Assembly: GCF_014217805.1 (NCBI RefSeq)
Contig: NZ_CP055156.1
Span: forward strand, 5,214,585-5,278,584
Direction of reading: 5' to 3'
DNA length: 64,000 nucleotides
Source of the DNA: Adhaeribacter swui
GTDB lineage: Bacteria > Bacteroidota > Bacteroidia > Cytophagales > Hymenobacteraceae
Below are positions 1-64,000 of the stretch, one piece after another (within the stretch, counting starts at the first letter, position 1; each line of letters opens with the position of its first letter). The notes beneath the pieces were generated by a model. It made no database searches. It was not told the origin of the DNA and saw only the letters and a program-made list of their open reading frames with translations. A program made the position numbers and the translations under genes.

Positions 1-291
1 CAGGTTAAAATAACCGATGAAGCCCTGGACAATGATTTTGAAGTGGCTCCGAATCCGTTTAACCAGGCTACCCTGGTGCAGTACCGCGTTAAAACAACTA
101 CCCAGGTAGATATTAGCGTATTTAATGCGGCCGGCGAAAAAATTATTACTTTGGTAAAAGGCCGCGTAAAAGCGGGCCAACACACCTACCGTTGGGATAC
201 CAGCGCCGGTAATGTAATGCCCGGTATGTATATCCTGAAAATGCAGGCTGGCAAGGATAACCTAACCAAAAAAGTGATTTACTACAAATAA
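1..291 (+). CDS. C-terminal end of a T9SS type A sorting-domain protein (partial)
   Basis: This is the 3' end of a gene that begins before the window. The frame is open from base 1 and 96 codons are visible before the stop. The visible part looks like a type IX secretion C-terminal sorting domain. It has the usual entry motif APNPFN (residues 16-21), a beta-sandwich with DISVFNAAGEKI, then a W/G/Y-rich stretch (HTYRW, MPGMYILKM), and it ends with a short basic tail KKVIYYK. In this family the domain directs a protein through the outer membrane by the Por/T9SS system and is then cleaved or attached to A-LPS. The function of the upstream part cannot be known from this window. A GTG at 43 could be mistaken for a start, but the open frame upstream and the domain boundary argue that it is internal. 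Confidence 0.85.
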   Translation, partial: QVKITDEALDNDFEVAPNPFNQATLVQYRVKTTTQVDISVFNAAGEKIITLVKGRVKAGQHTYRWDTSAGNVMPGMYILKMQAGKDNLTKKVIYYK

Positions 292-312
292 TTTTTAAAA
301 TTTTGTTCTTTT

Positions 313-346
313 ACTATAAAGCCTGCTGCTTAGCAGGCTTTATAGT
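313..346 (+). terminator. Strong hairpin terminator after the T9SS cargo gene
   Basis: Perfect 15-bp inverted repeat (313-327 pairs with 332-346) around a GCTT loop, lying 22 bases after the stop codon at 291. There is no long T run after it, so the call rests on stem strength and position. Confidence 0.7.
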
Positions 347-419
347 TATACAAAAGTTATTCTACATGCGTTTTATAACTAAAGCTTTATTGCGCATGTG
401 GTGTTAATTAAAAAATCTC

Positions 420-968
420 ATGAAAAAAATACTGATACTAATAGCCTTACTCCCCGTGATAATGGCTAAAGCCGATCAACCACCTTGTTGGTGCGATTTC
501 AGCGTGAAATCATCTAATCAGCAATTTGTAGCGCACGTGAAAGGCGTAAAAAACTCCGCTAAACTTAATCCACCTTATGGTCAATGGGAGATATTTGTTT
601 ATAAAAAAAACGCGGCAAAAGATAGCACTTTACTCTGGAAGAGCCATTACCTGTACGATGGCTACACCGATGGCGTTTTATCGGATGATGGGCAATATTT
701 TGCTTACGTTAATTTCTGGTACCAAAACCAGGCACCGGTTATTCAATTGTATCATAATGGCAAGCACACCGGCAGCATTGCGGGTACCGCGTTTAATATA
801 CCAGCCGGTAAAATTACCAACACCGTTTCGCATAAATTATGGCTGACCCGCGAAGGGCAATCTTACAGCTTTGTTAAAGAAAATAAAGATTACCTTTTAC
901 AAGTAACAACCATCGATGGAAAAGCGCATCTGATTGATTGCGCTAAAGCTGAATTAATAAAATCGTAA
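420..968 (+). CDS. Small secreted protein of unknown function
   Basis: 182-residue protein with a clear signal peptide: basic MKK, a hydrophobic core, and likely cleavage after MAKA around residue 18. The mature part starts with a CWC pair (Cys23, Cys25) and is rich in beta-forming residues. The stretch LSDDGQYFAYVNFWY (residues ~96-110) resembles one blade of a WD40/TolB-type propeller repeat, but there are not enough repeats for a full propeller. I do not recognise a named family. It is a single gene, separated from its left neighbour by a terminator and from its right neighbour by a repeat-containing spacer. A periplasmic or outer-membrane-associated location is inferred from the signal peptide alone. 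Confidence 0.7.
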   Translation: MKKILILIALLPVIMAKADQPPCWCDFSVKSSNQQFVAHVKGVKNSAKLNPPYGQWEIFVYKKNAAKDSTLLWKSHYLYDGYTDGVLSDDGQYFAYVNFWYQNQAPVIQLYHNGKHTGSIAGTAFNIPAGKITNTVSHKLWLTREGQSYSFVKENKDYLLQVTTIDGKAHLIDCAKAELIKS

Positions 969-990
969 GTTTTTAGTATAGCCCTTCCTC

Positions 991-1270
991 CCATCACGTG
1001 GATTTACTTCCGTGTCTTGGGATTTGTAAAGTAAAGTCTCATTCGCCTAGCTGCAGTTGTTTCGTAAAGTTGTTTCTTTACTCAGGTTCTGCTCTTTTCT
1101 TGATCCAAATACCCTTCCGCCTTCGGCACCTTCCCTAAAAACAGGGAAGGAGATGCGGTTAGTCTGGAATACACGATATATCTAAAAACCTGCTGAATAA
1201 CAGAACAGTTTATTGTCAGCTCTTGCATCTGGAACAGCTACTTGTAGCAAACCTGGATAGAAGAATTTTA
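991..1270 (-). repeat. Dispersed structured repeat, copy A (degenerate)
   Basis: Diverged copy of a non-coding repeat also found near 17.1, 34.3 and 62.1 kb; its orientation is the same as the 34.3 kb copy. Shared blocks are GGATTTACTTCCGTG (1000-1014), the CTAGCTGCAGTTG area, the GAACAG...TTGTAGCAAAC block (1232-1251) and the terminal AGAATTTT. The middle is replaced by a different segment with its own hairpin (CCTTCCCT at 1129-1136 pairs with AGGGAAGG at 1143-1150). It accounts for most of the 969-1407 gene-free stretch; the rest holds only the leader of the next gene. Confidence 0.7.
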
Positions 1271-1407
1271 AAAATTTAAATTTTACTTGGCCTTAATCCT
1301 TACTTGGCAATTACCAGTAGAAAGTAAAGTTGGGGGTATCGGGTGATTCATTTTTAATTATTTACTTTGCAGCCGGATATATACTACCTGAACTACAACT
1401 GGGCACC

Positions 1408-1989
1408 GTGCTGGACAAACTAAAACAACTGGATCACGAATGGTTTTTGGCAATTAACGGGTATCATTCCTCTTTTTGGGATCCCATCATGATTGCTATT
1501 TCAGATCGCTGGTTTTGGATTCCTTTTTATGCTTTATTGGTAGCATTTTTAATTTTCCGGTTTCGGCGGCAAAGTATTCTCATGTTCTTGGCGGTGGCTT
1601 TGTCCTTAATAGCTGCCGATGGCATTTCATCCAGGTTTATAAAACCTTATTTTGCCCGGCTACGCCCCTGCCACGATGCCTCTTTATCCGAAACCATTAA
1701 TATTGTGGCGGGCTGCGGTGGTAAGTTTGGCTTTTTGTCCTCGCACGCGGCCAATACGTTCGCCATTGCCATGCTCTTTGCGCTGATGTTACCCGAACGT
1801 TACCGGTATTTTAAAATTTTTGCGTTTGTCTGGGCCATTGTTATATCGTACAGCCGGGTTTATTTGGGCGTGCATTTTCCTGGTGATGTTCTGGGAGGAG
1901 CCGTTTTAGGTATACTTCTCGGATTCATTTTTGGCTTATGGTTCCGGAAATTATCTGTCCGTTACCCCTACTTTGCACCCCGCCCTTGA
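1408..1989 (+). CDS. PAP2-family membrane phosphatase (phosphatidylglycerophosphatase/undecaprenyl-diphosphatase type)
   Basis: Integral membrane phosphatase of the PAP2 superfamily, about 193 residues. All three motifs are present: KPYFARLRP (KX6RP), SSHAANT (a PSGH-like motif with the Pro and Gly replaced), and SRVYLGVHFPGD (SRX5HX3D). About five membrane segments separate them. The family removes the terminal phosphate from lipid phosphates such as undecaprenyl diphosphate or phosphatidylglycerophosphate; the substrate here cannot be told from sequence. I place the start at GTG 1408 (VLDKLKQLDHEWF), which matches the usual N-terminus of these proteins. A longer frame from TTG 1330 would add 26 residues overlapping a weak promoter-like TTACTTTG at 1362-1369. 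The gene stands alone between the repeat and the TonB receptor. Confidence 0.85.
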   Translation: MLDKLKQLDHEWFLAINGYHSSFWDPIMIAISDRWFWIPFYALLVAFLIFRFRRQSILMFLAVALSLIAADGISSRFIKPYFARLRPCHDASLSETINIVAGCGGKFGFLSSHAANTFAIAMLFALMLPERYRYFKIFAFVWAIVISYSRVYLGVHFPGDVLGGAVLGILLGFIFGLWFRKLSVRYPYFAPRP

Positions 1990-2122
1990 TCTATAGTTAA
2001 AGCGGATTTTTATATCAGGTTGTAAAAAATTACCCCTTTAAAGCATTTCCTGCATTCTAGTATTTATTGAAGCAAGATTTGGTGCTAATTCTTCTGGCTA
2101 TTAAAATTTAACTTTCCTGCGC

Positions 2123-2130
2123 TAAATTTG
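2123..2130 (+). promoter_or_regulatory. Bacteroidota -7 promoter box (TAAATTTG)
   Basis: Exact match to TAnnTTTG, 38 bases before the TTG start of the TonB receptor gene. I see no good TTTG -33 element at the usual spacing. Confidence 0.4.
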
Positions 2131-2167
2131 TTAAGCTAAAGTACTTTTAGGCCGAATTTTAAATTCT

Positions 2168-4528
2168 TTGAACAAGCTTTTTTTTACCTTATTTTTTCTT
2201 CTTTTAACCAACCTGGTTGCCGGGCAGCAAAAGTTTACCATTAGCGGCTACATTCGCGATGCAGTTTCCGGGGAAAGTTTAATTGGCGCTACCATTCGCG
2301 TGCAAGAAATTTCGAACCAGGGCAGCACTACCAACAATTACGGCTTTTACTCTATTACCTTGCCCGCCGGTTCTTATACCATTTTGGCGCAGTACTTAGG
2401 ATACCGTTCCCGCGAGTTTAAAGTTGATCTGAAAGCCAATTATCAGCAAAATATTCTCCTGGAGGTGGCTTCGGTGCAGGTTGAAGAAGTCGTAATCTCC
2501 GATCGCAAACCCGATGAACAGGTTAAAAGCACGCAAATGAGCCAGGTAATTTTACCCATCGAGCAGGTAAAAACCTTACCGGTATTATTCGGCGAAACCG
2601 ATATTTTAAAAACTGTTCAGCTTTTGCCCGGTATAAAATCCGGGGGCGAAGGAAATACCGGTTTTTACGTACGGGGCGGCGGAGTCGACCAGAATTTAAT
2701 TTTACTCGACGAGGCCGTAGTGTATAATCCGGGCCATTTATTTAATTTTTTCTCGGTTTTCAACGGCGATGCCATCCGAAATACCACGGTTATTAAGGGC
2801 AACATGCCGGTCCGCTACGGCGGCCGCTTGGCTTCGGTATTGGATATTAGTATGAAGGAAGGAAATAAAGAAAAGCTTCGGGCCGAAGGCGGTGTGGGTT
2901 TAATTGCTTCCCGTTTGCTCGTAGAAGGTCCGTTGGCGCAACAAAAATCGTCGTTTATGGTATCGGGGCGCCGGACGTACCTGGATGTGCTCGCCAATCC
3001 ATTTTTAAAAAATACCGAACAAGGTGGCGTTCCTTTTTCTTTCTACGACCTTAACGCCAAAGTAAATTACACGCTTTCGCGCCAGGACCGGCTGTACCTG
3101 AGCGGCTATTTAGGCAATGATAAAGGCTCTTTCGATTTGTCGGATGGCCGGTTTAAGGCAGATTTTAACTGGGGCAACAAAATAGCAGTAGCCCGCTGGA
3201 ACCACTTATTTTCGGATAAGTTGTTTTTAAATGTGTCGGCAGTATATAATCAGTACCGGTTTATTTTTGATTCGCACTTTGATAATTACAGTTCTAAACT
3301 GGATACCGGCGTAAAAGATGCCAGCTTAAAAGTAGATTTTGATTATTACCCTAGCGTGCGGCATACGTTGCAGTACGGTTTGCACTACACCAAGCACCTG
3401 GTAACGCCCCGCACCGGCACGGCTCAAACCGACGAAGGAGTAGATTTTTCCACGGACCGGGTGCGTCGAAAGCAAGTGCACGAAGCCGCCCTGTACCTTT
3501 CGGATGATTGGAACCTCTCCGACCGGCTAGCTTTAAATTTAGGCTTGCGTTGGAGTGGGTTGCGCCAAACTGGCCCTTATACGCAATTTAATTTAACTCC
3601 CGCAGGCAATTTAATTGATTCCGTAACCTACCGGGCTAATCAAAAAGTAAAAGAATATCTTACCCTGGAGCCCCGGCTTTCGTTCCGGTACTCCGTAACC
3701 AATAGCTCTTCGGTAAAAGGCGGTGTTTCGCGGAACGCGCAGTATTTGCACTTGGTTTCCAATGCTTATACGGCTTTGCCTGTGGATATCTGGGTACCCA
3801 GTTCTGTTTTGGTAAAACCGCAATACTCGTGGCAATACACGGCCGGGCTTTTTAAAAATTTAAAAGAAAACCAGTACGAGGCTTCCGTGGAAGTGTATTA
3901 CAAAACCCTGGAAAACCAATTAGAATACCGCGATGGTTACGTACCCGGCCCTTTAAACAAAGATTTGGAATACGAGTTTGTGGTGGGCAATGGACGCTCT
4001 TACGGGGCTGAATTTTTCGTCCGGAAAAACCAGGGGAAATGGCAGGGTTGGCTGGGTTATGCCTTAGCCCGTACTACCCGCACCTTCCCGGATTTAAATA
4101 AGGGAAAACCATTCCCGGCCCGCTCCGACCGCCGCCACGATTTGTCTCTGGTATCGTCTTATAAATACCACGCCAATTGGACATTAGGCGGAACTTTTAC
4201 CTACGGCACTGGGCAATCAGTTACTTTACCCGAACGGCGGTATGTAATAGAAGACGCTGTGGTGTACCAATACGGGGCCCGCAACGGTTTCCGGATGCAG
4301 GCTACGCACCGCTTAGATGTTTCGGCTACTTACCAGAAAAAACGCGACGGTTGGCTGCAAAGCAGTTGGACTTTTGCCGTGTATAATTTGTATGGCCGCC
4401 ACAATCCTTTCTTTTATTACATCGATAACGAAGGCAGTCCGTACAACAATTCTTTATCCATAAAAGCAAAAAAGGTTAGCGTATTTCCTTTTCCTATACC
4501 TTCCGTAACCTGGAACTTTAGTTTTTAA
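2168..4528 (+). CDS. TonB-dependent outer-membrane receptor with carboxypeptidase-like regulatory domain
   Basis: 786-residue outer-membrane transporter. A signal peptide (residues 1-19, ending LVAG) is followed by a CarboxypepD_reg-like beta-sandwich (residues ~22-105, ISGYIRDAVSGESLIGATIRV), a plug domain (~115-230, with FYVRGGGVDQNLILLDEA), and a 22-strand-type beta-barrel with aromatic-rich strands to the C-terminus ending in SVTWNFSF. The protein ends in Phe, as outer-membrane barrels usually do. It presumably imports a ligand using TonB/ExbBD energy; the ligand is unknown. The start is TTG 2168, chosen because it directly precedes the basic-hydrophobic signal sequence and lies just after a promoter box. 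The gene runs into a DUF4249 lipoprotein gene after only two bases. This is a standard pairing in Bacteroidota distinct from SusCD, and I infer that the lipoprotein is an accessory of this receptor. Confidence 0.92.
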   Translation: MNKLFFTLFFLLLTNLVAGQQKFTISGYIRDAVSGESLIGATIRVQEISNQGSTTNNYGFYSITLPAGSYTILAQYLGYRSREFKVDLKANYQQNILLEVASVQVEEVVISDRKPDEQVKSTQMSQVILPIEQVKTLPVLFGETDILKTVQLLPGIKSGGEGNTGFYVRGGGVDQNLILLDEAVVYNPGHLFNFFSVFNGDAIRNTTVIKGNMPVRYGGRLASVLDISMKEGNKEKLRAEGGVGLIASRLLVEGPLAQQKSSFMVSGRRTYLDVLANPFLKNTEQGGVPFSFYDLNAKVNYTLSRQDRLYLSGYLGNDKGSFDLSDGRFKADFNWGNKIAVARWNHLFSDKLFLNVSAVYNQYRFIFDSHFDNYSSKLDTGVKDASLKVDFDYYPSVRHTLQYGLHYTKHLVTPRTGTAQTDEGVDFSTDRVRRKQVHEAALYLSDDWNLSDRLALNLGLRWSGLRQTGPYTQFNLTPAGNLIDSVTYRANQKVKEYLTLEPRLSFRYSVTNSSSVKGGVSRNAQYLHLVSNAYTALPVDIWVPSSVLVKPQYSWQYTAGLFKNLKENQYEASVEVYYKTLENQLEYRDGYVPGPLNKDLEYEFVVGNGRSYGAEFFVRKNQGKWQGWLGYALARTTRTFPDLNKGKPFPARSDRRHDLSLVSSYKYHANWTLGGTFTYGTGQSVTLPERRYVIEDAVVYQYGARNGFRMQATHRLDVSATYQKKRDGWLQSSWTFAVYNLYGRHNPFFYYIDNEGSPYNNSLSIKAKKVSVFPFPIPSVTWNFSF

Positions 4529-4530
4529 GC

Positions 4531-5454
4531 ATGAAGCCTTTTTTTAAAATTTTACTTTTCTGGGGAGTTAGTTGGCTGCTTTTTAGTTGCGAAGAAGAAA
4601 TTGCCATTGAACTTGCCCCCGGCGAAGAGCAGCTAATTGTACAAGGCCACATCGAGCCGGAAGCGCCACCATTTGTAATATTAACCCGCAGCAAGCCCGT
4701 ATTTTCTATCTCGGAACAAGATGATTTTAGTTCTTCGCTGGTACACCAGGCACAGGTTTCGGTGCAGGTAGATGGTCGTGTTTACCCTTTACAGGAAGTA
4801 ACTATTTCCAGTTTACCGGCGGCACAACAACAAACTATCCGAGAGCAATTCGGCTTTACTACCCCCGAGATTTCAAATAAAGTATCGGTTTATACCTCAA
4901 CCGAACTTAAAGGAGAAACCCGGAAAATTTACCTTTTGCAAATTCTGGCCGAAGGTAAAACGTTAACCGCTACTTCCAGCATTCCGGGCCCCACGCCCGT
5001 AGATTCTTTGTGGTTCCGGCCGCATCCCAATCCTAAAAACGACAGTTTAGTTACCTTGTGGTACCGGTACCAGGATCCGGACACCTTGGGCAATAACGTC
5101 CGTTTTTTTACCAGCCGCAATTCCGAACCTTTTTACCCCGGCTACCAGGCTTCGGTGCTCACCGACGAATTTGTTAATAATCGCACCATCGAGTTCCCGC
5201 TGGAACGGGGTTATCCGAAATCGGCCAAGGTAGATCTGGAAACCTACAGTTATTTTAAAAAAGGCGATACCGTGCGTTTAAAATGGACCACCATCGACTA
5301 TGCGCATTATCAATTTTGGTTTACCCTCGAAGCCGACCGGGCCAGTAACGGCAACCCTTTAGGTTTTCCGACTACGGTGCGTTCTAATATTAAGGGCGGC
5401 CTGGGCATTTGGGGCGGTTATGGCGTTAGCCGCCATACGGTTGTTAGTTATTAG
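4531..5454 (+). CDS. DUF4249-family outer-membrane lipoprotein, partner of the TonB receptor
   Basis: 307-residue lipoprotein with the lipobox LLFSC (Cys20) after a hydrophobic signal sequence, then acidic residues EEEIAIEL. The body has the recognisable DUF4249 pattern: LIVQGHIEPEAPPFVILTR, a region with VQVDGRVYPL, then SIPGPTPVDSLWF and the late KSAKVDLETYSYFKKGD. DUF4249 proteins are found immediately after TonB-dependent receptors in Bacteroidota and probably act as surface or periplasmic partners in ligand capture; no enzymatic activity is known to me. The ATG follows the receptor stop by two bases, so translation is probably coupled. The stop codon TAG at 5452-5454 runs directly into an octamer tandem repeat. 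Confidence 0.85.
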   Translation: MKPFFKILLFWGVSWLLFSCEEEIAIELAPGEEQLIVQGHIEPEAPPFVILTRSKPVFSISEQDDFSSSLVHQAQVSVQVDGRVYPLQEVTISSLPAAQQQTIREQFGFTTPEISNKVSVYTSTELKGETRKIYLLQILAEGKTLTATSSIPGPTPVDSLWFRPHPNPKNDSLVTLWYRYQDPDTLGNNVRFFTSRNSEPFYPGYQASVLTDEFVNNRTIEFPLERGYPKSAKVDLETYSYFKKGDTVRLKWTTIDYAHYQFWFTLEADRASNGNPLGFPTTVRSNIKGGLGIWGGYGVSRHTVVSY

Positions 5455-5488
5455 TTGAAAGGTTAGAAGGTTGAAAGGTTGAAAGGTT
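5454..5488. repeat. Octamer tandem repeat at the stop codon (GTTGAAAG units)
   Basis: Four 8-bp units, GTTGAAAG, GTTAGAAG, GTTGAAAG and GTTGAAAG, plus GTT. The first base is the G of the preceding TAG stop. The remaining stretch to 5754 (about 270 bases) is AT-rich and shows no gene or clear promoter to me. Confidence 0.85.
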
Positions 5489-5754
5489 ATTAATTTTTTA
5501 TGTAGCTTCTTCCACTTCGTTATGAATAAAAATAATTATTGCTTCTAATATTTGAATAAAGTTGATCAAATCAATTTTTAAATTTTTAGCTTTTCTGGAT
5601 TTCTGTTTTCGGCGGAACCTGGTGGTTTTGTTCTGGTGTAATTCTCATAGTGCTTAATTTTTGCTTGCGCTTGGTTGTGGAAAACAAAGTTTTTAAAAAT
5701 TAAACCTTACCCGAACCAACCCGCGTATGGGTACTATCACTTAAAAATAAAACT

Positions 5755-6021
5755 ATGAGCGAAGCAAAGAAAACCACCAACCGCAAAGAAATTGAAAAAT
5801 GGGCGGAGCAACACGGTGGTGTACCGTCTATTATAAAAGGTACCGAAAAAGATGGCAAAGGCGAAGGCGTACTGCGCATCCACTTTCCGGATAAAAGCAA
5901 GGATAACGAAAACTTTGAAGAAATTAGCTGGGACGAGTTCTTTAAGGAATTTGAAGCGAAAAAGCTGGCTATTCTGCTCAGCGATAACAGCAGTTTTAGT
6001 AAGATCGTGAACCGCGATTAA
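5755..6021 (+). CDS. Conserved small acidic/basic cytosolic protein, unknown function
   Basis: 88-residue soluble protein with no signal or membrane segment. The layout is a basic N-terminus with KEIEKWAEQHGGVPS, a middle GEGVLRIHFP, and an acidic segment EEISWDEFFKEFEAKKLAIL. I have seen this pattern (a WAE..GG.P..I start, a L.I.FP centre and an EEISWDEFFEKFE end) as a conserved small family in Bacteroidota and other phyla. It is sometimes labelled 1,4-alpha-glucan branching enzyme in databases, which does not fit an 88-residue protein with no such domain. The role is unknown. It is a monocistron closed by a terminator at 6041-6081. Confidence 0.75.
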   Translation: MSEAKKTTNRKEIEKWAEQHGGVPSIIKGTEKDGKGEGVLRIHFPDKSKDNENFEEISWDEFFKEFEAKKLAILLSDNSSFSKIVNRD

Positions 6022-6040
6022 ATTATCTCGCTTTACCCTT

Positions 6041-6081
6041 ATAAAAAAATCCGGTAACCTTTTTCTGGCTGCCGGATTTTT
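6041..6081 (+). terminator. Hairpin terminator of the 88-residue protein gene
   Basis: AAAAATCCGG pairs with CCGGATTTTT around a 17-base loop, 20 bases after the stop, ending in a T run. Confidence 0.75.
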
Positions 6082-6120
6082 CTTGTTTAGTAAATTTTAA
6101 AAAATTTACTAAACAAGAAA
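6079..6120. repeat. Perfect 20-bp inverted repeat with a 2-base loop
   Basis: Arms 6079-6098 and 6101-6120 are fully complementary, with AA between them. It lies between two convergent genes and begins inside the T run of the previous terminator, so it may terminate the leftward riboflavin synthase transcript. The arms are AT-rich and have the TTTTAAAA motif at the centre. Confidence 0.9.
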
Positions 6121-6130
6121 CCGCTATAGG

Positions 6131-6715
6131 TTACTTACCCAGTAGTTTAGCTACGTATTTGCCAATAATATCAAATTCGAGGTTTACGGTGCTGCCGGGT
6201 TTAACTTGTTGCAAATTGGTATGCTCGTAGGTATACGGAATAATGGCCACCGAAAATTGGTTATCCTGGGAGTTTACTACCGTTAAGCTAATACCGTTCA
6301 CGCAAATCGAGCCTTTTTCTACGGTTATGTTGCCGGTGCTGCTATCATACATAAAGGTGTAAAGCCAACTGCCGTTTTGGTCGGCTACGCTTACACAAGT
6401 AGCTACCTGGTCTACGTGGCCTTGTACTACGTGTCCGTCAAACCGCCCATTGGCCGGCATACAACGTTCCAGGTTTACTAAATCACCTACCGCTAAACTG
6501 TTTAAATTGGTTTTTTGCAAAGTTTCGTCGATGGCGGTTACGGTATATTCCTGACCCTGAATTTCTACCACGGTTAAACAAACCCCATTGTGCGATACAC
6601 TCTGATCAATTTTTAATTCGGATGTAATTGCGGAGCTTATGGTAAAATGTTTATTCGTATTCTCTTCTTGGATGTTAGTTACTTTCCCGAGAGTTTCAAT
6701 AATGCCGGTGAACAC
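6131..6715 (-). CDS. ribE: Riboflavin synthase, alpha subunit
   Basis: 194-residue enzyme of riboflavin synthesis that dismutates two 6,7-dimethyl-8-ribityllumazine molecules to riboflavin plus a pyrimidinedione. It begins with the diagnostic MFTGIIE and has two tandem lumazine-binding beta-barrels (residues ~1-95 and ~96-190). Each carries the ligand-loop pattern: SVSHNGVCLTV in the first and GSICVNGISLTV in the second. GHVVQGHVD lies at the domain junction. Length is normal for the family. No other rib gene lies next to it, and I saw no FMN riboswitch-like structure in the 200 bases upstream. The gene is monocistronic and faces the 88-residue protein gene. Confidence 0.95.
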   Translation of the reverse strand: MFTGIIETLGKVTNIQEENTNKHFTISSAITSELKIDQSVSHNGVCLTVVEIQGQEYTVTAIDETLQKTNLNSLAVGDLVNLERCMPANGRFDGHVVQGHVDQVATCVSVADQNGSWLYTFMYDSSTGNITVEKGSICVNGISLTVVNSQDNQFSVAIIPYTYEHTNLQQVKPGSTVNLEFDIIGKYVAKLLGK

Positions 6716-6918
6716 AGATAATAAAATTTAAAATAAGGTAATTTTTAAAAAAATTGCTTCGCTGCTACGAACAATCCTATTCTTACAAACGATAACAAAC
6801 AAATATGCCAGGTTGTTACCTATCCATGAAACAGCCGTAGGTTTCAAGCAATCAAATTAAAATAAACTAATGCTACTAATTCAAGGATTTTAACATACAA
6901 CTTACAACTTGCAGCAAC

Positions 6919-8316
6919 CTATTTTCCCCGGCCTTCCACAATTACTTTAATGGTATAGAGCAGCACCCGGAAATCCATGGCTAAGGACATATTTTCGATG
7001 TAAAGAATATCGTATTTCAAGCGTTTAATCATTTCCGGCACGTTTTGGGCATAGCCAAATTTCACCAGGCCTAACGAAGTTATTCCGGGCCGCACCCGTA
7101 ACAAATGTTTGTATTGCGGCGCCGCCTGCACAATCTGATCGATAAAATATTGCCGCTCCGGCCTTGGCCCAACCAACGACATTTCGCCTACTAATACATT
7201 ATAAAACTGCGGTAACTCATCGAGGCGCACTTTGCGCATAAAACGGCCCCAAGGCGTCACGCGCGGGTCCTGGTCCGATGATAGGGCCGGACCATTAGTC
7301 TCGGCGTTGGCAACCATACTCCGGAACTTATAAATGTAAAAAGGGCGGCCACTCTTGCCAATGCGCTCCTGCCGGTAAATAATGCTTCCCGGCGACGATA
7401 ATTTTACTAAAATTGCCGTGATAAAGTAAACCCAGCAAAAAAATACCATAAAGCTCAGCGACACGCTGATATCTACTACGCGTTTGGCAATTTCCTGCCA
7501 AACCGGCATTAAATCTTGCTTTACCTCAATAAGCGGGGTACCAAATAAATGGTTTACCTTCACCGAGCCCAGTAAAATCTGGTACACATCGGGTAAAATA
7601 CTGATGCGCACATTTTCGCCTTCGAGCAAACTTAAAATTTCAGTAATTTTTTCGTGTTCCGAAGGCTCTATGGCAATAATTACTTCTTCTATCTGGTGTT
7701 GCTTTATTAAATCGGCAATATCGCGGTAAGGGCCCAGGTTACACAGTTCGTCTTCGTAAAAATGGCCAAAGGAATCGTATACGTGCACAAAGCCTTTAAT
7801 TTGTAAACCTAAATGGCGGTTGTTTTTTTCCAGCTCGCGGTACACCTCGCGGGCATTGGTGTTGGACCCAATGATTAACGTATTAAAAGCAATTTTCCTT
7901 TTTTTAACCAGGTTTTGGTTATGCGTGATGGCCAGCGTTTTAGCCAGGGCCGCCATAGAAAAATGAACGGCCAGGTAAGTGCCAATGGTTTTGTAATAAG
8001 CCTGATAATTATAAATACCCTCGTCGTCGAGAAATAAAACAAAGAAAATAATGATGCCGCCAAAAAAAGAAATTTGCGCTAAATTTAAAATTTCTTTTAC
8101 CCGCGATTTACGGAAAACTTCGCGGTACTGGCCAGTTAATGCGTAAAGCAAGGTCCAGAAAGAAGCAATAATGGCGGAGTTGCCGAGCAAAGAATAAGTT
8201 ACCTGAATAGGGCCTTCCTGCAGCATTATTTTGCGTAACACAAAAAATAAAACCCAGGCCAAAAAGGCAGCTATAAAATCGACGAGAACAAAATTTATCT
8301 TTTTTACTTTACGCAC
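6919..8316 (-). CDS. Polyprenyl-phosphate sugar-1-phosphate transferase (exopolysaccharide priming enzyme)
   Basis: 465-residue membrane enzyme of the polyprenyl glycosylphosphotransferase family (WbaP/WcaJ type), which starts an exopolysaccharide repeat unit by moving a sugar phosphate to undecaprenyl phosphate. The N-terminal half has four membrane helices (residues ~8-130) and a Rossmann-like CoA-binding-type domain (NTLIIGSNTNAREVYREL, ~145-240). After a fifth hydrophobic segment (~283-310) comes the catalytic bacterial sugar transferase domain, with YRQERIGKSGRPFYIYKFRS, the acidic-basic RKVRLDELPQ and GEMSLVGPRPE motifs, and RVRPGITS near the end. No other polysaccharide genes are adjacent, so it is an orphan priming enzyme. 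The upstream 243 bases are AT-rich without a clear box. Confidence 0.93.
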   Translation of the reverse strand: MRKVKKINFVLVDFIAAFLAWVLFFVLRKIMLQEGPIQVTYSLLGNSAIIASFWTLLYALTGQYREVFRKSRVKEILNLAQISFFGGIIIFFVLFLDDEGIYNYQAYYKTIGTYLAVHFSMAALAKTLAITHNQNLVKKRKIAFNTLIIGSNTNAREVYRELEKNNRHLGLQIKGFVHVYDSFGHFYEDELCNLGPYRDIADLIKQHQIEEVIIAIEPSEHEKITEILSLLEGENVRISILPDVYQILLGSVKVNHLFGTPLIEVKQDLMPVWQEIAKRVVDISVSLSFMVFFCWVYFITAILVKLSSPGSIIYRQERIGKSGRPFYIYKFRSMVANAETNGPALSSDQDPRVTPWGRFMRKVRLDELPQFYNVLVGEMSLVGPRPERQYFIDQIVQAAPQYKHLLRVRPGITSLGLVKFGYAQNVPEMIKRLKYDILYIENMSLAMDFRVLLYTIKVIVEGRGK

Positions 8317-8559
8317 AAACAGCGTTTTAAACAGGTAAATGGCCGGTTAGCATTTTATTTAACGCCGAATAAAGCTAATCGTAAATTCCGGTATATCATA
8401 AAATCCGTTTTTTATATCTAACCAGATTCCTAATTTCGCGGTTTAGCCGTTTAGTAGGGCACTCGATGCGTTTACACGCTAAATAAAATATTAAACCAAA
8501 ATTACAGGTAATTTTTAAACCATAAAAAAAGAATTATTTTACTAACAACTCTACCCCGC

Positions 8560-9213
8560 ATGCACACAGATACCTACCGGCACAAAGGAATGCGCAAAGT
8601 TCTGGTAAAACTCCTGAGAGAAAAAGGAATAAAAGACGAACGGGTTTTGCAAGCCATTGCCACCGTGCCCCGGCATTTTTTTTTCGAAAAAATGTTTCTG
8701 GAACATGCCTACCAGGATAAGGCTTTCCCCATTGGCGAAGGCCAAACCATTTCGCAGCCTTATACTGTAGCTTACCAAACCGAGTTGCTGGAATTACAGC
8801 CCACCGACAAAGTTCTGGAAATTGGTACCGGATCAGGTTACCAGTGTTGCATTTTGCTGGAAATTACTCCGCAAGTGTACACCATCGAGTACAACGAAGT
8901 ATTATTCCGGAAAGCGCTACACTATTTTAGGCTGCATCATTTAAACCCACATACTTACTGCGGCGATGGTTCGGAGGGTTTGCCCGAAGAAGCGCCTTTT
9001 GATAAAATATTAGTGACGGCGGGCGCGCCGGTAATTCCAAAAAGTTTAATTGGTCAGTTAAAAGTTGGCGGAGCCTTGGTAATACCGGTAGGCGACGAAC
9101 AAAGCCAGAAAATGGTGCGCGTGGTGCGCGAAACAGAAGACGAATTTACCCGCGAAGTTTTCGCTGATTTTAAATTTGTACCCCTGCTGGGCAAATCGGG
9201 CTGGAATAAGTAA
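8560..9213 (+). CDS. pcm: Protein-L-isoaspartate O-methyltransferase
   Basis: 217-residue cytosolic repair enzyme that methylates isoaspartyl residues in damaged proteins, using S-adenosylmethionine. Family marks are VLQAIATVPRHFFF, the substrate loop GEGQTISQPYTVAYQTELL, the SAM-binding motif VLEIGTGSGYQCCIL (residues ~87-101), and the late ILVTAGAPVIPKSL. Length is normal. The start ATG HTDTYRHKGMRKVL is typical of Bacteroidota homologues. The gene is followed by a 7-bp tandem repeat and then a thioesterase gene on the same strand. Confidence 0.95.
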   Translation: MHTDTYRHKGMRKVLVKLLREKGIKDERVLQAIATVPRHFFFEKMFLEHAYQDKAFPIGEGQTISQPYTVAYQTELLELQPTDKVLEIGTGSGYQCCILLEITPQVYTIEYNEVLFRKALHYFRLHHLNPHTYCGDGSEGLPEEAPFDKILVTAGAPVIPKSLIGQLKVGGALVIPVGDEQSQKMVRVVRETEDEFTREVFADFKFVPLLGKSGWNK

Positions 9214-9240
9214 GGTTGGAGAGTTATGAGTTTTAAACCA

Positions 9241-9275
9241 TAACTGGTAACTGGTAACTGGTAATTGTTAACTGG
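9241..9275. repeat. Heptamer tandem repeat (TAACTGG units)
   Basis: Five consecutive 7-bp units: TAACTGG three times, the variant TAATTGT, then TAACTGG. It lies 27 bases after the pcm stop and just before the promoter box of the next gene. Confidence 0.9.
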
Positions 9276-9292
9276 TGAAAGGTAAATTTCGG

Positions 9293-9300
9293 TATCTTTG
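9293..9300 (+). promoter_or_regulatory. Bacteroidota -7 promoter box (TATCTTTG)
   Basis: Exact TAnnTTTG match, 17 bases before the ATG of the thioesterase gene, implying a very short leader. It makes the thioesterase gene independent of pcm. Confidence 0.5.
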
Positions 9301-9317
9301 CGGAATAAATTAGATGT

Positions 9318-9857
9318 ATGGGCATCCGGAAACACAAAAGCGTTAAAGAATCATTTACCACCATGACCGAATTAGTATTGCCGAACGATACTAATACCCT
9401 GAACAATTTAATGGGCGGTCGGCTCATGCATTGGCTCGATATCGTTTCGGCAATTACGGCACAGAAACACTCTAACCGCATTGTAGTAACGGCTTCGGTA
9501 GATAATATTTCATTTAAACAAGGCATTAAACTGGGCAACGTTATTACCATGGAAGCCCAGGTAACGCGCGCTTTTAACACATCCATGGAAGTGCACGTAA
9601 ACGTGTGGGCCGAAGATATTCCGTCAGGGACTAAAATGAAAAGCAACGAAGCTTTTTTAACTTTTGTGGCCTTAGATCAAGATGGGAAACCGGTAGATGT
9701 ACCGGAAGCAATCCCCGAAACCGACGAAGAAAATAGTTTATACGAAGGCGCTTTGCGGCGCCGGCAACTGCGCCTGGTACTTGCGGGCCGCATGAAACCG
9801 CACGAAGCCAAAGAATTAAAATCTATCTTTAATTTAGAAGAACAACTACCGGAATAA
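9318..9857 (+). CDS. Acyl-CoA thioesterase (hotdog fold, BFIT/ACOT type)
   Basis: 179-residue single hotdog-fold thioesterase, predicted to hydrolyse acyl-CoA to free acid and CoA in the cytosol. The family signature is clear: TMTELVLPNDTNTLNNLMGG, then RLMHWLDIVSAITAQKH with the helix residues following the catalytic Asn/Asp region, then VVTASVDNISFKQGIKLG and VTRAFNTSMEVHVNV. A C-terminal extension (~125-179) contains ARRRQLRLVL-like basic sequence (LRRRQLRLVLAGRMKP). The start at 9318 keeps the conserved K-(S)VKESFTTMTEL lead; an internal ATG at 9363 would remove it. Length is normal for the bacterial one-domain type. Confidence 0.9.
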   Translation: MGIRKHKSVKESFTTMTELVLPNDTNTLNNLMGGRLMHWLDIVSAITAQKHSNRIVVTASVDNISFKQGIKLGNVITMEAQVTRAFNTSMEVHVNVWAEDIPSGTKMKSNEAFLTFVALDQDGKPVDVPEAIPETDEENSLYEGALRRRQLRLVLAGRMKPHEAKELKSIFNLEEQLPE

Positions 9858-9904
9858 ACGTACTGGCCACAGTATTTTGTTCTGGAATTTTAAAATTTTA
9901 AAAA

Positions 9905-10468
9905 ATGACAAGCCACGCGGAGGATTTAGCATTTTTTCAGCAGCTCTATACTGAGCCTTTATTTATTATACCGGAGCCATCCGAGATAGTTGCGCCGGCA
10001 CCCGCTGCGGCTGTAGTTCCGCAGGAAACTATTAGTCCGGAAGAAATAGACCGTTGGGGCAGCACGCAGCCGGTTAAAAAATACCCCCTTGTGGGCGAAA
10101 ACAAGAAAGGTTTAGTGATACTGGTATCTTTGCCGGAGCAGGCATTTTCTGCTTTGCCCAAAAATGAGTTTTTAATTAAAATACTGGGTGCTATCCGGTA
10201 TACGCCGCAGGATGTGGGCTACGTAAACGCGCAACAAACCAAGTCCGTGAACATTCACGATCTCAGCAAAGAAGTAACCCTGAACCACTTGCTGGTTTTT
10301 GGCAAAAATATTCTGGATATGACCGAAGATTCACGGGTTAGTTATTACAAACCCGCTAGTATTGGGCGTACTCCCTTATTAATTGCTGAAGATCTAGCTG
10401 CTATTGAGTTAGATGTAAATAAGAAAAAGCAGTTATGGGGTGCACTGCAATCCATGTTTTTAAAGTAA
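9905..10468 (+). CDS. Unrecognised cytosolic protein; possible divergent DNA polymerase III psi (HolD-like) subunit
   Basis: 187-residue soluble protein with no signal peptide. Residues ~25-50 form a low-complexity Pro/Ala-rich linker (EIVAPAPAAAVVPQE). After it comes a compact alpha/beta domain: KKGLVILVSLPE, FLIKILGAIRYTPQDVGYVNA, LNHLLVFGKNIL, TPLLIAEDLAAIELD, and KKQLWGALQSMFL at the very end. The order (short strand, helix with L..IL.A...TP.DV..V, strand, then L..D...K..LW..L..F) resembles what I remember of E. coli HolD, which ends in a similar LW helix. It also resembles the uracil-DNA-glycosylase-like Rossmann fold that HolD shares. The similarity is weak and by eye, so the function is an inference. 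The gene lies 47 bases after the thioesterase gene and ends at a bidirectional terminator. Confidence 0.6.
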   Translation: MTSHAEDLAFFQQLYTEPLFIIPEPSEIVAPAPAAAVVPQETISPEEIDRWGSTQPVKKYPLVGENKKGLVILVSLPEQAFSALPKNEFLIKILGAIRYTPQDVGYVNAQQTKSVNIHDLSKEVTLNHLLVFGKNILDMTEDSRVSYYKPASIGRTPLLIAEDLAAIELDVNKKKQLWGALQSMFLK

Positions 10469-10493
10469 ACAGCTAATAAATGCCAAACTATAG

Positions 10494-10534
10494 AAACAAC
10501 AAAGGCCTTCTTTAAAAGAAGGCCTTTGTTGTTT
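10494..10534. terminator. Bidirectional terminator, 20-bp palindrome
   Basis: Arms 10494-10513 and 10515-10534 are perfectly complementary around one base. The GC core GGCCTTC is flanked by A and T runs on both sides. It lies between convergent genes and can serve both. Confidence 0.9.
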
Positions 10535-10561
10535 GGGCAAATTTTTAAAATTTAAAATTTC

Positions 10562-11686
10562 TTAATTCAGTAATTCAGCTACTTTGGCTTCCAGTTCCGG
10601 GCCACGTAAGTTACGGGCGATAATTTTACCTTCCCGATCGAGCAACACGGTTTGCGGAATGGCTTGAATGTTATACAACTGCGCGGCAGCACTTTCCCAG
10701 CCTTTTAAATCTGAAACGTGGGGCCAGGTAAGCTGGTCTTTTTGAATGGCGCCTAACCATTTTTCCCGGGAGTTATCCAGCGATACACCAAAAATCTCAA
10801 ATCCTTTGGCTTTGTACTTATTGTACATACGAACCACATTAGGGTTTTCTTGCCGGCAAGGGCCGCACCACGATGCCCAAAAATCGATTAACACATATTT
10901 CCCTTTTAAAGAAGATAAGGAAAGTGGTTTACCATCAGGGCTGGGCAACGTAATATCGGGGGCGGCTTTACCAATGGCTAAAGTTTTTAGCGGTTCCAGT
11001 TTACTAACTAAAGCCTTGGTGTACTGCGACTCGGGTAAATTTTTGTTGAAAACCGTAGCCATGCTATCGGCAAAAGCCAGGTCAGTTTCCGGGTTAAGTA
11101 AATTTAAAGTAGCAAAAGCCGCTACGGCCGTTTTGCCATGCTCCCGGATAAAACTTTTTATTATAGCCCCGTTGCTTTTTTGCATAGCCATGTATGCTTC
11201 CTGAATCACTTTTACCGAATCTTCGTTGTTCGATTCGGTAGCTTTGGTAAAGCGTTGCTGCAACTGCATAGCGCCCGTCTGCATTTTATCCAGCTTGTCG
11301 GTGAGTTGTTTAAACAATTGCGCTTCTTCCGAACCTTTAATGGCGTAGGTCTTCCGCATGTCTTTAGCATCGGCCTCTACCTGAATTTCTTTATTGTCCA
11401 GCATGAGCAAAATCATGTTCTGGTCGGTTAAAGAAATGCGGTAAACCGTAGGTTCGGTCACTTTACCCTCAAAAGTAAAAGAACCATCGTTTAACACCGT
11501 AGCGGTATCTTTAAAAACAAATTGCTGCGCCCCCAATTCGCTTAAATATACCTTGCCCGAACTTTGGTTATTTAGTTTGCCGTAAATTTTATAGCTGCCA
11601 CTATCCACCCCATTTTTAGAACCCACTTTATTACAAGCGGCCAAAAGGGTAAGGGGTAAGGCCAAAGCTAATATTACTTTTTTCAT
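10562..11686 (-). CDS. TlpA-like thiol-disulfide oxidoreductase lipoprotein with DUF4369 domain
   Basis: 374-residue lipoprotein with lipobox LLAAC (Cys18). Residues ~32-125 form the DUF4369 beta-sandwich (YKIYGKLNNQSSGKVYLSEL), a helical linker follows (~125-235), and a thioredoxin fold with active site WCGPC (Cys274, Cys277) and a cis-Pro region (AIPQTVLLD) ends the protein. These Bacteroidota proteins sit on a membrane facing the periplasm and act in reducing disulfides, for example in cytochrome c maturation. The specific partner here is unknown. The gene follows gatB by 80 bases on the same strand, separated by a TTTTAAAA-rich spacer, so it probably has its own promoter. Confidence 0.92.
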   Translation of the reverse strand: MKKVILALALPLTLLAACNKVGSKNGVDSGSYKIYGKLNNQSSGKVYLSELGAQQFVFKDTATVLNDGSFTFEGKVTEPTVYRISLTDQNMILLMLDNKEIQVEADAKDMRKTYAIKGSEEAQLFKQLTDKLDKMQTGAMQLQQRFTKATESNNEDSVKVIQEAYMAMQKSNGAIIKSFIREHGKTAVAAFATLNLLNPETDLAFADSMATVFNKNLPESQYTKALVSKLEPLKTLAIGKAAPDITLPSPDGKPLSLSSLKGKYVLIDFWASWCGPCRQENPNVVRMYNKYKAKGFEIFGVSLDNSREKWLGAIQKDQLTWPHVSDLKGWESAAAQLYNIQAIPQTVLLDREGKIIARNLRGPELEAKVAELLN

Positions 11687-11766
11687 GATTAATTTTTAAA
11701 ATTTTACCATTGCTGGCTGTTCAACCTTATAACCCGAATCATACCAAAATTCTAGGGAAAAGGCAA

Positions 11767-13224
11767 CTACAACTTGGCCAGACTTTCCTGGAGTAATTTG
11801 TTTACTGCTTTCGGATCGGCTTTGCCTTTGGTTAACTTCATAATTTCGCCCATAAACATACCTACCAAAGCGGTTTTACCAGCCTTGTATTCAGCTACTT
11901 TTTTCGGGTTACCCGCCAGCACTTGATCGATAAATTCCTGTAACTGTCCGTCATTCGATTCTTGAATCAGGTTTAACTCTTCTGCAATGGATAACGCTGA
12001 TTTAGAAGGATTTTGTATGAGCTCCGGGAAAATACTGCGGTTAGCGGCCGTATGGTTTACTTTACCGGCATCTACCAGCGCGATAAGTTCGGCCACCTGC
12101 TGCGGCTGCAACGGAAACTCACTGATGTGCAAAGCCAGTTCGTTGATGTAGGATTTTACGGGCCCCATCATCCAGTTCGAAGCTGCTTTGTAATTGGTGG
12201 TATGCTGGCAAAGCGCATCAAAGTACAAGGCAATTTCTTTTTGGTCGGTTAGCACGTTGGCATCGTATTCCGGTAATTTATATTCCTGCGTAAACCGCTC
12301 ATATAGTTCGTGCGGCAAGCTCGGCATTTCGGCTTTGATTTTTTCCAGCATTTCTTCCGATACAATAACCGGGGTTAAATCCGGCTCCGGAAAATACCGG
12401 TAGTCGTTCATGGTTTCTTTGGAACGCTGGCCGCTGGTGGTGCCGGTTACGGCATCAAAACCCCGGGTTTCCGATTCAATAACTTCGCCGCGCTCCAGCA
12501 TTTCAATCTGGCGATCTATTTCGTGCTCAATGGCGCGTTGCACATTCCGGAAAGAGTTCATGTTCTTTACCTCTACCTTGGTACCAAACTGCTTGGCTCC
12601 TTTCAGCATTACCGATACGTTGGCATCGCAGCGCAGCGATCCTTCTTCCATGTTGCCATCGCAGATATCCAGGTAGCGCACCAGTTTTTTTATTTCGGTA
12701 AGGTAATTATACGCTTCTTCGGAAGTATGAATATCCGGCTCCGATACAATCTCGATTAACGGCACGCCCGCCCGGTTTAAGTCAATCAACGATTCGGTTT
12801 CGCCGGCCAGGTGCATGGATTTTCCCGCATCTTCTTCCATGTGAATCCGGGTAATACCCACGCGCTTCTCCCCTTGGCTCGTTTGTACTAAAACAAACCC
12901 TTCACGGCAAATCGGGGTTTTATCCTGGGTTATCTGGTAACCCTTCGGAAGATCGGGATAAAAATAATTTTTTCGGGCAAAAATATTCTGGCGGGTAATC
13001 TGGCAATTAGTCGCTAAACCCATTTTAATGGCATAATCTACCGCTTTGGCATTGGCCCGCGGCAAGGTACCCGGGTGCCCCAAAGTAATTACGCTGATGT
13101 TGGTGTTGGGCATGGTGCCGTATTCCGTAAAATCAGATGCAAACATTTTACTTTCCGTTAGCAACTGCGCGTGTACCTCTAAACCGATAATGGGCTGGTA
13201 TTTGTCTCGGATATTTTCTTCCAT
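11767..13224 (-). CDS. gatB: Aspartyl/glutamyl-tRNA(Asn/Gln) amidotransferase subunit B
   Basis: 485-residue GatB, the kinase/transamidation subunit of GatCAB, which converts Glu-tRNA(Gln) or Asp-tRNA(Asn) to the correct aminoacyl-tRNA. The N-terminal cradle domain has IIGLEVHAQL, the signature LPDLPKGYQITQ, GITRIHMEEDAGKS and DLNRAGVPLIEIVSEPD. The C-terminal YqeY-like helical domain (residues ~345-485) ends in KLLQESLAKL. Length is normal. gatA and gatC are not in the window, so the complex is encoded at separate loci. It lies downstream of alaS on the same strand with a 102-base gap. Confidence 0.97.
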   Translation of the reverse strand: MEENIRDKYQPIIGLEVHAQLLTESKMFASDFTEYGTMPNTNISVITLGHPGTLPRANAKAVDYAIKMGLATNCQITRQNIFARKNYFYPDLPKGYQITQDKTPICREGFVLVQTSQGEKRVGITRIHMEEDAGKSMHLAGETESLIDLNRAGVPLIEIVSEPDIHTSEEAYNYLTEIKKLVRYLDICDGNMEEGSLRCDANVSVMLKGAKQFGTKVEVKNMNSFRNVQRAIEHEIDRQIEMLERGEVIESETRGFDAVTGTTSGQRSKETMNDYRYFPEPDLTPVIVSEEMLEKIKAEMPSLPHELYERFTQEYKLPEYDANVLTDQKEIALYFDALCQHTTNYKAASNWMMGPVKSYINELALHISEFPLQPQQVAELIALVDAGKVNHTAANRSIFPELIQNPSKSALSIAEELNLIQESNDGQLQEFIDQVLAGNPKKVAEYKAGKTALVGMFMGEIMKLTKGKADPKAVNKLLQESLAKL

Positions 13225-13326
13225 TTTATTTTAGACTCTAGTAGCTGGATACTAGATGCTCGATTATGATTTTTAAAATTTTATTAAAAGCGACCTTTTT
13301 CTAAATACTAATTTAATGTTAGGCTT

Positions 13327-15969
13327 TTACTTCTGCAACTCCGCTTGCAGCAGGGCAATAGCTTTTGCCGGAATGGCGTTTAATCCAGCGACCTCTTTGC
13401 CGCCGGCCGTGGCATAGAAAGGTTGGCCACCGCCGCCCCCTTTTATTTCTTTGGCCAACTCTTTTACCAGATTTACCGCGTTCAGTTTACGATCGGCTAC
13501 CAGGTTATCCGACAGCATCACCGCCAATTGGGGTTTGTTATCGATTTCGGCAGCCAGCACCAGAATTAAATTTTCCGGCATAGAATTACGCGCATCGAAA
13601 GCTAATTTTTTTAAATAATCCGAAGAACTCACTTCTACTTTTTCGGCAATTACTTTTACGCCGTTTATTTCCTGGGCTTTAGTAAGCAAAGAATCTTTTA
13701 AAACGGTAAGTTGCTTGAGTTCAAATTGTTCTAGTTGTTTTCTTAAAGTAACGTTTTCAGTAACTAGCTTCTCGATGGCTGTTGCTAAATTATGCTGGGT
13801 TCCCAGAACTTCTTTCACTGCATCCAGTTGGGCAAGTTGCTCGTTGATGTAATCCTGGGCGTAACCAGCCGTATAAGCTTCAATGCGGCGCACGCCAGCC
13901 GCTACCGAACTCTCCGAAACAACTTTTAATAAGCCAATTTCGCCGGTATTAGGTACGTGGGTACCGCCACACAGCTCCACCGAATAATCTTTATCAAAAG
14001 TAATTACCCGCACAAACTCGCCGTACTTTTCGCCGAACAAAGCCGTAGCACCCAGTTGTTTCGCTTCGGCAATTGGTACGTTGCGTTTTTCGTCTAAAGC
14101 AATGCCTTGGCGAATATGCTGATTCACGATAGATTCTATGTCGCGCAACTGATCGTCGGTAACTTTAGTAAAGTGTGAAAAGTCGAAACGCAGTAGTTTT
14201 TCGTTTACCAAAGAACCTTTTTGCGCCACGTGGCTGCCCAGCACCTCGCGCAAAGCCGCGTGTAGCAAGTGGGTAGCTGAGTGGTTTTTCTGAATTAACC
14301 GGCGTCGTTCTTCGTCGATGCGTGCCACTAAAGGCGCTTCCAGATCCAGGGGTAATTCAGTAGTAATATGAATAATTAAGTCGTTTTCTTTTTTAGTATC
14401 CAGCACTTTTACCTTGCTCAAATCCGATTCCAGAAAACCGCTATCGCCTACCTGGCCGCCGCTCTCGGCGTAAAAAGGCGTGCGGTCCAGTACCAGTTGG
14501 TACTCGGTTTTATTCTTGGTTTTTACCTGGCGGTATTTCACCAAACGGGCTTCGGTAGAAGTAGCATCGTAGCCGATAAACTCGGTGGGTACATCTTCGC
14601 CCACGAAAATCCAATCGCCTTGTTCGGTAGCGGCAGCGTTGCGGGAACGGGTTTTCTGCGCCAGCATTTCGGTTTCAAAGCCCGCTTCGTCGATGGTAAA
14701 TCCTTTTTCTTTCGCAATTAAAGCCGTTAAATCTGCCGGGAAGCCAAAGGTATCGTATAATTCAAAGGCGGTTTTGCCATCGATGGTATTTCCGTTTGCT
14801 TGAATGGTTTCGTTTAAAGCATCTAAGCGCTTCAACCCATTTTCCAAGGTCCGCAGAAAAGCCAGTTCTTCTTCTTCAATTACGCGCTGCACAAAGGCTT
14901 GCTGGGCTTTTAACTCCGGAAATACGTTGGCAAACTGATCGGCCAATACCGGCACCATTTGGTACAGGAACGGTTTTTTAAAATTTAAAAAAGTAAAGGC
15001 ATACCGCACCGCCCGGCGCAAAATGCGGCGGATTACGTAACCGGCTTTGTTGTTAGAAGGCAACTGTCCATCAGCAATGGCAAACGCAATGGCCCGGATG
15101 TGGTCGGATAATACCCGGATGGCAATATCGGTTTTCTCGTTGTCGCCGTATTTTACGCCGGCTTGTTCGGCCACAAACTGAATCATGGGCTGGAACACAT
15201 CGGTATCGTAGTTGGATTGTTTGCCCTGTATAGCCATGCACAACCGCTCGAAGCCCATGCCGGTATCTACGTGCTGCGCAGGCAGTTTCACCAGCGAACC
15301 ATCGGCCAGGCGGTTAAACTCCATGAACACGTTATTCCAGATTTCTACTACCTGCGGGTGATCGTTGTTTACGAGATCTTTACCGGGTTTCTGGGTTACT
15401 TCTTCTTCGGAGCGTAAGTCAATGTGAATTTCGGAACACGGACCGCAGGGGCCGGTATCGCCCATTTCCCAGAAGTTGTCTTTTTTAGAGCCAAACAATA
15501 TCCGCTCCTCACCGCCTAAAATTTTCTTCCAGATTTTAAAAGCTTCGCTGTCTTCGGGTAAGCCGTCTTTTTCGTCGCCGCCGAAAACGCTCACGTACAT
15601 CCGTTCTTTAGGTAGGTTATAAACTTCGGTGAGCAGTTCCCAGGCCCAGTTTAAAGCATCTTTTTTAAAATAATCGCCGAACGACCAGTTGCCCAGCATC
15701 TCGAACATGGTATGGTGGTAGGTATCGTAACCTACTTCTTCCAGGTCGTTGTGTTTGCCCGAAACGCGCAGGCATTTCTGGGTATTGGCTACCCGCGGCC
15801 ACGGCGATGGTTTATTGCCTAGAAAGTAATCTTTAAACTGGTTCATGCCGGCATTGGTGAACATGAGCGTAGGATCATCTTTCACCACTATTGGTGCCGA
15901 TGAAACAATGTGATGGTTTTTAGAAGCAAAAAAATCAAGAAACTTTTGTCTGATCTCCGAAGAATTCAT
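13327..15969 (-). CDS. alaS: Alanyl-tRNA synthetase
   Basis: 880-residue class II alanyl-tRNA synthetase, full length. The N-terminal catalytic core begins MNSSEIRQKFLDFF and contains TNAGMNQFKDYFLG, DTYHHTMFEMLGNWSFGDYF and the motif-3 region VDTGMGFERL. The editing domain carries the zinc/catalytic residues in NHSATHLLHAALREVLG and VELCGGTHVPNTGEIG. The C-terminal DHHA1-like domain has the glycine-rich KGGGGGQPFYATAGG near the end. No deviations from the family are visible. It is the first gene of a leftward run with gatB and a TlpA-like gene. Confidence 0.97.
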   Translation of the reverse strand: MNSSEIRQKFLDFFASKNHHIVSSAPIVVKDDPTLMFTNAGMNQFKDYFLGNKPSPWPRVANTQKCLRVSGKHNDLEEVGYDTYHHTMFEMLGNWSFGDYFKKDALNWAWELLTEVYNLPKERMYVSVFGGDEKDGLPEDSEAFKIWKKILGGEERILFGSKKDNFWEMGDTGPCGPCSEIHIDLRSEEEVTQKPGKDLVNNDHPQVVEIWNNVFMEFNRLADGSLVKLPAQHVDTGMGFERLCMAIQGKQSNYDTDVFQPMIQFVAEQAGVKYGDNEKTDIAIRVLSDHIRAIAFAIADGQLPSNNKAGYVIRRILRRAVRYAFTFLNFKKPFLYQMVPVLADQFANVFPELKAQQAFVQRVIEEEELAFLRTLENGLKRLDALNETIQANGNTIDGKTAFELYDTFGFPADLTALIAKEKGFTIDEAGFETEMLAQKTRSRNAAATEQGDWIFVGEDVPTEFIGYDATSTEARLVKYRQVKTKNKTEYQLVLDRTPFYAESGGQVGDSGFLESDLSKVKVLDTKKENDLIIHITTELPLDLEAPLVARIDEERRRLIQKNHSATHLLHAALREVLGSHVAQKGSLVNEKLLRFDFSHFTKVTDDQLRDIESIVNQHIRQGIALDEKRNVPIAEAKQLGATALFGEKYGEFVRVITFDKDYSVELCGGTHVPNTGEIGLLKVVSESSVAAGVRRIEAYTAGYAQDYINEQLAQLDAVKEVLGTQHNLATAIEKLVTENVTLRKQLEQFELKQLTVLKDSLLTKAQEINGVKVIAEKVEVSSSDYLKKLAFDARNSMPENLILVLAAEIDNKPQLAVMLSDNLVADRKLNAVNLVKELAKEIKGGGGGQPFYATAGGKEVAGLNAIPAKAIALLQAELQK

Positions 15970-16253
15970 TTATATTCTTTAAGTCTTAATTCAAGGTTAA
16001 GGTTTGATCCGATTGTTTATCAGGAAAAAATAATTCAAATTCGCCTTCAGGAACGTTACCGGCCAAAATCCGTAAATAGGCATTTGGGCAAAAGTAATGT
16101 TTTTTAAAATTATTCGGTAACCTTATTCTTATTTTATACCCGTAAGGGCTTTAATGGCTTATTTTTAAAAATAAACTGAAAAGTAAAACAGCGTATACAG
16201 TTTTAGGCCATAGAAGCAAAGCGAGGGTACCCGGTAATAAATAAAAGATTGTT

Positions 16254-16592
16254 ATGCCTTTTAAGGAAAAAGAAATAGAAAAACAATATTACAGCATTGG
16301 CGAAGTAGCGGCCATGTTTCAGGTAGCGCCTTCGCTGATTCGCTTTTGGGAATCGGAATTTGAAGTTTTAAAACCCAAGAAAAGTAAAAAAGGAAACCGG
16401 CTGTTCTCTAAAGCAGATATTGAAAACTTACGGATGGTGTACCATTTGGTAAAAGAACGCGGTTATACCATACAAGGCGCGCGCGAAGTGTTAAAGCACC
16501 GTGCCGTACAAACAAAAGATAAAGTAGAGATTATAAAATCGCTGGAGAAAATCCGGGAGTTTCTGGTGAATATGAAAAGTGAACTGGGGTAA
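16254..16592 (+). CDS. MerR-family transcriptional regulator
   Basis: 112-residue DNA-binding protein with an N-terminal MerR winged helix-turn-helix (residues ~10-80: YYSIGEVAAMFQVAPSLIRF, GNRLFSKADIENLRMVYHLV). A short dimerising helix follows (ILKSL-like VEIIKSLEKIREFLVNMK, ~92-109). There is no effector domain and no metal-binding cysteines, so it belongs to the short one-domain class common in Bacteroidota, where the protein probably acts without a ligand. Targets are unknown. It is a monocistron; the 284 bases upstream, shared divergently with alaS, show TTTTAAAA motifs but no clear TAnnTTTG box. Confidence 0.9.
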   Translation: MPFKEKEIEKQYYSIGEVAAMFQVAPSLIRFWESEFEVLKPKKSKKGNRLFSKADIENLRMVYHLVKERGYTIQGAREVLKHRAVQTKDKVEIIKSLEKIREFLVNMKSELG

Positions 16593-16724
16593 TCCAATAG
16601 CACCTTCCGGAGTTAGAGGTGAGGTGTATCGCCTGCAACGGGGTAGTTACAACAGCTTACATTACGAATTTTAAAATTTTTGATTCGGGATAAACCTCAA
16701 AAATAAAAAAACTAGCACACTAAA

Positions 16725-16746
16725 AAGGCCACCTTCCGGTGGCCTT
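16725..16746 (-). terminator. Hairpin terminator of the 65-residue membrane protein gene
   Basis: AAGGCCACC pairs with GGTGGCCTT around TTCC; a run of five T follows on the minus strand. It lies 17 bases past the stop of the small leftward gene. Confidence 0.85.
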
Positions 16747-16762
16747 GGTTTTACGAGTCAGA

Positions 16763-16960
16763 TTATTTTTGGCGGCCCAGAATAACACCATACGCAATTA
16801 ATCCGGCGGCTCCGGCAAAAGCCAGGTATTGTTTGTTCCGGGTCGATAGCGACCGGTATATATCTAAACCAAATTTACTGGGGTTCCTGAATGCCTCCAT
16901 CAAATTGTTCGGGTTCGATAGGAGCTCTTTCACGTCAAACTGTTTTTGTGCGTTTTCCAT
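16763..16960 (-). CDS. Small single-span membrane protein, unknown function
   Basis: 65-residue protein with a soluble N-terminal part (MENAQKQFDVKELLSNPNNL, then RNPSKFGLDIYRSLSTRNK) and a single hydrophobic C-terminal segment (YLAFAGAAGLIAYGVILG, residues ~45-62), followed by RQK. This looks like a tail-anchored or single-pass inner-membrane protein. I chose the ATG at 16960; an in-frame ATG at 16972 would add MIKT. I do not recognise the family by name. A dedicated terminator supports it being a real gene. Confidence 0.65.
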   Translation of the reverse strand: MENAQKQFDVKELLSNPNNLMEAFRNPSKFGLDIYRSLSTRNKQYLAFAGAAGLIAYGVILGRQK

Positions 16961-17103
16961 AGTTTTAATCATATAAGAATCAGGTTCTGCTTACGTTAAA
17001 ACAAGTAGTGCGTTATATTCCAGGCTCAAAAAAGCGGTTTATTTATAGATTTACCTTCTAATTTCCGTTTAGTATAAACTTCTAACTTTAGCTTTTTAAT
17101 GCT

Positions 17104-17404
17104 TGCTATGCAACAGATAACCTCAGCCAAGTGCAAAATCTGACGCTAAACTGTTCTGTTGTTCAGCGAGTTTTTAGCGTCTTGATTTTCGTTGGTTCTG
17201 GGGGTAGGGGCTTCTTACTTTGTGTCAAGACAAAAAGAACAGAACCTGAGCAATAAAACAACTTCAAGCAGCAAATACAACTAAATCAGCAGCTATGCGT
17301 ACGAGAATCTATTACTCAAATAGCAAGTCACGGAAGTAAATCCGCGCCATAGTTTTGCTAGCATTCGTTGAAAGCAAGTCACCGAAGTAAATCCGCATCA
17401 TAGT
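17104..17404 (+). repeat. Dispersed structured repeat, copy B
   Basis: Copy of the repeat also near 1.0, 34.3 and 62.1 kb, in the same orientation as the 62.1 kb copy. It holds the hairpin GACGCTAAA (17142-17150) with TTTAGCGTC (17173-17181), the motif TCAAGACAAAAAGAACA (17225-17241), AGCAGCTATGCG (17288-17299) and a terminal box GAAGTAAATCCGCGCCATAG. The terminal box is locally duplicated: 17323-17353 is repeated at 17374-17404, and a poorer third copy follows at about 17417-17437. The repeat fills most of the 16973-17572 gene-free stretch; the rest is AT-rich leader. Confidence 0.85.
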
Positions 17405-17572
17405 ACAGGAATCATAAAGAAGTAAATTCCCGCCATAAAAATCACTTTAGCCAACAACCTAAATCGTAAATTTTTAAAAATTTTAAAATTTGTAAGAGAG
17501 GCAAATCAACGCGTAGAAAGTTGGCATTATTTTTAAAATTACCATCAACACAACTTTAACCTAATTGTTTTC

Positions 17573-18688
17573 TTGTCTTCCGATTCTTTGTTATACGAAG
17601 TAGCCCTGGGTTTGCTGCCCGGCGTGGGCGATTTACTTACCCGGCAACTGATTAGTTACTGCGGCTCCGCGAAAGCCGTGTTTACTACGCCCAAAGGTAA
17701 ATTATTAAAAATACCCGGCATTGGGCCTACTTTTGTCCAGAACTTTAATCCAACACCAGCGCTGCAGCAAGCCGAAACCACCATAAAACTGGCCGAAGAG
17801 CAGCAGGTTCAATTATTGTTTTACACCAACCCCGCCTATCCTAACCGCTTGAAACATCTGGCCGATGCGCCTTGCCTCTTGTTTTACAAAGGCAACGTAG
17901 ATTTAAACCATAGCAAAATGGTGAGTATTGTGGGTACCCGGCAAGCAACCGACTACGGCAGGCGCATCACCGAAAAAATTGTTACGGATTTACAGAAGCA
18001 CCAACCCGTTATTGTGAGTGGCCTGGCTTACGGCATTGATATTCTTGCGCACCGGGCTGCGGTGGCAGCGGGCTTACCAACCCTGGGCATTATGGCCAGC
18101 GGCCCCGATATTATTTACCCGGCCGTGCACCGGAAAACCGCCGAAAAAATGCTGGAAAACGGCGGCCTGATTACTGAAAACACCTTTGGCACCAAACCCG
18201 ACGCACCGCGCTTCCCGGCCCGCAACCGCATTATTGCCGGCCTCGGCGATTGCACCATTATTGTGGAAGCCGCCATTAAAGGTGGCGCCCTAATTACCGC
18301 CGACATTGCCCACAGTTATAACCGCGACGTAATGGCCGTTCCCGGCAATATCGATAATGCCGTGTCGGAAGGCTGTAACTTTTTAATTAAAACCAACAAA
18401 GCCGCTATTTACACCGAACTTCGGGATTTAGAAGAATTACTAAACTGGGATAATGCCCTGGCTCCATCTACAGCTAAATTTAGCAAAGCCAGCTTATACA
18501 ATGTAGAAGAATTTGAACCCGACGAATGGCAAATAATTAAGTTGCTTTTATCTATGAAAGAAGAATTAATTGACAACATTGCCTGGAAAGTACAGATTCC
18601 GGTAAGTCGTTTAGCGTCGGTGCTTCTGGGCCTGGAGTTTAAAGGCGTCGTAAAATCTTTACCCGGTAAAAAATACGCCTTGGTTTAA
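17573..18688 (+). CDS. dprA: DNA-processing protein DprA (Smf)
   Basis: 371-residue DprA, which binds incoming single-stranded DNA and loads RecA during natural transformation. An N-terminal helix-hairpin-helix/SAM-like region (residues ~8-60, LLPGVGDLLTRQL and LKIPGIGPTFVQNF) precedes the Rossmann-like DprA core with SIVGTRQATDYGRR, VSGLAYGIDILAHRAA, RFPARNRIIAGL and GALITADIAHSYNRDVMAVPG. The C-terminal winged-helix domain (~305-371) is present. Length is normal. The start is TTG 17573 (MSSDSLLYEVALGLLPGVG); no ATG fits the conserved beginning. No other competence genes are nearby. Confidence 0.95.
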   Translation: MSSDSLLYEVALGLLPGVGDLLTRQLISYCGSAKAVFTTPKGKLLKIPGIGPTFVQNFNPTPALQQAETTIKLAEEQQVQLLFYTNPAYPNRLKHLADAPCLLFYKGNVDLNHSKMVSIVGTRQATDYGRRITEKIVTDLQKHQPVIVSGLAYGIDILAHRAAVAAGLPTLGIMASGPDIIYPAVHRKTAEKMLENGGLITENTFGTKPDAPRFPARNRIIAGLGDCTIIVEAAIKGGALITADIAHSYNRDVMAVPGNIDNAVSEGCNFLIKTNKAAIYTELRDLEELLNWDNALAPSTAKFSKASLYNVEEFEPDEWQIIKLLLSMKEELIDNIAWKVQIPVSRLASVLLGLEFKGVVKSLPGKKYALV

Positions 18689-18805
18689 ATTTGCTTTGCA
18701 GCAAGTAACCTGTTGGCTACAGAACAGGCCCGTGCCAGAAGTAAAACTATTTTATTTTAACCAGCAGAAAGCGGAACTTAGCACTTTCATTTTAATGGAA
18801 CCCGC

Positions 18806-19645
18806 ATGCACCTGCTGTACAACCTGCAATTATTAGCTGAAGAAAATTTTAAAATTTCTTTTAACAATCGTGCTTTTCAGTACAACGATGGATTATTCGA
18901 TACTTTAATCGTTGAGCAGGGTAAAATCCGGTTTCTGGCCGACCATCTGGAACGCATAATGCAGGCCATGCAACTTTTAAAAATGCAGGTACCAGCAGAA
19001 TTTCAAAATTTAAATTTGCTGGAAGAAAGAATATCGGAACTGGCTGCAGTGAACCAATTACAAGATAAGCTCGCGCGTGCTAAAATCCATGTTTGGCGAG
19101 CACCGGGCGGGTTGTTTACCCCGGAGCAAAATCAAGCCGAAAGCCTGATAACCGTACAGGAACAACCGGTTATATCGGCGTTTATACCCCAGGCCGGGTT
19201 TGCCGCTAGCGTTCAAAATCAGTATTCTTCTTTGTCATTTTTTAAAGGCCCCTTCGCCACGCAATACGTTTTAGCCAGTCTCGAAAAAAAAGAACGCCAG
19301 CTAGACGAATTGATTTTAATAACTCCACAAGGCTTTGTATCCGAAGTTTTAGTAGCTAATATTTTCTGGATCAGAAATAATGTCGTTTACACCCCCGCCC
19401 TGCAAACCGGTTGCATTGCCGGCATTATCCGGAAAAATATTTTAAAGCTGGCGGTAACCCAAAACATCGACATACAAGAAGGTTTATATCCGGTTTCGGA
19501 GTTAATGCAGGCCGACTTTGTTTTTACCTCCAATGTAACCGGATTACGTACCATCCAGCAAATTCAGGAAAAGCAATTTGCCCACCAGCATACCATTCAT
19601 GATAAATTAAACCAGCTACTTTTTAGCGGTTCGGGCAAATGGTAA
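18806..19645 (+). CDS. Class IV PLP-dependent aminotransferase (aminodeoxychorismate lyase/branched-chain type)
   Basis: 279-residue fold-type IV PLP enzyme. It shows the family order: FNNRAFQYNDGLFDTLIV near the N-terminus, RFLADHLERIMQAMQLL, a Lys in FFKGPFATQYVLAS that fits the PLP-binding position, then DELILITPQGFVSEVLVANIFWI with the conserved Glu, and TPALQTGCIAGIIRKNIL. Family members are 4-amino-4-deoxychorismate lyase (PabC), branched-chain aminotransferase and D-amino acid aminotransferase. The short length and D-x-L-F-D-T start favour a PabC-like role in folate synthesis, but no pab gene is adjacent and I leave the substrate open. It follows dprA by 117 bases. Confidence 0.85.
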   Translation: MHLLYNLQLLAEENFKISFNNRAFQYNDGLFDTLIVEQGKIRFLADHLERIMQAMQLLKMQVPAEFQNLNLLEERISELAAVNQLQDKLARAKIHVWRAPGGLFTPEQNQAESLITVQEQPVISAFIPQAGFAASVQNQYSSLSFFKGPFATQYVLASLEKKERQLDELILITPQGFVSEVLVANIFWIRNNVVYTPALQTGCIAGIIRKNILKLAVTQNIDIQEGLYPVSELMQADFVFTSNVTGLRTIQQIQEKQFAHQHTIHDKLNQLLFSGSGKW

Positions 19646-19755
19646 ATTTTTAAAAATTTATGATTTTGAGTTAATTCATTTCCTAAAATAAATGAAATCT
19701 CATTGCTGATTTTATTTACCAGAAAACCAGTCCTGCTTTTTACCCACGAAACCCC

Positions 19756-19763
19756 TACCTTTG
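19756..19763 (+). promoter_or_regulatory. Bacteroidota -7 promoter box (TACCTTTG) plus AAGGAG near the start
   Basis: Exact TAnnTTTG match, 25 bases before the ATG at 19789. An AAAGGAG purine stretch at 19774-19780 gives this gene one of the few Shine-Dalgarno-like sites in the window. Confidence 0.5.
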
Positions 19764-19788
19764 CGGTTTATTTTAAAGGAGCATTTTC

Positions 19789-20976
19789 ATGACCGAACGG
19801 ACAAAAATAATTTTACATGCCGGCAAAGAACAATCTTTAAAGCGGTTTCACCCCTGGGTTTTTTCGGGAGCCATTAAAAAAGTTACAGGAGAACCGCTGG
19901 ATGGCGACACCGTAGAGGTTTATTCGAGCCGGAACGAGTTTTTAGGCGTGGGTCATTATCAGAAAGGTTCTATTACAGTTCGGATTATTTCTTTTGAACC
20001 TACTCCTGCCGATGCCGCCTTTTGGCGGAACAAAATCCAGCAGGCATATAATTACCGGCAGGTTTTAGGCTTTATTAACAACCCCAACACCAACGTTTAC
20101 CGCCTGGTTTTTGCCGAAGGCGATGGTTTGCCCGGTTTAATAATTGATGTTTACGGCGATACCGCCGTGATGCAGGCGCACAGTTTAGGCATGTACCAGG
20201 CGAAACAACTTATTGCGCTGGCTTTGCAGGAAGTTTATGGTCCGGCTTTAAAAGCTATTTACGATAAAAGCGCCGAAACTTTGCATTTACAAGCTACCGA
20301 TGCTCCTTTAAACAGCTACTTATTGGGCAGCGGCGAAGAAGCCCAAATTGTAACCGAAAACAATAATCAGTTTTACGTAGATTGGATTACCGGGCAGAAA
20401 ACCGGCTTTTTTATAGATCAACGCGAAAACCGGCAATTGCTGGCCACCTACGCGCCGGGCAAATCGGTACTCAATACGTTTTGTTATACCGGCGGATTTT
20501 CGGTGTACGCGTTAAATGCCGGGGCTACGCTGGTACATTCCGTGGACAGTTCTAAAAAAGCGATTGAACTTACAGATCGTAACGCTGCTTTAAACCAGGC
20601 CGGCGACCGCCACGCTTCTTTTGCGGTAGATACCTTTAGTTTTTTTAAAAATCAGCCGCAGCCTTACGATATTATTATACTGGACCCACCTGCATTCGCC
20701 AAACACCACAACGTGCGCCACAATGCCGTAATGGGCTATAAACGCTTAAACGCCGAAGCTTTAAAACAGATAAAACCGGGTGGAATGTTGTTTACTTTTT
20801 CGTGTTCGCAGGCCGTAGACCGGTACTTGTTTAACAACACCATTATGGCTGCCGCTATTGAAGCTGGCCGCAATATTAAAATTATGCACCACCTCTCCCA
20901 ACCTGCCGACCACCCGGTATCTATTTACCACCCGGAAGGCGAATACCTTAAAGGTTTGGTATTGTTTGTAGAATAA
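19789..20976 (+). CDS. rlmI: Class I SAM-dependent rRNA large-subunit methyltransferase (RlmI-like)
   Basis: 395-residue RNA methyltransferase. An N-terminal PUA domain (residues ~5-75, KEQSLKRFHPWVFSGAIKKV) is followed by an EEHEE-type linker domain, then a Rossmann methyltransferase with QKTGFFIDQRENRQLL, VLNTFCYTGGFSVYALNAGA (SAM motif I), IIILDPPAFAKHH (catalytic DPP) and FTFSCSQAVD. E. coli RlmI makes m5C1962 of 23S rRNA. Length and domain order agree with RlmI/YccW, although I cannot confirm the target base. It is a monocistron with its own promoter box. Confidence 0.92.
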   Translation: MTERTKIILHAGKEQSLKRFHPWVFSGAIKKVTGEPLDGDTVEVYSSRNEFLGVGHYQKGSITVRIISFEPTPADAAFWRNKIQQAYNYRQVLGFINNPNTNVYRLVFAEGDGLPGLIIDVYGDTAVMQAHSLGMYQAKQLIALALQEVYGPALKAIYDKSAETLHLQATDAPLNSYLLGSGEEAQIVTENNNQFYVDWITGQKTGFFIDQRENRQLLATYAPGKSVLNTFCYTGGFSVYALNAGATLVHSVDSSKKAIELTDRNAALNQAGDRHASFAVDTFSFFKNQPQPYDIIILDPPAFAKHHNVRHNAVMGYKRLNAEALKQIKPGGMLFTFSCSQAVDRYLFNNTIMAAAIEAGRNIKIMHHLSQPADHPVSIYHPEGEYLKGLVLFVE

Positions 20977-21189
20977 AGTAATGTAAAATCAGTTTGAAAA
21001 ATTGCAGTTGTAAGATTGGAAAGTTGAATATTGGGATTAAATTTTAAGAAATTCTTGTAAGCCAATAAACAGCTCTAGGATAGGTTCTAATTTTTCGTGC
21101 TTTTAGCTTTTTAAAGGTAAATGCTGGAAAAATAGCAAATGAAAAAGGTTGAAAATCAGAATTTTTTAAATTTTAAAATTCTAAACTTT

Positions 21190-21227
21190 AACTTTCCAAC
21201 TTTGAACCTTTCAACCTTCCAACCTTA
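21190..21227. repeat. Seven-to-eight-base tandem repeat abutting a stop codon
   Basis: Five units of the AACCTTTC type (AACTTTCC, AACTTTG, AACCTTTC, AACCTTCC, AACCTTA). The last unit contains the stop codon of the leftward SRPBCC gene. Read on that gene's strand it is GGTTGGAAGGTTGAAAGG, close to the octamer repeat after 5454. Confidence 0.8.
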
Positions 21228-21695
21228 TCCCCCAAACCGGCCGAATTTTTTTTCTAAAACCTGGTTGCGATAAGCAAAAATACCTTCTAGTTGTTTTTTA
21301 ACGAATAAGCCATGAACCAGATCCCCTAATGGCCCGAATGGTAATTTGTAATGTACTTGGTCCCGCATTTCTACGCCCCCGGGTATTTCTTTAAAAAAAT
21401 GAGTGTGGTGCCATAAGGTATAAGGGCCAAAGCGCTGCTCATCCACGAAATATTTTTTATCGGCTACGTGGGTAATTTCGGTCATCCAGAAAAGCTTAAT
21501 GCCGAGCAATGGTTTTACGTAGTAAGTTATAATTTGCCCCGGGTACATTTTCACTGAGTCAGAATTACTCAAAACTTCAAAACCCATGTACGACGGCGTA
21601 ATTTCGGCCAGATTATCCGGCGACGAAAAATAATCCCAGGCCAAATCTAAACTAATCGGTAACTTCTGGACGCGTTTTAAAACGTAGTGGCTCAT
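21225..21695 (-). CDS. SRPBCC (START-like) ligand-binding family protein
   Basis: 156-residue protein of the SRPBCC/polyketide cyclase-like superfamily, a helix-grip fold with a hydrophobic cavity. Visible marks are the opening VLKRVQKLPISLDLAWDYFSSP-type sequence, NLAEITPSYMGFEVLS, the strand pair GQIITYYVKPLLGIKLFWMTEI, and GPYTLWHHTHFFKE with GGVEMRDQVHYKLPFGPLG. Bacteroidota homologues often sit next to NAD-dependent epimerases (CDP-paratose epimerase-like) or photolyase genes, but none is present here. The ligand is unknown. No signal peptide is present, so it is cytosolic. Confidence 0.85.
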   Translation of the reverse strand: MSHYVLKRVQKLPISLDLAWDYFSSPDNLAEITPSYMGFEVLSNSDSVKMYPGQIITYYVKPLLGIKLFWMTEITHVADKKYFVDEQRFGPYTLWHHTHFFKEIPGGVEMRDQVHYKLPFGPLGDLVHGLFVKKQLEGIFAYRNQVLEKKFGRFGG

Positions 21696-21983
21696 GCCGG
21701 TTAAAATTATTTTATTATTATATCTGCTATTCTGCTTACCTCAACCAACAGCCAACAGATAAGTTTTAAATTTTTAAAAAAGCTTTTTAAAAACCTGTTA
21801 AAAACCTTACTATAAATCTTTTGCAAGCAAATACCTGAATAAGAGATTTGCATGTAAAATCTGGTTTATTTAAAAATTGCGTAATAATCGGGTATTTTGT
21901 TGCGGCTGGCCGCAAAGTTTTCCGTATTTATCTTTAATTTTTATTCATAACCTCTTCTGTACCAACGCGTATTTTGGATAGCT

Positions 21984-22676
21984 ATGAAAAAAGAGGAGAT
22001 TTTTTTAGGAGACTGGCAACGGCTATTGTTGGGTAACACCCCCTGGGAGTTTATGCTGGAGGTTTTTATCCGGACTATTATTGTGTACATCGCGGTTCTG
22101 ATTACCTGGCGTCTGCTTGGTAAACGGATGAACGCCCAGTTAACCATTACTGAACTGGCTGTTATGATTACTTTAGGAGGTATCGCCTCTGTGCCCATGC
22201 AATTGCCCGACCGGGGAGTTTTACTGGGAATACTCGGTTTAGCTTGCGCTATTATTTTTCAGAGGGGTTATAATTTGCTCACCTTAAAATTCCGGAAAGC
22301 GGAACTTGTAGCTTACGGCGATGTGGCTTTACTGGTGAAGGATGGCGTGCTGCAACTCAATCAAATGCAGGAGTACAATATCTCGAAAGAGCAGGTTTTC
22401 GCGGGCCTGCGTTCTCAAAAAATCCAGCATTTAGGCGAAGTAAAACGCTTATACCTCGAGTCGTCGGGTTTATTCAGCATTTTTAAGCAAGATAATCCGC
22501 AACCCGGTTTATCGGTATTGCCCGAAAAGGATGAACCCGTACACCAAACCGAGACGCACGATCAAACTTTTGCTGCTTGTTTGCATTGTGGTAACATTGT
22601 AAAACAACCCGAATTAAAAAATCAGGCTTGCCCTAATTGCCAGGAGACGAACTGGACCTACGCCGTAGCCGCCTAA
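21984..22676 (+). CDS. DUF421 (YetF-like) membrane protein with C-terminal zinc ribbon, paralogue 1
   Basis: 230-residue protein. Three N-terminal membrane helices (residues ~25-100: FIRTIIVYIAVLITWRLLG, LAVMITLGGIASV, LLGILGLACAIIF) lead to a DUF421 cytosolic beta-domain (AYGDVALLVKDGVLQLNQMQ, ISKEQVFAGLRSQKI, VKRLYLESSGLFSIFKQ). An added zinc ribbon follows, with Cys199, Cys202, Cys216 and Cys219 (CLHCG and CPNCQ). The DUF421 family is linked to spore and envelope traits in Bacillus (YetF/YdfR), and the molecular function is unclear. The next gene, 24 bases on, is a full-length paralogue. Sequence identity by eye is moderate, so the duplication is old. Confidence 0.88.
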   Translation: MKKEEIFLGDWQRLLLGNTPWEFMLEVFIRTIIVYIAVLITWRLLGKRMNAQLTITELAVMITLGGIASVPMQLPDRGVLLGILGLACAIIFQRGYNLLTLKFRKAELVAYGDVALLVKDGVLQLNQMQEYNISKEQVFAGLRSQKIQHLGEVKRLYLESSGLFSIFKQDNPQPGLSVLPEKDEPVHQTETHDQTFAACLHCGNIVKQPELKNQACPNCQETNWTYAVAA

Positions 22677-22700
22677 AATTTAAAGTTTTAAAAATTATAG

Positions 22701-23393
22701 ATGAAACCCGAAGATATTCATATAACCGACTATATGCGCATACTCCTGGGCGAAGTGCCCTGGAGTTTTTTGATTGAAGTTTTATTCCGGGTATTTTTTA
22801 TGTACCTGGTGCTAACTTTGGCTATGCGGGTTATGGGCAAACGTATGGCAGCCCGTTTAAGCCGTTCCGAAATGGCCGCCTTGGTATCGCTGGCCGCCGC
22901 TAACGGGGTGGCTATTCTGGCACCAGACCGGGGTTTATTGCCGGTACTCATTATAGCGGTCGTTATTATTGGCTTTCAGAAATTTATTGCCTGGCGCACG
23001 TATAACAATCCCCGAATGGAACAATACGCCATGGGCGATTTAGATGTGTTGGTAAAAGATGGCGTATTGCAGTTAGAATGCCTGCAGCATTGCCGTATGA
23101 GCCAGGAACAGGTTTTTGCCCAATGCCGTTTTGAGCAAATAGATAACCTGGGTAAAGTAAAACGTGCCTACCTGGAAGCCAACGGTGCCTTTACTATTTT
23201 AAAAAACCAGGAGAAAAAGGCGGGGCTTTCTATTTTGCCAAACTGGGATAAAGAATTTAAAGATACCCAACAAGTAGCCGCTAATACTTACGCTTGTTGT
23301 AATTGTGGCTATACGGTGCCCAACTTAAAACAAGCCCAAAATCCGTGTCCGGTTTGCCAGGAAAATGAATGGAACGAAGCAGTAATCTCTTAA
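22701..23393 (+). CDS. DUF421 (YetF-like) membrane protein with C-terminal zinc ribbon, paralogue 2
   Basis: Second 230-residue copy with the same plan as its upstream neighbour: a conserved amphipathic lead (RILLGEVPWSFLIEVLFRV), three membrane helices to residue ~100, and the DUF421 domain (YAMGDLDVLVKDGVLQLECL, MSQEQVFAQCRFEQIDNLGK, VKRAYLEANGAFTILKNQ). The zinc ribbon cysteines stand at identical positions (199, 202, 216, 219), with an extra Cys200. Exact conservation of length and cysteine register in two diverged copies suggests that both are functional and may form a hetero-oligomer, which is an inference. A terminator at 23429-23486 closes the pair. Confidence 0.88.
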   Translation: MKPEDIHITDYMRILLGEVPWSFLIEVLFRVFFMYLVLTLAMRVMGKRMAARLSRSEMAALVSLAAANGVAILAPDRGLLPVLIIAVVIIGFQKFIAWRTYNNPRMEQYAMGDLDVLVKDGVLQLECLQHCRMSQEQVFAQCRFEQIDNLGKVKRAYLEANGAFTILKNQEKKAGLSILPNWDKEFKDTQQVAANTYACCNCGYTVPNLKQAQNPCPVCQENEWNEAVIS

Positions 23394-23428
23394 AATTTAA
23401 TAATAGTTAATTGCATCATAAAGCCACA

Positions 23429-23486
23429 AAAAAAAGCCGGTGAAGCTTAATAGGTAACATGTACCTGCTTTAGCCCCACCGGTTTT
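23429..23486 (+). terminator. Terminator of the DUF421 pair
   Basis: CCGGTG and CACCGG (with flanking A and T runs) close a long hairpin that has an inner AGGTA/TACCT stem. It ends in a run of T. Confidence 0.75.
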
Positions 23487-23543
23487 TTAGTTGATTGGTG
23501 TTTGGTGTTGTAAGTAAGAGTAAAATTTAAAATTTTTAAAAAT

Positions 23544-24797
23544 TTAATTTTGCACACTAAAGCTAATGGTAGTAACGATACCAGCCGCCGAAGTTGCTTT
23601 TAAAGTATATTTTCCTACTGCTGGTACCCACGCTTTGTAATCGCCGTTGGTATCGCCGAATATAGCATATGGTGCTGTTCCTTCGTTGCGGCTGTAGGTC
23701 TTTGCGCCAGACAGGTTAAATACTACTGCGCCATTGTTGTTATTAGTGTTAGCTCGTATATTTAAATTTTTAGTTGGTAATTTTGACAAACTTAAAACAG
23801 CCCCGTTAGTTAGCGTTTGTATAGGCTGATCACTATCGGCGTTCATTAAGGTAAAACTTTCCACTTTGTGGCTGGTGGTAGGTGTTTCGGGTTGAGGCTC
23901 TGGTTCAGGTTGTGGTTGCGGCGCAGGAACTGATGGAGTAGACGATAGACGAGGGGCCACGTCGTTATAAGTAGCATTGCCATCACCTACCCGCACATCA
24001 TCTACGTAAGTAACGCGTTTCGAAACGCCATTCCAATTTCTTTTGTAAATTCCTATCTTTAAACGGGGTAGCTTAGCATCGTTATAACAGTTAGGACCGC
24101 GGTAATCAATCACTTTAACGCCATTTTTCCATACCTCTATTATACCATCTGATAAATAAGAAAACTTGATGTGGTATACCATATCTAACCATTTATCTTT
24201 CTCTACCGGACCAAGTTCAAAGTTTAATTTACCAGAACGCGTGCTGTTTGTATTTGTAGCTTGGGTGGCCCAGCAAACTACTAATTTTAACTGCCCTCTT
24301 ATCACCGATAAGGCAATAGGAGGTGTACGGCCTTCTTCTTTCGAGTTATCGTTTGTTGGGTGCAATTGCGTAATAATGTCCCAACCTTCTGCCTCGGAGT
24401 CGGTTCCCCAGTTTGCTGAGGGCAAATACATACTCATCCCATACCACCGGTTATTGCCCGTTTCACTTTCGCGCCAAATCTCCGAGCGCACATTCGGGTC
24501 GCCGCTTCTTAGCTCAAACCGCATGGATTTACTCCCGGTTCTTGCCATAGAGGTGGTTTCGCTATACGCATGACCGGTAAAAATTTCTTTGCCAAAAACA
24601 CTGGAAAGGGTTGGCTCTATTCTTTCTTCAACTAATAAGTTGCTTCTGCTTCCATCGGCGGAGGTTACATAGGCATCACTGGAGATAGCAGTACTAATTT
24701 TAGATACTTCTTCCGGCTCTAAGGATTCTACGGTTTCGCAACCAACACTTAATAAGGCCAATAAAGAAGTGGAAAAGAGTAGTAGTTTAGTTCTCAT
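23544..24797 (-). CDS. Polysaccharide lyase lipoprotein (heparin-lyase-I/PL20-like jelly roll)
   Basis: 417-residue lipoprotein with a signal sequence ending LLSVGC (Cys20). Residues ~55-285 form a beta-jelly-roll lyase domain of the PF14099 type: SMRFELRSGDPNVRSEIWRE, RWYGMSMYLPS, IITQLHPTND, PIALSVIRGQLKLVVCW, WLDMVYHIKFSYLSDGIIEVW, LKIGIYKRNW and YVDDVRVGD. A Pro/Gln/Glu-rich linker follows (APQPQPEPEPQPE, ~295-310), then a C-terminal beta-sandwich (~315-417), probably carbohydrate binding. Family members cleave uronate-containing polysaccharides such as alginate, glucuronan or heparin by beta-elimination; the substrate here is not decided. No sugar-uptake genes are adjacent. A long AT-rich upstream region separates it from the MFS gene. 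Confidence 0.85.
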   Translation of the reverse strand: MRTKLLLFSTSLLALLSVGCETVESLEPEEVSKISTAISSDAYVTSADGSRSNLLVEERIEPTLSSVFGKEIFTGHAYSETTSMARTGSKSMRFELRSGDPNVRSEIWRESETGNNRWYGMSMYLPSANWGTDSEAEGWDIITQLHPTNDNSKEEGRTPPIALSVIRGQLKLVVCWATQATNTNSTRSGKLNFELGPVEKDKWLDMVYHIKFSYLSDGIIEVWKNGVKVIDYRGPNCYNDAKLPRLKIGIYKRNWNGVSKRVTYVDDVRVGDGNATYNDVAPRLSSTPSVPAPQPQPEPEPQPETPTTSHKVESFTLMNADSDQPIQTLTNGAVLSLSKLPTKNLNIRANTNNNNGAVVFNLSGAKTYSRNEGTAPYAIFGDTNGDYKAWVPAVGKYTLKATSAAGIVTTISFSVQN

Positions 24798-25468
24798 TCG
24801 ATTGATTAAGGTTAGTAGTATAGAATAGGAAAATGCAAAATCTCAACTATATACACTTTATATTACAAAGAAAATCGATTAGCATAAAATTGCACAAGTA
24901 ACAAATAAGCAAATTGAACAAAAAGCACCCAAAAAGTTATATAAAAGGCATTTTAAACTATTTACTTATGATTAATTATATAATTTAATTTATACCCTCT
25001 TATAATAACTGGAACTGATATACAAAAATATCATCTTCTATAATTATCAACTCACTAATTATATTTTAGCAAAATATTAGAAATATCCAGTATTTATAAA
25101 GATAAATTTAAATTATAACTGTTGCATTACTTAATACAAACTTGTTAATAATATGAATTCAAATATATGGGTATTGTTAAAAAGTGGATTAAAGTTATAA
25201 CCAAAAATTTATTTAACAAGAGGTGCAACCAAAAATAATTTGTACTTAACTATAATATAAATCATCTAAAAGAGGCTATTCACGTCAAAAAAATTGTATT
25301 TTTCCTGCTTACCTATTCAATTAACATAATTATTCCCACCATTGCAAACCCTAAAATTTATAATTTTGCCAGCGCTTAGCTAATATTATGCCAAATACTA
25401 AAAATTTTATTAATCGTTAAAACAGAGTATATAGAAGTTATATATAAACAAGGTCGTATTTTGGAGTG

Positions 25469-25501
25469 TGTGGAATAATTCCACAGTTTGAGGAATTATT
25501 C
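25469..25501. repeat. Three-part inverted repeat (GGAATTATTCC-like)
   Basis: TGTGGAAT (25469-25476) and ATTCCACA (25478-25485) form a near-perfect palindrome. GAATAATTCC (25473-25482) also pairs with GGAATTATTC (25492-25501), so two exclusive hairpins are possible. Confidence 0.7.
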
Positions 25502-25606
25502 TGCAGCTAAAATTTACCAGCTTTGCTTGGGCTTGCGTAAGCTCGTTTATTTTGTAGCAGATATAACAAAAACAAAATTGGATTTAAAAGAAGGGTACAA
25601 TAAAGG

Positions 25607-25657
25607 TTTCGGGGTAAAAAATATTTTAAAATTTTTAAAATATTTTTTACCCCGAAA
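25607..25657. repeat. 51-bp perfect palindrome
   Basis: 25-base arms (25607-25631 and 25633-25657) are fully complementary around one T. The outer part has GC (TTTCGGGG/CCCCGAAA) and the inner part is only A and T. It could act as a transcription terminator for either strand; no recognisable gene ends here. Confidence 0.9.
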
Positions 25658-25809
25658 GGTATTCAAGGAAAAACAAGTGAACAGATCAGGGTAAATAAAA
25701 ATGAGAAAGGCTAAATGGATAATCATTTAGCTCCTATTTTAACTGAAAAATTTACAGATTTAGGGTTTACGAATTTTCCATTTAAGAATTACATATGTTT
25801 AGCAGTATA

Positions 25810-26937
25810 CTATAATTTGCTCCGAAAGCTTAAAAAGGTCATGAGAGCAAACAACACAGCTATAAAAAACAATGCTATTCGTAAGTTTTGCCAATCTGCC
25901 AGAAAGCCAATAACGGGTGGGCCAAATAAAAAACCGGCATAGCCTACCGTAGTTACCATAGATAAACCTACCCCGGGCGGCAAACCGGGAGCATTGCCAG
26001 CAATGCTATAGGTGATGGGCACTACTGTGGCCAAGCCAAATCCAACTATTAAAAAACCCACGATAATTAAATAAGGTACCGGAAAGGCTAAGGCAATGCC
26101 TAAACCTATGAATGAAATGAAGCCGCTGTAAAGCAATAATGTTTTGTCCCCTAACTTCTCCCGCACCCGGTCTCCTAAAAGTCGGCCAACGGTCATGGCT
26201 AACGAGAAGGCTGCTAAGGCCAAGGGAGCCAAGGCTTCATCCGCGTGGGCAATGTTTTCCATGTAATTAGAACTCCAATCGGCAATGGCTCCTTCACCGG
26301 TCATGCCGCAGAAGGCAATTACCCCAATGCCCAGTAAAGCTTTGCTGGGTAACCGAAAACCGGCCCCCTCTTCTTCCGTAGATTCCTGCGGTTGATCCCG
26401 GATTAAATAATGCGCGGCAAACAAAACCAATACAAAACAACCAAGTACCACGCTGAGCAAATGGCCGAATAGCGAAATAGCAAACTTGGCAAATAAAGCC
26501 CCACTACCCGCCCCCAGCATCATTCCTACGCTAAATAGCGCATGAAACGACGACATGATGGGTTTTTTAAATTTTTGCTCTACCAGCACGGCTTGGGCGT
26601 TCATAGCTACATCCAGCAAACCCGCCGATACACCCACAAAATAAAACAATATGCGTACCTGCCATACTTCGGGTAATAACGGAATAAAAGGCACCAACGC
26701 GCAAAAAGCAATGGCTCCGCACAGAGTAATGGTACGGCTGCTGCTTTTTTGAATGAGCCACCCCGTAAACGGCATCGAAGATATAGCCCCCATGGATACA
26801 AAGAGCAATACCAAACCCAACGATTGATTATCGAGGTGGTAAATTTCCTGCACGCGGGGCAAGCGGGCAATCCAGTTTGCGTAAATAAAGCCGTTAATCA
26901 TAAAAATGATGTTAACGGCAAGCCGGTTAAATTTCAT
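25810..26937 (-). CDS. MFS transporter (YbjJ/fucose-permease-like)
   Basis: 375-residue inner-membrane permease with 12 predicted helices. The first half has NIIFMINGFIYANWIARLPR, GAISSMPFTGWLIQK, LLDVAMNAQAVLVE and MSSFHALFSVGMMLGAGSGALF. The second half has GAIADWSSNYMENI and MTVGRLLGDRVREKLG. The MNAQ and SSFHALFSVGM motifs are typical of the YbjJ/YfkF-like branch of the major facilitator superfamily; the substrate is unknown. It starts 11 bases after the thyA stop on the same strand, so the two are probably co-transcribed, although no functional link is known. Confidence 0.9.
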   Translation of the reverse strand: MKFNRLAVNIIFMINGFIYANWIARLPRVQEIYHLDNQSLGLVLLFVSMGAISSMPFTGWLIQKSSSRTITLCGAIAFCALVPFIPLLPEVWQVRILFYFVGVSAGLLDVAMNAQAVLVEQKFKKPIMSSFHALFSVGMMLGAGSGALFAKFAISLFGHLLSVVLGCFVLVLFAAHYLIRDQPQESTEEEGAGFRLPSKALLGIGVIAFCGMTGEGAIADWSSNYMENIAHADEALAPLALAAFSLAMTVGRLLGDRVREKLGDKTLLLYSGFISFIGLGIALAFPVPYLIIVGFLIVGFGLATVVPITYSIAGNAPGLPPGVGLSMVTTVGYAGFLFGPPVIGFLADWQNLRIALFFIAVLFALMTFLSFRSKL

Positions 26938-26948
26938 ATTTCCGGCTT

Positions 26949-27743
26949 CTATACAGCAACAGGTGCCTTTATGGCCGGATGCGGATTATAATTTTCGAGT
27001 TTAAAATCAGCGTAAGTAAAATCAAAAATAGAGGTAACCGCCGGGTTCAGGTGCATTTGGGGCAGCGGTCGTGGCTCGCGGTTTAGCTGCAATTCGGCTT
27101 GCTCCAAATGGTTCAGGTACAAATGTGTATCCCCGCCAGTCCAGATAAATTCACCGGGTTCTAACTGGCAAACCTGGGCTACCATTAAGGTAAGTAAAGC
27201 GTACGAAGCAATGTTAAACGGCACACCCAAAAACACGTCGGCGCTGCGCTGGTACAATTGGCAGGATAATTTACCATCGGCTACGTAAAACTGAAAAAAT
27301 GCGTGACATGGCGGCAACTTCATGTTATTTATTTCGGCCACGTTCCAGGCACTTACAATTAACCGGCGCGAATCGGGGTTGGCTTTTATCTGATTAATTA
27401 CCTGTGTAATCTGGTCGATGTGTCCGCCATCCGGTGTGGGCCAGCAGCGCCACTGCGAGCCGTATACCGGACCTAAATTGCCGTTTTCATCGGCCCATTC
27501 GTCCCAGATAGATACGCCATTATCTTTTAAATACTTGATATTCGTATCGCCTTTTAAAAACCACAACAACTCATGAATTATAGACTTGAGGTGCACCTTT
27601 TTAGTAGTAACCAACGGAAAACCATCGGTCAGATTAAAGCGCATCTGATACCCAAAAACGCTTAAAGTACCCGTACCGGTACGGTCTTTTTTCTTGGTAC
27701 CCGTATTTATAATATGATTCAGGAGGTGGAGGTATTGCTGCAT
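26949..27743 (-). CDS. thyA: Thymidylate synthase
   Basis: 264-residue ThyA, which methylates dUMP to dTMP with methylenetetrahydrofolate. Family marks are [17 protein letters not shown] (phosphate-binding Arg), the catalytic Cys146 in [32 protein letters not shown], and the C-terminal [14 protein letters not shown]. Length equals the E. coli enzyme. No dfrA (dihydrofolate reductase) gene follows; instead an MFS gene is coupled at 11 bases. A TAAATTTA sequence lies directly before the ATG on the minus strand and might be a -7 box for a near-leaderless message. Confidence 0.97.
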
Positions 27744-27880
27744 AAATTTACGTTGGCGAATAAAAAAACAGGCTTTTATAAGAAATTGGCGGTTTAAGAT
27801 AAGATCAAAATTTAAAAATTTTAAAAATCTACTATTTCTCTGTTGTTATCTTCCTAATACCTGATTCGTCAAAAATAAAA

Positions 27881-27904
27881 AAGTCCGCTTACAAAAGCAG
27901 ACTT
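27881..27904 (-). terminator. Terminator of the small secreted protein gene
   Basis: AAGTC-GCTT pairs with AAGC-GACTT around ACAA with one mismatch; on the minus strand a T-rich tract follows. The rest of the 27744-28047 stretch is AT-rich spacer. Confidence 0.65.
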
Positions 27905-28047
27905 TCCAGAATTTAATATTTTTAAAATTTTTATTCACTCACAGCTTCCGCCTAAAGTATTTAACTTAACCGTTGCTTGGTTTAGCCTAATAGAAATCAG
28001 GAAAGAATATCACATTAGCTTTTATCCTGCTTCTAGTCCTAAAGAAA

Positions 28048-28314
28048 CTAAGATTTTCTGCTGCAGTTGCTAAATACATATTCTACTTTAGCGTTACAAA
28101 TCCCGCTTTTCACAGTAGTTGTTTTTTCCGGAGCAACGCATACCTTATTAGCTGGTTTTACCTGATGGCTTGGCTTAGGCGCTATTTTGGTACTAACCGC
28201 CGGTTCCGGCAAATCGGCGAAGGATACTGTATTCACCAGCAAAGAGCCTTTTAAAGAAGAATTACCCGAATACGCTATCATAGAGCATACAAGGGCAAGA
28301 ACAATTTTTTTCAT
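28048..28314 (-). CDS. Small secreted protein, unknown function
   Basis: 88-residue protein when started at ATG 28314 (MKKIVLALVCSMIAYSGN), which gives a proper signal peptide. A longer frame from 28341 would put nine residues before it. The mature part is short, Pro/Lys-rich (PAVSTKIAPKPSHQVKPANK) and has three cysteines (in NKVCVAP, SGICNAK and FSNCSRK) that could form a disulfide. No family is recognised. It is divergent from the RND exporter gene, whose promoter box lies 50 bases upstream of this start. Confidence 0.6.
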   Translation of the reverse strand: MKKIVLALVCSMIAYSGNSSLKGSLLVNTVSFADLPEPAVSTKIAPKPSHQVKPANKVCVAPEKTTTVKSGICNAKVEYVFSNCSRKS

Positions 28315-28363
28315 GACGATAGTGGTTAAAAAATCAAACAATGAGGATTTAAATTGGGTTACT

Positions 28364-28371
28364 TACCTTTG
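28364..28371 (+). promoter_or_regulatory. Bacteroidota -7 promoter box (TACCTTTG) for the RND exporter
   Basis: Exact TAnnTTTG match ending only two bases before the first possible ATG (28374). Transcription would begin after that ATG, which favours the start at 28419. Confidence 0.55.
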
Positions 28372-28418
28372 TAATGGGTTCTATTGGGGAACGCCAAACC
28401 CGGGCGTTATATTTTGAA

Positions 28419-30713
28419 ATGCTATATAAAAAATTAAGTTATTTTGTTCTTACTCTTATTACGCTAATTACCTGCCTTAGTGTATTTTATACTACCCGGT
28501 TACGGTTTGATTATAACTTCGATCACTTTTTTCCCCGCCATGATCCGGATTTAGATTTTTATTTACAATACCGCGAAAAATTTGGTAACGATAACGATTA
28601 CCTATTGCTGGGCATCACCGCTGAAAAATCCATTTTTAATCAAACGTTTTTATCTAAAATTGATTCTTTAACCAAACAAATCGCTAAAATCCGGCACGTG
28701 GAGCAGGTGCAATCGCCCACTACCCTACGCAGCCCCATTATCGAAACTTTTGGCTTGTTTGAAGTACCCTACTTGCACACAAACGAACCCGGGCGGTATT
28801 TACAGGACAGCCTTACTATTTACCAGGAGCCCGGATTAGTAGGTACCCTTTTCTCGCCGGATGCAAAATCGGTTTCGTTGCTGATTCAAACTTCGCCGAA
28901 CTTAACTAAACTCCCCAGCGATTCGTTGCTGGTTACGCTTAAGCACAACCTACACACGCTCGGTTTACCTAACTACCACATTGCCGGCAAAGCGGTGGCA
29001 CAATCTATTTTCGTAGACCGGATGCGCTACGAGCTGGCTTTGTTTATGTCTATATCCATTGTAATGGTGGTTATTTTTCTGTACATCACTTTCCGGACGT
29101 GGTGGGGCGTGGTAATGCCTTTGCTGGTAGTTTTAATTTCTATTTGCTGGTCGATGGGCTTAATGGGTTTCACCAACACCACCATTGATTTAATGACCAT
29201 GCTTTTACCAACCATCATGTTTGTGGTGGGCATGTCGGACTCGGTGCATATTTTAACCCAGTACGTAACCGAAATAGCCGAAGGGAAACCCAAAAATCAG
29301 GCGATTATTACTACGGTAAAAGACGTGGGTTTAGCTACTTTTATTACAGCCATTACCACAGCCATTGGCTTTTTTACGTTACTTACCGCCGATATTGGCC
29401 CCATCCGCAATTTTGGGGCTTTTACGGGCGTGGCGGTTATTGTGGCTTACGTACTTTCCATGACCATGCTGCCGGCCATGATGCTGCTAATGCCGCTACC
29501 ACCCCGTACAGCCCCCAAAAAAGAAGCACTCACCTGGCCTTTTTTACTGCGGCGTTTGCTGTTGTTTGTGTTTCGGTTCCGGACTCAAATACTAGTCGCC
29601 ATTAGTCTGATTATCGTGGGTGCGGTATATTGCCTTACCCTAATCCGGATTGATACTACTTTATTGGATGACTTATCGGATAATGACCCGGTAAAGCTGG
29701 ATTTTAAATATTTTGAAGAAAACTTTGCCGGCGTGCGCCCTTTTGAGCTGTTCTTAAAAGCCGGCCCGAACCAAACCCTTTATAGTTTGCCGGTTCTTCG
29801 GGAAATAGAAGAAATAGAGCAATATCTGGGTAACACCTACGGGTTAAATTTTATTTTGTCGCCGGTTACGGTAGTAAAAACTTTAAACAAGGCCGTAAAT
29901 GGCGGTTCTCCCGGCTTTTATAAATTACCCGCTACTGAGGCCCAATGGCGTAAACTACAACAGCAATTAAAATTTTTTAAAAAAAGGCCCGAACTCACCC
30001 GGTTAGTAAGCACCGATTTAAAAGAAGGCCGATTGAGTGGCAAAATGGGGGATATTGGCAGCGCCAAAGCGACTAAGTTAAACAACCAGTTCCGGGAATT
30101 TATGCAAAAACAAACCAACCCGGCTTTGCTAAAAACTCACCTTACCGGCAGCTCAGTGTTACTGGATAAAAACAACGATACCCTCACCCGAGACTTAATG
30201 GAAGGTTTGCTGCTCGATATATTATTCATTGGAGCCATTGTGGGCTTTATGTTCCGCTCCTGGAAGATGATTGTCATTACTTTACTGCCCAATATTTTGC
30301 CCATTCTGTTAATCGGTGCTTTTATGGGTGTGGCAGATATTAACTTAAAAGTATCTACGTCCATTATTTTTACCATTGCTTTGGGCATTGCCATCGACGA
30401 TACCATCCATTTTATCAGCAAACTCAAGCTGGAGTTACTCGCGGGTAAATCGTTGTACTACGCTGTAAAACGCACGTACTTAACTACCGGTAAAGCCGTA
30501 ATTATTACGTCCTGTATTTTAATGGGCGGGTTTGGCACCTTAATTTTTTCGACGTTTGAAGGTACTTTTTACGTGGGCTTACTCATTAGTTTAACCTTAT
30601 TATTTGCCGTACTCTCAGATTTACTGTTACTTCCTATTCTGGTGGTGTACTTCTTCCGGCCTAAAAGTAAACCTGTATCCCAATCTGCCGAAATGCCGGT
30701 GCCGTTATCTTAA
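28419..30713 (+). CDS. RND-superfamily (MMPL/HAE3-type) exporter
   Basis: 764-residue inner-membrane protein built as two RND halves. Each half has one helix, a large periplasmic loop, and a cluster of five helices. The first cluster (residues ~205-370) carries FVVGMSDSVHILTQYVTEIA, and the second (~610-750) carries GIAIDDTIHFISKLKLELL. The paired acidic residues (MSD, IDD) fit proton relay sites of this family. The start at 28419 gives MLYKKLSYFVLTLITLIT, a good first helix; the ATG at 28374 lies on the promoter box. HAE3/MMPL members export hopanoids, lipids or other hydrophobic molecules; the substrate is unknown. It has no adjacent membrane-fusion or outer-membrane partner gene, as is usual for HAE3. 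Confidence 0.9.
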   Translation: MLYKKLSYFVLTLITLITCLSVFYTTRLRFDYNFDHFFPRHDPDLDFYLQYREKFGNDNDYLLLGITAEKSIFNQTFLSKIDSLTKQIAKIRHVEQVQSPTTLRSPIIETFGLFEVPYLHTNEPGRYLQDSLTIYQEPGLVGTLFSPDAKSVSLLIQTSPNLTKLPSDSLLVTLKHNLHTLGLPNYHIAGKAVAQSIFVDRMRYELALFMSISIVMVVIFLYITFRTWWGVVMPLLVVLISICWSMGLMGFTNTTIDLMTMLLPTIMFVVGMSDSVHILTQYVTEIAEGKPKNQAIITTVKDVGLATFITAITTAIGFFTLLTADIGPIRNFGAFTGVAVIVAYVLSMTMLPAMMLLMPLPPRTAPKKEALTWPFLLRRLLLFVFRFRTQILVAISLIIVGAVYCLTLIRIDTTLLDDLSDNDPVKLDFKYFEENFAGVRPFELFLKAGPNQTLYSLPVLREIEEIEQYLGNTYGLNFILSPVTVVKTLNKAVNGGSPGFYKLPATEAQWRKLQQQLKFFKKRPELTRLVSTDLKEGRLSGKMGDIGSAKATKLNNQFREFMQKQTNPALLKTHLTGSSVLLDKNNDTLTRDLMEGLLLDILFIGAIVGFMFRSWKMIVITLLPNILPILLIGAFMGVADINLKVSTSIIFTIALGIAIDDTIHFISKLKLELLAGKSLYYAVKRTYLTTGKAVIITSCILMGGFGTLIFSTFEGTFYVGLLISLTLLFAVLSDLLLLPILVVYFFRPKSKPVSQSAEMPVPLS

Positions 30714-30904
30714 TTAAACTCAAGTAATGCTGATTCATAACTTCGACAAATTTTTAAAATTTTTACTTTTCAGAACAGTTAGCAATCCTATAAATACCAA
30801 GGCGGCTTAGTCCCGGAAGCGGGTAAGGTTGTAAGAAGGAAAACTTTTTGCCTATCTTTCCTGGCAAAACCAATGGTTCTCTCTACTTATTTATTAGTAC
30901 TTGT

Positions 30905-31462
30905 ATGTTAAAAAAAACTTTGCTGATTTCGCTTTTACTGGTTTTTAATTTTACCCTTCTGGCCCAAACCCAGGATAGCTTACGGACTTTACTGAGCCAG
31001 CGCGAACAATTAGTAAAAGACTATCAGTTTTATAATGCCCAGAACAGCAACTTTTGGGGCAAAAAATCAAAAAAAGACTTACTCCGGATTATAGATACCT
31101 TAAAAGGAATCATCCGGAAAGACTCGGAAATTATAAATACCATTAAAACTACTACCCTGCGCCAAGCCGCCACCTTAACCGTAGAACAAAACAAAGTAAG
31201 CGAGCAATTAAAAGACGATAAGGTAGCCGTAGCCAATACCATATACACCTTAAAAACCCAGATTGCCAATTTAGAAAATCTGCAAAAATCGCGGCAGCGG
31301 AAAATAAACGAATTAACCAGCCAGGCCGAGCAAGAGCGCAACAAAAGAATTGACCGGGATAAAATTATTGCTTTAACCGGTATGGGTTTATTGGCATTGC
31401 TATTATATACTTTAAACCTTCGCCGGAAACTGGCCGCCTACACCGGTAAAAAAAGGCGCTAA
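30905..31462 (+). CDS. Secreted coiled-coil protein with C-terminal membrane anchor, unknown function
   Basis: 185-residue protein started at ATG 30905, which directly begins a signal peptide (MLKKTLLISLLLVFNFTLLAQ). Residues ~25-145 are strongly helical and heptad-like (LRTLLSQREQLVKDYQ, KDLLRIIDTLKGII, VSEQLKDDKVAVANTIYTLK, QIANLENLQKSRQRKINELT) and likely form a long coiled coil. A C-terminal hydrophobic helix (IIALTGMGLLALLLYTL, ~155-172) is followed by basic residues (RRKLAAYTGKKRR), which would keep the tail in the cytoplasm. This plan, with the coiled coil in the periplasm, suggests a spacer or envelope-organising protein. I know no named family. A frame from 30848 would add 19 residues before the signal peptide. 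Confidence 0.65.
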   Translation: MLKKTLLISLLLVFNFTLLAQTQDSLRTLLSQREQLVKDYQFYNAQNSNFWGKKSKKDLLRIIDTLKGIIRKDSEIINTIKTTTLRQAATLTVEQNKVSEQLKDDKVAVANTIYTLKTQIANLENLQKSRQRKINELTSQAEQERNKRIDRDKIIALTGMGLLALLLYTLNLRRKLAAYTGKKRR

Positions 31463-31632
31463 ACCCTGAGCCTGAATTTTTCAAAAAACAGGGACATCTA
31501 ACTTAACTGCTTACTTTAAAACAGCGAAACCTTTTGCCCCTAAAATTGATTATATAAGATGGTTTATAGTTTTTACCACTTACCTAAGCTACTGATTTTT
31601 AAAAAATTATTAGTAGCGAATTAAATAACTAA

Positions 31633-33594
31633 ATGATAGACATTTTAGAAGAATTAAGGCGCACGCAAGCCTTACTCAAAATAGAGCAAGAAGAAGACTT
31701 AAATCAGTATAAGTTAAAAAGTACCCGTAGCCCCATTAGCGAAAGAAAAGAAAATGGTTTGTGCTGGTATCCCATTGTTATTACTAAAACCGAAATTGGC
31801 TTTGGCAGTAAAGTAGTGGTGGAACTGGAACGCACCCAGGGTAAAGATCAACTGCATTTATTTCAGACGGGCAAAGCCGCCCAGATTTTTTCCAATGCTT
31901 CGGGGGCGCAAGGCCACGACGGACAAGTACTTACGGGTGTAATTACCAGCTTAAAGCGAAATAAACTCACGCTTGCTACCACCAAAGAAGATTTACCCGA
32001 TTGGATCGACGAAGGAAAATTGGGCATTGACTTAACCTTCGACGAGATGAGTTACCGCGAAATGGAAATTGCCTTGCGCAAGGTAATGGACGCGGAAAAA
32101 AGCCGCTTAGCCCAGTTGCGGGACATTGTATTGGGGTTGGAACCGGCCCGTTTCCGGGAAAACAAAGGCTACCTACCGATTCCGGAATTAAACGAATCGC
32201 AAAACCAAGCGGTACAAAATATCGAACTGGCTAAAGACGTAGCCATTATTCACGGACCGCCGGGCACCGGCAAAACTACTACCCTGGTGCAAGCCATTAT
32301 GCGCACTTTACAAAGCGAACGCCGCTTGTTGGTGTGCGCGCCCAGCAACACCGCCGTCGACTTACTTATCGAAAAACTAGCCGCTCAGGATATCAACGTT
32401 ATCCGGATTGGAAACCCTTCGCGGGTGTCGGATTTGCTCTTGGAACATACCCTGGATGCCCAGATTATGGCGCATCGGGATTATAAAAACATTAAACTGC
32501 TGCGCAAAAATGCCGAAGAGTACAAATCCATGGCTTTTCAGTTTAAGCGCAAGTTTGGCTGGGAAGAACGGGAACAGCGTCGCTTAATGAAAGAAGAAAG
32601 CCGCCGCATGCTGCAGGAAGCCGAAAACCTGGAACGGTATATTATTGAAGATTTGCTCGACCGGGTGCAGGTAATTACCTGTACGCTGGTAGGTTCGGCT
32701 AACCGGGTAATCCGGCATTTAACCTACGACACGGTATTTATCGACGAAGCGGCGCAGGCCCTGGAACCGGCATGTTGGATCCCCATCACGCGGGCTAACC
32801 GGGTTATTCTGGCGGGCGATCATTGCCAGCTACCTCCTACCGTAAAATCCCTGGAAGCAGATAAAAAAGGTTTAAGCAAAACTTTGTTCGAGAAGTGCAT
32901 CGAGCGGCAACCTGAGGTAGCCGTAATGTTAAAAACGCAATACCGCATGCACGAGCAAATTATGAGTTTCTCGAACCAACAATTTTACGGGGGCGAATTA
33001 ACGGCCCACGATAGTGTAGCCGCGGCCGACCTGGAAGCTTTTCACGAGATATTCGCGGGTAATTTAGCTGTAGAGTTTATTGATACCGCCGGTTGCGGCT
33101 TTACCGAAAAAGCTTTTTTCGAAAGTTCCAGCGTGGCTAACCCCGAAGAAGCGGATTTATTGTTGCAGCATATTCTACATTTACTTAAAGATTACGATGT
33201 AACCCAAATGCCGGAGCACCCTTTAAAAATCGGCATTATTTCGCCATACCGGGCTCAAATTAATTACTTAAAAGACGAAATGGAGCACCAGCCGCAATTA
33301 GCTGATTTGCAAAACCGGCGCTTGTTATCGGTAGGTACTGTTGATTCTTTTCAGGGACAAGAGCGTGATATTATTTACATCAGCATGGTACGTAGCAACG
33401 ATGCGGGTGAAATTGGCTTTTTAGCGGACATCCGGCGCATGAATGTGGCCATGACCCGCGCCCGGAAAAAACTGGTTATTGTGGGCGACAGCGCTACCTT
33501 AACCCGGCACCCTTTTTACACCGATTTTTTAAATTATACCGAAAGCATTGGTGCATATAAAAGTGCCTGGGAGCTGACCCATATTTCAGAATAG
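31633..33594 (+). CDS. SF1B DNA/RNA helicase (IGHMBP2/UPF1-like, AAA_11/AAA_12)
   Basis: 653-residue superfamily 1 helicase. An N-terminal beta-barrel-like region (residues ~40-125) precedes the two RecA-like domains. Motif I is GPPGTGKTTT (208-217), motif II is FIDEAAQALEP, motif III is ILAGDHCQLPPT, motif IV is LKTQYRMHEQI, motif V is VGTVDSFQGQERDIIYISMVRSN and motif VI is NVAMTRARKKLVIVGD. A charged insertion (~290-345, KRKFGWEEREQRRLMKEES) matches the stalk found in IGHMBP2-type enzymes. Bacterial members are uncharacterised to my knowledge; 5'-3' unwinding in repair or RNA metabolism is expected. It is a monocistron. Confidence 0.93.
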   Translation: MIDILEELRRTQALLKIEQEEDLNQYKLKSTRSPISERKENGLCWYPIVITKTEIGFGSKVVVELERTQGKDQLHLFQTGKAAQIFSNASGAQGHDGQVLTGVITSLKRNKLTLATTKEDLPDWIDEGKLGIDLTFDEMSYREMEIALRKVMDAEKSRLAQLRDIVLGLEPARFRENKGYLPIPELNESQNQAVQNIELAKDVAIIHGPPGTGKTTTLVQAIMRTLQSERRLLVCAPSNTAVDLLIEKLAAQDINVIRIGNPSRVSDLLLEHTLDAQIMAHRDYKNIKLLRKNAEEYKSMAFQFKRKFGWEEREQRRLMKEESRRMLQEAENLERYIIEDLLDRVQVITCTLVGSANRVIRHLTYDTVFIDEAAQALEPACWIPITRANRVILAGDHCQLPPTVKSLEADKKGLSKTLFEKCIERQPEVAVMLKTQYRMHEQIMSFSNQQFYGGELTAHDSVAAADLEAFHEIFAGNLAVEFIDTAGCGFTEKAFFESSSVANPEEADLLLQHILHLLKDYDVTQMPEHPLKIGIISPYRAQINYLKDEMEHQPQLADLQNRRLLSVGTVDSFQGQERDIIYISMVRSNDAGEIGFLADIRRMNVAMTRARKKLVIVGDSATLTRHPFYTDFLNYTESIGAYKSAWELTHISE

Positions 33595-33635
33595 CCGTAT
33601 ACCCAAAATTAATCTGGTAAGCTTAATTATATTCT

Positions 33636-33643
33636 TACCTTTG
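33636..33643 (+). promoter_or_regulatory. Bacteroidota promoter: TACCTTTG with upstream TCTG
   Basis: Exact TAnnTTTG -7 box, with TCTG at 33613-33616 (one mismatch to the TTTG -33 element) spaced by 19 bases; the ATG is at 33666. This is the best-formed promoter I see in the window. Confidence 0.6.
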
Positions 33644-33665
33644 TTCACCTAAACTCAAACGATAT

Positions 33666-34178
33666 ATGAAAATCAGCAATAATACCGTAGTGTCGCTCAC
33701 CTACGACCTTAGCGTAATAGACGAAAACGGCCAAAAGAGCCACGTAGAAACTGCCGGCAACGACAACCCTATGGTTTTTCTGTACGGTGTTAGCGGTTTG
33801 CCCGACAAATTTGAAGAACATCTCAACGGTTTGGAAGAAGGCGCTACTTTTTCTTTTTCGCTGGAATCAGAAGATGGCTACGGTGACTACGACGAGAACG
33901 CGCTGGTAAATATTCCGAAAAATGTTTTTGAGGTAGATGGCGCTATTCCGGATGGCATGTTGGAACCCGGCAACTTTATACCGATGGCCGACAGCGAAGG
34001 CAATCAAATGCAAGGCCAGGTAGTGGAAGTAGGCGATGAGGAAGTACAAATGGATTTTAACCACCCTTTAGCGGGCAAAACCATGCACTTCGATGGCAAA
34101 GTGGTAGGTGTGCGCGAAGCTACTAAAGAAGAATTAGCGCACGGTCACGTTCACGGCGAACACGGTCATCATCATTAA
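33666..34178 (+). CDS. slyD: FKBP-type peptidyl-prolyl isomerase, SlyD-like
   Basis: 170-residue cytosolic proline isomerase and chaperone. The FKBP domain is split by an insert-in-flap domain, as in SlyD: VVSLTYDLSVIDENG, FLYGVSGLPDKFEEHLNGL and SLESEDGYGDYDE precede the insert (~70-125, ending GQVVEVGDEEVQMDFNHPLAG), and KTMHFDGKVVGVREATKEEL completes the FKBP fold. The C-terminus is a short His-rich tail (HGHVHGEHGHHH, residues 159-170), which in SlyD binds nickel and other metals. The tail is shorter than the E. coli one and lacks cysteines. Confidence 0.93.
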   Translation: MKISNNTVVSLTYDLSVIDENGQKSHVETAGNDNPMVFLYGVSGLPDKFEEHLNGLEEGATFSFSLESEDGYGDYDENALVNIPKNVFEVDGAIPDGMLEPGNFIPMADSEGNQMQGQVVEVGDEEVQMDFNHPLAGKTMHFDGKVVGVREATKEELAHGHVHGEHGHHH

Positions 34179-34203
34179 TCTAGATCAAAATTTATTAAAA
34201 TTT

Positions 34204-34231
34204 AAAGCGGGAAATACCATCCCGCTTTTTT
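34204..34231 (+). terminator. Terminator of slyD
   Basis: AAAGCGGGA (34204-34212) pairs with TCCCGCTTT (34220-34228) around seven bases and is followed by more T, 25 bases after the stop. Confidence 0.85.
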
Positions 34232-34310
34232 TATGAGTTATTTGGAATAATGTTCACTGGTTTGCAAAGCTTAACTGGTTGTTAGCAGGTTATCGTTCGA
34301 GCTTTTACCT

Positions 34311-34560
34311 ACTATGGCGCGGAAGTTACTTCCGTGACTTGCTATTTGAGCGGTAAATTCTCGTTTGCATAGCTGCTGATGTTGCTTTATTGTTGAGTGG
34401 AGTTGTTTCATTGTTAAGGTCTGATTCTTTTTGTCTTGACACAAAAAGAACAAAAAAAACGCAAGACGCTCAAAACTCGCTGAACAAAGGGACAGTTTAG
34501 CGTCAATGCTTGCACCTGGAACGGCTATCTGTTGCATAGTTGGCTAGCAGAATTTTAAAT
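34311..34560 (-). repeat. Dispersed structured repeat, copy C
   Basis: Copy in the opposite orientation to those at 17.1 and 62.1 kb. It shows CTATGGCGCGGAAGTTACTTCC (as the reverse complement of the GGAAGTAAATCCGCGCCATAG box) in two parts at 34312-34333, GCATAGCTGCTGA (34368-34380), the hairpin TTCTTTTTGT/ACAAAAAGAA around CTTGAC (34425-34450), GACGCT...AGCGTC (34465-34504) and TGTTGCATAG (34530-34539). It ends in a TTTTAAAA cluster (34551-34580). A short frame on the minus strand here (34271-34537) is not a gene. The rest of 34179-34751 is AT-rich. Confidence 0.85.
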
Positions 34561-34751
34561 TTTAAAAGTTTTAAAATTTTATTCGTATATCTATTTTGTC
34601 CTTCAGAAGGAAACTTATTTGCTAGACGAGATTATTTTAAAATACAAGAAACCTAAAATACGACACACCTTTATTCTGATTGCATAGGTAGTTTACCCGA
34701 AAGCGCTCTTCCAATTACATGGCTAATAGTTCAGGTATAAACTCGATCAAC

Positions 34752-35330
34752 CTAAACCATTGCCTGTTTAACATAATTTTGCAACTCCGGGAAAAATAGT
34801 TCAAAGTCCTGCTGGTATAATGGGTAATCTGTTTCCAGGGCTTGCGTAGCAGTAGCCATGTTGGAGGCAAAAGCGCTCCGGCGGCTTAACCCTTCCAGCG
34901 AAGCCTGGATTCCACTAATCTGGGCGTAGCGAAATAGCCAGTTTTGTTTAATCATGTAAGGTAGAAAATACTGCACCTCTGCGGGTAAGTAGGGCTCAAA
35001 TTTTTGCACGGTGGCATAAACCAGCAACGTAAATTCCAGCAAAGGAGTAGCGCTAAACCGATTAAAATTGGCCGCCAGAAAATGATCGTAAAACATATCG
35101 GTAATTACGCCCGCAAACTTTCCGTAACCGGGCCGTAGCCGGTCTTTGGTTCTTTTTACCACCGGATGCATGTCAGTAAAGGTATCTATAAGCCGGTGCA
35201 GCTCAATGCCTTTTTTAATTTCTTCGGGGTAAGCCTCTTTTTGCCGGCCTTTTACCGAATCCGCAATAAAATTACCGACCATAATTTCTTGGTTGGTACC
35301 GGACAAATACGCGTGGGCTAAAAAATTCAA
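34752..35330 (-). CDS. Acyl carrier protein phosphodiesterase-like protein (AcpH family)
   Basis: 192-residue protein of the AcpH/DUF479 family. It begins MNFLAHAYLSG, with metal-binding residues following in MVGNFIADSVKGR, then KGIELHRLIDTFTDMHPVV and GKFAGVITDMFYDHFLAANF. The HD-like pattern of H and D residues (HAYL, F-I-A-D, HRLID-FTD, D-FYDHFL) is the expected one. E. coli AcpH removes 4'-phosphopantetheine from acyl carrier protein, while homologues in Bacteroidota are common and untested. Length is normal. The gene lies alone, divergent from the FMN-binding protein gene. Confidence 0.88.
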   Translation of the reverse strand: MNFLAHAYLSGTNQEIMVGNFIADSVKGRQKEAYPEEIKKGIELHRLIDTFTDMHPVVKRTKDRLRPGYGKFAGVITDMFYDHFLAANFNRFSATPLLEFTLLVYATVQKFEPYLPAEVQYFLPYMIKQNWLFRYAQISGIQASLEGLSRRSAFASNMATATQALETDYPLYQQDFELFFPELQNYVKQAMV

Positions 35331-35501
35331 ATTTTTAAAATATACTTACCTGATAAACCATTTTACAGCCAATTGGTTAAAACTACAGAAAGTTATTGAT
35401 GATGCTACTATTAGCCAGGTATAGACGCAGGATAAATACCCAAAAGAACTTTTCGGGTTGCGAATCGTACTGAAACAAACAAAATAAAACTGAATAGAAC
35501 T

Positions 35502-35996
35502 ATGGAAAATACGCCCAACCAGGATCTGGAAAAGCTTGTTGATTTAATTAAAGACATTAAAACGGCCATGTTTACCACCGCCGAAACCGATGGTACTTTG
35601 CGGAGCCGCCCCATGCGCACCCAGGAAGTAAAACCCGATGGTTTTCTTTGGTTTTTTAACGCCGAGGACTCTGCTAAAACGTACGAAATCCAACAAGACC
35701 GGCACGTGAATGTAAGTTACATGGACGATGCAAAAAATACCTATGTATCTGTATCCGGGAGAGCCCGCAACGTTAAGGACAAAGCCAAAATTGATGAACT
35801 CTGGCACGAACCGCTTAAAGCCTGGTTCCCGCAGGGAAAAGACGATCCAAATATTTCTTTGATTAAAGTTACTATTGACCAGGCCGAATACTGGGATGCC
35901 CCTTCCAGCACCCTGGTGCATTTATATGGTATGGTAAAAGCCACTATAACCGGTGAACCGGCCCACCCGGGAGAAAATAAGAAAATTAATTTGTAG
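35502..35996 (+). CDS. Pyridoxamine 5'-phosphate oxidase-fold protein (general stress protein 26 type)
   Basis: 164-residue FMN-binding split-barrel protein. Pattern: LEKLVDLIKDIKTAMFTTAE, LRSRPMRTQEV, GFLWFFNAEDSAKTYEIQ, VNVSYMDDAKNTYVSVSGRA, ELWHEPLKAWFPQGKDDPNI and LIKVTIDQAEYWDAPSS. This is the GSP26/YdaG-like branch of the PNPOx superfamily, which binds FMN or similar flavins. It is not the B6 biosynthesis enzyme PdxH. A stress role is known only for some homologues. The gene ends at a strong terminator. Confidence 0.9.
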   Translation: MENTPNQDLEKLVDLIKDIKTAMFTTAETDGTLRSRPMRTQEVKPDGFLWFFNAEDSAKTYEIQQDRHVNVSYMDDAKNTYVSVSGRARNVKDKAKIDELWHEPLKAWFPQGKDDPNISLIKVTIDQAEYWDAPSSTLVHLYGMVKATITGEPAHPGENKKINL

Positions 35997-36002
35997 CTTA
36001 CC

Positions 36003-36039
36003 AAAACGAAAAGGGGCGATGATCGCTCCTTTTCGTTTT
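36003..36039 (+). terminator. Terminator of the GSP26-type gene
   Basis: AAAACGAAAAGG pairs with CCTTTTCGTTTT, and the stem is extended inwards with one G-T pair. It lies seven bases after the stop. Confidence 0.9.
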
Positions 36040-36070
36040 TAATAATATTAGGAAGTTAAAAATAGCTGTT

Positions 36071-36808
36071 TTGCTCGCACCACCTTTACCTGCCTCTTTT
36101 ACCACATTAACTTTGTTTGGTTTAAAACCCGGGCAGGTTCGTTGGGGCTTAGCCCAGATGGGCACTTCTCCTCCCCTTCTTAAAAAAGTGCCGGGTTTAA
36201 CATTTTTTAAATTATTGGGTAGTGGCCAGGGTCGGGTATTTTCTTTAAAACCAGATTTTAACCGGTATGGCTTGTTTGCTACCTGGCAAAACCCAGCCGC
36301 AGCTCAGGACTTTTTTAAAAATTCTGCTTTATTTCATGAATACCGGAAACATTGCCAGGAAACATGGACCGTTAACTTGCTGCCGTATAAAGCCCACGGT
36401 TTATGGGATGGGCTTAATCCTTTTCCGGAATTAATTAAAGAACCTGAGCCGGAACAACCTATTGCGGTACTAACCCGCGCTGCCATTAATTGGCGCGCTT
36501 TGCCGGCGTTTTGGAAAAACGGTACCTTAACCAGCCAGGCTCTTGAAAAAGCAACTGGGGTATTGGCCTCCATTGGTTTAGGCGAATTACCGTTTGTAAG
36601 GCAAGCAACTTTTAGCATTTGGCAAAATCAAAAACACATGCAGGCTTATGCCTACCAAAACCCGGCGCACCGGCAAGTAATGCAAAAAACCCGGACTGGC
36701 AAATGGTATAAAGAAGAACTGTTTGCGCGTTTTCAGGTATTAAGCTCCGAAGGAACCTGGAATGGCGTAAACCCCATGAAAGAAGTACTACTGGTTCCGG
36801 ATTTTTAA
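36071..36808 (+). CDS. crtA: Spheroidene monooxygenase-like carotenoid enzyme (CrtA family)
   Basis: 245-residue protein of the CrtA/spheroidene monooxygenase family, which introduces keto or hydroxyl groups into carotenoids. Typical elements are LTLFGLKPGQVRWGLAQMG, FKLLGSGQGRVFSLKPDFNRYGLFATW, IAVLTRAAINWRALPAFWK, PFVRQATFSIWQNQKHMQAYAY, and TGKWYKEELFARFQVLSSEG near the end. It would act on a carotenoid in or at the inner membrane. No other carotenoid genes (crtB, crtI, crtY) are nearby, so it is a lone modification gene. The start used is TTG 36071 (MLAPPLPASFTTLTLFG); no upstream ATG is in frame. Pink or red pigmentation of the organism would be consistent. Confidence 0.85.
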   Translation: MLAPPLPASFTTLTLFGLKPGQVRWGLAQMGTSPPLLKKVPGLTFFKLLGSGQGRVFSLKPDFNRYGLFATWQNPAAAQDFFKNSALFHEYRKHCQETWTVNLLPYKAHGLWDGLNPFPELIKEPEPEQPIAVLTRAAINWRALPAFWKNGTLTSQALEKATGVLASIGLGELPFVRQATFSIWQNQKHMQAYAYQNPAHRQVMQKTRTGKWYKEELFARFQVLSSEGTWNGVNPMKEVLLVPDF

Positions 36809-36855
36809 ATTCATTGCTTAAGGTTCCTTATATAAGAACTCGCTCCTAAAAAATA

Positions 36856-36885
36856 AAAAAGGTGAACTTACAGGTTCACCTTTTT
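36856..36885. terminator. Bidirectional terminator
   Basis: AAAAAGGTGAAC (36856-36867) pairs with GTTCACCTTTTT (36874-36885) around six bases. It lies between the convergent crtA-like and SH3 genes and has A and T runs on both sides. Confidence 0.85.
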
Positions 36886-36905
36886 AAATTTAAAAATTTA
36901 AAAAA

Positions 36906-37205
36906 TCAGCGTTTAGCAATGGCCCGGGGTTCTGGTTTTTCTTTTAAATACGTTAACTCCGAATGTAAAACATAACCTACTTTATCGTTTACTTTAACCA
37001 TGGTCCAGTAAGTGTTCCATTTACGGATTATTTCAACTCGGTCGTTGGTAGAGATAGCGTACAAGATGGGGGTGGAAGTACCGGCTTGCTGAAACATTTT
37101 AACGTTGTCGTTTTTTACTTGCACCACCATTGTTGGTTTGTTGTCCTTGGCCATGGCAAAGCCTAACTGAACAAATAACACGAAAGAAAGAATAAGCTTT
37201 TTCAT
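36906..37205 (-). CDS. Secreted SH3-domain protein
   Basis: 99-residue protein with a signal peptide (MKKLILSFVLFVQLGFAMA, cleavage near residue 19). The remainder resembles a bacterial SH3 (SH3_3) domain: MVVQVKNDNVKMFQQAGTS, ILYAISTNDRVEIIRKWN and WTMVKVNDKVGYVLHSELTYL. Such domains bind peptidoglycan or proteins in the periplasm. A basic tail (KEKPEPRAIAKR) follows. It is a single gene ending at a shared terminator. Confidence 0.8.
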   Translation of the reverse strand: MKKLILSFVLFVQLGFAMAKDNKPTMVVQVKNDNVKMFQQAGTSTPILYAISTNDRVEIIRKWNTYWTMVKVNDKVGYVLHSELTYLKEKPEPRAIAKR

Positions 37206-37479
37206 AGTTTTATTATTTTAGTTTTTAGTTTTATTCTGCGATTAAATCAAGCCTAAATCCCTTGATCTCTTTAATCAGGTTTGCAACGGGTATGCCAAAC
37301 CAGGAAAAAAGGCCTATACGGCTTAAAATCAATGTTTTTCAAGCTTTTAACTACTAAAAACTGTTCGCAAACGGACGCTAAACCGTCATTACTGTTCGGT
37401 AATAGCACAAAAAAGCTGCTCTACATTAAAAAAAAACAGCTTTACCGATGTTTAAAGCCGCTTTTTTACCAATCCAGAT

Positions 37480-37526
37480 CCATTAGAAGAAATTTTAAAA
37501 TTATTTTTTTAAATTTCTTCTAATGG
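37480..37526. repeat. Long inverted repeat in a spacer
   Basis: CCATTAGAAGAAATTT (37480-37495) pairs perfectly with its complement at 37511-37526 around a 15-base A/T loop. It lies in the 37206-37606 gene-free stretch, which otherwise holds only a terminator at 37552-37578 and no believable gene. Confidence 0.85.
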
Positions 37527-37551
37527 TTAAACCCCAAATACTTAAAAGCAA

Positions 37552-37578
37552 AAGGCCATTCTTTATAAGAATGGCCTT
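37552..37578 (-). terminator. Terminator of the 225-residue secreted protein gene
   Basis: AAGGCCATTCTT pairs with AAGAATGGCCTT around TAT (12-bp stem), 28 bases past the stop of the leftward gene; a T-rich tract follows on that strand. Confidence 0.85.
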
Positions 37579-37606
37579 CTAGCTACTAAAATGATGTTGC
37601 TTCAAT

Positions 37607-38284
37607 CTACTGCATAATTTTGTTATAATGGCTTACAATCAACACCAGATCCCGGGCATTGTCGTAGTCTAGTTTATTCGCCGAAATAAACGCTTTCATT
37701 TCTTTACTTTTCTTGCCGAACAGATCTTCTAAATCGCGTTTAGGTTTGCGCAACGCAATTATGTTATTATCGGGAGTGTGCAGGTAAAATAGTTCCTGCA
37801 CTTGTTCTACGTATCGGCCCATGGTGTTATAACCGTAAGGATCGTAATACCGGCCATAGCCCGCGTACATCGGGCCTGCGTTCATATTCCGGCGTACTAT
37901 GGTTTCGCGTTTTACTAAACTGTAATTGCCATCGCTCAGTTGTTCAAAAAAAGCAGGCGCTTTGTAGTCGCTGTAATCATTCCCGCGGTTCCACATATAA
38001 GGTTTAAAAGTCTGGGAGAACCGACCATCTGATACCGTAAAACTTGCCACATTTACCGGTGCAAAAGCCTGGATCGAACCATCCGGACTGGTAACCCGCA
38101 CAATATCTTCAGTGCGGTGGTAGGTTAAAGGGCCGCTTAAGGTATCACCGGAAGTTAAAACAACCCGGCCTTTCGGCCACTCCTGTATATCGACGCGTTG
38201 CGCCTGGCTATTTATAGAAATACAACTAAAACCTATGAGTAGAAAAATAAAAATTATTATTGATTTAGATACGCTTTTCATCAT
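37607..38284 (-). CDS. Secreted protein of unknown function
   Basis: 225-residue protein with a signal peptide (MMKSVSKSIIIFIFLLIGFSC..INSQAQ). The SC within the hydrophobic core could be read as a lipobox, but the following INSQAQ cleavage site is more typical. The mature part is beta-rich at first (GRVVLTSGDTLSGPLTYH, IVRVTSPDGSIQAFAPVNVASFTV), then has a Tyr/Gly-rich loop (AGYGRYYDPYGYNTMGRY) and a charged helical end (KRDLEDLFGKKSKEMKAFI). The G-D-T-L-x-G-x-L opening is frequent in uncharacterised Bacteroidota envelope proteins. Function unknown. Confidence 0.7.
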   Translation of the reverse strand: MMKSVSKSIIIFIFLLIGFSCISINSQAQRVDIQEWPKGRVVLTSGDTLSGPLTYHRTEDIVRVTSPDGSIQAFAPVNVASFTVSDGRFSQTFKPYMWNRGNDYSDYKAPAFFEQLSDGNYSLVKRETIVRRNMNAGPMYAGYGRYYDPYGYNTMGRYVEQVQELFYLHTPDNNIIALRKPKRDLEDLFGKKSKEMKAFISANKLDYDNARDLVLIVSHYNKIMQ

Positions 38285-38434
38285 CGCACACTTGCATTAA
38301 AACCCCTTACAATACTCTATTATAACGATTTTAAAGCAAATTGTGACATAATTAATTGCATAATTTTAAACTAGAGCACTACCCAGATTATCTAAATTTA
38401 AAATTTTTAAAAATAAGGGCATTAAGTTATTTAA

Positions 38435-39067
38435 TTATTCAATATTTGACCAATTGTGCCGATAATATGTGGGTAACGACTTCAGGATTAATATCGGCAC
38501 TATTCCCTTTATTCCACATAAAAATTTTTCAACGGTTTTTATACCTATTATGCCCATCTTAAATGTATAGGTAATCTGCTGTGGGTGGGTTGGCACATGG
38601 CGGGGATGCATGGTTCTGATTTTTTCTACTCCTGCGTAGGCATTGTTTTCTAGGTAAAGGCCTACATAGCTGACATCCGCTCTCTTTTTGCGGATGATGA
38701 TTTCGTAAGTTCCAGTTATACGATGCGATTCGTGGTAAACCGACAATGGTACAAAATGATTAATGAGCAGTAAAACCGATATAAAGGTTGGTACAATAAA
38801 GGCTACCCGAATTAGTAAATCTTGTTCGTACCTAAGGTTTAAAGCCCAAAAATATTTCTGAATAAATGGAATAAAAGTGAATAAAATGCCCGTAACCCAT
38901 AGGGCTGCAATTTGCCAGGTACTTAAGACTACATAGGGCCAGATATACAGATAGGTTAGTGTAGTGCTAAACAAGCCTATTACTAAAATCCAGGCTACTA
39001 TTTCCTTTACTATCCCATCTACCCGCACCGGTTTAGGTGCCAGCGACAAGTTGGTATTTGCTTCCAA
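38435..39067 (-). CDS. Membrane protein of unknown function
   Basis: 210-residue protein with three strongly hydrophobic segments (residues ~20-48, ~52-72 and ~86-106), followed by a soluble C-terminal half (HESHRITGTYEIIIRKKRADVSY, RTMHPRHVPTHPQQI). The N-terminus is cytosolic in character. I recognise no family. It is separated from PBP1A by 88 AT-rich bases and transcribed in the same direction. Confidence 0.6.
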   Translation of the reverse strand: MEANTNLSLAPKPVRVDGIVKEIVAWILVIGLFSTTLTYLYIWPYVVLSTWQIAALWVTGILFTFIPFIQKYFWALNLRYEQDLLIRVAFIVPTFISVLLLINHFVPLSVYHESHRITGTYEIIIRKKRADVSYVGLYLENNAYAGVEKIRTMHPRHVPTHPQQITYTFKMGIIGIKTVEKFLCGIKGIVPILILKSLPTYYRHNWSNIE

Positions 39068-39155
39068 TAAATTATATAATTTAAATTAACAACTTCTATC
39101 ATATCGAAGTAAAAATATATTAATTTAAATATATAAAAAGCCTATTTTAAAAAAT

Positions 39156-41489
39156 TTAAATTCCGGTGGGTAAGCTGTCGTTTAATCTTTCTAATAATTG
39201 ATCCGTCGACAAAGAGTCGGTTTTTGGGGCGGAGTACCGCGGCGTAGGGCAATAATAATTCTTCCGGATTTTAACAGTTGGTTTTGGAAAGCGGCCCATT
39301 TTATAACCTAGTTCTTTTTCTTTGTAGAGCTTTTCCATAAACAAGCCAAAAATAGGTAAAGCTGTTTTAGAACCTTCACCGGTAGCTGAGGTGCGGAAAT
39401 GGATGCTGCGGTCTTCGCCGCCTACCCAAACGCCCGAAACTAAATCTTTGGTGATGCCCATGTACCAGCCATCCGAATAATTAGAGGTAGTACCGGTTTT
39501 TCCGCCAATTTCGTTGCCGTTTTTCCAGAGGTCGTACTCCCATAAAGCCTGCGACGTACCGCCGGGTTCTTCCATCCCTCCTTTTAACATGTGCACCATT
39601 AAAAAGGCCGTTTCTTCGCTGATAACTTTTTTCTGCCGTGGGCTAAACTGATGAATTACGTTGCCATTACGGTCTTCGATGCGGGTAACAAACATGGGGT
39701 CGCTCCGGAAACCATTATTCACGAAAGTAGCATAGGCGCTCACCATATCGTACACCGACACATCGCCCCCCGAGCCAAGGCCAATAGAAGGCACCGATTG
39801 CAAGGGCGTAGAAATGCCTAAGCGGTGGGCGTACTGCGCTACCCGGTCCCAGCCTACTTGCTCGGTTAGTTGCGCCGTAACTGAATTCACCGAACGCGCC
39901 ATGGCTTGGCGCAAAGTCATGTTGATGCCCGTGTAGGAGCGCGTAACGTTATTGGGCTGCCACTCCATGGGCTTACCGTTCTCCACGTATTTAATGGTAA
40001 TCCGCTCGTCGCGGATGCGGTCGCAGGGCGAGTAGCCATTATCAATGGCGGTTAAGTAAACAAAGGGTTTAAAGGTAGAACCTGCCTGTCGCTTGGCCTG
40101 ACGCACGTGGTCGTATTTAAAATATTTAAAATTAATCCCTCCTACCCAAGCTTTAATTTGGCCGGTAAACGGGTCCATGGTCATCATGCCGGCGTGCAAG
40201 TACCGCTTATAAAAACGCAAAGAATCCAGCGGACTCAAAGTGGTGTCTTTTTCCCCTTGCCAGGTAAAAACCGTCATTTTACGGGGGGTATTCATTAGCT
40301 CGTTAATCTTCGCCTGGTCGTTGCCGTAAAGGCGTTTTAACTTGTGGTAGTATTCGGTGCGTTGCGCAATGGTTTCGATAAAATTGGGGATTTCCTGATC
40401 TTTCTCATCTACCCAAGGGTTTTTACCTTTCCAGTGCCGATTAAATTTCTTTTGCAAATCGCGCATTTTTTCTTCCACGGCTTGCTCGGCTAAGGCTTGC
40501 ATGCGCGAATCAATGGTGGTGTAAATTTTTAAACCGCTGGTGTATATATTATACTTTTCGTAACCAACTTTCTTATTTTCTTCTTCGCACCATTTTTTAA
40601 CGAAATCATTTACCGCTCCCCGGAAGTAAGTAGCTGGCCCTTCGTAGTGTTTTTCTACTTTATATTTCAGGGCTATAGGTAAAGCTTTTAAAGAATCGGC
40701 GGCGACTTTACTTACAATTTTATATTTGGCCATTTTGTCAATCACAAAATTGCGTTTAGCCAATGCATTTTTAGGATTAAACTTAGGGCTGTAGCGCGAT
40801 GGTGCATTTACCAAACCCACCATCATGGCGGCTTCTTCGGGCTTTAAGCTATCCGGCGAGGTACTGAAAAAGGTTTTAGCCGCTACTTTTATCCCGTAAG
40901 AATTGGAGCCAAAATCCACGGTGTTCAGGTACATGGCCAAGATTTCTTCTTTGGTATAATTACGCTCGAGCTGCACCGCCAAAGTCCACTCCTTGGTTTT
41001 ACTAATAACGGTATTCAGGACAGGAATATGACCTAAAGCCCCGCGGGAATCATCGGTACGGGTTTTATACAGGTTTTTGGCAAGCTGCTGGGTTATGGTA
41101 CTGCCACCGCGTTTTTCGCCGCGTAAGGTAAAGTATAGAATCGAACCCAAAGCATGGGCATCGATGCCGGAGTGCTGGTAAAAACGAACATCTTCGGTAG
41201 CTACCAGGGTTTTTATAAGTAAAGGCGAAATTTTAGAATAAGGAACCGGGCTCCGGTTTTCGGTAAAGTACTTGCCAATTAATAAACCGTCGGTGGTATA
41301 TAACTCGGAGGCAATTTCGCTACTGGGATTTTCTAATTTTTCTAAACCGGGCGAGGAGCCAAACAAATAAAGAAAATTTACCGAAACAAAAACTACGTAA
41401 ATTACCAGCAAAGCGATACTTACCAGAAAACCCCGCCAGAGAAAATTAACAACCTTTTGGTAACCAGATTTATGTTGCTTTTCAGCCAT
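39156..41489 (-). CDS. Penicillin-binding protein 1A (bifunctional transglycosylase/transpeptidase)
   Basis: 777-residue class A PBP that polymerises and cross-links peptidoglycan in the periplasm. A single N-terminal membrane helix (residues ~17-42) anchors it. The glycosyltransferase (GT51) domain shows EDVRFYQHSG (99-108), RGGSTITQQLAKNLY (127-141) and AMYLNTVDFG. The transpeptidase domain shows the active-site STFK (471-474), SVN (533-535) and KTGT (664-667). An insertion of about 90 residues (~335-425, charged) lies between the domains. Length and motifs are complete, so it should be active. No lipoprotein activator gene is next to it. Confidence 0.95.
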   Translation of the reverse strand: MAEKQHKSGYQKVVNFLWRGFLVSIALLVIYVVFVSVNFLYLFGSSPGLEKLENPSSEIASELYTTDGLLIGKYFTENRSPVPYSKISPLLIKTLVATEDVRFYQHSGIDAHALGSILYFTLRGEKRGGSTITQQLAKNLYKTRTDDSRGALGHIPVLNTVISKTKEWTLAVQLERNYTKEEILAMYLNTVDFGSNSYGIKVAAKTFFSTSPDSLKPEEAAMMVGLVNAPSRYSPKFNPKNALAKRNFVIDKMAKYKIVSKVAADSLKALPIALKYKVEKHYEGPATYFRGAVNDFVKKWCEEENKKVGYEKYNIYTSGLKIYTTIDSRMQALAEQAVEEKMRDLQKKFNRHWKGKNPWVDEKDQEIPNFIETIAQRTEYYHKLKRLYGNDQAKINELMNTPRKMTVFTWQGEKDTTLSPLDSLRFYKRYLHAGMMTMDPFTGQIKAWVGGINFKYFKYDHVRQAKRQAGSTFKPFVYLTAIDNGYSPCDRIRDERITIKYVENGKPMEWQPNNVTRSYTGINMTLRQAMARSVNSVTAQLTEQVGWDRVAQYAHRLGISTPLQSVPSIGLGSGGDVSVYDMVSAYATFVNNGFRSDPMFVTRIEDRNGNVIHQFSPRQKKVISEETAFLMVHMLKGGMEEPGGTSQALWEYDLWKNGNEIGGKTGTTSNYSDGWYMGITKDLVSGVWVGGEDRSIHFRTSATGEGSKTALPIFGLFMEKLYKEKELGYKMGRFPKPTVKIRKNYYCPTPRYSAPKTDSLSTDQLLERLNDSLPTGI

Positions 41490-41815
41490 TCTATCGAAAC
41501 AAAATCAACAATAAGGAATGGAACCCTGCCATTCGCTAAAAAAACGGACGTAAATATACTTTATCCTGCTTACATAAAAGGCTATATTCCGGAAAAAATG
41601 CGGTTCAGCCTTACCTTGCCAATTAAATTAAGGCGGATGTATTTGCTTAAAATTTATTTTTGCTTAACGCTAAACTTAATGATTGATTATAAAACAAGTA
41701 ACATTAAATTTTACTTTAGCCAGTTTATACGTTTCTAAAATTTTATTCAAAATCAAAGCTATTGCTGTTAAACAACGTTCATTTTTAAAAAATTTAAAAT
41801 GAGCAATTATAAATA

Positions 41816-41858
41816 AAAAGCTGATTAACAGCATCCCATATCTGCTAATCAGCTTTTT
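41816..41858 (-). terminator. Terminator of the cytochrome c/dehydrogenase gene
   Basis: A 17-base stem with one mismatch (41816-41832 with 41842-41858) and flanking A and T runs, 42 bases past the stop. The rest of the 41490-41900 stretch, upstream of PBP1A, is AT-rich with TTTTAAAA clusters and no gene. Confidence 0.85.
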
Positions 41859-41900
41859 ATATAAATCCATTTTCCCCGAAAAGAAATTTTTTAAAATTTT

Positions 41901-44153
41901 CTATTTTGCGGAGGCTTCCAGGTCATCTAAGGTCCAGTACTTCTGGCGGCTCACGGTTTGCGAACGAATAACTTTTACTTCTTCCGGTTGAATGAGGGGC
42001 GCCTTGTTGTACATGTCGTTGCGCACGTAACTCAGAACGGCCGCAATCCATTCATCGTCGTTATGGCCCATAGCGGGCATTACATCGGGGTAGGTTTTCC
42101 CTTCTACCGGACCAGATAAACCGTGGAGTAAAATCCGGATAAGGTTGGCTTTTTCGCCGTTAACCCTTTTGGATCGGGAAAGTGGCGGCGCTACCATATC
42201 GTTGCTCCCTAAGGCAATGCCTTTGCCGTCCTGGCCGTGGCAGGCGGCGCATACCTGCTGGAAAATAACGGCTCCTTTGGTTAATAGAGCTCGGTTGGTG
42301 GGGCTTAGTTTCCGGTTTTCTTCTTTCCTGCGAGCTAAGGTTTCTTCGGTTTTCAAACGGCTTTTCTCCGATTCGGCCAGCATGGGTACATTGGGATTTT
42401 GAGCGATCAGGTTTTGTACCATTTTGCGGCCCTGTTCGTTTTTAAGTTGCCGTAAGGTTAAGGCCAATTGTATTTTTACTTCGGCATCCGGATCGTTCAT
42501 GAGTTGGCTTAGCTGCGCTATTATTTCAGCATTGTTTTGTTTTACAAATTTTTCGCTGATCCAAACTGCCGTTTTTCTCACCTGCGGATGTTCGTCTTTA
42601 AAAGCCGCCAGTAAAGTTTTCTGATCGATGGCTTCTAAACCTTCTAAAGTCCACAAAGCGTGAATTTTACCTAAATGGTTGTTTTTATCTTTTGCAAACA
42701 ATTTACCCAGCCAGGAGGCTTTTTCGGTGACCAAAGCTTTTAATGCTGGCACTACGGTTTGCTCATTCCGGATAATAAGGAGCTTTTGGGCATTGTCGCG
42801 CCACCAGCCATTAGGGTGGTTCAGGTAAGAGACCAACTTTTCGGCGGGTTCGTTTAACAGGTTAGGTTTGGTAGTGTCCGGTTTATATGCCTCGTGCACA
42901 ATGCGGTAAATACGGCCACGGCCTTTGTTTTTGTCTAAACCCCGGGCTAATATTTGCGGACGAATGTAACTGCCTTCTTTGGTCCACTCGCTTTCCTGGA
43001 TAATGCCGTGATACATATCAACCACGTACAAACAACCATCGGGGCCCGTAGCCATATTTACCGGCCGGAAGTTCATATCGGAAGAAGCCAGAAATTCTTT
43101 TTGCTCGTAGGCATTTTGCAGTGTTAATTTCCCTTGCTGATTAATTACTTTTGCCCGCCGGATTAACCGGCCTACCGGCTCCGGTGTGAAGAAATCACCC
43201 TGTAAACCAGCGGGTAAGCGGTCGCCGCGGAAGATGGTTTGGCCACCGCTGGAAGTAAAATGATTTAAAGTATTATCTTCCGGGCGCATTCTTTTACGGC
43301 CCCCTTGCGCATCCAGGGTTCCGATAATGGGATATGTGGCTAAAAATGCTTCGTTGTACTGGTCTTTAAAATCGAGGCGGCCATACGCCGGGTTTTGCTG
43401 AAAAGAAACGGCCGGTCTTTCGGCCCCTCCCGCCGAGAAAAATAAGCGGCCATAATTATCGTGCGCCACGCCCCATTGCCCGCCCGGATCTTCCACCAAC
43501 GAATCAGCCTCAATCAAGCCATTTTTGTACCGGAACCGGATAGGGTCCCGGGAAACGTACAAGTAATTATCAAGGTTCCAGATTAAGCCGCTTTTCTGGT
43601 GCTCGAGGTTGCGGGTATCTACCAGGTTGTTTTCGTATACGCGTTTTTTTTCATCGGCTATGCCATCGTTGTCTGTATCGCGGTAGCTCCACAAATGGTT
43701 GGTATTGGTTTCGTTCACTAGTAACCGGTCATCGAGCGGTAAAATCATGCGGGGCAATACCAGGTTGTCGATGAAAACGGTAGCCTTATCCATTTTTCCG
43801 TCGTGGTTGGTATCTTCCAGTAATTTAACGCGGCTAACGGGTTTGTATTTATCAGTGCCGTAAACATCCAGCATGTAGGTATTCATTTCGGCTACAAACA
43901 AGCGGCCATTGCCGTCCCAGGCAATGGCAACCGGTTCCTGCACCATCGGCTCACTGGCTACTAACTCCAGGCTATAACCGGGCAGTAGCTGCACTTTTTT
44001 CATGCTTTCTTCCGGAGTTAAAGGCAGGGCTGGCGGATCTTTATCTATTACGGTCCGGGTAAAAGAATTATTGGTGGTAACGGATTCCGGCCCTTTACAA
44101 GTAAAAAACAGGAAGAATAAGGCTGCACTAAAACACCGGTATTTGTTTCTCAT
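41901..44153 (-). CDS. PVC-type dehydrogenase/cytochrome c lipoprotein with HEAT-like repeats
   Basis: 750-residue lipoprotein (lipobox FFTC, Cys19). Residues ~50-410 form a six-bladed beta-propeller of the soluble glucose dehydrogenase-like, membrane-bound dehydrogenase type (LLPGYSLELVASEPMVQEP, IAWDGNGRLFVAEMNTY, NHDGKMDKATVFID, MATGPDGCLYVVDMYHGI). Residues ~425-590 are alpha-helical repeats (HEAT-like). A cytochrome c domain follows with the single heme site CAACH (~635-639) and distal Met in VMPAMGH. Proteins like this oxidise sugars or related substrates and pass electrons outward, but the substrate is unknown. It lies alone, with a terminator. Confidence 0.85.
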   Translation of the reverse strand: MRNKYRCFSAALFFLFFTCKGPESVTTNNSFTRTVIDKDPPALPLTPEESMKKVQLLPGYSLELVASEPMVQEPVAIAWDGNGRLFVAEMNTYMLDVYGTDKYKPVSRVKLLEDTNHDGKMDKATVFIDNLVLPRMILPLDDRLLVNETNTNHLWSYRDTDNDGIADEKKRVYENNLVDTRNLEHQKSGLIWNLDNYLYVSRDPIRFRYKNGLIEADSLVEDPGGQWGVAHDNYGRLFFSAGGAERPAVSFQQNPAYGRLDFKDQYNEAFLATYPIIGTLDAQGGRKRMRPEDNTLNHFTSSGGQTIFRGDRLPAGLQGDFFTPEPVGRLIRRAKVINQQGKLTLQNAYEQKEFLASSDMNFRPVNMATGPDGCLYVVDMYHGIIQESEWTKEGSYIRPQILARGLDKNKGRGRIYRIVHEAYKPDTTKPNLLNEPAEKLVSYLNHPNGWWRDNAQKLLIIRNEQTVVPALKALVTEKASWLGKLFAKDKNNHLGKIHALWTLEGLEAIDQKTLLAAFKDEHPQVRKTAVWISEKFVKQNNAEIIAQLSQLMNDPDAEVKIQLALTLRQLKNEQGRKMVQNLIAQNPNVPMLAESEKSRLKTEETLARRKEENRKLSPTNRALLTKGAVIFQQVCAACHGQDGKGIALGSNDMVAPPLSRSKRVNGEKANLIRILLHGLSGPVEGKTYPDVMPAMGHNDDEWIAAVLSYVRNDMYNKAPLIQPEEVKVIRSQTVSRQKYWTLDDLEASAK

Positions 44154-44320
44154 AGAAGTTTTTAAAAATTAGAAACTTTTAAAATACTAAGTTTTAGTCA
44201 GGTAAAATCTAAAATTTTAAAAATTTTAAATTCTGCCGCTTTTAAGATGATTAACCCGGTGATTTAATTTGGTCTTTATATAATTCCGCAAATATTGTAA
44301 AGTAGTTGGTTGGTTAATTT

Positions 44321-45982
44321 TTAAAAAGTGTAACCAATTTTTTGAATTAACAACTGCCAATCCATGCCTTTCCGGAAAGCGGCTTCGGAGTAGCCCGAGC
44401 TGGTGCCTAATAAACTATCTAGTTGCTGAAGGTAGGTTTGTACTTTATTCTGCACCTCTTTATCATCGGTCCAGGCCCCACTTGCCCGCCGCATAGAATT
44501 CCGGAACAGCCGATACACTTTGGGATCTGATAAATCTTCGTACTGCGACCGGGGCCAATCCTGCGGATTTAAGGTAAACTGTAGCATAGCCATAATGGCT
44601 TTTTTAACTGAAGAACCAGTAGAGCTGGTGTAATTATATAAATCAATGCCTACATTTTCGGCCAGAATGCAAAGTCGCAGTAACAAATCCAGATTTTTTT
44701 GACAGTAGGTGGCGGGTTTCGCTCGCTTTATTTCTTTTGGCATTGCCCCGGCGGGTACCGGAAATGTTTGTTCGGTGCCACTGCTATCTTTTGTTATAAA
44801 ATTACCAGATTCCGGTAATATTTGCTCCGATATTAACCCTTTGGAAGTTTCGGTATCTTTTAAAACCTGGTTAATTTCGTTAATGGCCCAGGCTTCTTCG
44901 CCAAGAAACAAAGCATAACTAATTACTTGCAGCTCAAAGGCACTCCGGATGTTGTTTTTAGCCGCTTTTATTTCTTTCATCATTTGGCAATGATAAAAAG
45001 CCTCGGTTCCTTTTTTGGGTACCGCGGAGTATTGGGTAGTTAACCATTTCCAAAATTCCCGGAACCACGCTTTCATGCCGGCATCTACTTCGGGAGCATC
45101 TACTAACGCTGGCGATTCTTGTAATAATTGATAGCCGTTTAGTAATTCGGGCAATAACTCTGCATCTACAAATCCGATACTTCGGCCATAGCCCTCATTA
45201 ACCCCCATAATTATTTGCGCATATTTTAAATGCGGATTCATGCGGGTAGCCGGATCCAGGAAAAAAGCACGCAACAGCGCAATAGCTTTACTGGCATAAG
45301 CATCTTTTTTGGTGAAATAATAAGCCAAGCCTAGTAACTGAATATCGGCGCAAATAGCACGCAGTAACTTATGATCCGGAATGGCATTGTTTTCGGGATT
45401 CACTTTACCATCGTGCACGAGGTAAGGCAATCCGTTGGCAGCATTCGGATCGGGCCACCAGTAGGTTGCCAGGCTCACATAATCGTTGGGCGAGCTGGTA
45501 GCTATCATGGGCTTGGTTATAGTGGCTCCGTTAGTATCGGTGTAACTATAGGTTTTTAATTTAGGAGCAATGCCGTACGGCGCTTTGTCCAGCAAATTAT
45601 TATTGGCAATAATCGATTCGAGCCGGTTAACTGCATTTTTTAAAAAAATGCGATCGGAATCGCCAGATAAAACCTGCTTGTATAAAGTAGCATTGGTTTG
45701 TAACGACGGAAATGACCAGGATATTGGTGGTTGCCGGTTCGCAAACGTTCCTACGGTTATATTTGTATCGGTTTCCGAAAGAGGTGGAATCCGCGGATCA
45801 TCGGGTTTGGTTTGTAAACTTGGATCGGTTTCAAATTCGGTTTGTAAATAATCCGCGTCGAGTTCTTCGGTTTCCCAATCTAGCCCCTCGTTTTCGGAAT
45901 GGGCCGCAGTGGCAGTAGCTGCAGTCGATTGATGCGCAGCTACATTTAAAGGATTAAAAGCACTTTTTTCCATAGAGCACAA
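44321..45982 (-). CDS. Alginate-lyase-family (PL5-like) protein with altered active site and no signal peptide
   Basis: 553-residue protein. From residue ~85 it matches the alginate lyase (alpha/alpha toroid) family: LATYWWPDPNAANGLPY, DGKVNPENNAIPDHKL, LRAFFLDPATRMNPHL, and GEEAWAINEINQVL. Two signature sites differ. The family motif NNHxxxY reads NNIRSAF here (residues 343-349), so the catalytic His is Ile and the Tyr is Phe. The RRDG segment is VHDG (189-192). The N-terminus (MCSMEKSAFNPLNV, then an acidic low-complexity stretch to ~85) has no signal sequence, unlike secreted family members. It may be an inactive or re-purposed member acting in the cytosol; that is inference. Divergent from leuS. 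Confidence 0.75.
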   Translation of the reverse strand: MCSMEKSAFNPLNVAAHQSTAATATAAHSENEGLDWETEELDADYLQTEFETDPSLQTKPDDPRIPPLSETDTNITVGTFANRQPPISWSFPSLQTNATLYKQVLSGDSDRIFLKNAVNRLESIIANNNLLDKAPYGIAPKLKTYSYTDTNGATITKPMIATSSPNDYVSLATYWWPDPNAANGLPYLVHDGKVNPENNAIPDHKLLRAICADIQLLGLAYYFTKKDAYASKAIALLRAFFLDPATRMNPHLKYAQIIMGVNEGYGRSIGFVDAELLPELLNGYQLLQESPALVDAPEVDAGMKAWFREFWKWLTTQYSAVPKKGTEAFYHCQMMKEIKAAKNNIRSAFELQVISYALFLGEEAWAINEINQVLKDTETSKGLISEQILPESGNFITKDSSGTEQTFPVPAGAMPKEIKRAKPATYCQKNLDLLLRLCILAENVGIDLYNYTSSTGSSVKKAIMAMLQFTLNPQDWPRSQYEDLSDPKVYRLFRNSMRRASGAWTDDKEVQNKVQTYLQQLDSLLGTSSGYSEAAFRKGMDWQLLIQKIGYTF

Positions 45983-46462
45983 GCAAGAAGTATACGTTAA
46001 GAGTTATTTTATTCCGTTACAGCAACAAACGCAAGCACCTCAATCATTTTAAGTAAAAAGACACAAGTATCTGGCTATTATATGCAAAAATTAAATCAGG
46101 TAATTTTCTTAGGTTTCAGAATTTTAAAAAATTTTAATTTTACTTAGTCCGTATCCACTTTGTCCGGGTGCTTCCTGTATTTTACCAATAAGCCGGCTTT
46201 AAAAAGGAAGAATGCACAAGCGGATTAATACTATAGCTCTACCCGCCGCTAACCCGAATAACGAAACAGCCGCCTCATTTTCCTGATATTCCCTGGGGCA
46301 AGTCATCTTCCTTAAACTTCTTAATTAACTTAAAACATTTTTAAAATTCATGCAATGTTTTACGGGTAAATATTAATCATTCGTAAAAAAAAGTAATTTT
46401 GCGTTTGGTCTAAATCTTATCGGGAATCTTTTACTTGCGAATCTTATACATCAAGCAACCCA
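45983..46462. other. Intergenic region upstream of leuS
   Basis: 480 bases between divergent genes. I see an AT-palindrome cluster at 46121-46140 and a promoter box at 46394-46401, with no frame of interest and no T-box-like structure. Confidence 0.6.
46394..46401 (+). promoter_or_regulatory. Bacteroidota -7 promoter box (TAATTTTG) for leuS
   Basis: Exact TAnnTTTG match, 61 bases before the leuS ATG, giving an expected leader of about 55 bases. Confidence 0.45.
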
Positions 46463-49231
46463 ATGTCAGAATACAACTTTAACCAAATTGAAAAAAAGTG
46501 GCAGCAGTACTGGAATCAACAACAAACGTTTAAAGTTACGATAGACCCTAACCGGCCTAAGTACTACGTGCTGGATATGTTTCCGTATCCTTCCGGCGCG
46601 GGATTGCACGTAGGTCATCCGTTAGGTTATATTGCTTCTGATATTGTGGCGCGGTACAAACGTATTAAGGGGTTTAATGTTTTGCACCCCATGGGTTTTG
46701 ATGCCTTTGGCTTACCCGCCGAACAATACGCCATCCAAACCGGACAGCACCCGGCCGTAACTACCGAGCAAAACATTGCCCACTACAAAGAACAATTAGC
46801 TAACCTGGGCTTTTCTTTTGATTGGAGCCGCGAAGTGCGCACTTCAGACCCGGCGTATTACAAATGGACACAGTGGATTTTTTTAAAATTATTTGATTCG
46901 TGGTATAACCAGGAAACCGATAAAGCCGAACCCATTAGTACCTTAATTGCCAAGTTTCAAGCAGGCGGCAACACCCAGGTTAAGGCAGCGGGCCACGAAG
47001 ATGAAATTCCGCAGTTTAGCGCCCAGGAGTGGCAGCAGTTTTCAGAAAAAGAACAACAAGCCATTTTATTAAACTACAGGTTGGCGTTTTTATCGGATGC
47101 TACGGTAAACTGGTGCCCGGCTTTAGGTACGGTGCTGGCTAACGACGAGGTAAAAGATGGCGTATCGGAACGGGGAGGCTACCCGGTAATCCGGCAAAAA
47201 ATGAAGCAATGGAGTTTACGGATTTCAGCTTATGCCGAACGTTTACTGAACGACCTCGATCAGATTGATTGGACCGAACCCATTAAAGAAATGCAGCGCA
47301 ACTGGATTGGTAAATCTATTGGTGCCGAACTAAATTTTAAAATTAAAGATTCTGAGCAACAACTTAAGGTATTTACCACCCGGCCCGATACCATTTACGG
47401 GGTTTCTTTTCTGGTAATTGCGCCGGAGCACGAATGGGTGCCCGAGTTAACTTCGCCGGAACAAAAAGAAGCTGTAGAAGAATACGTAAACACGGCCAAA
47501 AACCGCTCTGAGCGCGACCGCATGAGCGATGTGAAACACATTAGCGGGGTTTTTACGGGCTCTTACGTTATCAATCCTATTAGCGGCGACGAAATACCAT
47601 TGTGGATTGCCGATTACGTGTTGGCCGGTTACGGAACAGGCGTTGTAATGGCCGTACCCGCCAGCGACAGCCGCGATTTTAACTTTGCCCAGCACTTTAA
47701 TTTACCCATTATACCGGTAATCGAAGGCTCTACGCCCGACGAAGTTTACGAAGCCAAAGAAGGCATCATGATGAACTCGGGTTTCTTAAACGGATTAACC
47801 GTGAAGGAAGCTATAAAAGCCGCAGTTGCTAAATTTGAAGAAATGGGAATTGGTAAAGGCAAGGTACAATACCGGATTCACGATGCGGTGTTTGGCCGGC
47901 AGCGTTACTGGGGCGAACCTATTCCGATTTACTACAAAGACGAAACGCCTTACCCATTACCAGAAAGTGAATTGCCGTTAATTTTACCCGACATTGATGC
48001 GTTTTTACCTACCGAAACCGGAGAACCGCCGCTTGGTCGCGCAAAAGATTGGAAATATCAGGACCAGTATCATTACGAGTTAACTACAATGCCGGGTTGG
48101 GCCGGCTCTAGTTGGTATTACTTGCGCTACATGTCGCCGGATGATAACGAACAATTTGTATTGCCGGAAGCAGAAAAATACTGGAACAGCGTTGATTTAT
48201 ACATTGGTGGTTCCGAACACGCTACCGGCCACTTGTTGTATTCGCGTTTTTGGTATAAATTTTTAAAAGATCTGGGTTATGTATCAAATGAAGAGCCGTT
48301 TAAGAAGCTCATTAACCAAGGCATGATCCAGGGCCGGTCTAATTTTGTATACCGGATTAACGGCACGAATACGTTTGTTTCCTATAATTTAAAAAATAAA
48401 CATGAAGTTACCCCCCTGCATGTAGATGTAAACATCGTGGAGAACGATGTTTTGGATATAGCGGCTTTTAAAAACTGGCGTTCAGACTTAAGCGACGCTG
48501 ATTTTATCTTGGAAGAGGGCAAATACATCTGCGGTTGGGAAGTCGAGAAAATGTCTAAATCCAAATACAATGTTGTTAATCCGGACGATTTGGTGCATAA
48601 AGTTGGGGCCGATACCTTGCGCATGTACGAAATGTTTTTAGGCCCGCTGGAGCAGTTTAAACCCTGGAACACCAACGGCATTGATGGGGTACACAAGTTT
48701 TTAAAGCGATTCTGGAAATTGTTCTTCGATGCCGATAACCGTTTTTCCGTTTCGGAGGAAGAGCCAAGCGCCGCCGAACTTAAAACCTTGCATAAAACGA
48801 TCAAGAAAGTAGAAGAAGATATTGAACGCTTCTCCTTTAATACATCCGTGAGCACGTTTATGATTTGTGTGAATGAGCTTACTTCGTTAAAATGTAACAA
48901 GCGGGCTGTTCTGGAACCATTAACCATCATTTTATCGCCATACGCGCCGCATATTGCTGAAGAATTATGGCATTTACTGGGGCATCAGGATAGTATTTCG
49001 TACGCCCGTTTTCCGGTTTGGGAAGAAAAATACCTGACAGAAAGCACGTTTGAATACCCGATTTCGGTGAACGGCAAAATGCGCGGTAAACTTACTTTCC
49101 CTACCAACATGGCTAAAGAGCTTATTGAACAAGAAGTAATTGGCTCGGGAGTGATTGATAAATATTTAGAAGGAAAATCGCCGAAAAAAGTAATTGTAGT
49201 GCCAAATAAAATTGTAAACGTAGTAGTTTAA
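46463..49231 (+). CDS. leuS: Leucyl-tRNA synthetase
   Basis: 922-residue class I leucyl-tRNA synthetase. The HIGH motif is HVGH in [17 protein letters not shown] (residues ~40-56), and KMSKS is in [14 protein letters not shown] (~690). The CP1 editing domain is present, with [19 protein letters not shown] and [21 protein letters not shown]. The C-terminal anticodon domain ends in [14 protein letters not shown]. An insertion around residues 155-205 ([20 protein letters not shown]) is typical of Bacteroidota LeuS. Full length with no defect; closed by a terminator. Confidence 0.97.
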
Positions 49232-49248
49232 TAAAATCTACAGCAAAC

Positions 49249-49284
49249 AAAAAGCGGCTCAGGATAACTCCTAAGCCGCTTTTT
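49249..49284. terminator. Bidirectional terminator between leuS and the hybrid kinase
   Basis: AAAAAGCGGCT pairs with AGCCGCTTTTT, with an inner AGGA/TCCT stem. It is flanked by convergent genes. Confidence 0.9.
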
Positions 49285-49335
49285 TAATTTATAAAAATAA
49301 GAATTTTTAAAATTCTATTGAAGCAATATCAATGT

Positions 49336-51045
49336 CTAGTCGCAATCTGCATTTGCTGGCAAACAATACTTAACAATCCGGTTATAAAGTTCGTCCGGGT
49401 TAAAGGGCTTGCTTAAGTAATCATTCATCCCCACCTGAAACGCACGGTCCTGAATATCCAACATGGCCGAAGCGGTTAGCGCAATAATTGGCACTTTCTG
49501 GTATTTTTCATCATCTAGCTGGCGAATAGCTAACGTAGTATCATAACCATCCTGCTCCGGCATTTGTAAATCCATCAGAATTAAATCATAATCATTGGCT
49601 TTTACCAAATCTAACGCTACTAACCCGTTTTCGGCAATATCAAAATCAATTTGCCATTGCTCTAAAAACTGCCGTACCAGAAAAATATTAATTTGGTTAT
49701 CCTCGGCAATTAATAAACGGGTTCCTTTTAAGCTTTTTGGCGCAGAAACTACGGTTTCTTTGTTATTAGCCGCCGGACGGTTGCTGTTTTCAAAAGTAAG
49801 ATCAAAATAAAATGAACTGCCTTTTCCTATTTTACTTTCCACAAATATGTCGCTGCCCTGCAATTTAAGCAAATGTTTGATAATGGTTAAACCTAAACCG
49901 GAACCGCCATACTCCCGGGTGGTATCTGATTTAGCCTGCGTAAAGCTCTCGAAAATAAGCTCCAACTTGTTATCCGGAATACCAATTCCCGTGTCGGTTA
50001 CTTTAAAGTTTATGGTGGTGTTCGCTTGGGTAATTTTAATTACTTCCGCCATTACCATCACACTACCTTCTTTGGTAAATTTTACGGCATTACTAATCAG
50101 GTTGGTTAATATTTGACTTAAGCGAACCGGGTCGCCCACAATCATAGATGGTAAATCCTGATCCAATAAAAGCTTCAGTCGCAGACCTTTTTCGTCAGCT
50201 TTTTGCTGAAAAGCATCGCATATGTTACTAATAAGCTTCTTTGGATTAAAATCAATTTTTTCGAATTCTATCTTACCCGCTTCAATCTTACTAAAGTCCA
50301 AAATATCATTTATAAGAGTTAATAAATTGTCGGCCGAAAATTTAAGCACCTTTAGGTATTCTTCCTGATCCAGTCGGGGATCATTTTTCAGAAGTAAATG
50401 GGTAAAACCAATAACGGCATTCATGGGAGTCCGTATTTCGTGGCTCATCGTAGATAAAAAACTGCTTTTTGCCTCGTTTGCTGCCTCGGCCTTGTTTTTA
50501 GCTTCAATTAATTCTTGCTCCGTTTGTTTTTGCTTCGAAATATCTTTCGCAATAATTAAAATGCCGTCGGTTCCTTTAGTATTATTTTTTAGTAAAGATA
50601 GTGAACAGGAAGTTGGCAGCTTATGTCCATCCTTGATTGTAAAAAGTAATTCTTCGTTTAAGCATTTGCCGTCGGTTTTAAACCGCCCCAGTAATTCTGA
50701 GAAAAAAGGGTTATCCTGTAGCTGAACAAAATCAGAAAGTGGTTGATCATGCAGTTCATACTCTATATAACCAGTAAGTTCTTCAAAGGCTGGATTAACA
50801 TTACGGATAGTAAAATCTGTATTCAGAATCAAGAGCATATCCACCACTCCCTGATAGATGCTTTGCATAAAGTCCCGGGAAACGGTAGAATTTTTAAGCT
50901 CTTCGCCCAGCATATTTACGCCGGCAATTATGGCATCTAACTCATCCCCAGTTTCCGAAGCATCTATTTTGTAGTCAAAATTACCATTGGCTACTTCCGC
51001 AATCAGAGTAGAAATTTCCTCGATTCTATCGTTCAGAATATTCAC
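49336..51045 (-). CDS. Cytosolic hybrid histidine kinase/response regulator (HAMP-like, PAS, HisKA, HATPase, REC)
   Basis: 569-residue kinase without any membrane segment. Residues ~5-52 resemble a HAMP helix pair (EVANGNFDYKIDASETGDELD). Then come a PAS domain (~58-172, LLILNTDFTIRNVNPAFEEL), a HisKA with the phospho-accepting His202 in STMSHEIRTPMNAVIGF, and an ATPase with N box SQILTNLISNAVKF and G boxes DTGIGIP and GGSGLGLTI. The C-terminal receiver has its Asp492 in LILMDLQMPEQDG and the Lys in YLSKPF. Phosphate should move from His202 to Asp492 within the protein and perhaps on to an unknown partner. The gene starts 34 bases after the stop of the oxoamine synthase-GNAT gene, so it is the second gene of that operon. 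Confidence 0.93.
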   Translation of the reverse strand: MNILNDRIEEISTLIAEVANGNFDYKIDASETGDELDAIIAGVNMLGEELKNSTVSRDFMQSIYQGVVDMLLILNTDFTIRNVNPAFEELTGYIEYELHDQPLSDFVQLQDNPFFSELLGRFKTDGKCLNEELLFTIKDGHKLPTSCSLSLLKNNTKGTDGILIIAKDISKQKQTEQELIEAKNKAEAANEAKSSFLSTMSHEIRTPMNAVIGFTHLLLKNDPRLDQEEYLKVLKFSADNLLTLINDILDFSKIEAGKIEFEKIDFNPKKLISNICDAFQQKADEKGLRLKLLLDQDLPSMIVGDPVRLSQILTNLISNAVKFTKEGSVMVMAEVIKITQANTTINFKVTDTGIGIPDNKLELIFESFTQAKSDTTREYGGSGLGLTIIKHLLKLQGSDIFVESKIGKGSSFYFDLTFENSNRPAANNKETVVSAPKSLKGTRLLIAEDNQINIFLVRQFLEQWQIDFDIAENGLVALDLVKANDYDLILMDLQMPEQDGYDTTLAIRQLDDEKYQKVPIIALTASAMLDIQDRAFQVGMNDYLSKPFNPDELYNRIVKYCLPANADCD

Positions 51046-51079
51046 GTAATTGAATAGTTTCTATATTTTTAAAATAGTT

Positions 51080-53524
51080 TTACTCTTTTTCTACGGCAAT
51101 CGTAGCTTCTATTAACTCCATGGCGTAATTATCTTTAGCCTGGTAATAACCTACTTTGGGGTAAAGCGTGGCACCTACTCTTTTCTTTTCAATGCTGGCC
51201 GAGATACCAAAGTTTACTTTAGCGCATTTTAAAGCATTAGCCCGCTTAATTACCTGATATAATGTTTGGCGATAAACACCATATTCCATTAAGTAATCAT
51301 AATCCATACCAATTAACATTGGGCTATACACTTGCGCCGAATTAATGTGGCAAAAACAAACAGAAACCGGCAATTTATTTTGAGAATACTCTTCTTTAAT
51401 ATACAGCACTACAAATTCCCAATCTTTACTTTCGTTCATTAAATGGAAAAGCTTTTCCGGGAATAAGAAGTTGTTTAATGAAAAGTTATTGTCTTTTACG
51501 TTTTTGAACAACGTAATGGCGTGTTCTAGTTCCTCCGTTGCCAACTGGGCTTTTACTTTAACATCAAAAAATGGCTCATTTCTTTTAATTTTCTGAACAT
51601 AGTGTCTCCGGTTCTTGCGGGAAAGGCTTTCTACGTATTCTTCTTCTGTAGTCCAGTTTAGGTTTTCTATTACGCAGGACTCCGGCATATCTATTTTCAC
51701 AAAGCCTTGATCCACCATAAACTCATCCATGGATTTATCTTCCGCATCAAAGTCGCGTAGCACAATGTTACTCGCTTGGGTATTTTCCTGCACCCGGTAA
51801 AGCTCATCCATTACCAACTTAAAAGCTTCTTTCCATTGGGCGTTGTTTTTATTTAAGTAAAGGTGGTTGCCCTCCGTAAATAAACTTCCCATGAAAATAC
51901 CTGTCGAGGTTAAGTAGTAAGGATTAAACTCTCTCTCCTTCTCAATAACTTTAGATACCGAAGCCTGCGAAAACATGTCTTCTTTATGCAGCGCCACTAC
52001 AAACGAAGTTAGTAACACCAATTCGCCTTGGGCATCTTCTACCACGTAATATTTAAAATCCCAGTTATTTTCCTGTTCTTCATTATCCCGGAAAGAGTCT
52101 TCTAAAAACTTCATGCCGTTCCAATCAACCATCCCGTCGTTGCCGATGTAATTATTCCAAACCGCGGCATTTATATTTTGAATGGTATCAAATTTTTTAA
52201 CTATTAATTGCGAAGAGGCCGGGTTTGCAGGAGTTTTAACTTCAACTGATGTGGCTAAAGGAGCCATTTTAAAGGCCTTCCGGATTTTCTCATCGGTTTG
52301 GTTAGTTTCTTCTAATGCCCGCTTAAAGTGGAGTTGTAACTTGTCGACCAAAGTTTCGATTTGCTCCAAGGTATTGTTTAAGGAAATGGTGATCCGGATG
52401 CCGATATTTTTGGCTGGTACCGCTGGGAAAGTAGCTAAATTTACGTAGATACCATCGTTAATCAATTCCTGCACCAGGTAATTTCCGGTATCCATAGAAC
52501 CCGTTCCGATAAAAAAGATCGGGCTGTTATTTTCGTGCACCAATGGTAAATTGGTTCGCTTTAATAACTGGTTAAAGTATTCTATTTTATGTTGCAGCTC
52601 TTCCTGGTACTCGTAAATCTCATCGCTTAAGTGAATGCGGGCCGAAGCAATAGCAGCGCCTAAGGTGGCCGGCTCAATTTGTACCGAAAAGGTTAAAGGG
52701 CCACCAAAGTTATTTACTTTATTATACCATTCTTCGTTCGGGAAAAGCGACAAACCGCCACAGGCCCCAAATGCTTTGCCCAAATTTGCCGTTAAAATCA
52801 TTTTGCGGTACAAGCCTTCCGGCATTTGACTCATTACGTAACCTGTACCATGTTTGCCAGCCCAGCTCATGCCGTGGGCATCGTCTACGTATAAATGCAA
52901 CTGCTCATATTTTTCCGCTAAAGCAATCAGCTCTTTAACCGGGGCAAAATCGCCGTACATCGAATACACGCCATCGGCCATGTACCAGATTTTATCGTAT
53001 TTGTTTCTTTGCTTTTTAATGCGGTCTTCCAACATTTCTAAATTATTATGCCGGATCATCTCTACCGCTACCCCTTGGCTCAGCAGTTTTTTTACAGCTT
53101 CCTGGATACTGGCATGAACCTGATGATCCAGAATAACTAAATCAGTGGACCGAATAATGCTGGGTATAGTTGTAAGGTGCGAAAGTGTGCAGTTCTTGGA
53201 AATAACAACCGGGGCATTATACATGGTCCGGATCATACTCTCTAACTCACTGTATAATGGGTTGGAAATATAAGTACGCGACATAGGAAACTGCGTACCA
53301 TAACGCATGATTGCATCAATAGAACCTTCTTTCAGCTTCGGATTATGTTCCAATCCTAAATAACCGCAAGTACCAAAATGAAGTACCTGGTGGCCATTTA
53401 AAGTTAAAACCTGACCGTTTAAAGTTTGGTCTTGCGCATGTAAATGAATAATACCTTTCTTTTTAGACACCGATAATACAGAATCAACCGTATCTATGAT
53501 GTTGTTATGTCTAATTTTTGCCAT
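51080..53524 (-). CDS. Bifunctional alpha-oxoamine synthase (AOS) fused to a GNAT-type acyltransferase
   Basis: 814-residue fusion. Residues ~20-400 are a fold-type I PLP enzyme of the alpha-oxoamine synthase group (BioF, Kbl, serine palmitoyltransferase, CqsA). Marks are FGTCGYLGLEHNPKL, DHQVHASI (133-140), DDAHG (214-218) and the PLP Lys250 in LGKAFGACGG. Residues ~455-810 form a GNAT/FemAB-like acyltransferase region, with LSRKNRRHYVQKIKRNEP, ITLFKNVKDNNF, VCFCHINSAQVYSPMLIGMDY and FGISASIEKKRVGATLYPKVGYY. AOS enzymes condense an amino acid with an acyl thioester to give an aminoketone, and the second domain could then N-acylate it. The product is unknown: a sphingolipid, a sulfonolipid or a signal. 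It is first in an operon with the hybrid kinase. Confidence 0.88.
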   Translation of the reverse strand: MAKIRHNNIIDTVDSVLSVSKKKGIIHLHAQDQTLNGQVLTLNGHQVLHFGTCGYLGLEHNPKLKEGSIDAIMRYGTQFPMSRTYISNPLYSELESMIRTMYNAPVVISKNCTLSHLTTIPSIIRSTDLVILDHQVHASIQEAVKKLLSQGVAVEMIRHNNLEMLEDRIKKQRNKYDKIWYMADGVYSMYGDFAPVKELIALAEKYEQLHLYVDDAHGMSWAGKHGTGYVMSQMPEGLYRKMILTANLGKAFGACGGLSLFPNEEWYNKVNNFGGPLTFSVQIEPATLGAAIASARIHLSDEIYEYQEELQHKIEYFNQLLKRTNLPLVHENNSPIFFIGTGSMDTGNYLVQELINDGIYVNLATFPAVPAKNIGIRITISLNNTLEQIETLVDKLQLHFKRALEETNQTDEKIRKAFKMAPLATSVEVKTPANPASSQLIVKKFDTIQNINAAVWNNYIGNDGMVDWNGMKFLEDSFRDNEEQENNWDFKYYVVEDAQGELVLLTSFVVALHKEDMFSQASVSKVIEKEREFNPYYLTSTGIFMGSLFTEGNHLYLNKNNAQWKEAFKLVMDELYRVQENTQASNIVLRDFDAEDKSMDEFMVDQGFVKIDMPESCVIENLNWTTEEEYVESLSRKNRRHYVQKIKRNEPFFDVKVKAQLATEELEHAITLFKNVKDNNFSLNNFLFPEKLFHLMNESKDWEFVVLYIKEEYSQNKLPVSVCFCHINSAQVYSPMLIGMDYDYLMEYGVYRQTLYQVIKRANALKCAKVNFGISASIEKKRVGATLYPKVGYYQAKDNYAMELIEATIAVEKE

Positions 53525-53591
53525 ATTTTTTTGCTATTATTGTGCTCTTGAGTTTTAACAACACCAATATTGCATTTTATATTCAAATTAA

Positions 53592-53996
53592 ATGTCACAA
53601 TTCCAAGAAGGTGATAGAACCCTAGCCAAAGAAACCGAATATGTCAACATGTTCGTTCAAGACGGAATATTCCAATGCTACTTCAAGCCCATGGAAGTTC
53701 TGGATATTAACGTTGCGCACGTTACGGTAAGAGATAGATTGAACTTTTTGAAGAAAAACTCCTATCCGTCTTTGTTTGATATATCGGAAGTAAAACAAAC
53801 CACTAAGGAAGCCAGGGACTTTATGGCCAATGAAGGGAACGAATTGGTGCTGGCAAGTGCTATGATTGTGTCAAATCCGATGCTTAAAATGATGGCTAAC
53901 TTTTATGTAATGGTAAATAAGCCTAAAAACCCAACAAAATTGTTTACCGATGTAAACAGTGCTTTAGAATGGCTGGCTCAATTTAAAGCCAAGTAG
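53592..53996 (+). CDS. Small STAS/SpoIIAA-like protein (DUF7793-type), divergent from the AOS-GNAT gene
   Basis: 134-residue cytosolic protein. Its pattern (EYVNMFVQDGIFQCYFKP, LDINVAHVTVRDRLNFLKKNSYPSLFDISEVKQTTKEARDF given here in parts, then NELVLASAMIVSNPMLKMMANFYV and LFTDVNSALEWLAQF) is the alternating alpha/beta order of SpoIIAA-like/STAS domains. I have seen this group called DUF7793. These often act as non-enzymatic regulators or phospho-switches. It is transcribed away from the AOS-GNAT gene with only 67 bases between the two starts, so they share a control region. A functional link to the adjacent kinase is inferred. Confidence 0.75.
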   Translation: MSQFQEGDRTLAKETEYVNMFVQDGIFQCYFKPMEVLDINVAHVTVRDRLNFLKKNSYPSLFDISEVKQTTKEARDFMANEGNELVLASAMIVSNPMLKMMANFYVMVNKPKNPTKLFTDVNSALEWLAQFKAK

Positions 53997-54200
53997 TTTC
54001 GCTTAATTGTATTTTGCTTAGTGTTAAACAAAGCTTGTTTCTATCTTTTAAATTAAAGATAAATCTAGCATTATAGCACAAGTCCTATTTTTAAAATTTT
54101 ATTTATTTGGCCAGGTATAGTTCAGTTCACTTTTATAGCACACTTTTATTATTAAACTTTACTAAGGTTAAAACAAACGAATTTTATAAAATAAAATAAA

Positions 54201-54232
54201 AACCCGGTAAGAACTACTGAACTTACCGGGTT
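54201..54232 (-). terminator. Terminator of the MmcQ/YjbR operon
   Basis: AACCCGGTAAG (54201-54211) pairs with CTTACCGGGTT (54222-54232) around ten bases; on the minus strand a T-rich tract follows. The remaining spacer from 53997 is AT-rich. Confidence 0.85.
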
Positions 54233-54258
54233 ATATTAATATAAGAGAAGGCTCCTAA

Positions 54259-54606
54259 CTATTCGAGGTCTAGTTTCTGAACACGCGTAAGTTTAGAAAA
54301 AACTAATTCGTACGAGTGGTCAATCCATTCCCGTAAAAGATTATCTGAAATATTGCCCTGGGTGCTCACGGTATTCCAATGTTTTTTATTCATGTGATAA
54401 CCGGGTTGCACCTCATCATGTAATTCCCGCAACTCCATTGCTTTATCTGGGTCACATTTTAAATTAACGCTCGCAAACTCGTTGATATCGGTTAAGGCAA
54501 AAATTTTGCCGGCTACCTTAAATACTAAAGTATTGTCACCAAAAGGAGTTTCTTCGGTAACACCAGGTTTGGCGAGGCAATAATCCCGAAAATCTTCAAT
54601 GTTCAT
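54259..54606 (-). CDS. MmcQ/YjbR-family DNA-binding-fold protein
   Basis: 115-residue protein of the MmcQ/YjbR family with a double-wing, CyaY-like fold. It opens MNIEDFRDYCLAKPGVTEETPFG, continues TLVFKVAGKIFALTDI and VNLKCDPDKAMELRE, then GYHMNKKHWNTV, and ends ELVFSKLTRVQK. Family members are thought to bind DNA on structural grounds, while the role is unknown. Its ATG overlaps the stop of the upstream small gene by one base (TAATG), so the two are translationally coupled. Confidence 0.9.
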   Translation of the reverse strand: MNIEDFRDYCLAKPGVTEETPFGDNTLVFKVAGKIFALTDINEFASVNLKCDPDKAMELRELHDEVQPGYHMNKKHWNTVSTQGNISDNLLREWIDHSYELVFSKLTRVQKLDLE

Positions 54607-54770
54607 TAAAACAGGTATTTAATTGCCATGTAAATTAATCCTGCCAAAAACATGCTCATTGATAACTTATTAATAAAATGCATGGTGCGCAGGTTAAAAT
54701 TAGATTTACGTCTCGGATCTTTCTTACGAAAGAAATAAGTGGCCACTTCTGAAAAATCGAATAATCCCAT
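54606..54770 (-). CDS. Very small membrane protein (54 residues, DUF6728-like)
   Basis: A short gene read on the minus strand: it starts MGLFDFSEVATYFFRKKDP, continues through RRKSNFNLRTMHFINKLS, and ends in one hydrophobic helix (MSMFLAGLIYMAIKYLF, residues ~38-54). The plan (an F-rich start, the R-KKDP turn, FNLRTMHFINK, then one helix) is what I remember of DUF6728, a family of about 50-60 residues found in Cytophagales. It is a single-pass membrane protein of unknown role. Its TAA stop shares one base with the ATG of the MmcQ/YjbR gene, which supports it being translated. Confidence 0.75.
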   Translation of the reverse strand: MGLFDFSEVATYFFRKKDPRRKSNFNLRTMHFINKLSMSMFLAGLIYMAIKYLF

Positions 54771-54886
54771 GAGATATGCTATTGGTTATGAAGGTTCTAA
54801 CTTAAAACAAAAATGCAGATAAAAGAATTTACTCCGGGCAAATATTTAAAAAAGTAACATCTGCTGAGTCACTGATTTTTTAAATT

Positions 54887-56869
54887 TTATGAGGTAAGTT
54901 CTACGGGTATAGTTGCGGGTTCTACCCAACGGTTATCTTCTTTTATTAATTCAATAAGCTCATCTACAGCGGCATCTTCCGGCACTGATTTTTTAATTAC
55001 ACTCTGGCCGCGGTATAAAGCTATTTTTCCTTTACCCACGCCTACGTAACCGTAGTCTGCATCAGCCATTTCGCCTGGGCCGTTTACAATACAGCCCATA
55101 ATACCTATCTTTACTCCTTTTAAATGGTCAGTCCGCTTCCGGATCATGGCAGTTGTTTCTTGTAAATCAAACAAAGTGCGGCCGCAACTCGGGCAAGAAA
55201 TGTATTCGGTTTTGCTCATGCGGGTACGGGCGGCCTGCAAAATACCAAACGATAAGCGGTTTAACTGATCAATTTCGTGCAACCATTCTGGTTTCGGTTT
55301 ATCAACTAAAAGCTCCGTACTTAGTAAAACGCCGTCACCCAAACCATCTATCAACAAACCACCAACATCTGTGGAGGCGTATAACTGGGTTTGCTCTGCC
55401 AACTGTTTCGGGAAACTTCTTTTTATAATTACTGGCGTTTGCAAGCCATTGTTCATTAACCGGAAAAAGCATTTACGCAATTCAGCCATGGCATGGGCAT
55501 TAGTTGTTTCTATCATTAAAACAACAGAAGAATCTGCCCGGAGTTTGTAAAGAAAAGGCTCAGTTAAATCATTAATGGTAACCAATACAAAATTAACTTC
55601 CGGATGTTGTTCCGGATTATTTACATACTCCTTAGCCCGCATGCAAGGGTAGCGATCCAATCGGTTTAAGGCTGATAACCACACCGGATAATCAACAATC
55701 TCCTTTAAGCCATTGGGGAGCATAAAAGAAATAGGGTTTTGGCCGGTATAGATGTAGTCCGCCCCTAAATCGTTCATGTTAAACTTATCCAGCAACATGG
55801 AGTATAAATGGCCTACGCATTTCAGGTCGGCGTATTGGATGTTGGTTAAGCGGCTTAAGTCGGCCACTACCCGGGGCACATTTTGCCCGCCTATATTTCC
55901 AACTTCCTGGGTTTCGCGGCGGGAGTAGGCAAACGGATTAAGGGGTACCTGGCAAACAGGTTTAATAGGCTGGTGTCCGGCCCGGTCAGCGTAACGGTCA
56001 ATTAATAACCGGGCAACCGGAGCTTCAAATTCCGGGGCTTCCGTTAAAGATACCCGTACCGTATCGCCAATGCCATCTTCCAGCAAGGTACCAATACCTA
56101 CCGCTGATTTTATCCGGCCATCTTCTCCTTCGCCGGCTTCTGTTACCCCCAAATGAAAAGGATAAGGCTGCAAACCTTCTTCTTCCAGTTTTTGCGCCAA
56201 TAACCGGTAGGCCTGCACCATTACCTGGGTATTGCTGGCCTTCATGGAAAGCACAATGTCGTAGTAATTTAAATCTTCGCAGATCCGGAGAAACTCCAGG
56301 GCACTTTCTACCATTCCCAGGGGAGTATCGCCGTAGCGACTTAATATCCGATCAGATAAAGAACCGTGATTGGTACCGATACGCATGGCGGTGCCATATT
56401 CTTTACAAATTTTTACCAGCGGAATAAACCGTTCCCGGATCCGGTCCAGTTCGGCCTGGTAAGTAGCATCGGTATATTCAATTATTTCAAATCTTTTTTT
56501 GTCGGCGTAGTTACCCGGGTTAATCCGCACTTTTTCTACAATACGGGCCGCTAATTCGGCTGCGTTCGGGGTAAAGTGAATATCGGCAATTAAAGGCACC
56601 TGATAGCCGCGGCGGCGAAGTTCGGCTTTAATATTTTTTAAATTTTCGGCTTCTTTCACGCTTGGGGCGGTAATCCGCACGTACTCGCAACCGGCTTCTA
56701 CCATCCGGATGGTTTGCTCCACCGAACCTAAGGTATCCATGGTGTCGAAGGTAGTCATGGATTGCACCCGGATGGGGTTATTTCCGCCCAAGGGTATTTC
56801 TCCAATGTAAACTTCGCGAGTTTGCCGACGAAGGTATTCCGTTAAGCTGCGGCAATACGTATTATTCAT
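54887..56869 (-). CDS. ispG: 4-hydroxy-3-methylbut-2-enyl diphosphate synthase (long-form IspG/GcpE)
   Basis: 660-residue iron-sulfur enzyme of the MEP isoprenoid pathway, converting MEcPP to HMBPP. The N-terminal TIM barrel (residues ~10-290) has PIRVQSMTTFDTMDT, YVRITAPSVKEAENL, PLIADIHFTPNAA and VRINPGNYADKK. A plant-like insert domain (~300-540) distinguishes the long form of Bacteroidota and Chlamydiae. The C-terminal 4Fe-4S domain has Cys559, Cys562 and Cys593 with Glu600 (CPSCGRT and GCIVNGPGE). All ligands are present. It is monocistronic. Confidence 0.97.
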   Translation of the reverse strand: MNNTYCRSLTEYLRRQTREVYIGEIPLGGNNPIRVQSMTTFDTMDTLGSVEQTIRMVEAGCEYVRITAPSVKEAENLKNIKAELRRRGYQVPLIADIHFTPNAAELAARIVEKVRINPGNYADKKRFEIIEYTDATYQAELDRIRERFIPLVKICKEYGTAMRIGTNHGSLSDRILSRYGDTPLGMVESALEFLRICEDLNYYDIVLSMKASNTQVMVQAYRLLAQKLEEEGLQPYPFHLGVTEAGEGEDGRIKSAVGIGTLLEDGIGDTVRVSLTEAPEFEAPVARLLIDRYADRAGHQPIKPVCQVPLNPFAYSRRETQEVGNIGGQNVPRVVADLSRLTNIQYADLKCVGHLYSMLLDKFNMNDLGADYIYTGQNPISFMLPNGLKEIVDYPVWLSALNRLDRYPCMRAKEYVNNPEQHPEVNFVLVTINDLTEPFLYKLRADSSVVLMIETTNAHAMAELRKCFFRLMNNGLQTPVIIKRSFPKQLAEQTQLYASTDVGGLLIDGLGDGVLLSTELLVDKPKPEWLHEIDQLNRLSFGILQAARTRMSKTEYISCPSCGRTLFDLQETTAMIRKRTDHLKGVKIGIMGCIVNGPGEMADADYGYVGVGKGKIALYRGQSVIKKSVPEDAAVDELIELIKEDNRWVEPATIPVELTS

Positions 56870-57058
56870 GTTAAATGCGGGTGTTTTTCTTTAAAACAAA
56901 CTTCCGGGCAGCTTAGTGTCCGGATGCACAAAATTACTAGTTACTCCTCGATTTAACACAAGGCATTAATTATTTTAAAAAACTTAATAATAAATCTTAT
57001 TAACCGTTTAATTGTTTTAACTTAAGTATTAATTTTTAATTTTTTGATTTTAAAGAAC

Positions 57059-57514
57059 ATGGATCCACTTCATTCCCGGGCTAATTGGCGGGGTAAAATA
57101 TTTCAGCAAGCAGAGGCTTTTGGTATGAAGAGCCAGCAAGTGTTAGATATTCTGACATTAACCAAAAGCGCTATTAAAGAAGAATTACAAGCCGAAATTA
57201 AAAATGGCCAATATAAAGTTGTATTGCAATTTCTGGTGGACCAATCGGTACGGCACGGTAAAAATTTGCTTTTTGATAAAATTATTCAGAAAGTTGCCGC
57301 TCGTTTAATTTTACGTTTAGGTATTCCGGGTGGTTTAGCGGTAAATATTGCTACTTTATTGGTGCCGGTATTATTAAAAGGAGTAAGTAAAAAAGTACTT
57401 AAAAATACCGATATACAAACTTGGCTTACCCAGATTAACCATAGCAAAATTGTGCCCCAGATAAATGCGCTTAAAAACTTTTTTAAAAAAGATAATAATG
57501 CGGCGGCGGCTTAA
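57059..57514 (+). CDS. Unrecognised protein with hydrophobic C-terminal half
   Basis: 151-residue protein started at ATG 57059 (MDPLHSRANWRGKIFQQAEA); a TTG at 57044 would add five residues. There is no signal peptide. The first half is helical and charged (MKSQQVLDILTLTKSAIKEELQAEIKNG). Residues ~85-115 are hydrophobic and may be a membrane-associating hairpin (ILRLGIPGGLAVNIATLLVP, VLLKGVSKKVL). The end is basic, with a poly-Ala tail (NNAAAA). I recognise no family. Confidence 0.55.
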   Translation: MDPLHSRANWRGKIFQQAEAFGMKSQQVLDILTLTKSAIKEELQAEIKNGQYKVVLQFLVDQSVRHGKNLLFDKIIQKVAARLILRLGIPGGLAVNIATLLVPVLLKGVSKKVLKNTDIQTWLTQINHSKIVPQINALKNFFKKDNNAAAA

Positions 57515-57545
57515 TTTTTAAATTTTAAAAATATGATTTTTTTTA

Positions 57546-57585
57546 AAAACAAGAAAGGCGCTGATTTCAGCGCCTTTCTTGTTTT
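57546..57585. terminator. Bidirectional terminator with a 19-bp perfect stem
   Basis: Arms 57546-57564 and 57567-57585 are fully complementary, with a TT loop; the core GGCGCTGA is flanked by A and T runs. It lies between convergent genes, 19 bases from the glnN stop. Confidence 0.9.
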
Positions 57586-57603
57586 ATTATGGGTTTGTAT
57601 AAA

Positions 57604-59796
57604 TTAATGTTTGAACAACATTTCGCGGTATTTAACTAAAGGCCAGTCTTCGTCGTCTACCATTAGTTCCAATTTATCTACGCTGTAACGGATTACATCA
57701 AAGTAAGCCCGAACCACATCGCAGTAATTAATGGCACGTTCGCGGGCATCTTCAATTTTGTTGGCCACTTTACGCGCTTCAATCATTTCTTCCACATTCT
57801 TTTTAATAATGTTAATGTGTTTCGAAATAAATTTAATGGATTCAATGGTTGATTCAGTATACTCGCCTTGATCTAAACCTAGTTCGCGTAAACCTTTAAT
57901 GTTATTAATTAATTTGTTCTGATAAGCTACTGCCGTAGGAATTACGTGGTTATTGGCTAAATCGCCTAACACCCGGGCCTCTATCTGAATTTTCTTGGTG
58001 TATTCTTCCAATAAAATTTCGTGACGGGCGTGTAATTCTACTTTCGAGAAAATACCATTCCGGATAAATAAATCTTCTGAAGTAGGGCTTACTAAAAAGT
58101 CTAAAGCTTGTGGGGTGGTACGTACGTTAGATAAACCACGGCTGGCGGCTTCATCTTCCCAGTCTTGTGAATAACCATTGCCTTCGAAACGGATCGCTTT
58201 AGAAGCTTTAATGTACTCGCGGATGATCTCCACAATAGCTACTTCTTTTTTCTTGCCTTTATCAATTAAGGCGTCAACTTTCTTTTTAAAGTCAATTAGT
58301 TGATCAGCCACAATGGAATTAAGAACGGTCATTGCAGAAGAACTGTTGGCAGAAGAACCAACTGCCCGGAACTCAAACTTGTTACCGGTAAAAGCAAACG
58401 GCGAAGTACGGTTACGGTCGGTGTTATCTAATAAGATTTCAGGGATTTTATCGATACCTAATTTCAGGTACAGGTTATCACCTTTATCAATAGAAATTTG
58501 CGAGTTGTTTTCCAGTTCGTTTAATACGGCATCTAACTGCGAACCAATAAACACCGACATAATAGCGGGTGGCGCTTCATTGGCACCTAAACGGTGGTCG
58601 TTGTTAGCCGAAGCAATAGAAGAACGCATTAAGTCAGCGTGCTTGTAAACCGCCATAATGGTGGAAGCAAAAAACGCTAAGAATTGCAAATTCTCTTTTG
58701 GCCGTTTGCCGGGGCTTAATAAGTTTACGCCGGTATCGGTAGAAATTGCCCAGTTGTTGTGCTTACCGCTACCATTTACGCCTTTAAACGGCTTTTCGTG
58801 CAATAAAGCTTTAAAGTTGTGACGCTCCGCTACTTTGCTCATCACATCCATTAATAACTGGTTGTGGTCAACGGCTAAGTTGGCATCTTCAAAAGTAGGA
58901 GCGCACTCAAATTGGTTCGGAGCTACCTCGTTGTGGCGGGTACGCAACGGAATACCTAATTTTAAAGCTTCCTGCTCAAAATCAACCATAAAGGCGTGTA
59001 CCCGCGGCGGAATAGAACCAAAATAATGATCTTCGAGCTGCTGACCTTTCGCTGGCGCGTGGCCAAACAAAGTACGACCTGTCATTACTAAGTCCGGACG
59101 CGCTTCGTACAAAGCTTTATCTACTAAGAAGTATTCTTGCTCAATACCTAATGTAGCTGTTACCCGGGTAACATCTTTATCGAAGTACTGGCAAACCTCT
59201 ACTGCTGCCTGATCCAGGAAAGTTAAAGATTTAAGTAAAGGCGTTTTGTAATCTAAAGCTTCGCCGGTGTAAGCAACAAATACCGTAGGAATACATAAGG
59301 TTTTAGCACCATAAGTTTCCATGATAAATGCCGGAGAAGTTGGGTCCCAGGCAGTATAACCGCGGGCTTCGAAGGTATTCCGGATACCACCGTTCGGGAA
59401 AGAAGAAGCATCCGGTTCTTGCTGTACTAAAGCCGAACCTTTAAAGTTTTCGATGGCTTGGCCATCGTTATTTAAATCAAAGAAAGAATCGTGTTTTTCG
59501 GCAGTGGCGCCGGTTAGTGGCTGAAACCAGTGGGTGTAATGCGTAGCACCCTTAGATAAAGCCCAGGTTTTCATAGCGGCAGCAACCGCATCGGCTACGG
59601 CGCGGTCTACTTTGGTGCCATGTTTAATAGAAGCAACCAGTTTTTTAAAATACTCACCAGACATGGTAGTACGCATGGCTTCCATGCCAAAAACGTTCTT
59701 ACCAAAGTATTCAGAAATTTTTTGAGTGGTTAGTGGTACATCAACTGGTTTGCGGTGATCAACCAGTTCTAGCGCTTTAAAACGAAGTACGGCCAT
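57604..59796 (-). CDS. glnN: Type III glutamine synthetase
   Basis: 730-residue GSIII, the large glutamine synthetase of Bacteroidota and cyanobacteria, which makes glutamine from glutamate, ammonia and ATP. The N-terminal GSIII domain has FGKNVFGMEAMRTTMSG, and the catalytic core has GATHYTHWFQPLTG, LGIEQEYFLVDKALY (metal-binding Glu), RHNEVAPNQFECAP, KPFKGVNGSGKHNNWAIST and NRTSPFAFTGNKFEFRAVG. The C-terminal helical region (~600-730) is complete. No P-II or amt gene is adjacent. The upstream region is very AT-rich and shared with the divergent LTA-synthase-like gene. Confidence 0.97.
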   Translation of the reverse strand: MAVLRFKALELVDHRKPVDVPLTTQKISEYFGKNVFGMEAMRTTMSGEYFKKLVASIKHGTKVDRAVADAVAAAMKTWALSKGATHYTHWFQPLTGATAEKHDSFFDLNNDGQAIENFKGSALVQQEPDASSFPNGGIRNTFEARGYTAWDPTSPAFIMETYGAKTLCIPTVFVAYTGEALDYKTPLLKSLTFLDQAAVEVCQYFDKDVTRVTATLGIEQEYFLVDKALYEARPDLVMTGRTLFGHAPAKGQQLEDHYFGSIPPRVHAFMVDFEQEALKLGIPLRTRHNEVAPNQFECAPTFEDANLAVDHNQLLMDVMSKVAERHNFKALLHEKPFKGVNGSGKHNNWAISTDTGVNLLSPGKRPKENLQFLAFFASTIMAVYKHADLMRSSIASANNDHRLGANEAPPAIMSVFIGSQLDAVLNELENNSQISIDKGDNLYLKLGIDKIPEILLDNTDRNRTSPFAFTGNKFEFRAVGSSANSSSAMTVLNSIVADQLIDFKKKVDALIDKGKKKEVAIVEIIREYIKASKAIRFEGNGYSQDWEDEAASRGLSNVRTTPQALDFLVSPTSEDLFIRNGIFSKVELHARHEILLEEYTKKIQIEARVLGDLANNHVIPTAVAYQNKLINNIKGLRELGLDQGEYTESTIESIKFISKHINIIKKNVEEMIEARKVANKIEDARERAINYCDVVRAYFDVIRYSVDKLELMVDDEDWPLVKYREMLFKH

Positions 59797-60034
59797 AGTT
59801 TGATTAAAGGTTTATGATATGGTCAAAGGTAATAATTAATCTTTTCCCTCAAAATGCATCGATTAAAATTTTAAACATTTTTTTTTAAAAATGATAGAAA
59901 TATGTTAACACATTGCTTTAAATCAAAGAGTATTTTTTTAAAAATTACTGTTTTTAAAGGTTAACAGATAATTTTAACATCGTTTTTTCAATTTTAACAA
60001 TAAACAAGTTTCTCCGGTGAATTTAAATTAAATA

Positions 60035-60042
60035 TATATTTG
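60035..60042 (+). promoter_or_regulatory. Bacteroidota -7 promoter box (TATATTTG) touching the start of the sulfatase gene
   Basis: Exact TAnnTTTG match that ends five bases before the GTG start at 60047. With the usual distance to the transcription start, the message would be leaderless or nearly so. Confidence 0.45.
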
Positions 60043-60046
60043 CTAA

Positions 60047-61903
60047 GTGAAACAAGCTTACCTCCGACCTGCCCTGTATTATGGTTTCTGGCTGTTTGTT
60101 GGCCTAATTATTAAAGCTTTATTTTTAGCGTACCAACACACCCAAACCGCTGACCTGAATCCTGTTGAAATTTTAAAAATTTTTGTTAATGGGTTGCGCA
60201 TGGATGCTTCTTTTGCGGCGTACCTGTGCATTTTGCCTTTTTTTTGTTTTTTGCTGGAAACTTTTGAAAAAAGCATCAACCTGAGCAAAGCAGTAACTAT
60301 TTATACGCTGCTCATTATCGTACTTACTTCTATTATATGCCTCGCCGACCTGGAACTGTACAAAGCTTGGGGATTTCGGTTAGATGCTACTCCCCTGCAA
60401 TACCTGAATACGCCCGGCGAAATGATGGCTTCGGTAGCTGCTACGCCTATTTTTTTACTTTCCGGCTTGCTGGTTTTACTAATCGCCTTTTTAATTTTTG
60501 TTTACCTCCGGATAGTTAAACCTCATTTACAGGCAAATTCGCCGGAGCAAGCTTCTATAAAATCTAAAATAATGGCGGCTTGGTGCTTGCTGGTGCTTAT
60601 TGTGCCCATGCGCGGCGGCTTACAACATATTCCGCTAAACCAAAGCGATGTTTATTTTTCTAATAAATTATTCGCCAACCACGCAGCAGTGAATGTACCC
60701 TGGAACGTTTTGTACTCTTTGAACAAGCGCAATCTGGTATCTACTAAAAACCCTTACAATTACCTGGAGCCTAGGCTGGCTAAAAATCTGGTGGATTCGC
60801 TGTACGCGCTGCCGGCTACCGATAAAGATTTATCTCCTTCTATTTTAAAAGTAAACCGGCCGAACGTTTTATTTATTATTCTGGAAAGTTATACGGGTAA
60901 ACTAGTGGGTTGCTTAGGCGGCGAACCTGGGGTTACGCCCAACCTGGACTCGCTGGCGCAACAAGGCTTACTTTTTAAAAATATTTATGCCAGCGGCGAC
61001 CGTAGCGAAAAAGGTTTGGTGGCTTTACTAAGTGGTTATCCGGTGCAAACTACTACCTCTATTATAAAACTGCCGCGCAAAACCGAACACTTGCCACATT
61101 TAAATCTTATAATGAAGGCGCAAGGGTACACCACCAGTTATTATTATGGCGGCGAACTGGCTTTTGCTAATATTAAATCTTATTTGTTAAATGCCGGTTA
61201 CGAAAAGCTGGTAAGTAAATTTGATTTTAATTCCGGTGATTATAACTCTAAATGGGGCGTACACGACCACGTATTATTAGAAAGGTGGTTATCTGATTTA
61301 AAAACCGAAAAACAACCTTTTTTCTCTACTTTATTTACCCTGAGCAGCCACGAACCTTATGATATTCCGATACCGGCTAAATTTCCGGGAACAGATGAGG
61401 CTACCCTTTTTAAAAATTCGATGTATTACACCGATTGGGCCATCGGCAAATTTATACGCGAAGCTAAAAAACAATCTTGGTGGGCTAATACTTTAATCGT
61501 AATGGCTGCGGATCATGGCCACCGCTTTCCGAACGACGACCCAAATTATAAATCCAGTAAATTCCGGATTCCTTTTTTACTTACCGGCGGAGCCCTGAAA
61601 CAAGCATATCCGGCTAACACCTTAATTGGTTCGCAAACCGATATTGTACCCACCGTTTTGCAGCAATTGCAATTGCCGGCAGAGCAGTTTAAGTGGGGCA
61701 AAGATTTATTAAATCCCGCGTCTAAACCATTTGCCTTTTACGTGTTTAACGATGGCTTCGGCTTTGTAACGCCAGCGGGCGTAGTAACCTACGATAACAT
61801 CGCCAAAAAAGTAATTACCCAAGACCCAGGCGTTCCAGAACAACAAATCACCACCGGCAAAGCCTACATGCAGCTTTCTTTCGGCGATTATATTGATAAA
61901 TAG
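60047..61903 (+). CDS. LTA-synthase-family membrane sulfatase/phosphotransferase
   Basis: 618-residue inner-membrane enzyme of the alkaline-phosphatase/sulfatase superfamily. Five N-terminal helices (residues ~8-30, ~50-70, ~82-102, ~128-152 and ~173-190) lead to an extracytoplasmic sulfatase domain. Metal and catalytic marks are ILESYTG (Glu280), the nucleophile region ASGDRSEKG, where Ser320 stands at the position usually Thr, SSHEPYD (His435) and MAADHGHR (Asp489, His490). In Gram-negatives these enzymes transfer phosphoglycerol or phosphoethanolamine to lipids or glycans; the substrate is unknown. The start is GTG 60047 because the next Met (residue 52) would delete the first helix. Confidence 0.88.
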   Translation: MKQAYLRPALYYGFWLFVGLIIKALFLAYQHTQTADLNPVEILKIFVNGLRMDASFAAYLCILPFFCFLLETFEKSINLSKAVTIYTLLIIVLTSIICLADLELYKAWGFRLDATPLQYLNTPGEMMASVAATPIFLLSGLLVLLIAFLIFVYLRIVKPHLQANSPEQASIKSKIMAAWCLLVLIVPMRGGLQHIPLNQSDVYFSNKLFANHAAVNVPWNVLYSLNKRNLVSTKNPYNYLEPRLAKNLVDSLYALPATDKDLSPSILKVNRPNVLFIILESYTGKLVGCLGGEPGVTPNLDSLAQQGLLFKNIYASGDRSEKGLVALLSGYPVQTTTSIIKLPRKTEHLPHLNLIMKAQGYTTSYYYGGELAFANIKSYLLNAGYEKLVSKFDFNSGDYNSKWGVHDHVLLERWLSDLKTEKQPFFSTLFTLSSHEPYDIPIPAKFPGTDEATLFKNSMYYTDWAIGKFIREAKKQSWWANTLIVMAADHGHRFPNDDPNYKSSKFRIPFLLTGGALKQAYPANTLIGSQTDIVPTVLQQLQLPAEQFKWGKDLLNPASKPFAFYVFNDGFGFVTPAGVVTYDNIAKKVITQDPGVPEQQITTGKAYMQLSFGDYIDK

Positions 61904-61918
61904 TCTTTAGTTTTTAGT

Positions 61919-61939
61919 CATAGTCCATAGTCCATAGTC
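61919..61939. repeat. Heptamer tandem repeat (CATAGTC x3)
   Basis: Three exact 7-bp units beginning 16 bases after the stop codon of the sulfatase gene; the sequence before it (TAGTCTTTAGTTTTTAGT) looks like decayed further units. Confidence 0.9.
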
Positions 61940-62111
61940 GATAACTCATATTCTGTAATTTATAGACAACAGATCATAGACCACATTACTATTTTGTTTT
62001 GTGCTTAGAAGTTAGACAAACCTTTACCCCCAAGAGGTTTCTTGTTTCCTATTCTAAAGAACAGCTTTTTATGAAATACTAAAAAAGTAAAATTTTAAAA
62101 TTTAAAATTTT

Positions 62112-62350
62112 ACAAGCCACCCATGCAACAAATAGCTTGAGCCAGGTGCAAAGAACGACGCTAAACTGTTCGAGCGTTCAGCGAGTTTTTAGCGTCTTGA
62201 TTTTTTTGGTTCTTTTTGTATCAAGACAAAAAGAACAAGAAGCGAGCAATGAAACAACTCCAGTAAGCCATCAAAGCTGGTACAGCAGCTATGCGAACGA
62301 TAATCCACTTTATAAATCGTAAGGCACAGAAGTAAATCCGCGCCATAGTG
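62112..62350 (+). repeat. Dispersed structured repeat, copy D (best-preserved hairpins)
   Basis: It has three hairpin elements. GACGCTAAA (62157-62165) pairs with TTTAGCGTC (62188-62196). GTTCTTTTTGT (62209-62219) pairs with ACAAAAAGAAC (62226-62236) around ATCAAG. GTCTTGAT (62194-62201) can instead pair with ATCAAGAC (62220-62227), which excludes the other two. Then come GAGCAATGAAACAACTCCAG, CAGCAGCTATGCGAACGA, and the terminal GAAGTAAATCCGCGCCATAG box (62329-62348). The frame 62137-62322 inside it is not a gene. Confidence 0.85.
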
Positions 62351-62514
62351 TGAGAATAAACCAGCATCAGCCGCAACGAAGTAAAAGATAATTATATCAT
62401 TATAATGCTAACTCCAGTACAAAAAACACGAAAATTCAAAATACAAACCATCTCTAAACATCAAAGGTTTAGATAAATGTACTCCGTAAACTAGGGTCTG
62501 TCATCTAAAATAAG

Positions 62515-62522
62515 TACCTTTG
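62515..62522 (+). promoter_or_regulatory. Bacteroidota -7 promoter box (TACCTTTG) for mtaB
   Basis: Exact TAnnTTTG match, seven bases before the ATG at 62530, again predicting a very short or absent leader. Confidence 0.5.
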
Positions 62523-62529
62523 CGGCGCA

Positions 62530-63855
62530 ATGAAAAAAGTGGCCTTCTATACGTTGGGATGTAAACTGAATTTCTCGGAAACGTCGTCTATTTCCCGGAT
62601 TTTTCAGGAGCGCGGTTTTGAAAAAGTGAATTTTGAAGACCGTGCGGATATCTATGTAATTAATACCTGTTCGGTTACCGACAACGCCGATAAAAAATGC
62701 CGGAAAGTAGTTAAAGAAGCTTTAAAGCATTCTCCGGACGCTTTTATTACCATTGTGGGCTGTTACGCCCAGTTAAAGCCCGAAGAAATCTCGAATATTC
62801 CGGGAGTAGATGCCGTATTAGGCGCTGCCGAAAAATTTCAGTTAGTAGATATTCTGGACGGTTTTGTAAAAAAAGACAAGCCACAAGTACACGCAAGCGC
62901 TATTTCGGAAGCCAATACGTTTCATAATGCTTACTCCATTGGCGATAGAACGCGTACTTTTTTAAAAGTGCAGGATGGCTGCGATTATTCCTGTTCTTTT
63001 TGCACCATACCACTGGCTCGGGGCAAGAGCCGGAGCCAAACCATTAGTTCAGTAGTAAATTCGGCCCAGGAAATTGCGGCATCTGGCGTTAAAGAAATTG
63101 TGTTAACCGGCGTAAACCTCGGCGATTTCGGCATTTTGCCGGGGCAAGGCCGCCAGCAAACATTTTACCACTTAATCCAACAACTAGATCACGAAGTTAC
63201 CCAAATCGACCGGTTCCGGATTTCTTCCATTGAACCTAATTTATTAACCAACGAGATTATCCGTTTTGTGGCGCAATCGCAACGGTTTGTGCCGCATTTT
63301 CATATTCCCTTGCAATCCGGATCGAACAAAATTTTAAAATTAATGCGGCGGCGCTACCAGCGGGAATTATACCGCGAGCGGGTAATGGAAATTAAAAAAG
63401 TAATGCCGCACGCCTGCATTGGCGTAGATGTAATCGTGGGTTTTCCGGGCGAAACCGATGAAGATTTTATCGATACCTATAATTTTTTAAACGAACTCAA
63501 TATTAGTTACCTGCACGTTTTTCCGTATTCGGAGCGGCAAAATACCAAAGCCATCAACTTGCAAGGCAGCGTGCCCTTAGGCGAAAGAAACCGGCGAGCC
63601 AATATGTTGCGCATTTTATCTGAAAAGAAAAAGCGCTTTTTCTACGAACAACACGTGGGTTACGAAACTACCGTATTGTTTGAGGCCGATGTAACCAATG
63701 GCCTGATGGAAGGCTTTACCAATAATTATTTGCGGGTACAGGTGAAATATGATCCTATTCTGGTAAATGAGTTAAAACGGGTTCGTTTAACCGGGGTAAA
63801 CGCGGCAGGTTTAATGGAGGCCGAAGAAGTATACGCGGAAGTATATCAGCATTAA
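62530..63855 (+). CDS. mtaB: tRNA t6A37 methylthiotransferase MtaB
   Basis: 441-residue radical-SAM methylthiotransferase that turns t6A37 of tRNA into ms2t6A. The N-terminal UPF0004 domain binds a 4Fe-4S cluster by Cys11, Cys47 and Cys78 (TLGCKLNFSE, NTCSVTD, VGCYAQ). The radical SAM cluster binds Cys151, Cys155 and Cys158 (GCDYSCSFCTIPLARG). A C-terminal TRAM-like domain is present. TLGCKLNFSE is typical of MtaB, unlike MiaB (TxGCQMN). Full length. It ends at the window edge, overlapping the stop of a convergent gene by a few bases. Confidence 0.95.
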   Translation: MKKVAFYTLGCKLNFSETSSISRIFQERGFEKVNFEDRADIYVINTCSVTDNADKKCRKVVKEALKHSPDAFITIVGCYAQLKPEEISNIPGVDAVLGAAEKFQLVDILDGFVKKDKPQVHASAISEANTFHNAYSIGDRTRTFLKVQDGCDYSCSFCTIPLARGKSRSQTISSVVNSAQEIAASGVKEIVLTGVNLGDFGILPGQGRQQTFYHLIQQLDHEVTQIDRFRISSIEPNLLTNEIIRFVAQSQRFVPHFHIPLQSGSNKILKLMRRRYQRELYRERVMEIKKVMPHACIGVDVIVGFPGETDEDFIDTYNFLNELNISYLHVFPYSERQNTKAINLQGSVPLGERNRRANMLRILSEKKKRFFYEQHVGYETTVLFEADVTNGLMEGFTNNYLRVQVKYDPILVNELKRVRLTGVNAAGLMEAEEVYAEVYQH

Positions 63856-64000
63856 TTAGTGAGTACCGGTAACGCAGATACCGGAGTTTCCGGAATTACA
63901 GGCTGTTTCTCCCGTTCTTTATGTAACCGAAAACGTACCCCAAAAGATAAACTGATTAAGCTGGGATAGCCGGGCACAAAGGTAGTCGAGAAATCCAGTT
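63852..64000 (-). CDS. C-terminal end of a probable outer-membrane barrel protein (partial)
   Basis: Open frame on the minus strand from the window edge, 48 residues, ending at the stop at 63852-63854. The stop overlaps the mtaB end by three bases. The visible sequence starts LDFSTTFVPGYPSLISL, continues SFGVRFRLHKEREKQ, and ends PVSALPVLTN. SLISLSFGVRFRL has the alternating pattern of a transmembrane beta-strand, followed by a short soluble tail. The gene begins beyond the window, so identity is unknown. Confidence 0.5.
   Translation of the reverse strand, partial: LDFSTTFVPGYPSLISLSFGVRFRLHKEREKQPVIPETPVSALPVLTN

Follow-up and report, generated by a model that had tools for sequence, protein, structure and literature searches.

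The window, that is, the whole stretch of 64,000 nucleotides from Adhaeribacter swui that was analysed (NZ_CP055156.1, in a genome of 6.2 Mb and three contigs), contains a compact module of three genes. In the middle lies a gene in which an alpha-oxoamine synthase (AOS) is fused to a tandem GNAT domain, with a gene for a soluble hybrid histidine kinase on one side and a gene for a small DUF7793 protein on the other. The features are as follows.

51080 to 53524, minus strand: AOS-GNAT fusion, 814 aa, with the AOS at residues ~1-405, a linker at ~406-439 and the tandem GNAT part at ~440-814
52310 to 53524, minus strand: AOS domain of the fusion, from residue alignment
51083 to 52207, minus strand: tandem GNAT domain with a FemX-like predicted fold, from structure prediction and PF13480
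49336 to 51045, minus strand: soluble hybrid histidine kinase, 569 aa, GTG start, from Pfam domains and a hydropathy scan
50536 to 51036, minus strand: HAMP-like and PAS part of the kinase, residues 4-170, the part that is kept when the output domain differs
53592 to 53996, plus strand: DUF7793 protein, 134 aa, SpoIIAA/STAS-like predicted fold
53525 to 53591, no strand: divergent intergenic region of 67 bp between the fusion and DUF7793 genes

The kinase gene lies 34 bp downstream of the fusion gene, and the DUF7793 gene is divergent from it at 67 bp. An earlier, sequence-only reading of this DNA had described these three genes with the same spacings, in agreement with the ORF positions, and the residues that it singled out, K250 in the synthase and H202 and D492 in the kinase, are also correct. 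The genes on the two flanks are leuS-like and ispG-like, as judged by eye. The module has no recognisable gene for export or release of a product, and profile searches near the window's copy revealed no rteC.

Relatives were collected from 30 loci found in a pattern-based scan of contigs and from samples of 59, 395 and 390 genomes, and only fetched loci were counted. When made non-redundant at 90% identity they amount to 70 loci, 54 with the fusion and 16 with an AOS only, where a full fusion is a match running past profile position 600, including the broken L167 and the two copies cut by contig ends, L073 and L132. The sequence-only reading had suggested looking for the same neighbourhood in other genomes, and it recurs far beyond the genus. 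The DUF7793 gene is divergently upstream of the fusion in 49 of the 54 cases, and within 4.5 kb there is a HAMP-PAS protein in 44 and any PAS, histidine kinase or AraC regulator in 45, numbers that come from simple ORF calling and six-frame matches to profiles built from the members themselves, which favour close relatives. At 70% identity, which leaves 36 fusions, the corresponding counts are 31, 26 and 27. As a background we took the ORFs of at least 110 aa that these loci have at a distance of more than 4.5 kb, and among these 126 there was no DUF7793, no HAMP-PAS and one histidine kinase. A chance pairing with the kinase is rejected by the retention counts and this background.

The exceptions are few. 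The five fusions that lack DUF7793 (L045, L046, L137, L145 and L146) also lack a detected regulator. Four fusions have DUF7793 and no detected regulator; three of them lie at contig ends (L063, L130 and L132). In the remaining one, L143, the position normally taken by the regulator is occupied by a protein of 215 aa that is similar by eye and has no profile or Pfam match. Among the AOS-only relatives, one out of 16 has DUF7793. The gene families past the module are mostly common only to near relatives, the wider ones being cluster 4, shared by Pontibacter and Fulvivirga-type loci, and cluster 21, found in four Fulvivirga/Flammeovirgaceae-type loci. Across Bacteroidota the fusion, DUF7793 and the regulator stay side by side and constitute a conserved module, of which no description was found in the open-licence papers that we searched. 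The carriers are patchily distributed, 9 of 395 genomes in the phylum sample (one of them AOS-only) and 43 of 390 in the order sample, as counted at E 1e-60 with the window genome in both samples and with fusion and AOS-only carriers pooled.

Pfam identified PAS, HisKA, HATPase and receiver domains in the window kinase, and a HAMP match of 24.8 bits just below the cut-off of 25. The Kyte-Doolittle scan showed no hydrophobic segment, and the kinase is taken to be soluble, in line with the cytosolic location proposed from the sequence. Between loci, the regulators share the HAMP-like/PAS N-terminus and vary in what follows, which can be a hybrid kinase, a simple kinase, an AraC-type domain or nothing; those of the last type are ~215 aa long with no output domain in Pfam. 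In two loci, L071 and L142, the HAMP-like/PAS part sits on a HisKA_3 kinase, with a response-regulator gene adjoining. The earlier idea of a synthase-sensor unit is a fair one since the neighbourhood recurs, but the constant part of the sensor is the soluble HAMP-like/PAS portion and not the histidine kinase. The order and orientation of the regulator vary between loci, while its presence stays. On a quick tree the regulator type changes 13 times as compared to 38 times in shuffles, so the types follow lineages yet have changed several times; near-relatives inflate the clustering in this tree, and L071 is mislabelled in it as PAS-only, the kinase profile having missed its HisKA_3 kinase.

The first ~400 residues of the fusion are an AOS both by NCBIfam (PRK07505, 5.6e-89) and by PDB sequence (the serine palmitoyltransferase 2jgt, 6.4e-31); Pfam PF00155 gave no match on the fusion. 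An AOS is expected to have a PLP lysine, Asp and His cofactor residues, a stacking His and a substrate Arg, and H137, D214, D215, H217, K250 and R377 are invariant in all 54 fusions and all 16 AOS-only relatives. These six catalytic-type residues, together with the alignment to serine palmitoyltransferase, place the protein in the alpha-oxoamine synthase superfamily. It does not reach the NCBIfam cut-off of any model that it matches, three serine palmitoyltransferase models included. The nearest is PRK07505 (NF005697) with 298.6 of 342 bits, and the scores are 152.8 of 640 bits for serine palmitoyltransferase of the Bacteroidota type (NF047600) and 86 of 428 for the CqsA-type model (NF005526). 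The fusion thus shares the PLP AOS match and the catalytic-type residues with serine palmitoyltransferase, cysteate fatty-acyltransferase, BioF and Kbl, but it differs from them in meeting no cut-off, and the genome has other AOS genes, by eye one in an apparent biotin operon and one Kbl-like.

Structure predictions covered the GNAT half (residues 401-814) and DUF7793. The GNAT half is predicted to have a tandem GNAT fold, with a pLDDT of 87 and a pTM of 0.83, and Pfam gave a weak match to Acetyltransf_6 (PF13480) at residues 636-777, 24.7 bits against a cut-off of 22. The best PDB folds are FemX, VipF (an acetyltransferase of the acetyl-CoA type), Sbb17 and Sba18 (aminoacyl-tRNA-dependent ligases) and FemA, as well as further tandem GNATs and lysyl-phosphatidylglycerol synthases (1xf8 2.8e-10; 9wqx TM 0.68 by target), and N-myristoyltransferase appears first at rank 29. 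FemX/FemA, Sbb17 and Sba18 are thereby among the best matches, but here the fold is fused to an AOS. All listed matches are remote, 6-13% identical and ~9-12% for FemX/FemA and the aminoacyl-tRNA-dependent ligases, which implies that the fold does not fix the acyl donor. The tandem GNAT fold is that of the Fem ligases, though it is also common to tandem GNATs that use acetyl-CoA and is therefore not specific for FemX or Fem ligases. A profile of the GNAT half gave two chance-level matches and nothing significant among the PDB sequences. The sequence-only reading had stated that a resemblance of this half to a peptide-forming transferase would speak against it; this is partly what was seen, with FemX and aminoacyl-tRNA-dependent ligases among the best matches, but the acetyl-CoA GNATs match as well.

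The gene first described as STAS-like belongs to DUF7793 (133.5 bits in Pfam). Its predicted fold is SpoIIAA/STAS-like (2q3l 3.2e-6, TM 0.56-0.59), and its sequence profile matches 3bl4, a PDB entry of unknown function, at 5.2e-14. Anti-sigma-factor antagonists that act by partner switching have a conserved phospho-acceptor Ser/Thr; in an alignment of 25 DUF7793 rows, no column of Ser/Thr is invariant or close to it. In 8 of the 14 carrier genomes searched (G006, G030, G040, G079, G114, G159, G256 and G370) the gene beside the fusion is the only copy, and G198 has two fusions and two DUF7793 genes with each pair together. Extra copies are present in G014, G125, G550, G597 and G051, and the window genome has four. 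The expansion reaches 8 copies in G550, 11 in G597 and 18 in G051, and in the last genome none of the 18 matches lies in the stretches around its two fusions, which counts against a signalling module. Two paralogues in the window genome have a kinase in the vicinity, one as a divergent neighbour ~0.8 kb away with no AOS near (L086) and one ~4 kb away (L085). The former suggests that DUF7793 may pair with kinases in general. For three paralogues of the window genome no HAMP-PAS neighbour rose above noise, the best reaching 27.8 bits with 12.3 for the best domain (L085). DUF7793 was not found by name in the open-licence literature searched, and the module gives it a defined genetic partner.

The loci with an AraC-type regulator come from Flavobacteriaceae and from one record named Cytophaga (L068). 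In these the regulator and DUF7793 genes point the same way, away from the synthase gene, and the latter is directly followed by rteC in the same orientation in 8 of 12 non-redundant loci, or 10 of 14 before clustering (L067, L068, L078, L079, L159-L161, L163, L165 and L167), as compared to none of the 42 other fusions. RteC acts in the excision of CTnDOT-type elements. Pfam confirmed PF09357 in all eight that were scanned of the ten rteC loci. Seven such genomes together have 12 RteC matches, one of them partial; six of the 12 adjoin a fusion, and six of the eight fusions are with RteC. Beyond rteC, TraG was confirmed in both loci scanned for it, L068 and L078, and the former also has HTH_17 and a T4SS match below cut-off. 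In L163 and L164 the genes in this region are instead of the topoisomerase-repeat, DUF4099 and N6-methylase/helicase kinds.

It was also possible to observe direct repeats of approximately TTGTCAAWTNGGRAW, 21 bp apart, between the DUF7793 and fusion genes in L067, L161 and L163. Similar single sites are present in L077, L159, L160, L162 and L167 and two sites in L164, and none was seen in the same intergenic region of L068, L073, L078, L079 and L165; the motif was picked by eye and then counted, which makes the count circular. The repeats are a candidate operator for the AraC regulator. L159 and L163 both have a gene with a MauE domain, and the latter locus also has one for an S9 peptidase.

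We consider the chance to be about one in two (roughly 0.5) that the module is a conserved unit of a small-molecule synthase and its sensor, a synthase-receptor signalling system. The AOS half would condense an amino acid with an acyl thioester into an alpha-aminoketone, and the FemX-like/GNAT half would trap the reactive amine by N-acylation or N-aminoacylation. The product would then be sensed within the cell by the PAS domain, and this domain would drive a phosphorelay in the form found in the window and transcription in the AraC form. DUF7793 would be a partner of the STAS type, modulating either the sensor or the enzyme. Where the module lies upstream of rteC on conjugative elements of flavobacteria, it may time transfer. 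Such signalling would provide Bacteroidota with a dedicated means of communication by small molecules, one that has a soluble receptor and is linked to conjugative elements in some flavobacteria.

Known systems give some idea of what such a unit could be. CqsA/CqsS of Vibrio and LqsA/LqsS of Legionella, which signal by alpha-hydroxyketones, likewise have a gene for an AOS-superfamily synthase next to one for a histidine kinase. The sensors CqsS and LqsS are membrane proteins, whereas the window kinase has no membrane segment in the Kyte-Doolittle scan, and the sensor here is soluble, with a HAMP-like/PAS input and DUF7793 as an added partner. The synthase differs from CqsA and LqsA by its fusion to a tandem GNAT, as well as by its low score on the CqsA-type model (86 of 428 bits). 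The best reading is that of a synthase dedicated to a small molecule and paired with a cytosolic PAS sensor, a system that would be CqsA/CqsS-like in function and is not a member of that group. A synthase without a membrane sensor had been put forward as new; LuxI/LuxR is a dedicated synthase with a cytosolic receptor, so the arrangement is not new in itself, but we know of no earlier case with an AOS.

A second comparison is with DPO, an aminoketone joined to an aminoacyl group, and with VqmA of Vibrio cholerae, a cytosolic PAS-HTH receptor. According to PMC12930378, N-alanyl-aminoacetone cyclises to DPO, both compounds activate VqmA, and DPO is proposed to have no dedicated synthase. The fusion differs in that it could do both steps in one polypeptide, and by analogy it could make a compound of the DPO class, which would fit a cytosolic PAS receptor. 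A more specific and rather unlikely proposal is that the fusion is a pheromone synthase, which would make an aminoketone and attach an acyl or aminoacyl group to it. The product might cyclise to a pyrazinone and would be sensed by a PAS receptor in the cytosol that has exchanged its output in evolution, and on flavobacterial conjugative elements control of rteC would tie conjugation to cell density. To our knowledge, a soluble receptor for a dedicated AOS synthase would then be without precedent, as would a system of this kind on mobile elements of Bacteroidota.

An alternative, which we regard as somewhat unlikely, is that the fusion is a biosynthetic gene under regulation, with a specialised metabolite or a minor lipid as its product. 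The PAS regulator and DUF7793 would sense a state of the cell such as redox, energy or a cofactor, and set the expression or activity of the fusion, whose product would not be sensed. PAS domains often bind cofactors, the alignment of the PAS parts showed no invariant pocket residue, and the co-directional regulator and DUF7793 genes, divergent from the synthase in the AraC-type loci, fit control of the synthase promoter; it may be that the role of the regulator is limited to this control. However, that a regulator part is kept beside one enzyme through several outputs is more than expected of an ordinary pathway regulator, and the same is true of the joint absence of regulator and DUF7793. 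Furthermore, apart from the fusion, DUF7793 and the regulator, no gene family recurs across lineages, clusters 4 and 21 being wider than most.

The sequence-only reading considered a possible sphingolipid or sulfonolipid module. In an enzyme of this kind the AOS would make a long-chain 3-keto base and the GNAT half would N-acylate it to a ceramide-like lipid. The relation of the AOS half to serine palmitoyltransferase and the N-myristoyltransferase among the fold matches of the C-terminal half agree with this. The fusion is however far below the serine palmitoyltransferase cut-offs (e.g. 152.8 of 640), and a separate cysteate fatty-acyltransferase relative in the genome is far closer to 28eh (2.4e-178, second to 7u7h at 1.3e-188) than the fusion is (2.5e-20). 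Bacterial ceramide synthase belongs to the GNAT superfamily, and PF04339 (FemAB_like), which we take to be its family, has no match in the window genome and none in the fusion among matches up to E 1. In PMC11324152, CC_1154 of Caulobacter is the N-acyltransferase proposed as bacterial ceramide synthase, and the fusion differs from it in this lack of the family match. Inspection of the module by eye revealed no gene of a lipid pathway, and carriers are scattered (9 of 395 Bacteroidota genomes, a count that includes the window genome and one AOS-only carrier). A lipid role was thus rejected as the leading reading and appears improbable.

That the genes are passengers of conserved synteny or shared mobile cargo without a functional link is very improbable. 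Some flavobacterial copies do lie beside rteC and conjugation genes, but the flanking genes past the module mostly differ between lineages, the regulator is retained despite changed order and orientation, and DUF7793 and the regulator are kept in 49 and 45 of the 54 fusions.

Among plasmids, AOS-only relatives are present in 161 of 72,556 records, with no match that spans 80% of the fusion. Six plasmid loci were viewed, picked from the 161 records as examples only: response-regulator genes are near three of the four rhizobial ones (L171, L173 and L175), one of these three being near traA and another near an acyl-homoserine-lactone synthase gene, and an MFS transporter gene adjoins both enterobacterial ones. 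In uncultured Bacteroidetes (L074-L076), AOS-only relatives that are 48% identical have as neighbours a gene for a response regulator and one for a protein that contains hydrophobic segments. Inside the fusion clade, L147 (G539) has an AOS of 428 aa with no GNAT in its stretch and keeps the divergent DUF7793 and a PAS-only protein, which suggests that the GNAT is not always needed. In a flavobacterial copy, L167/L103 (G114), the fusion gene is broken into two frames, and DUF7793, the AraC gene and rteC remain.
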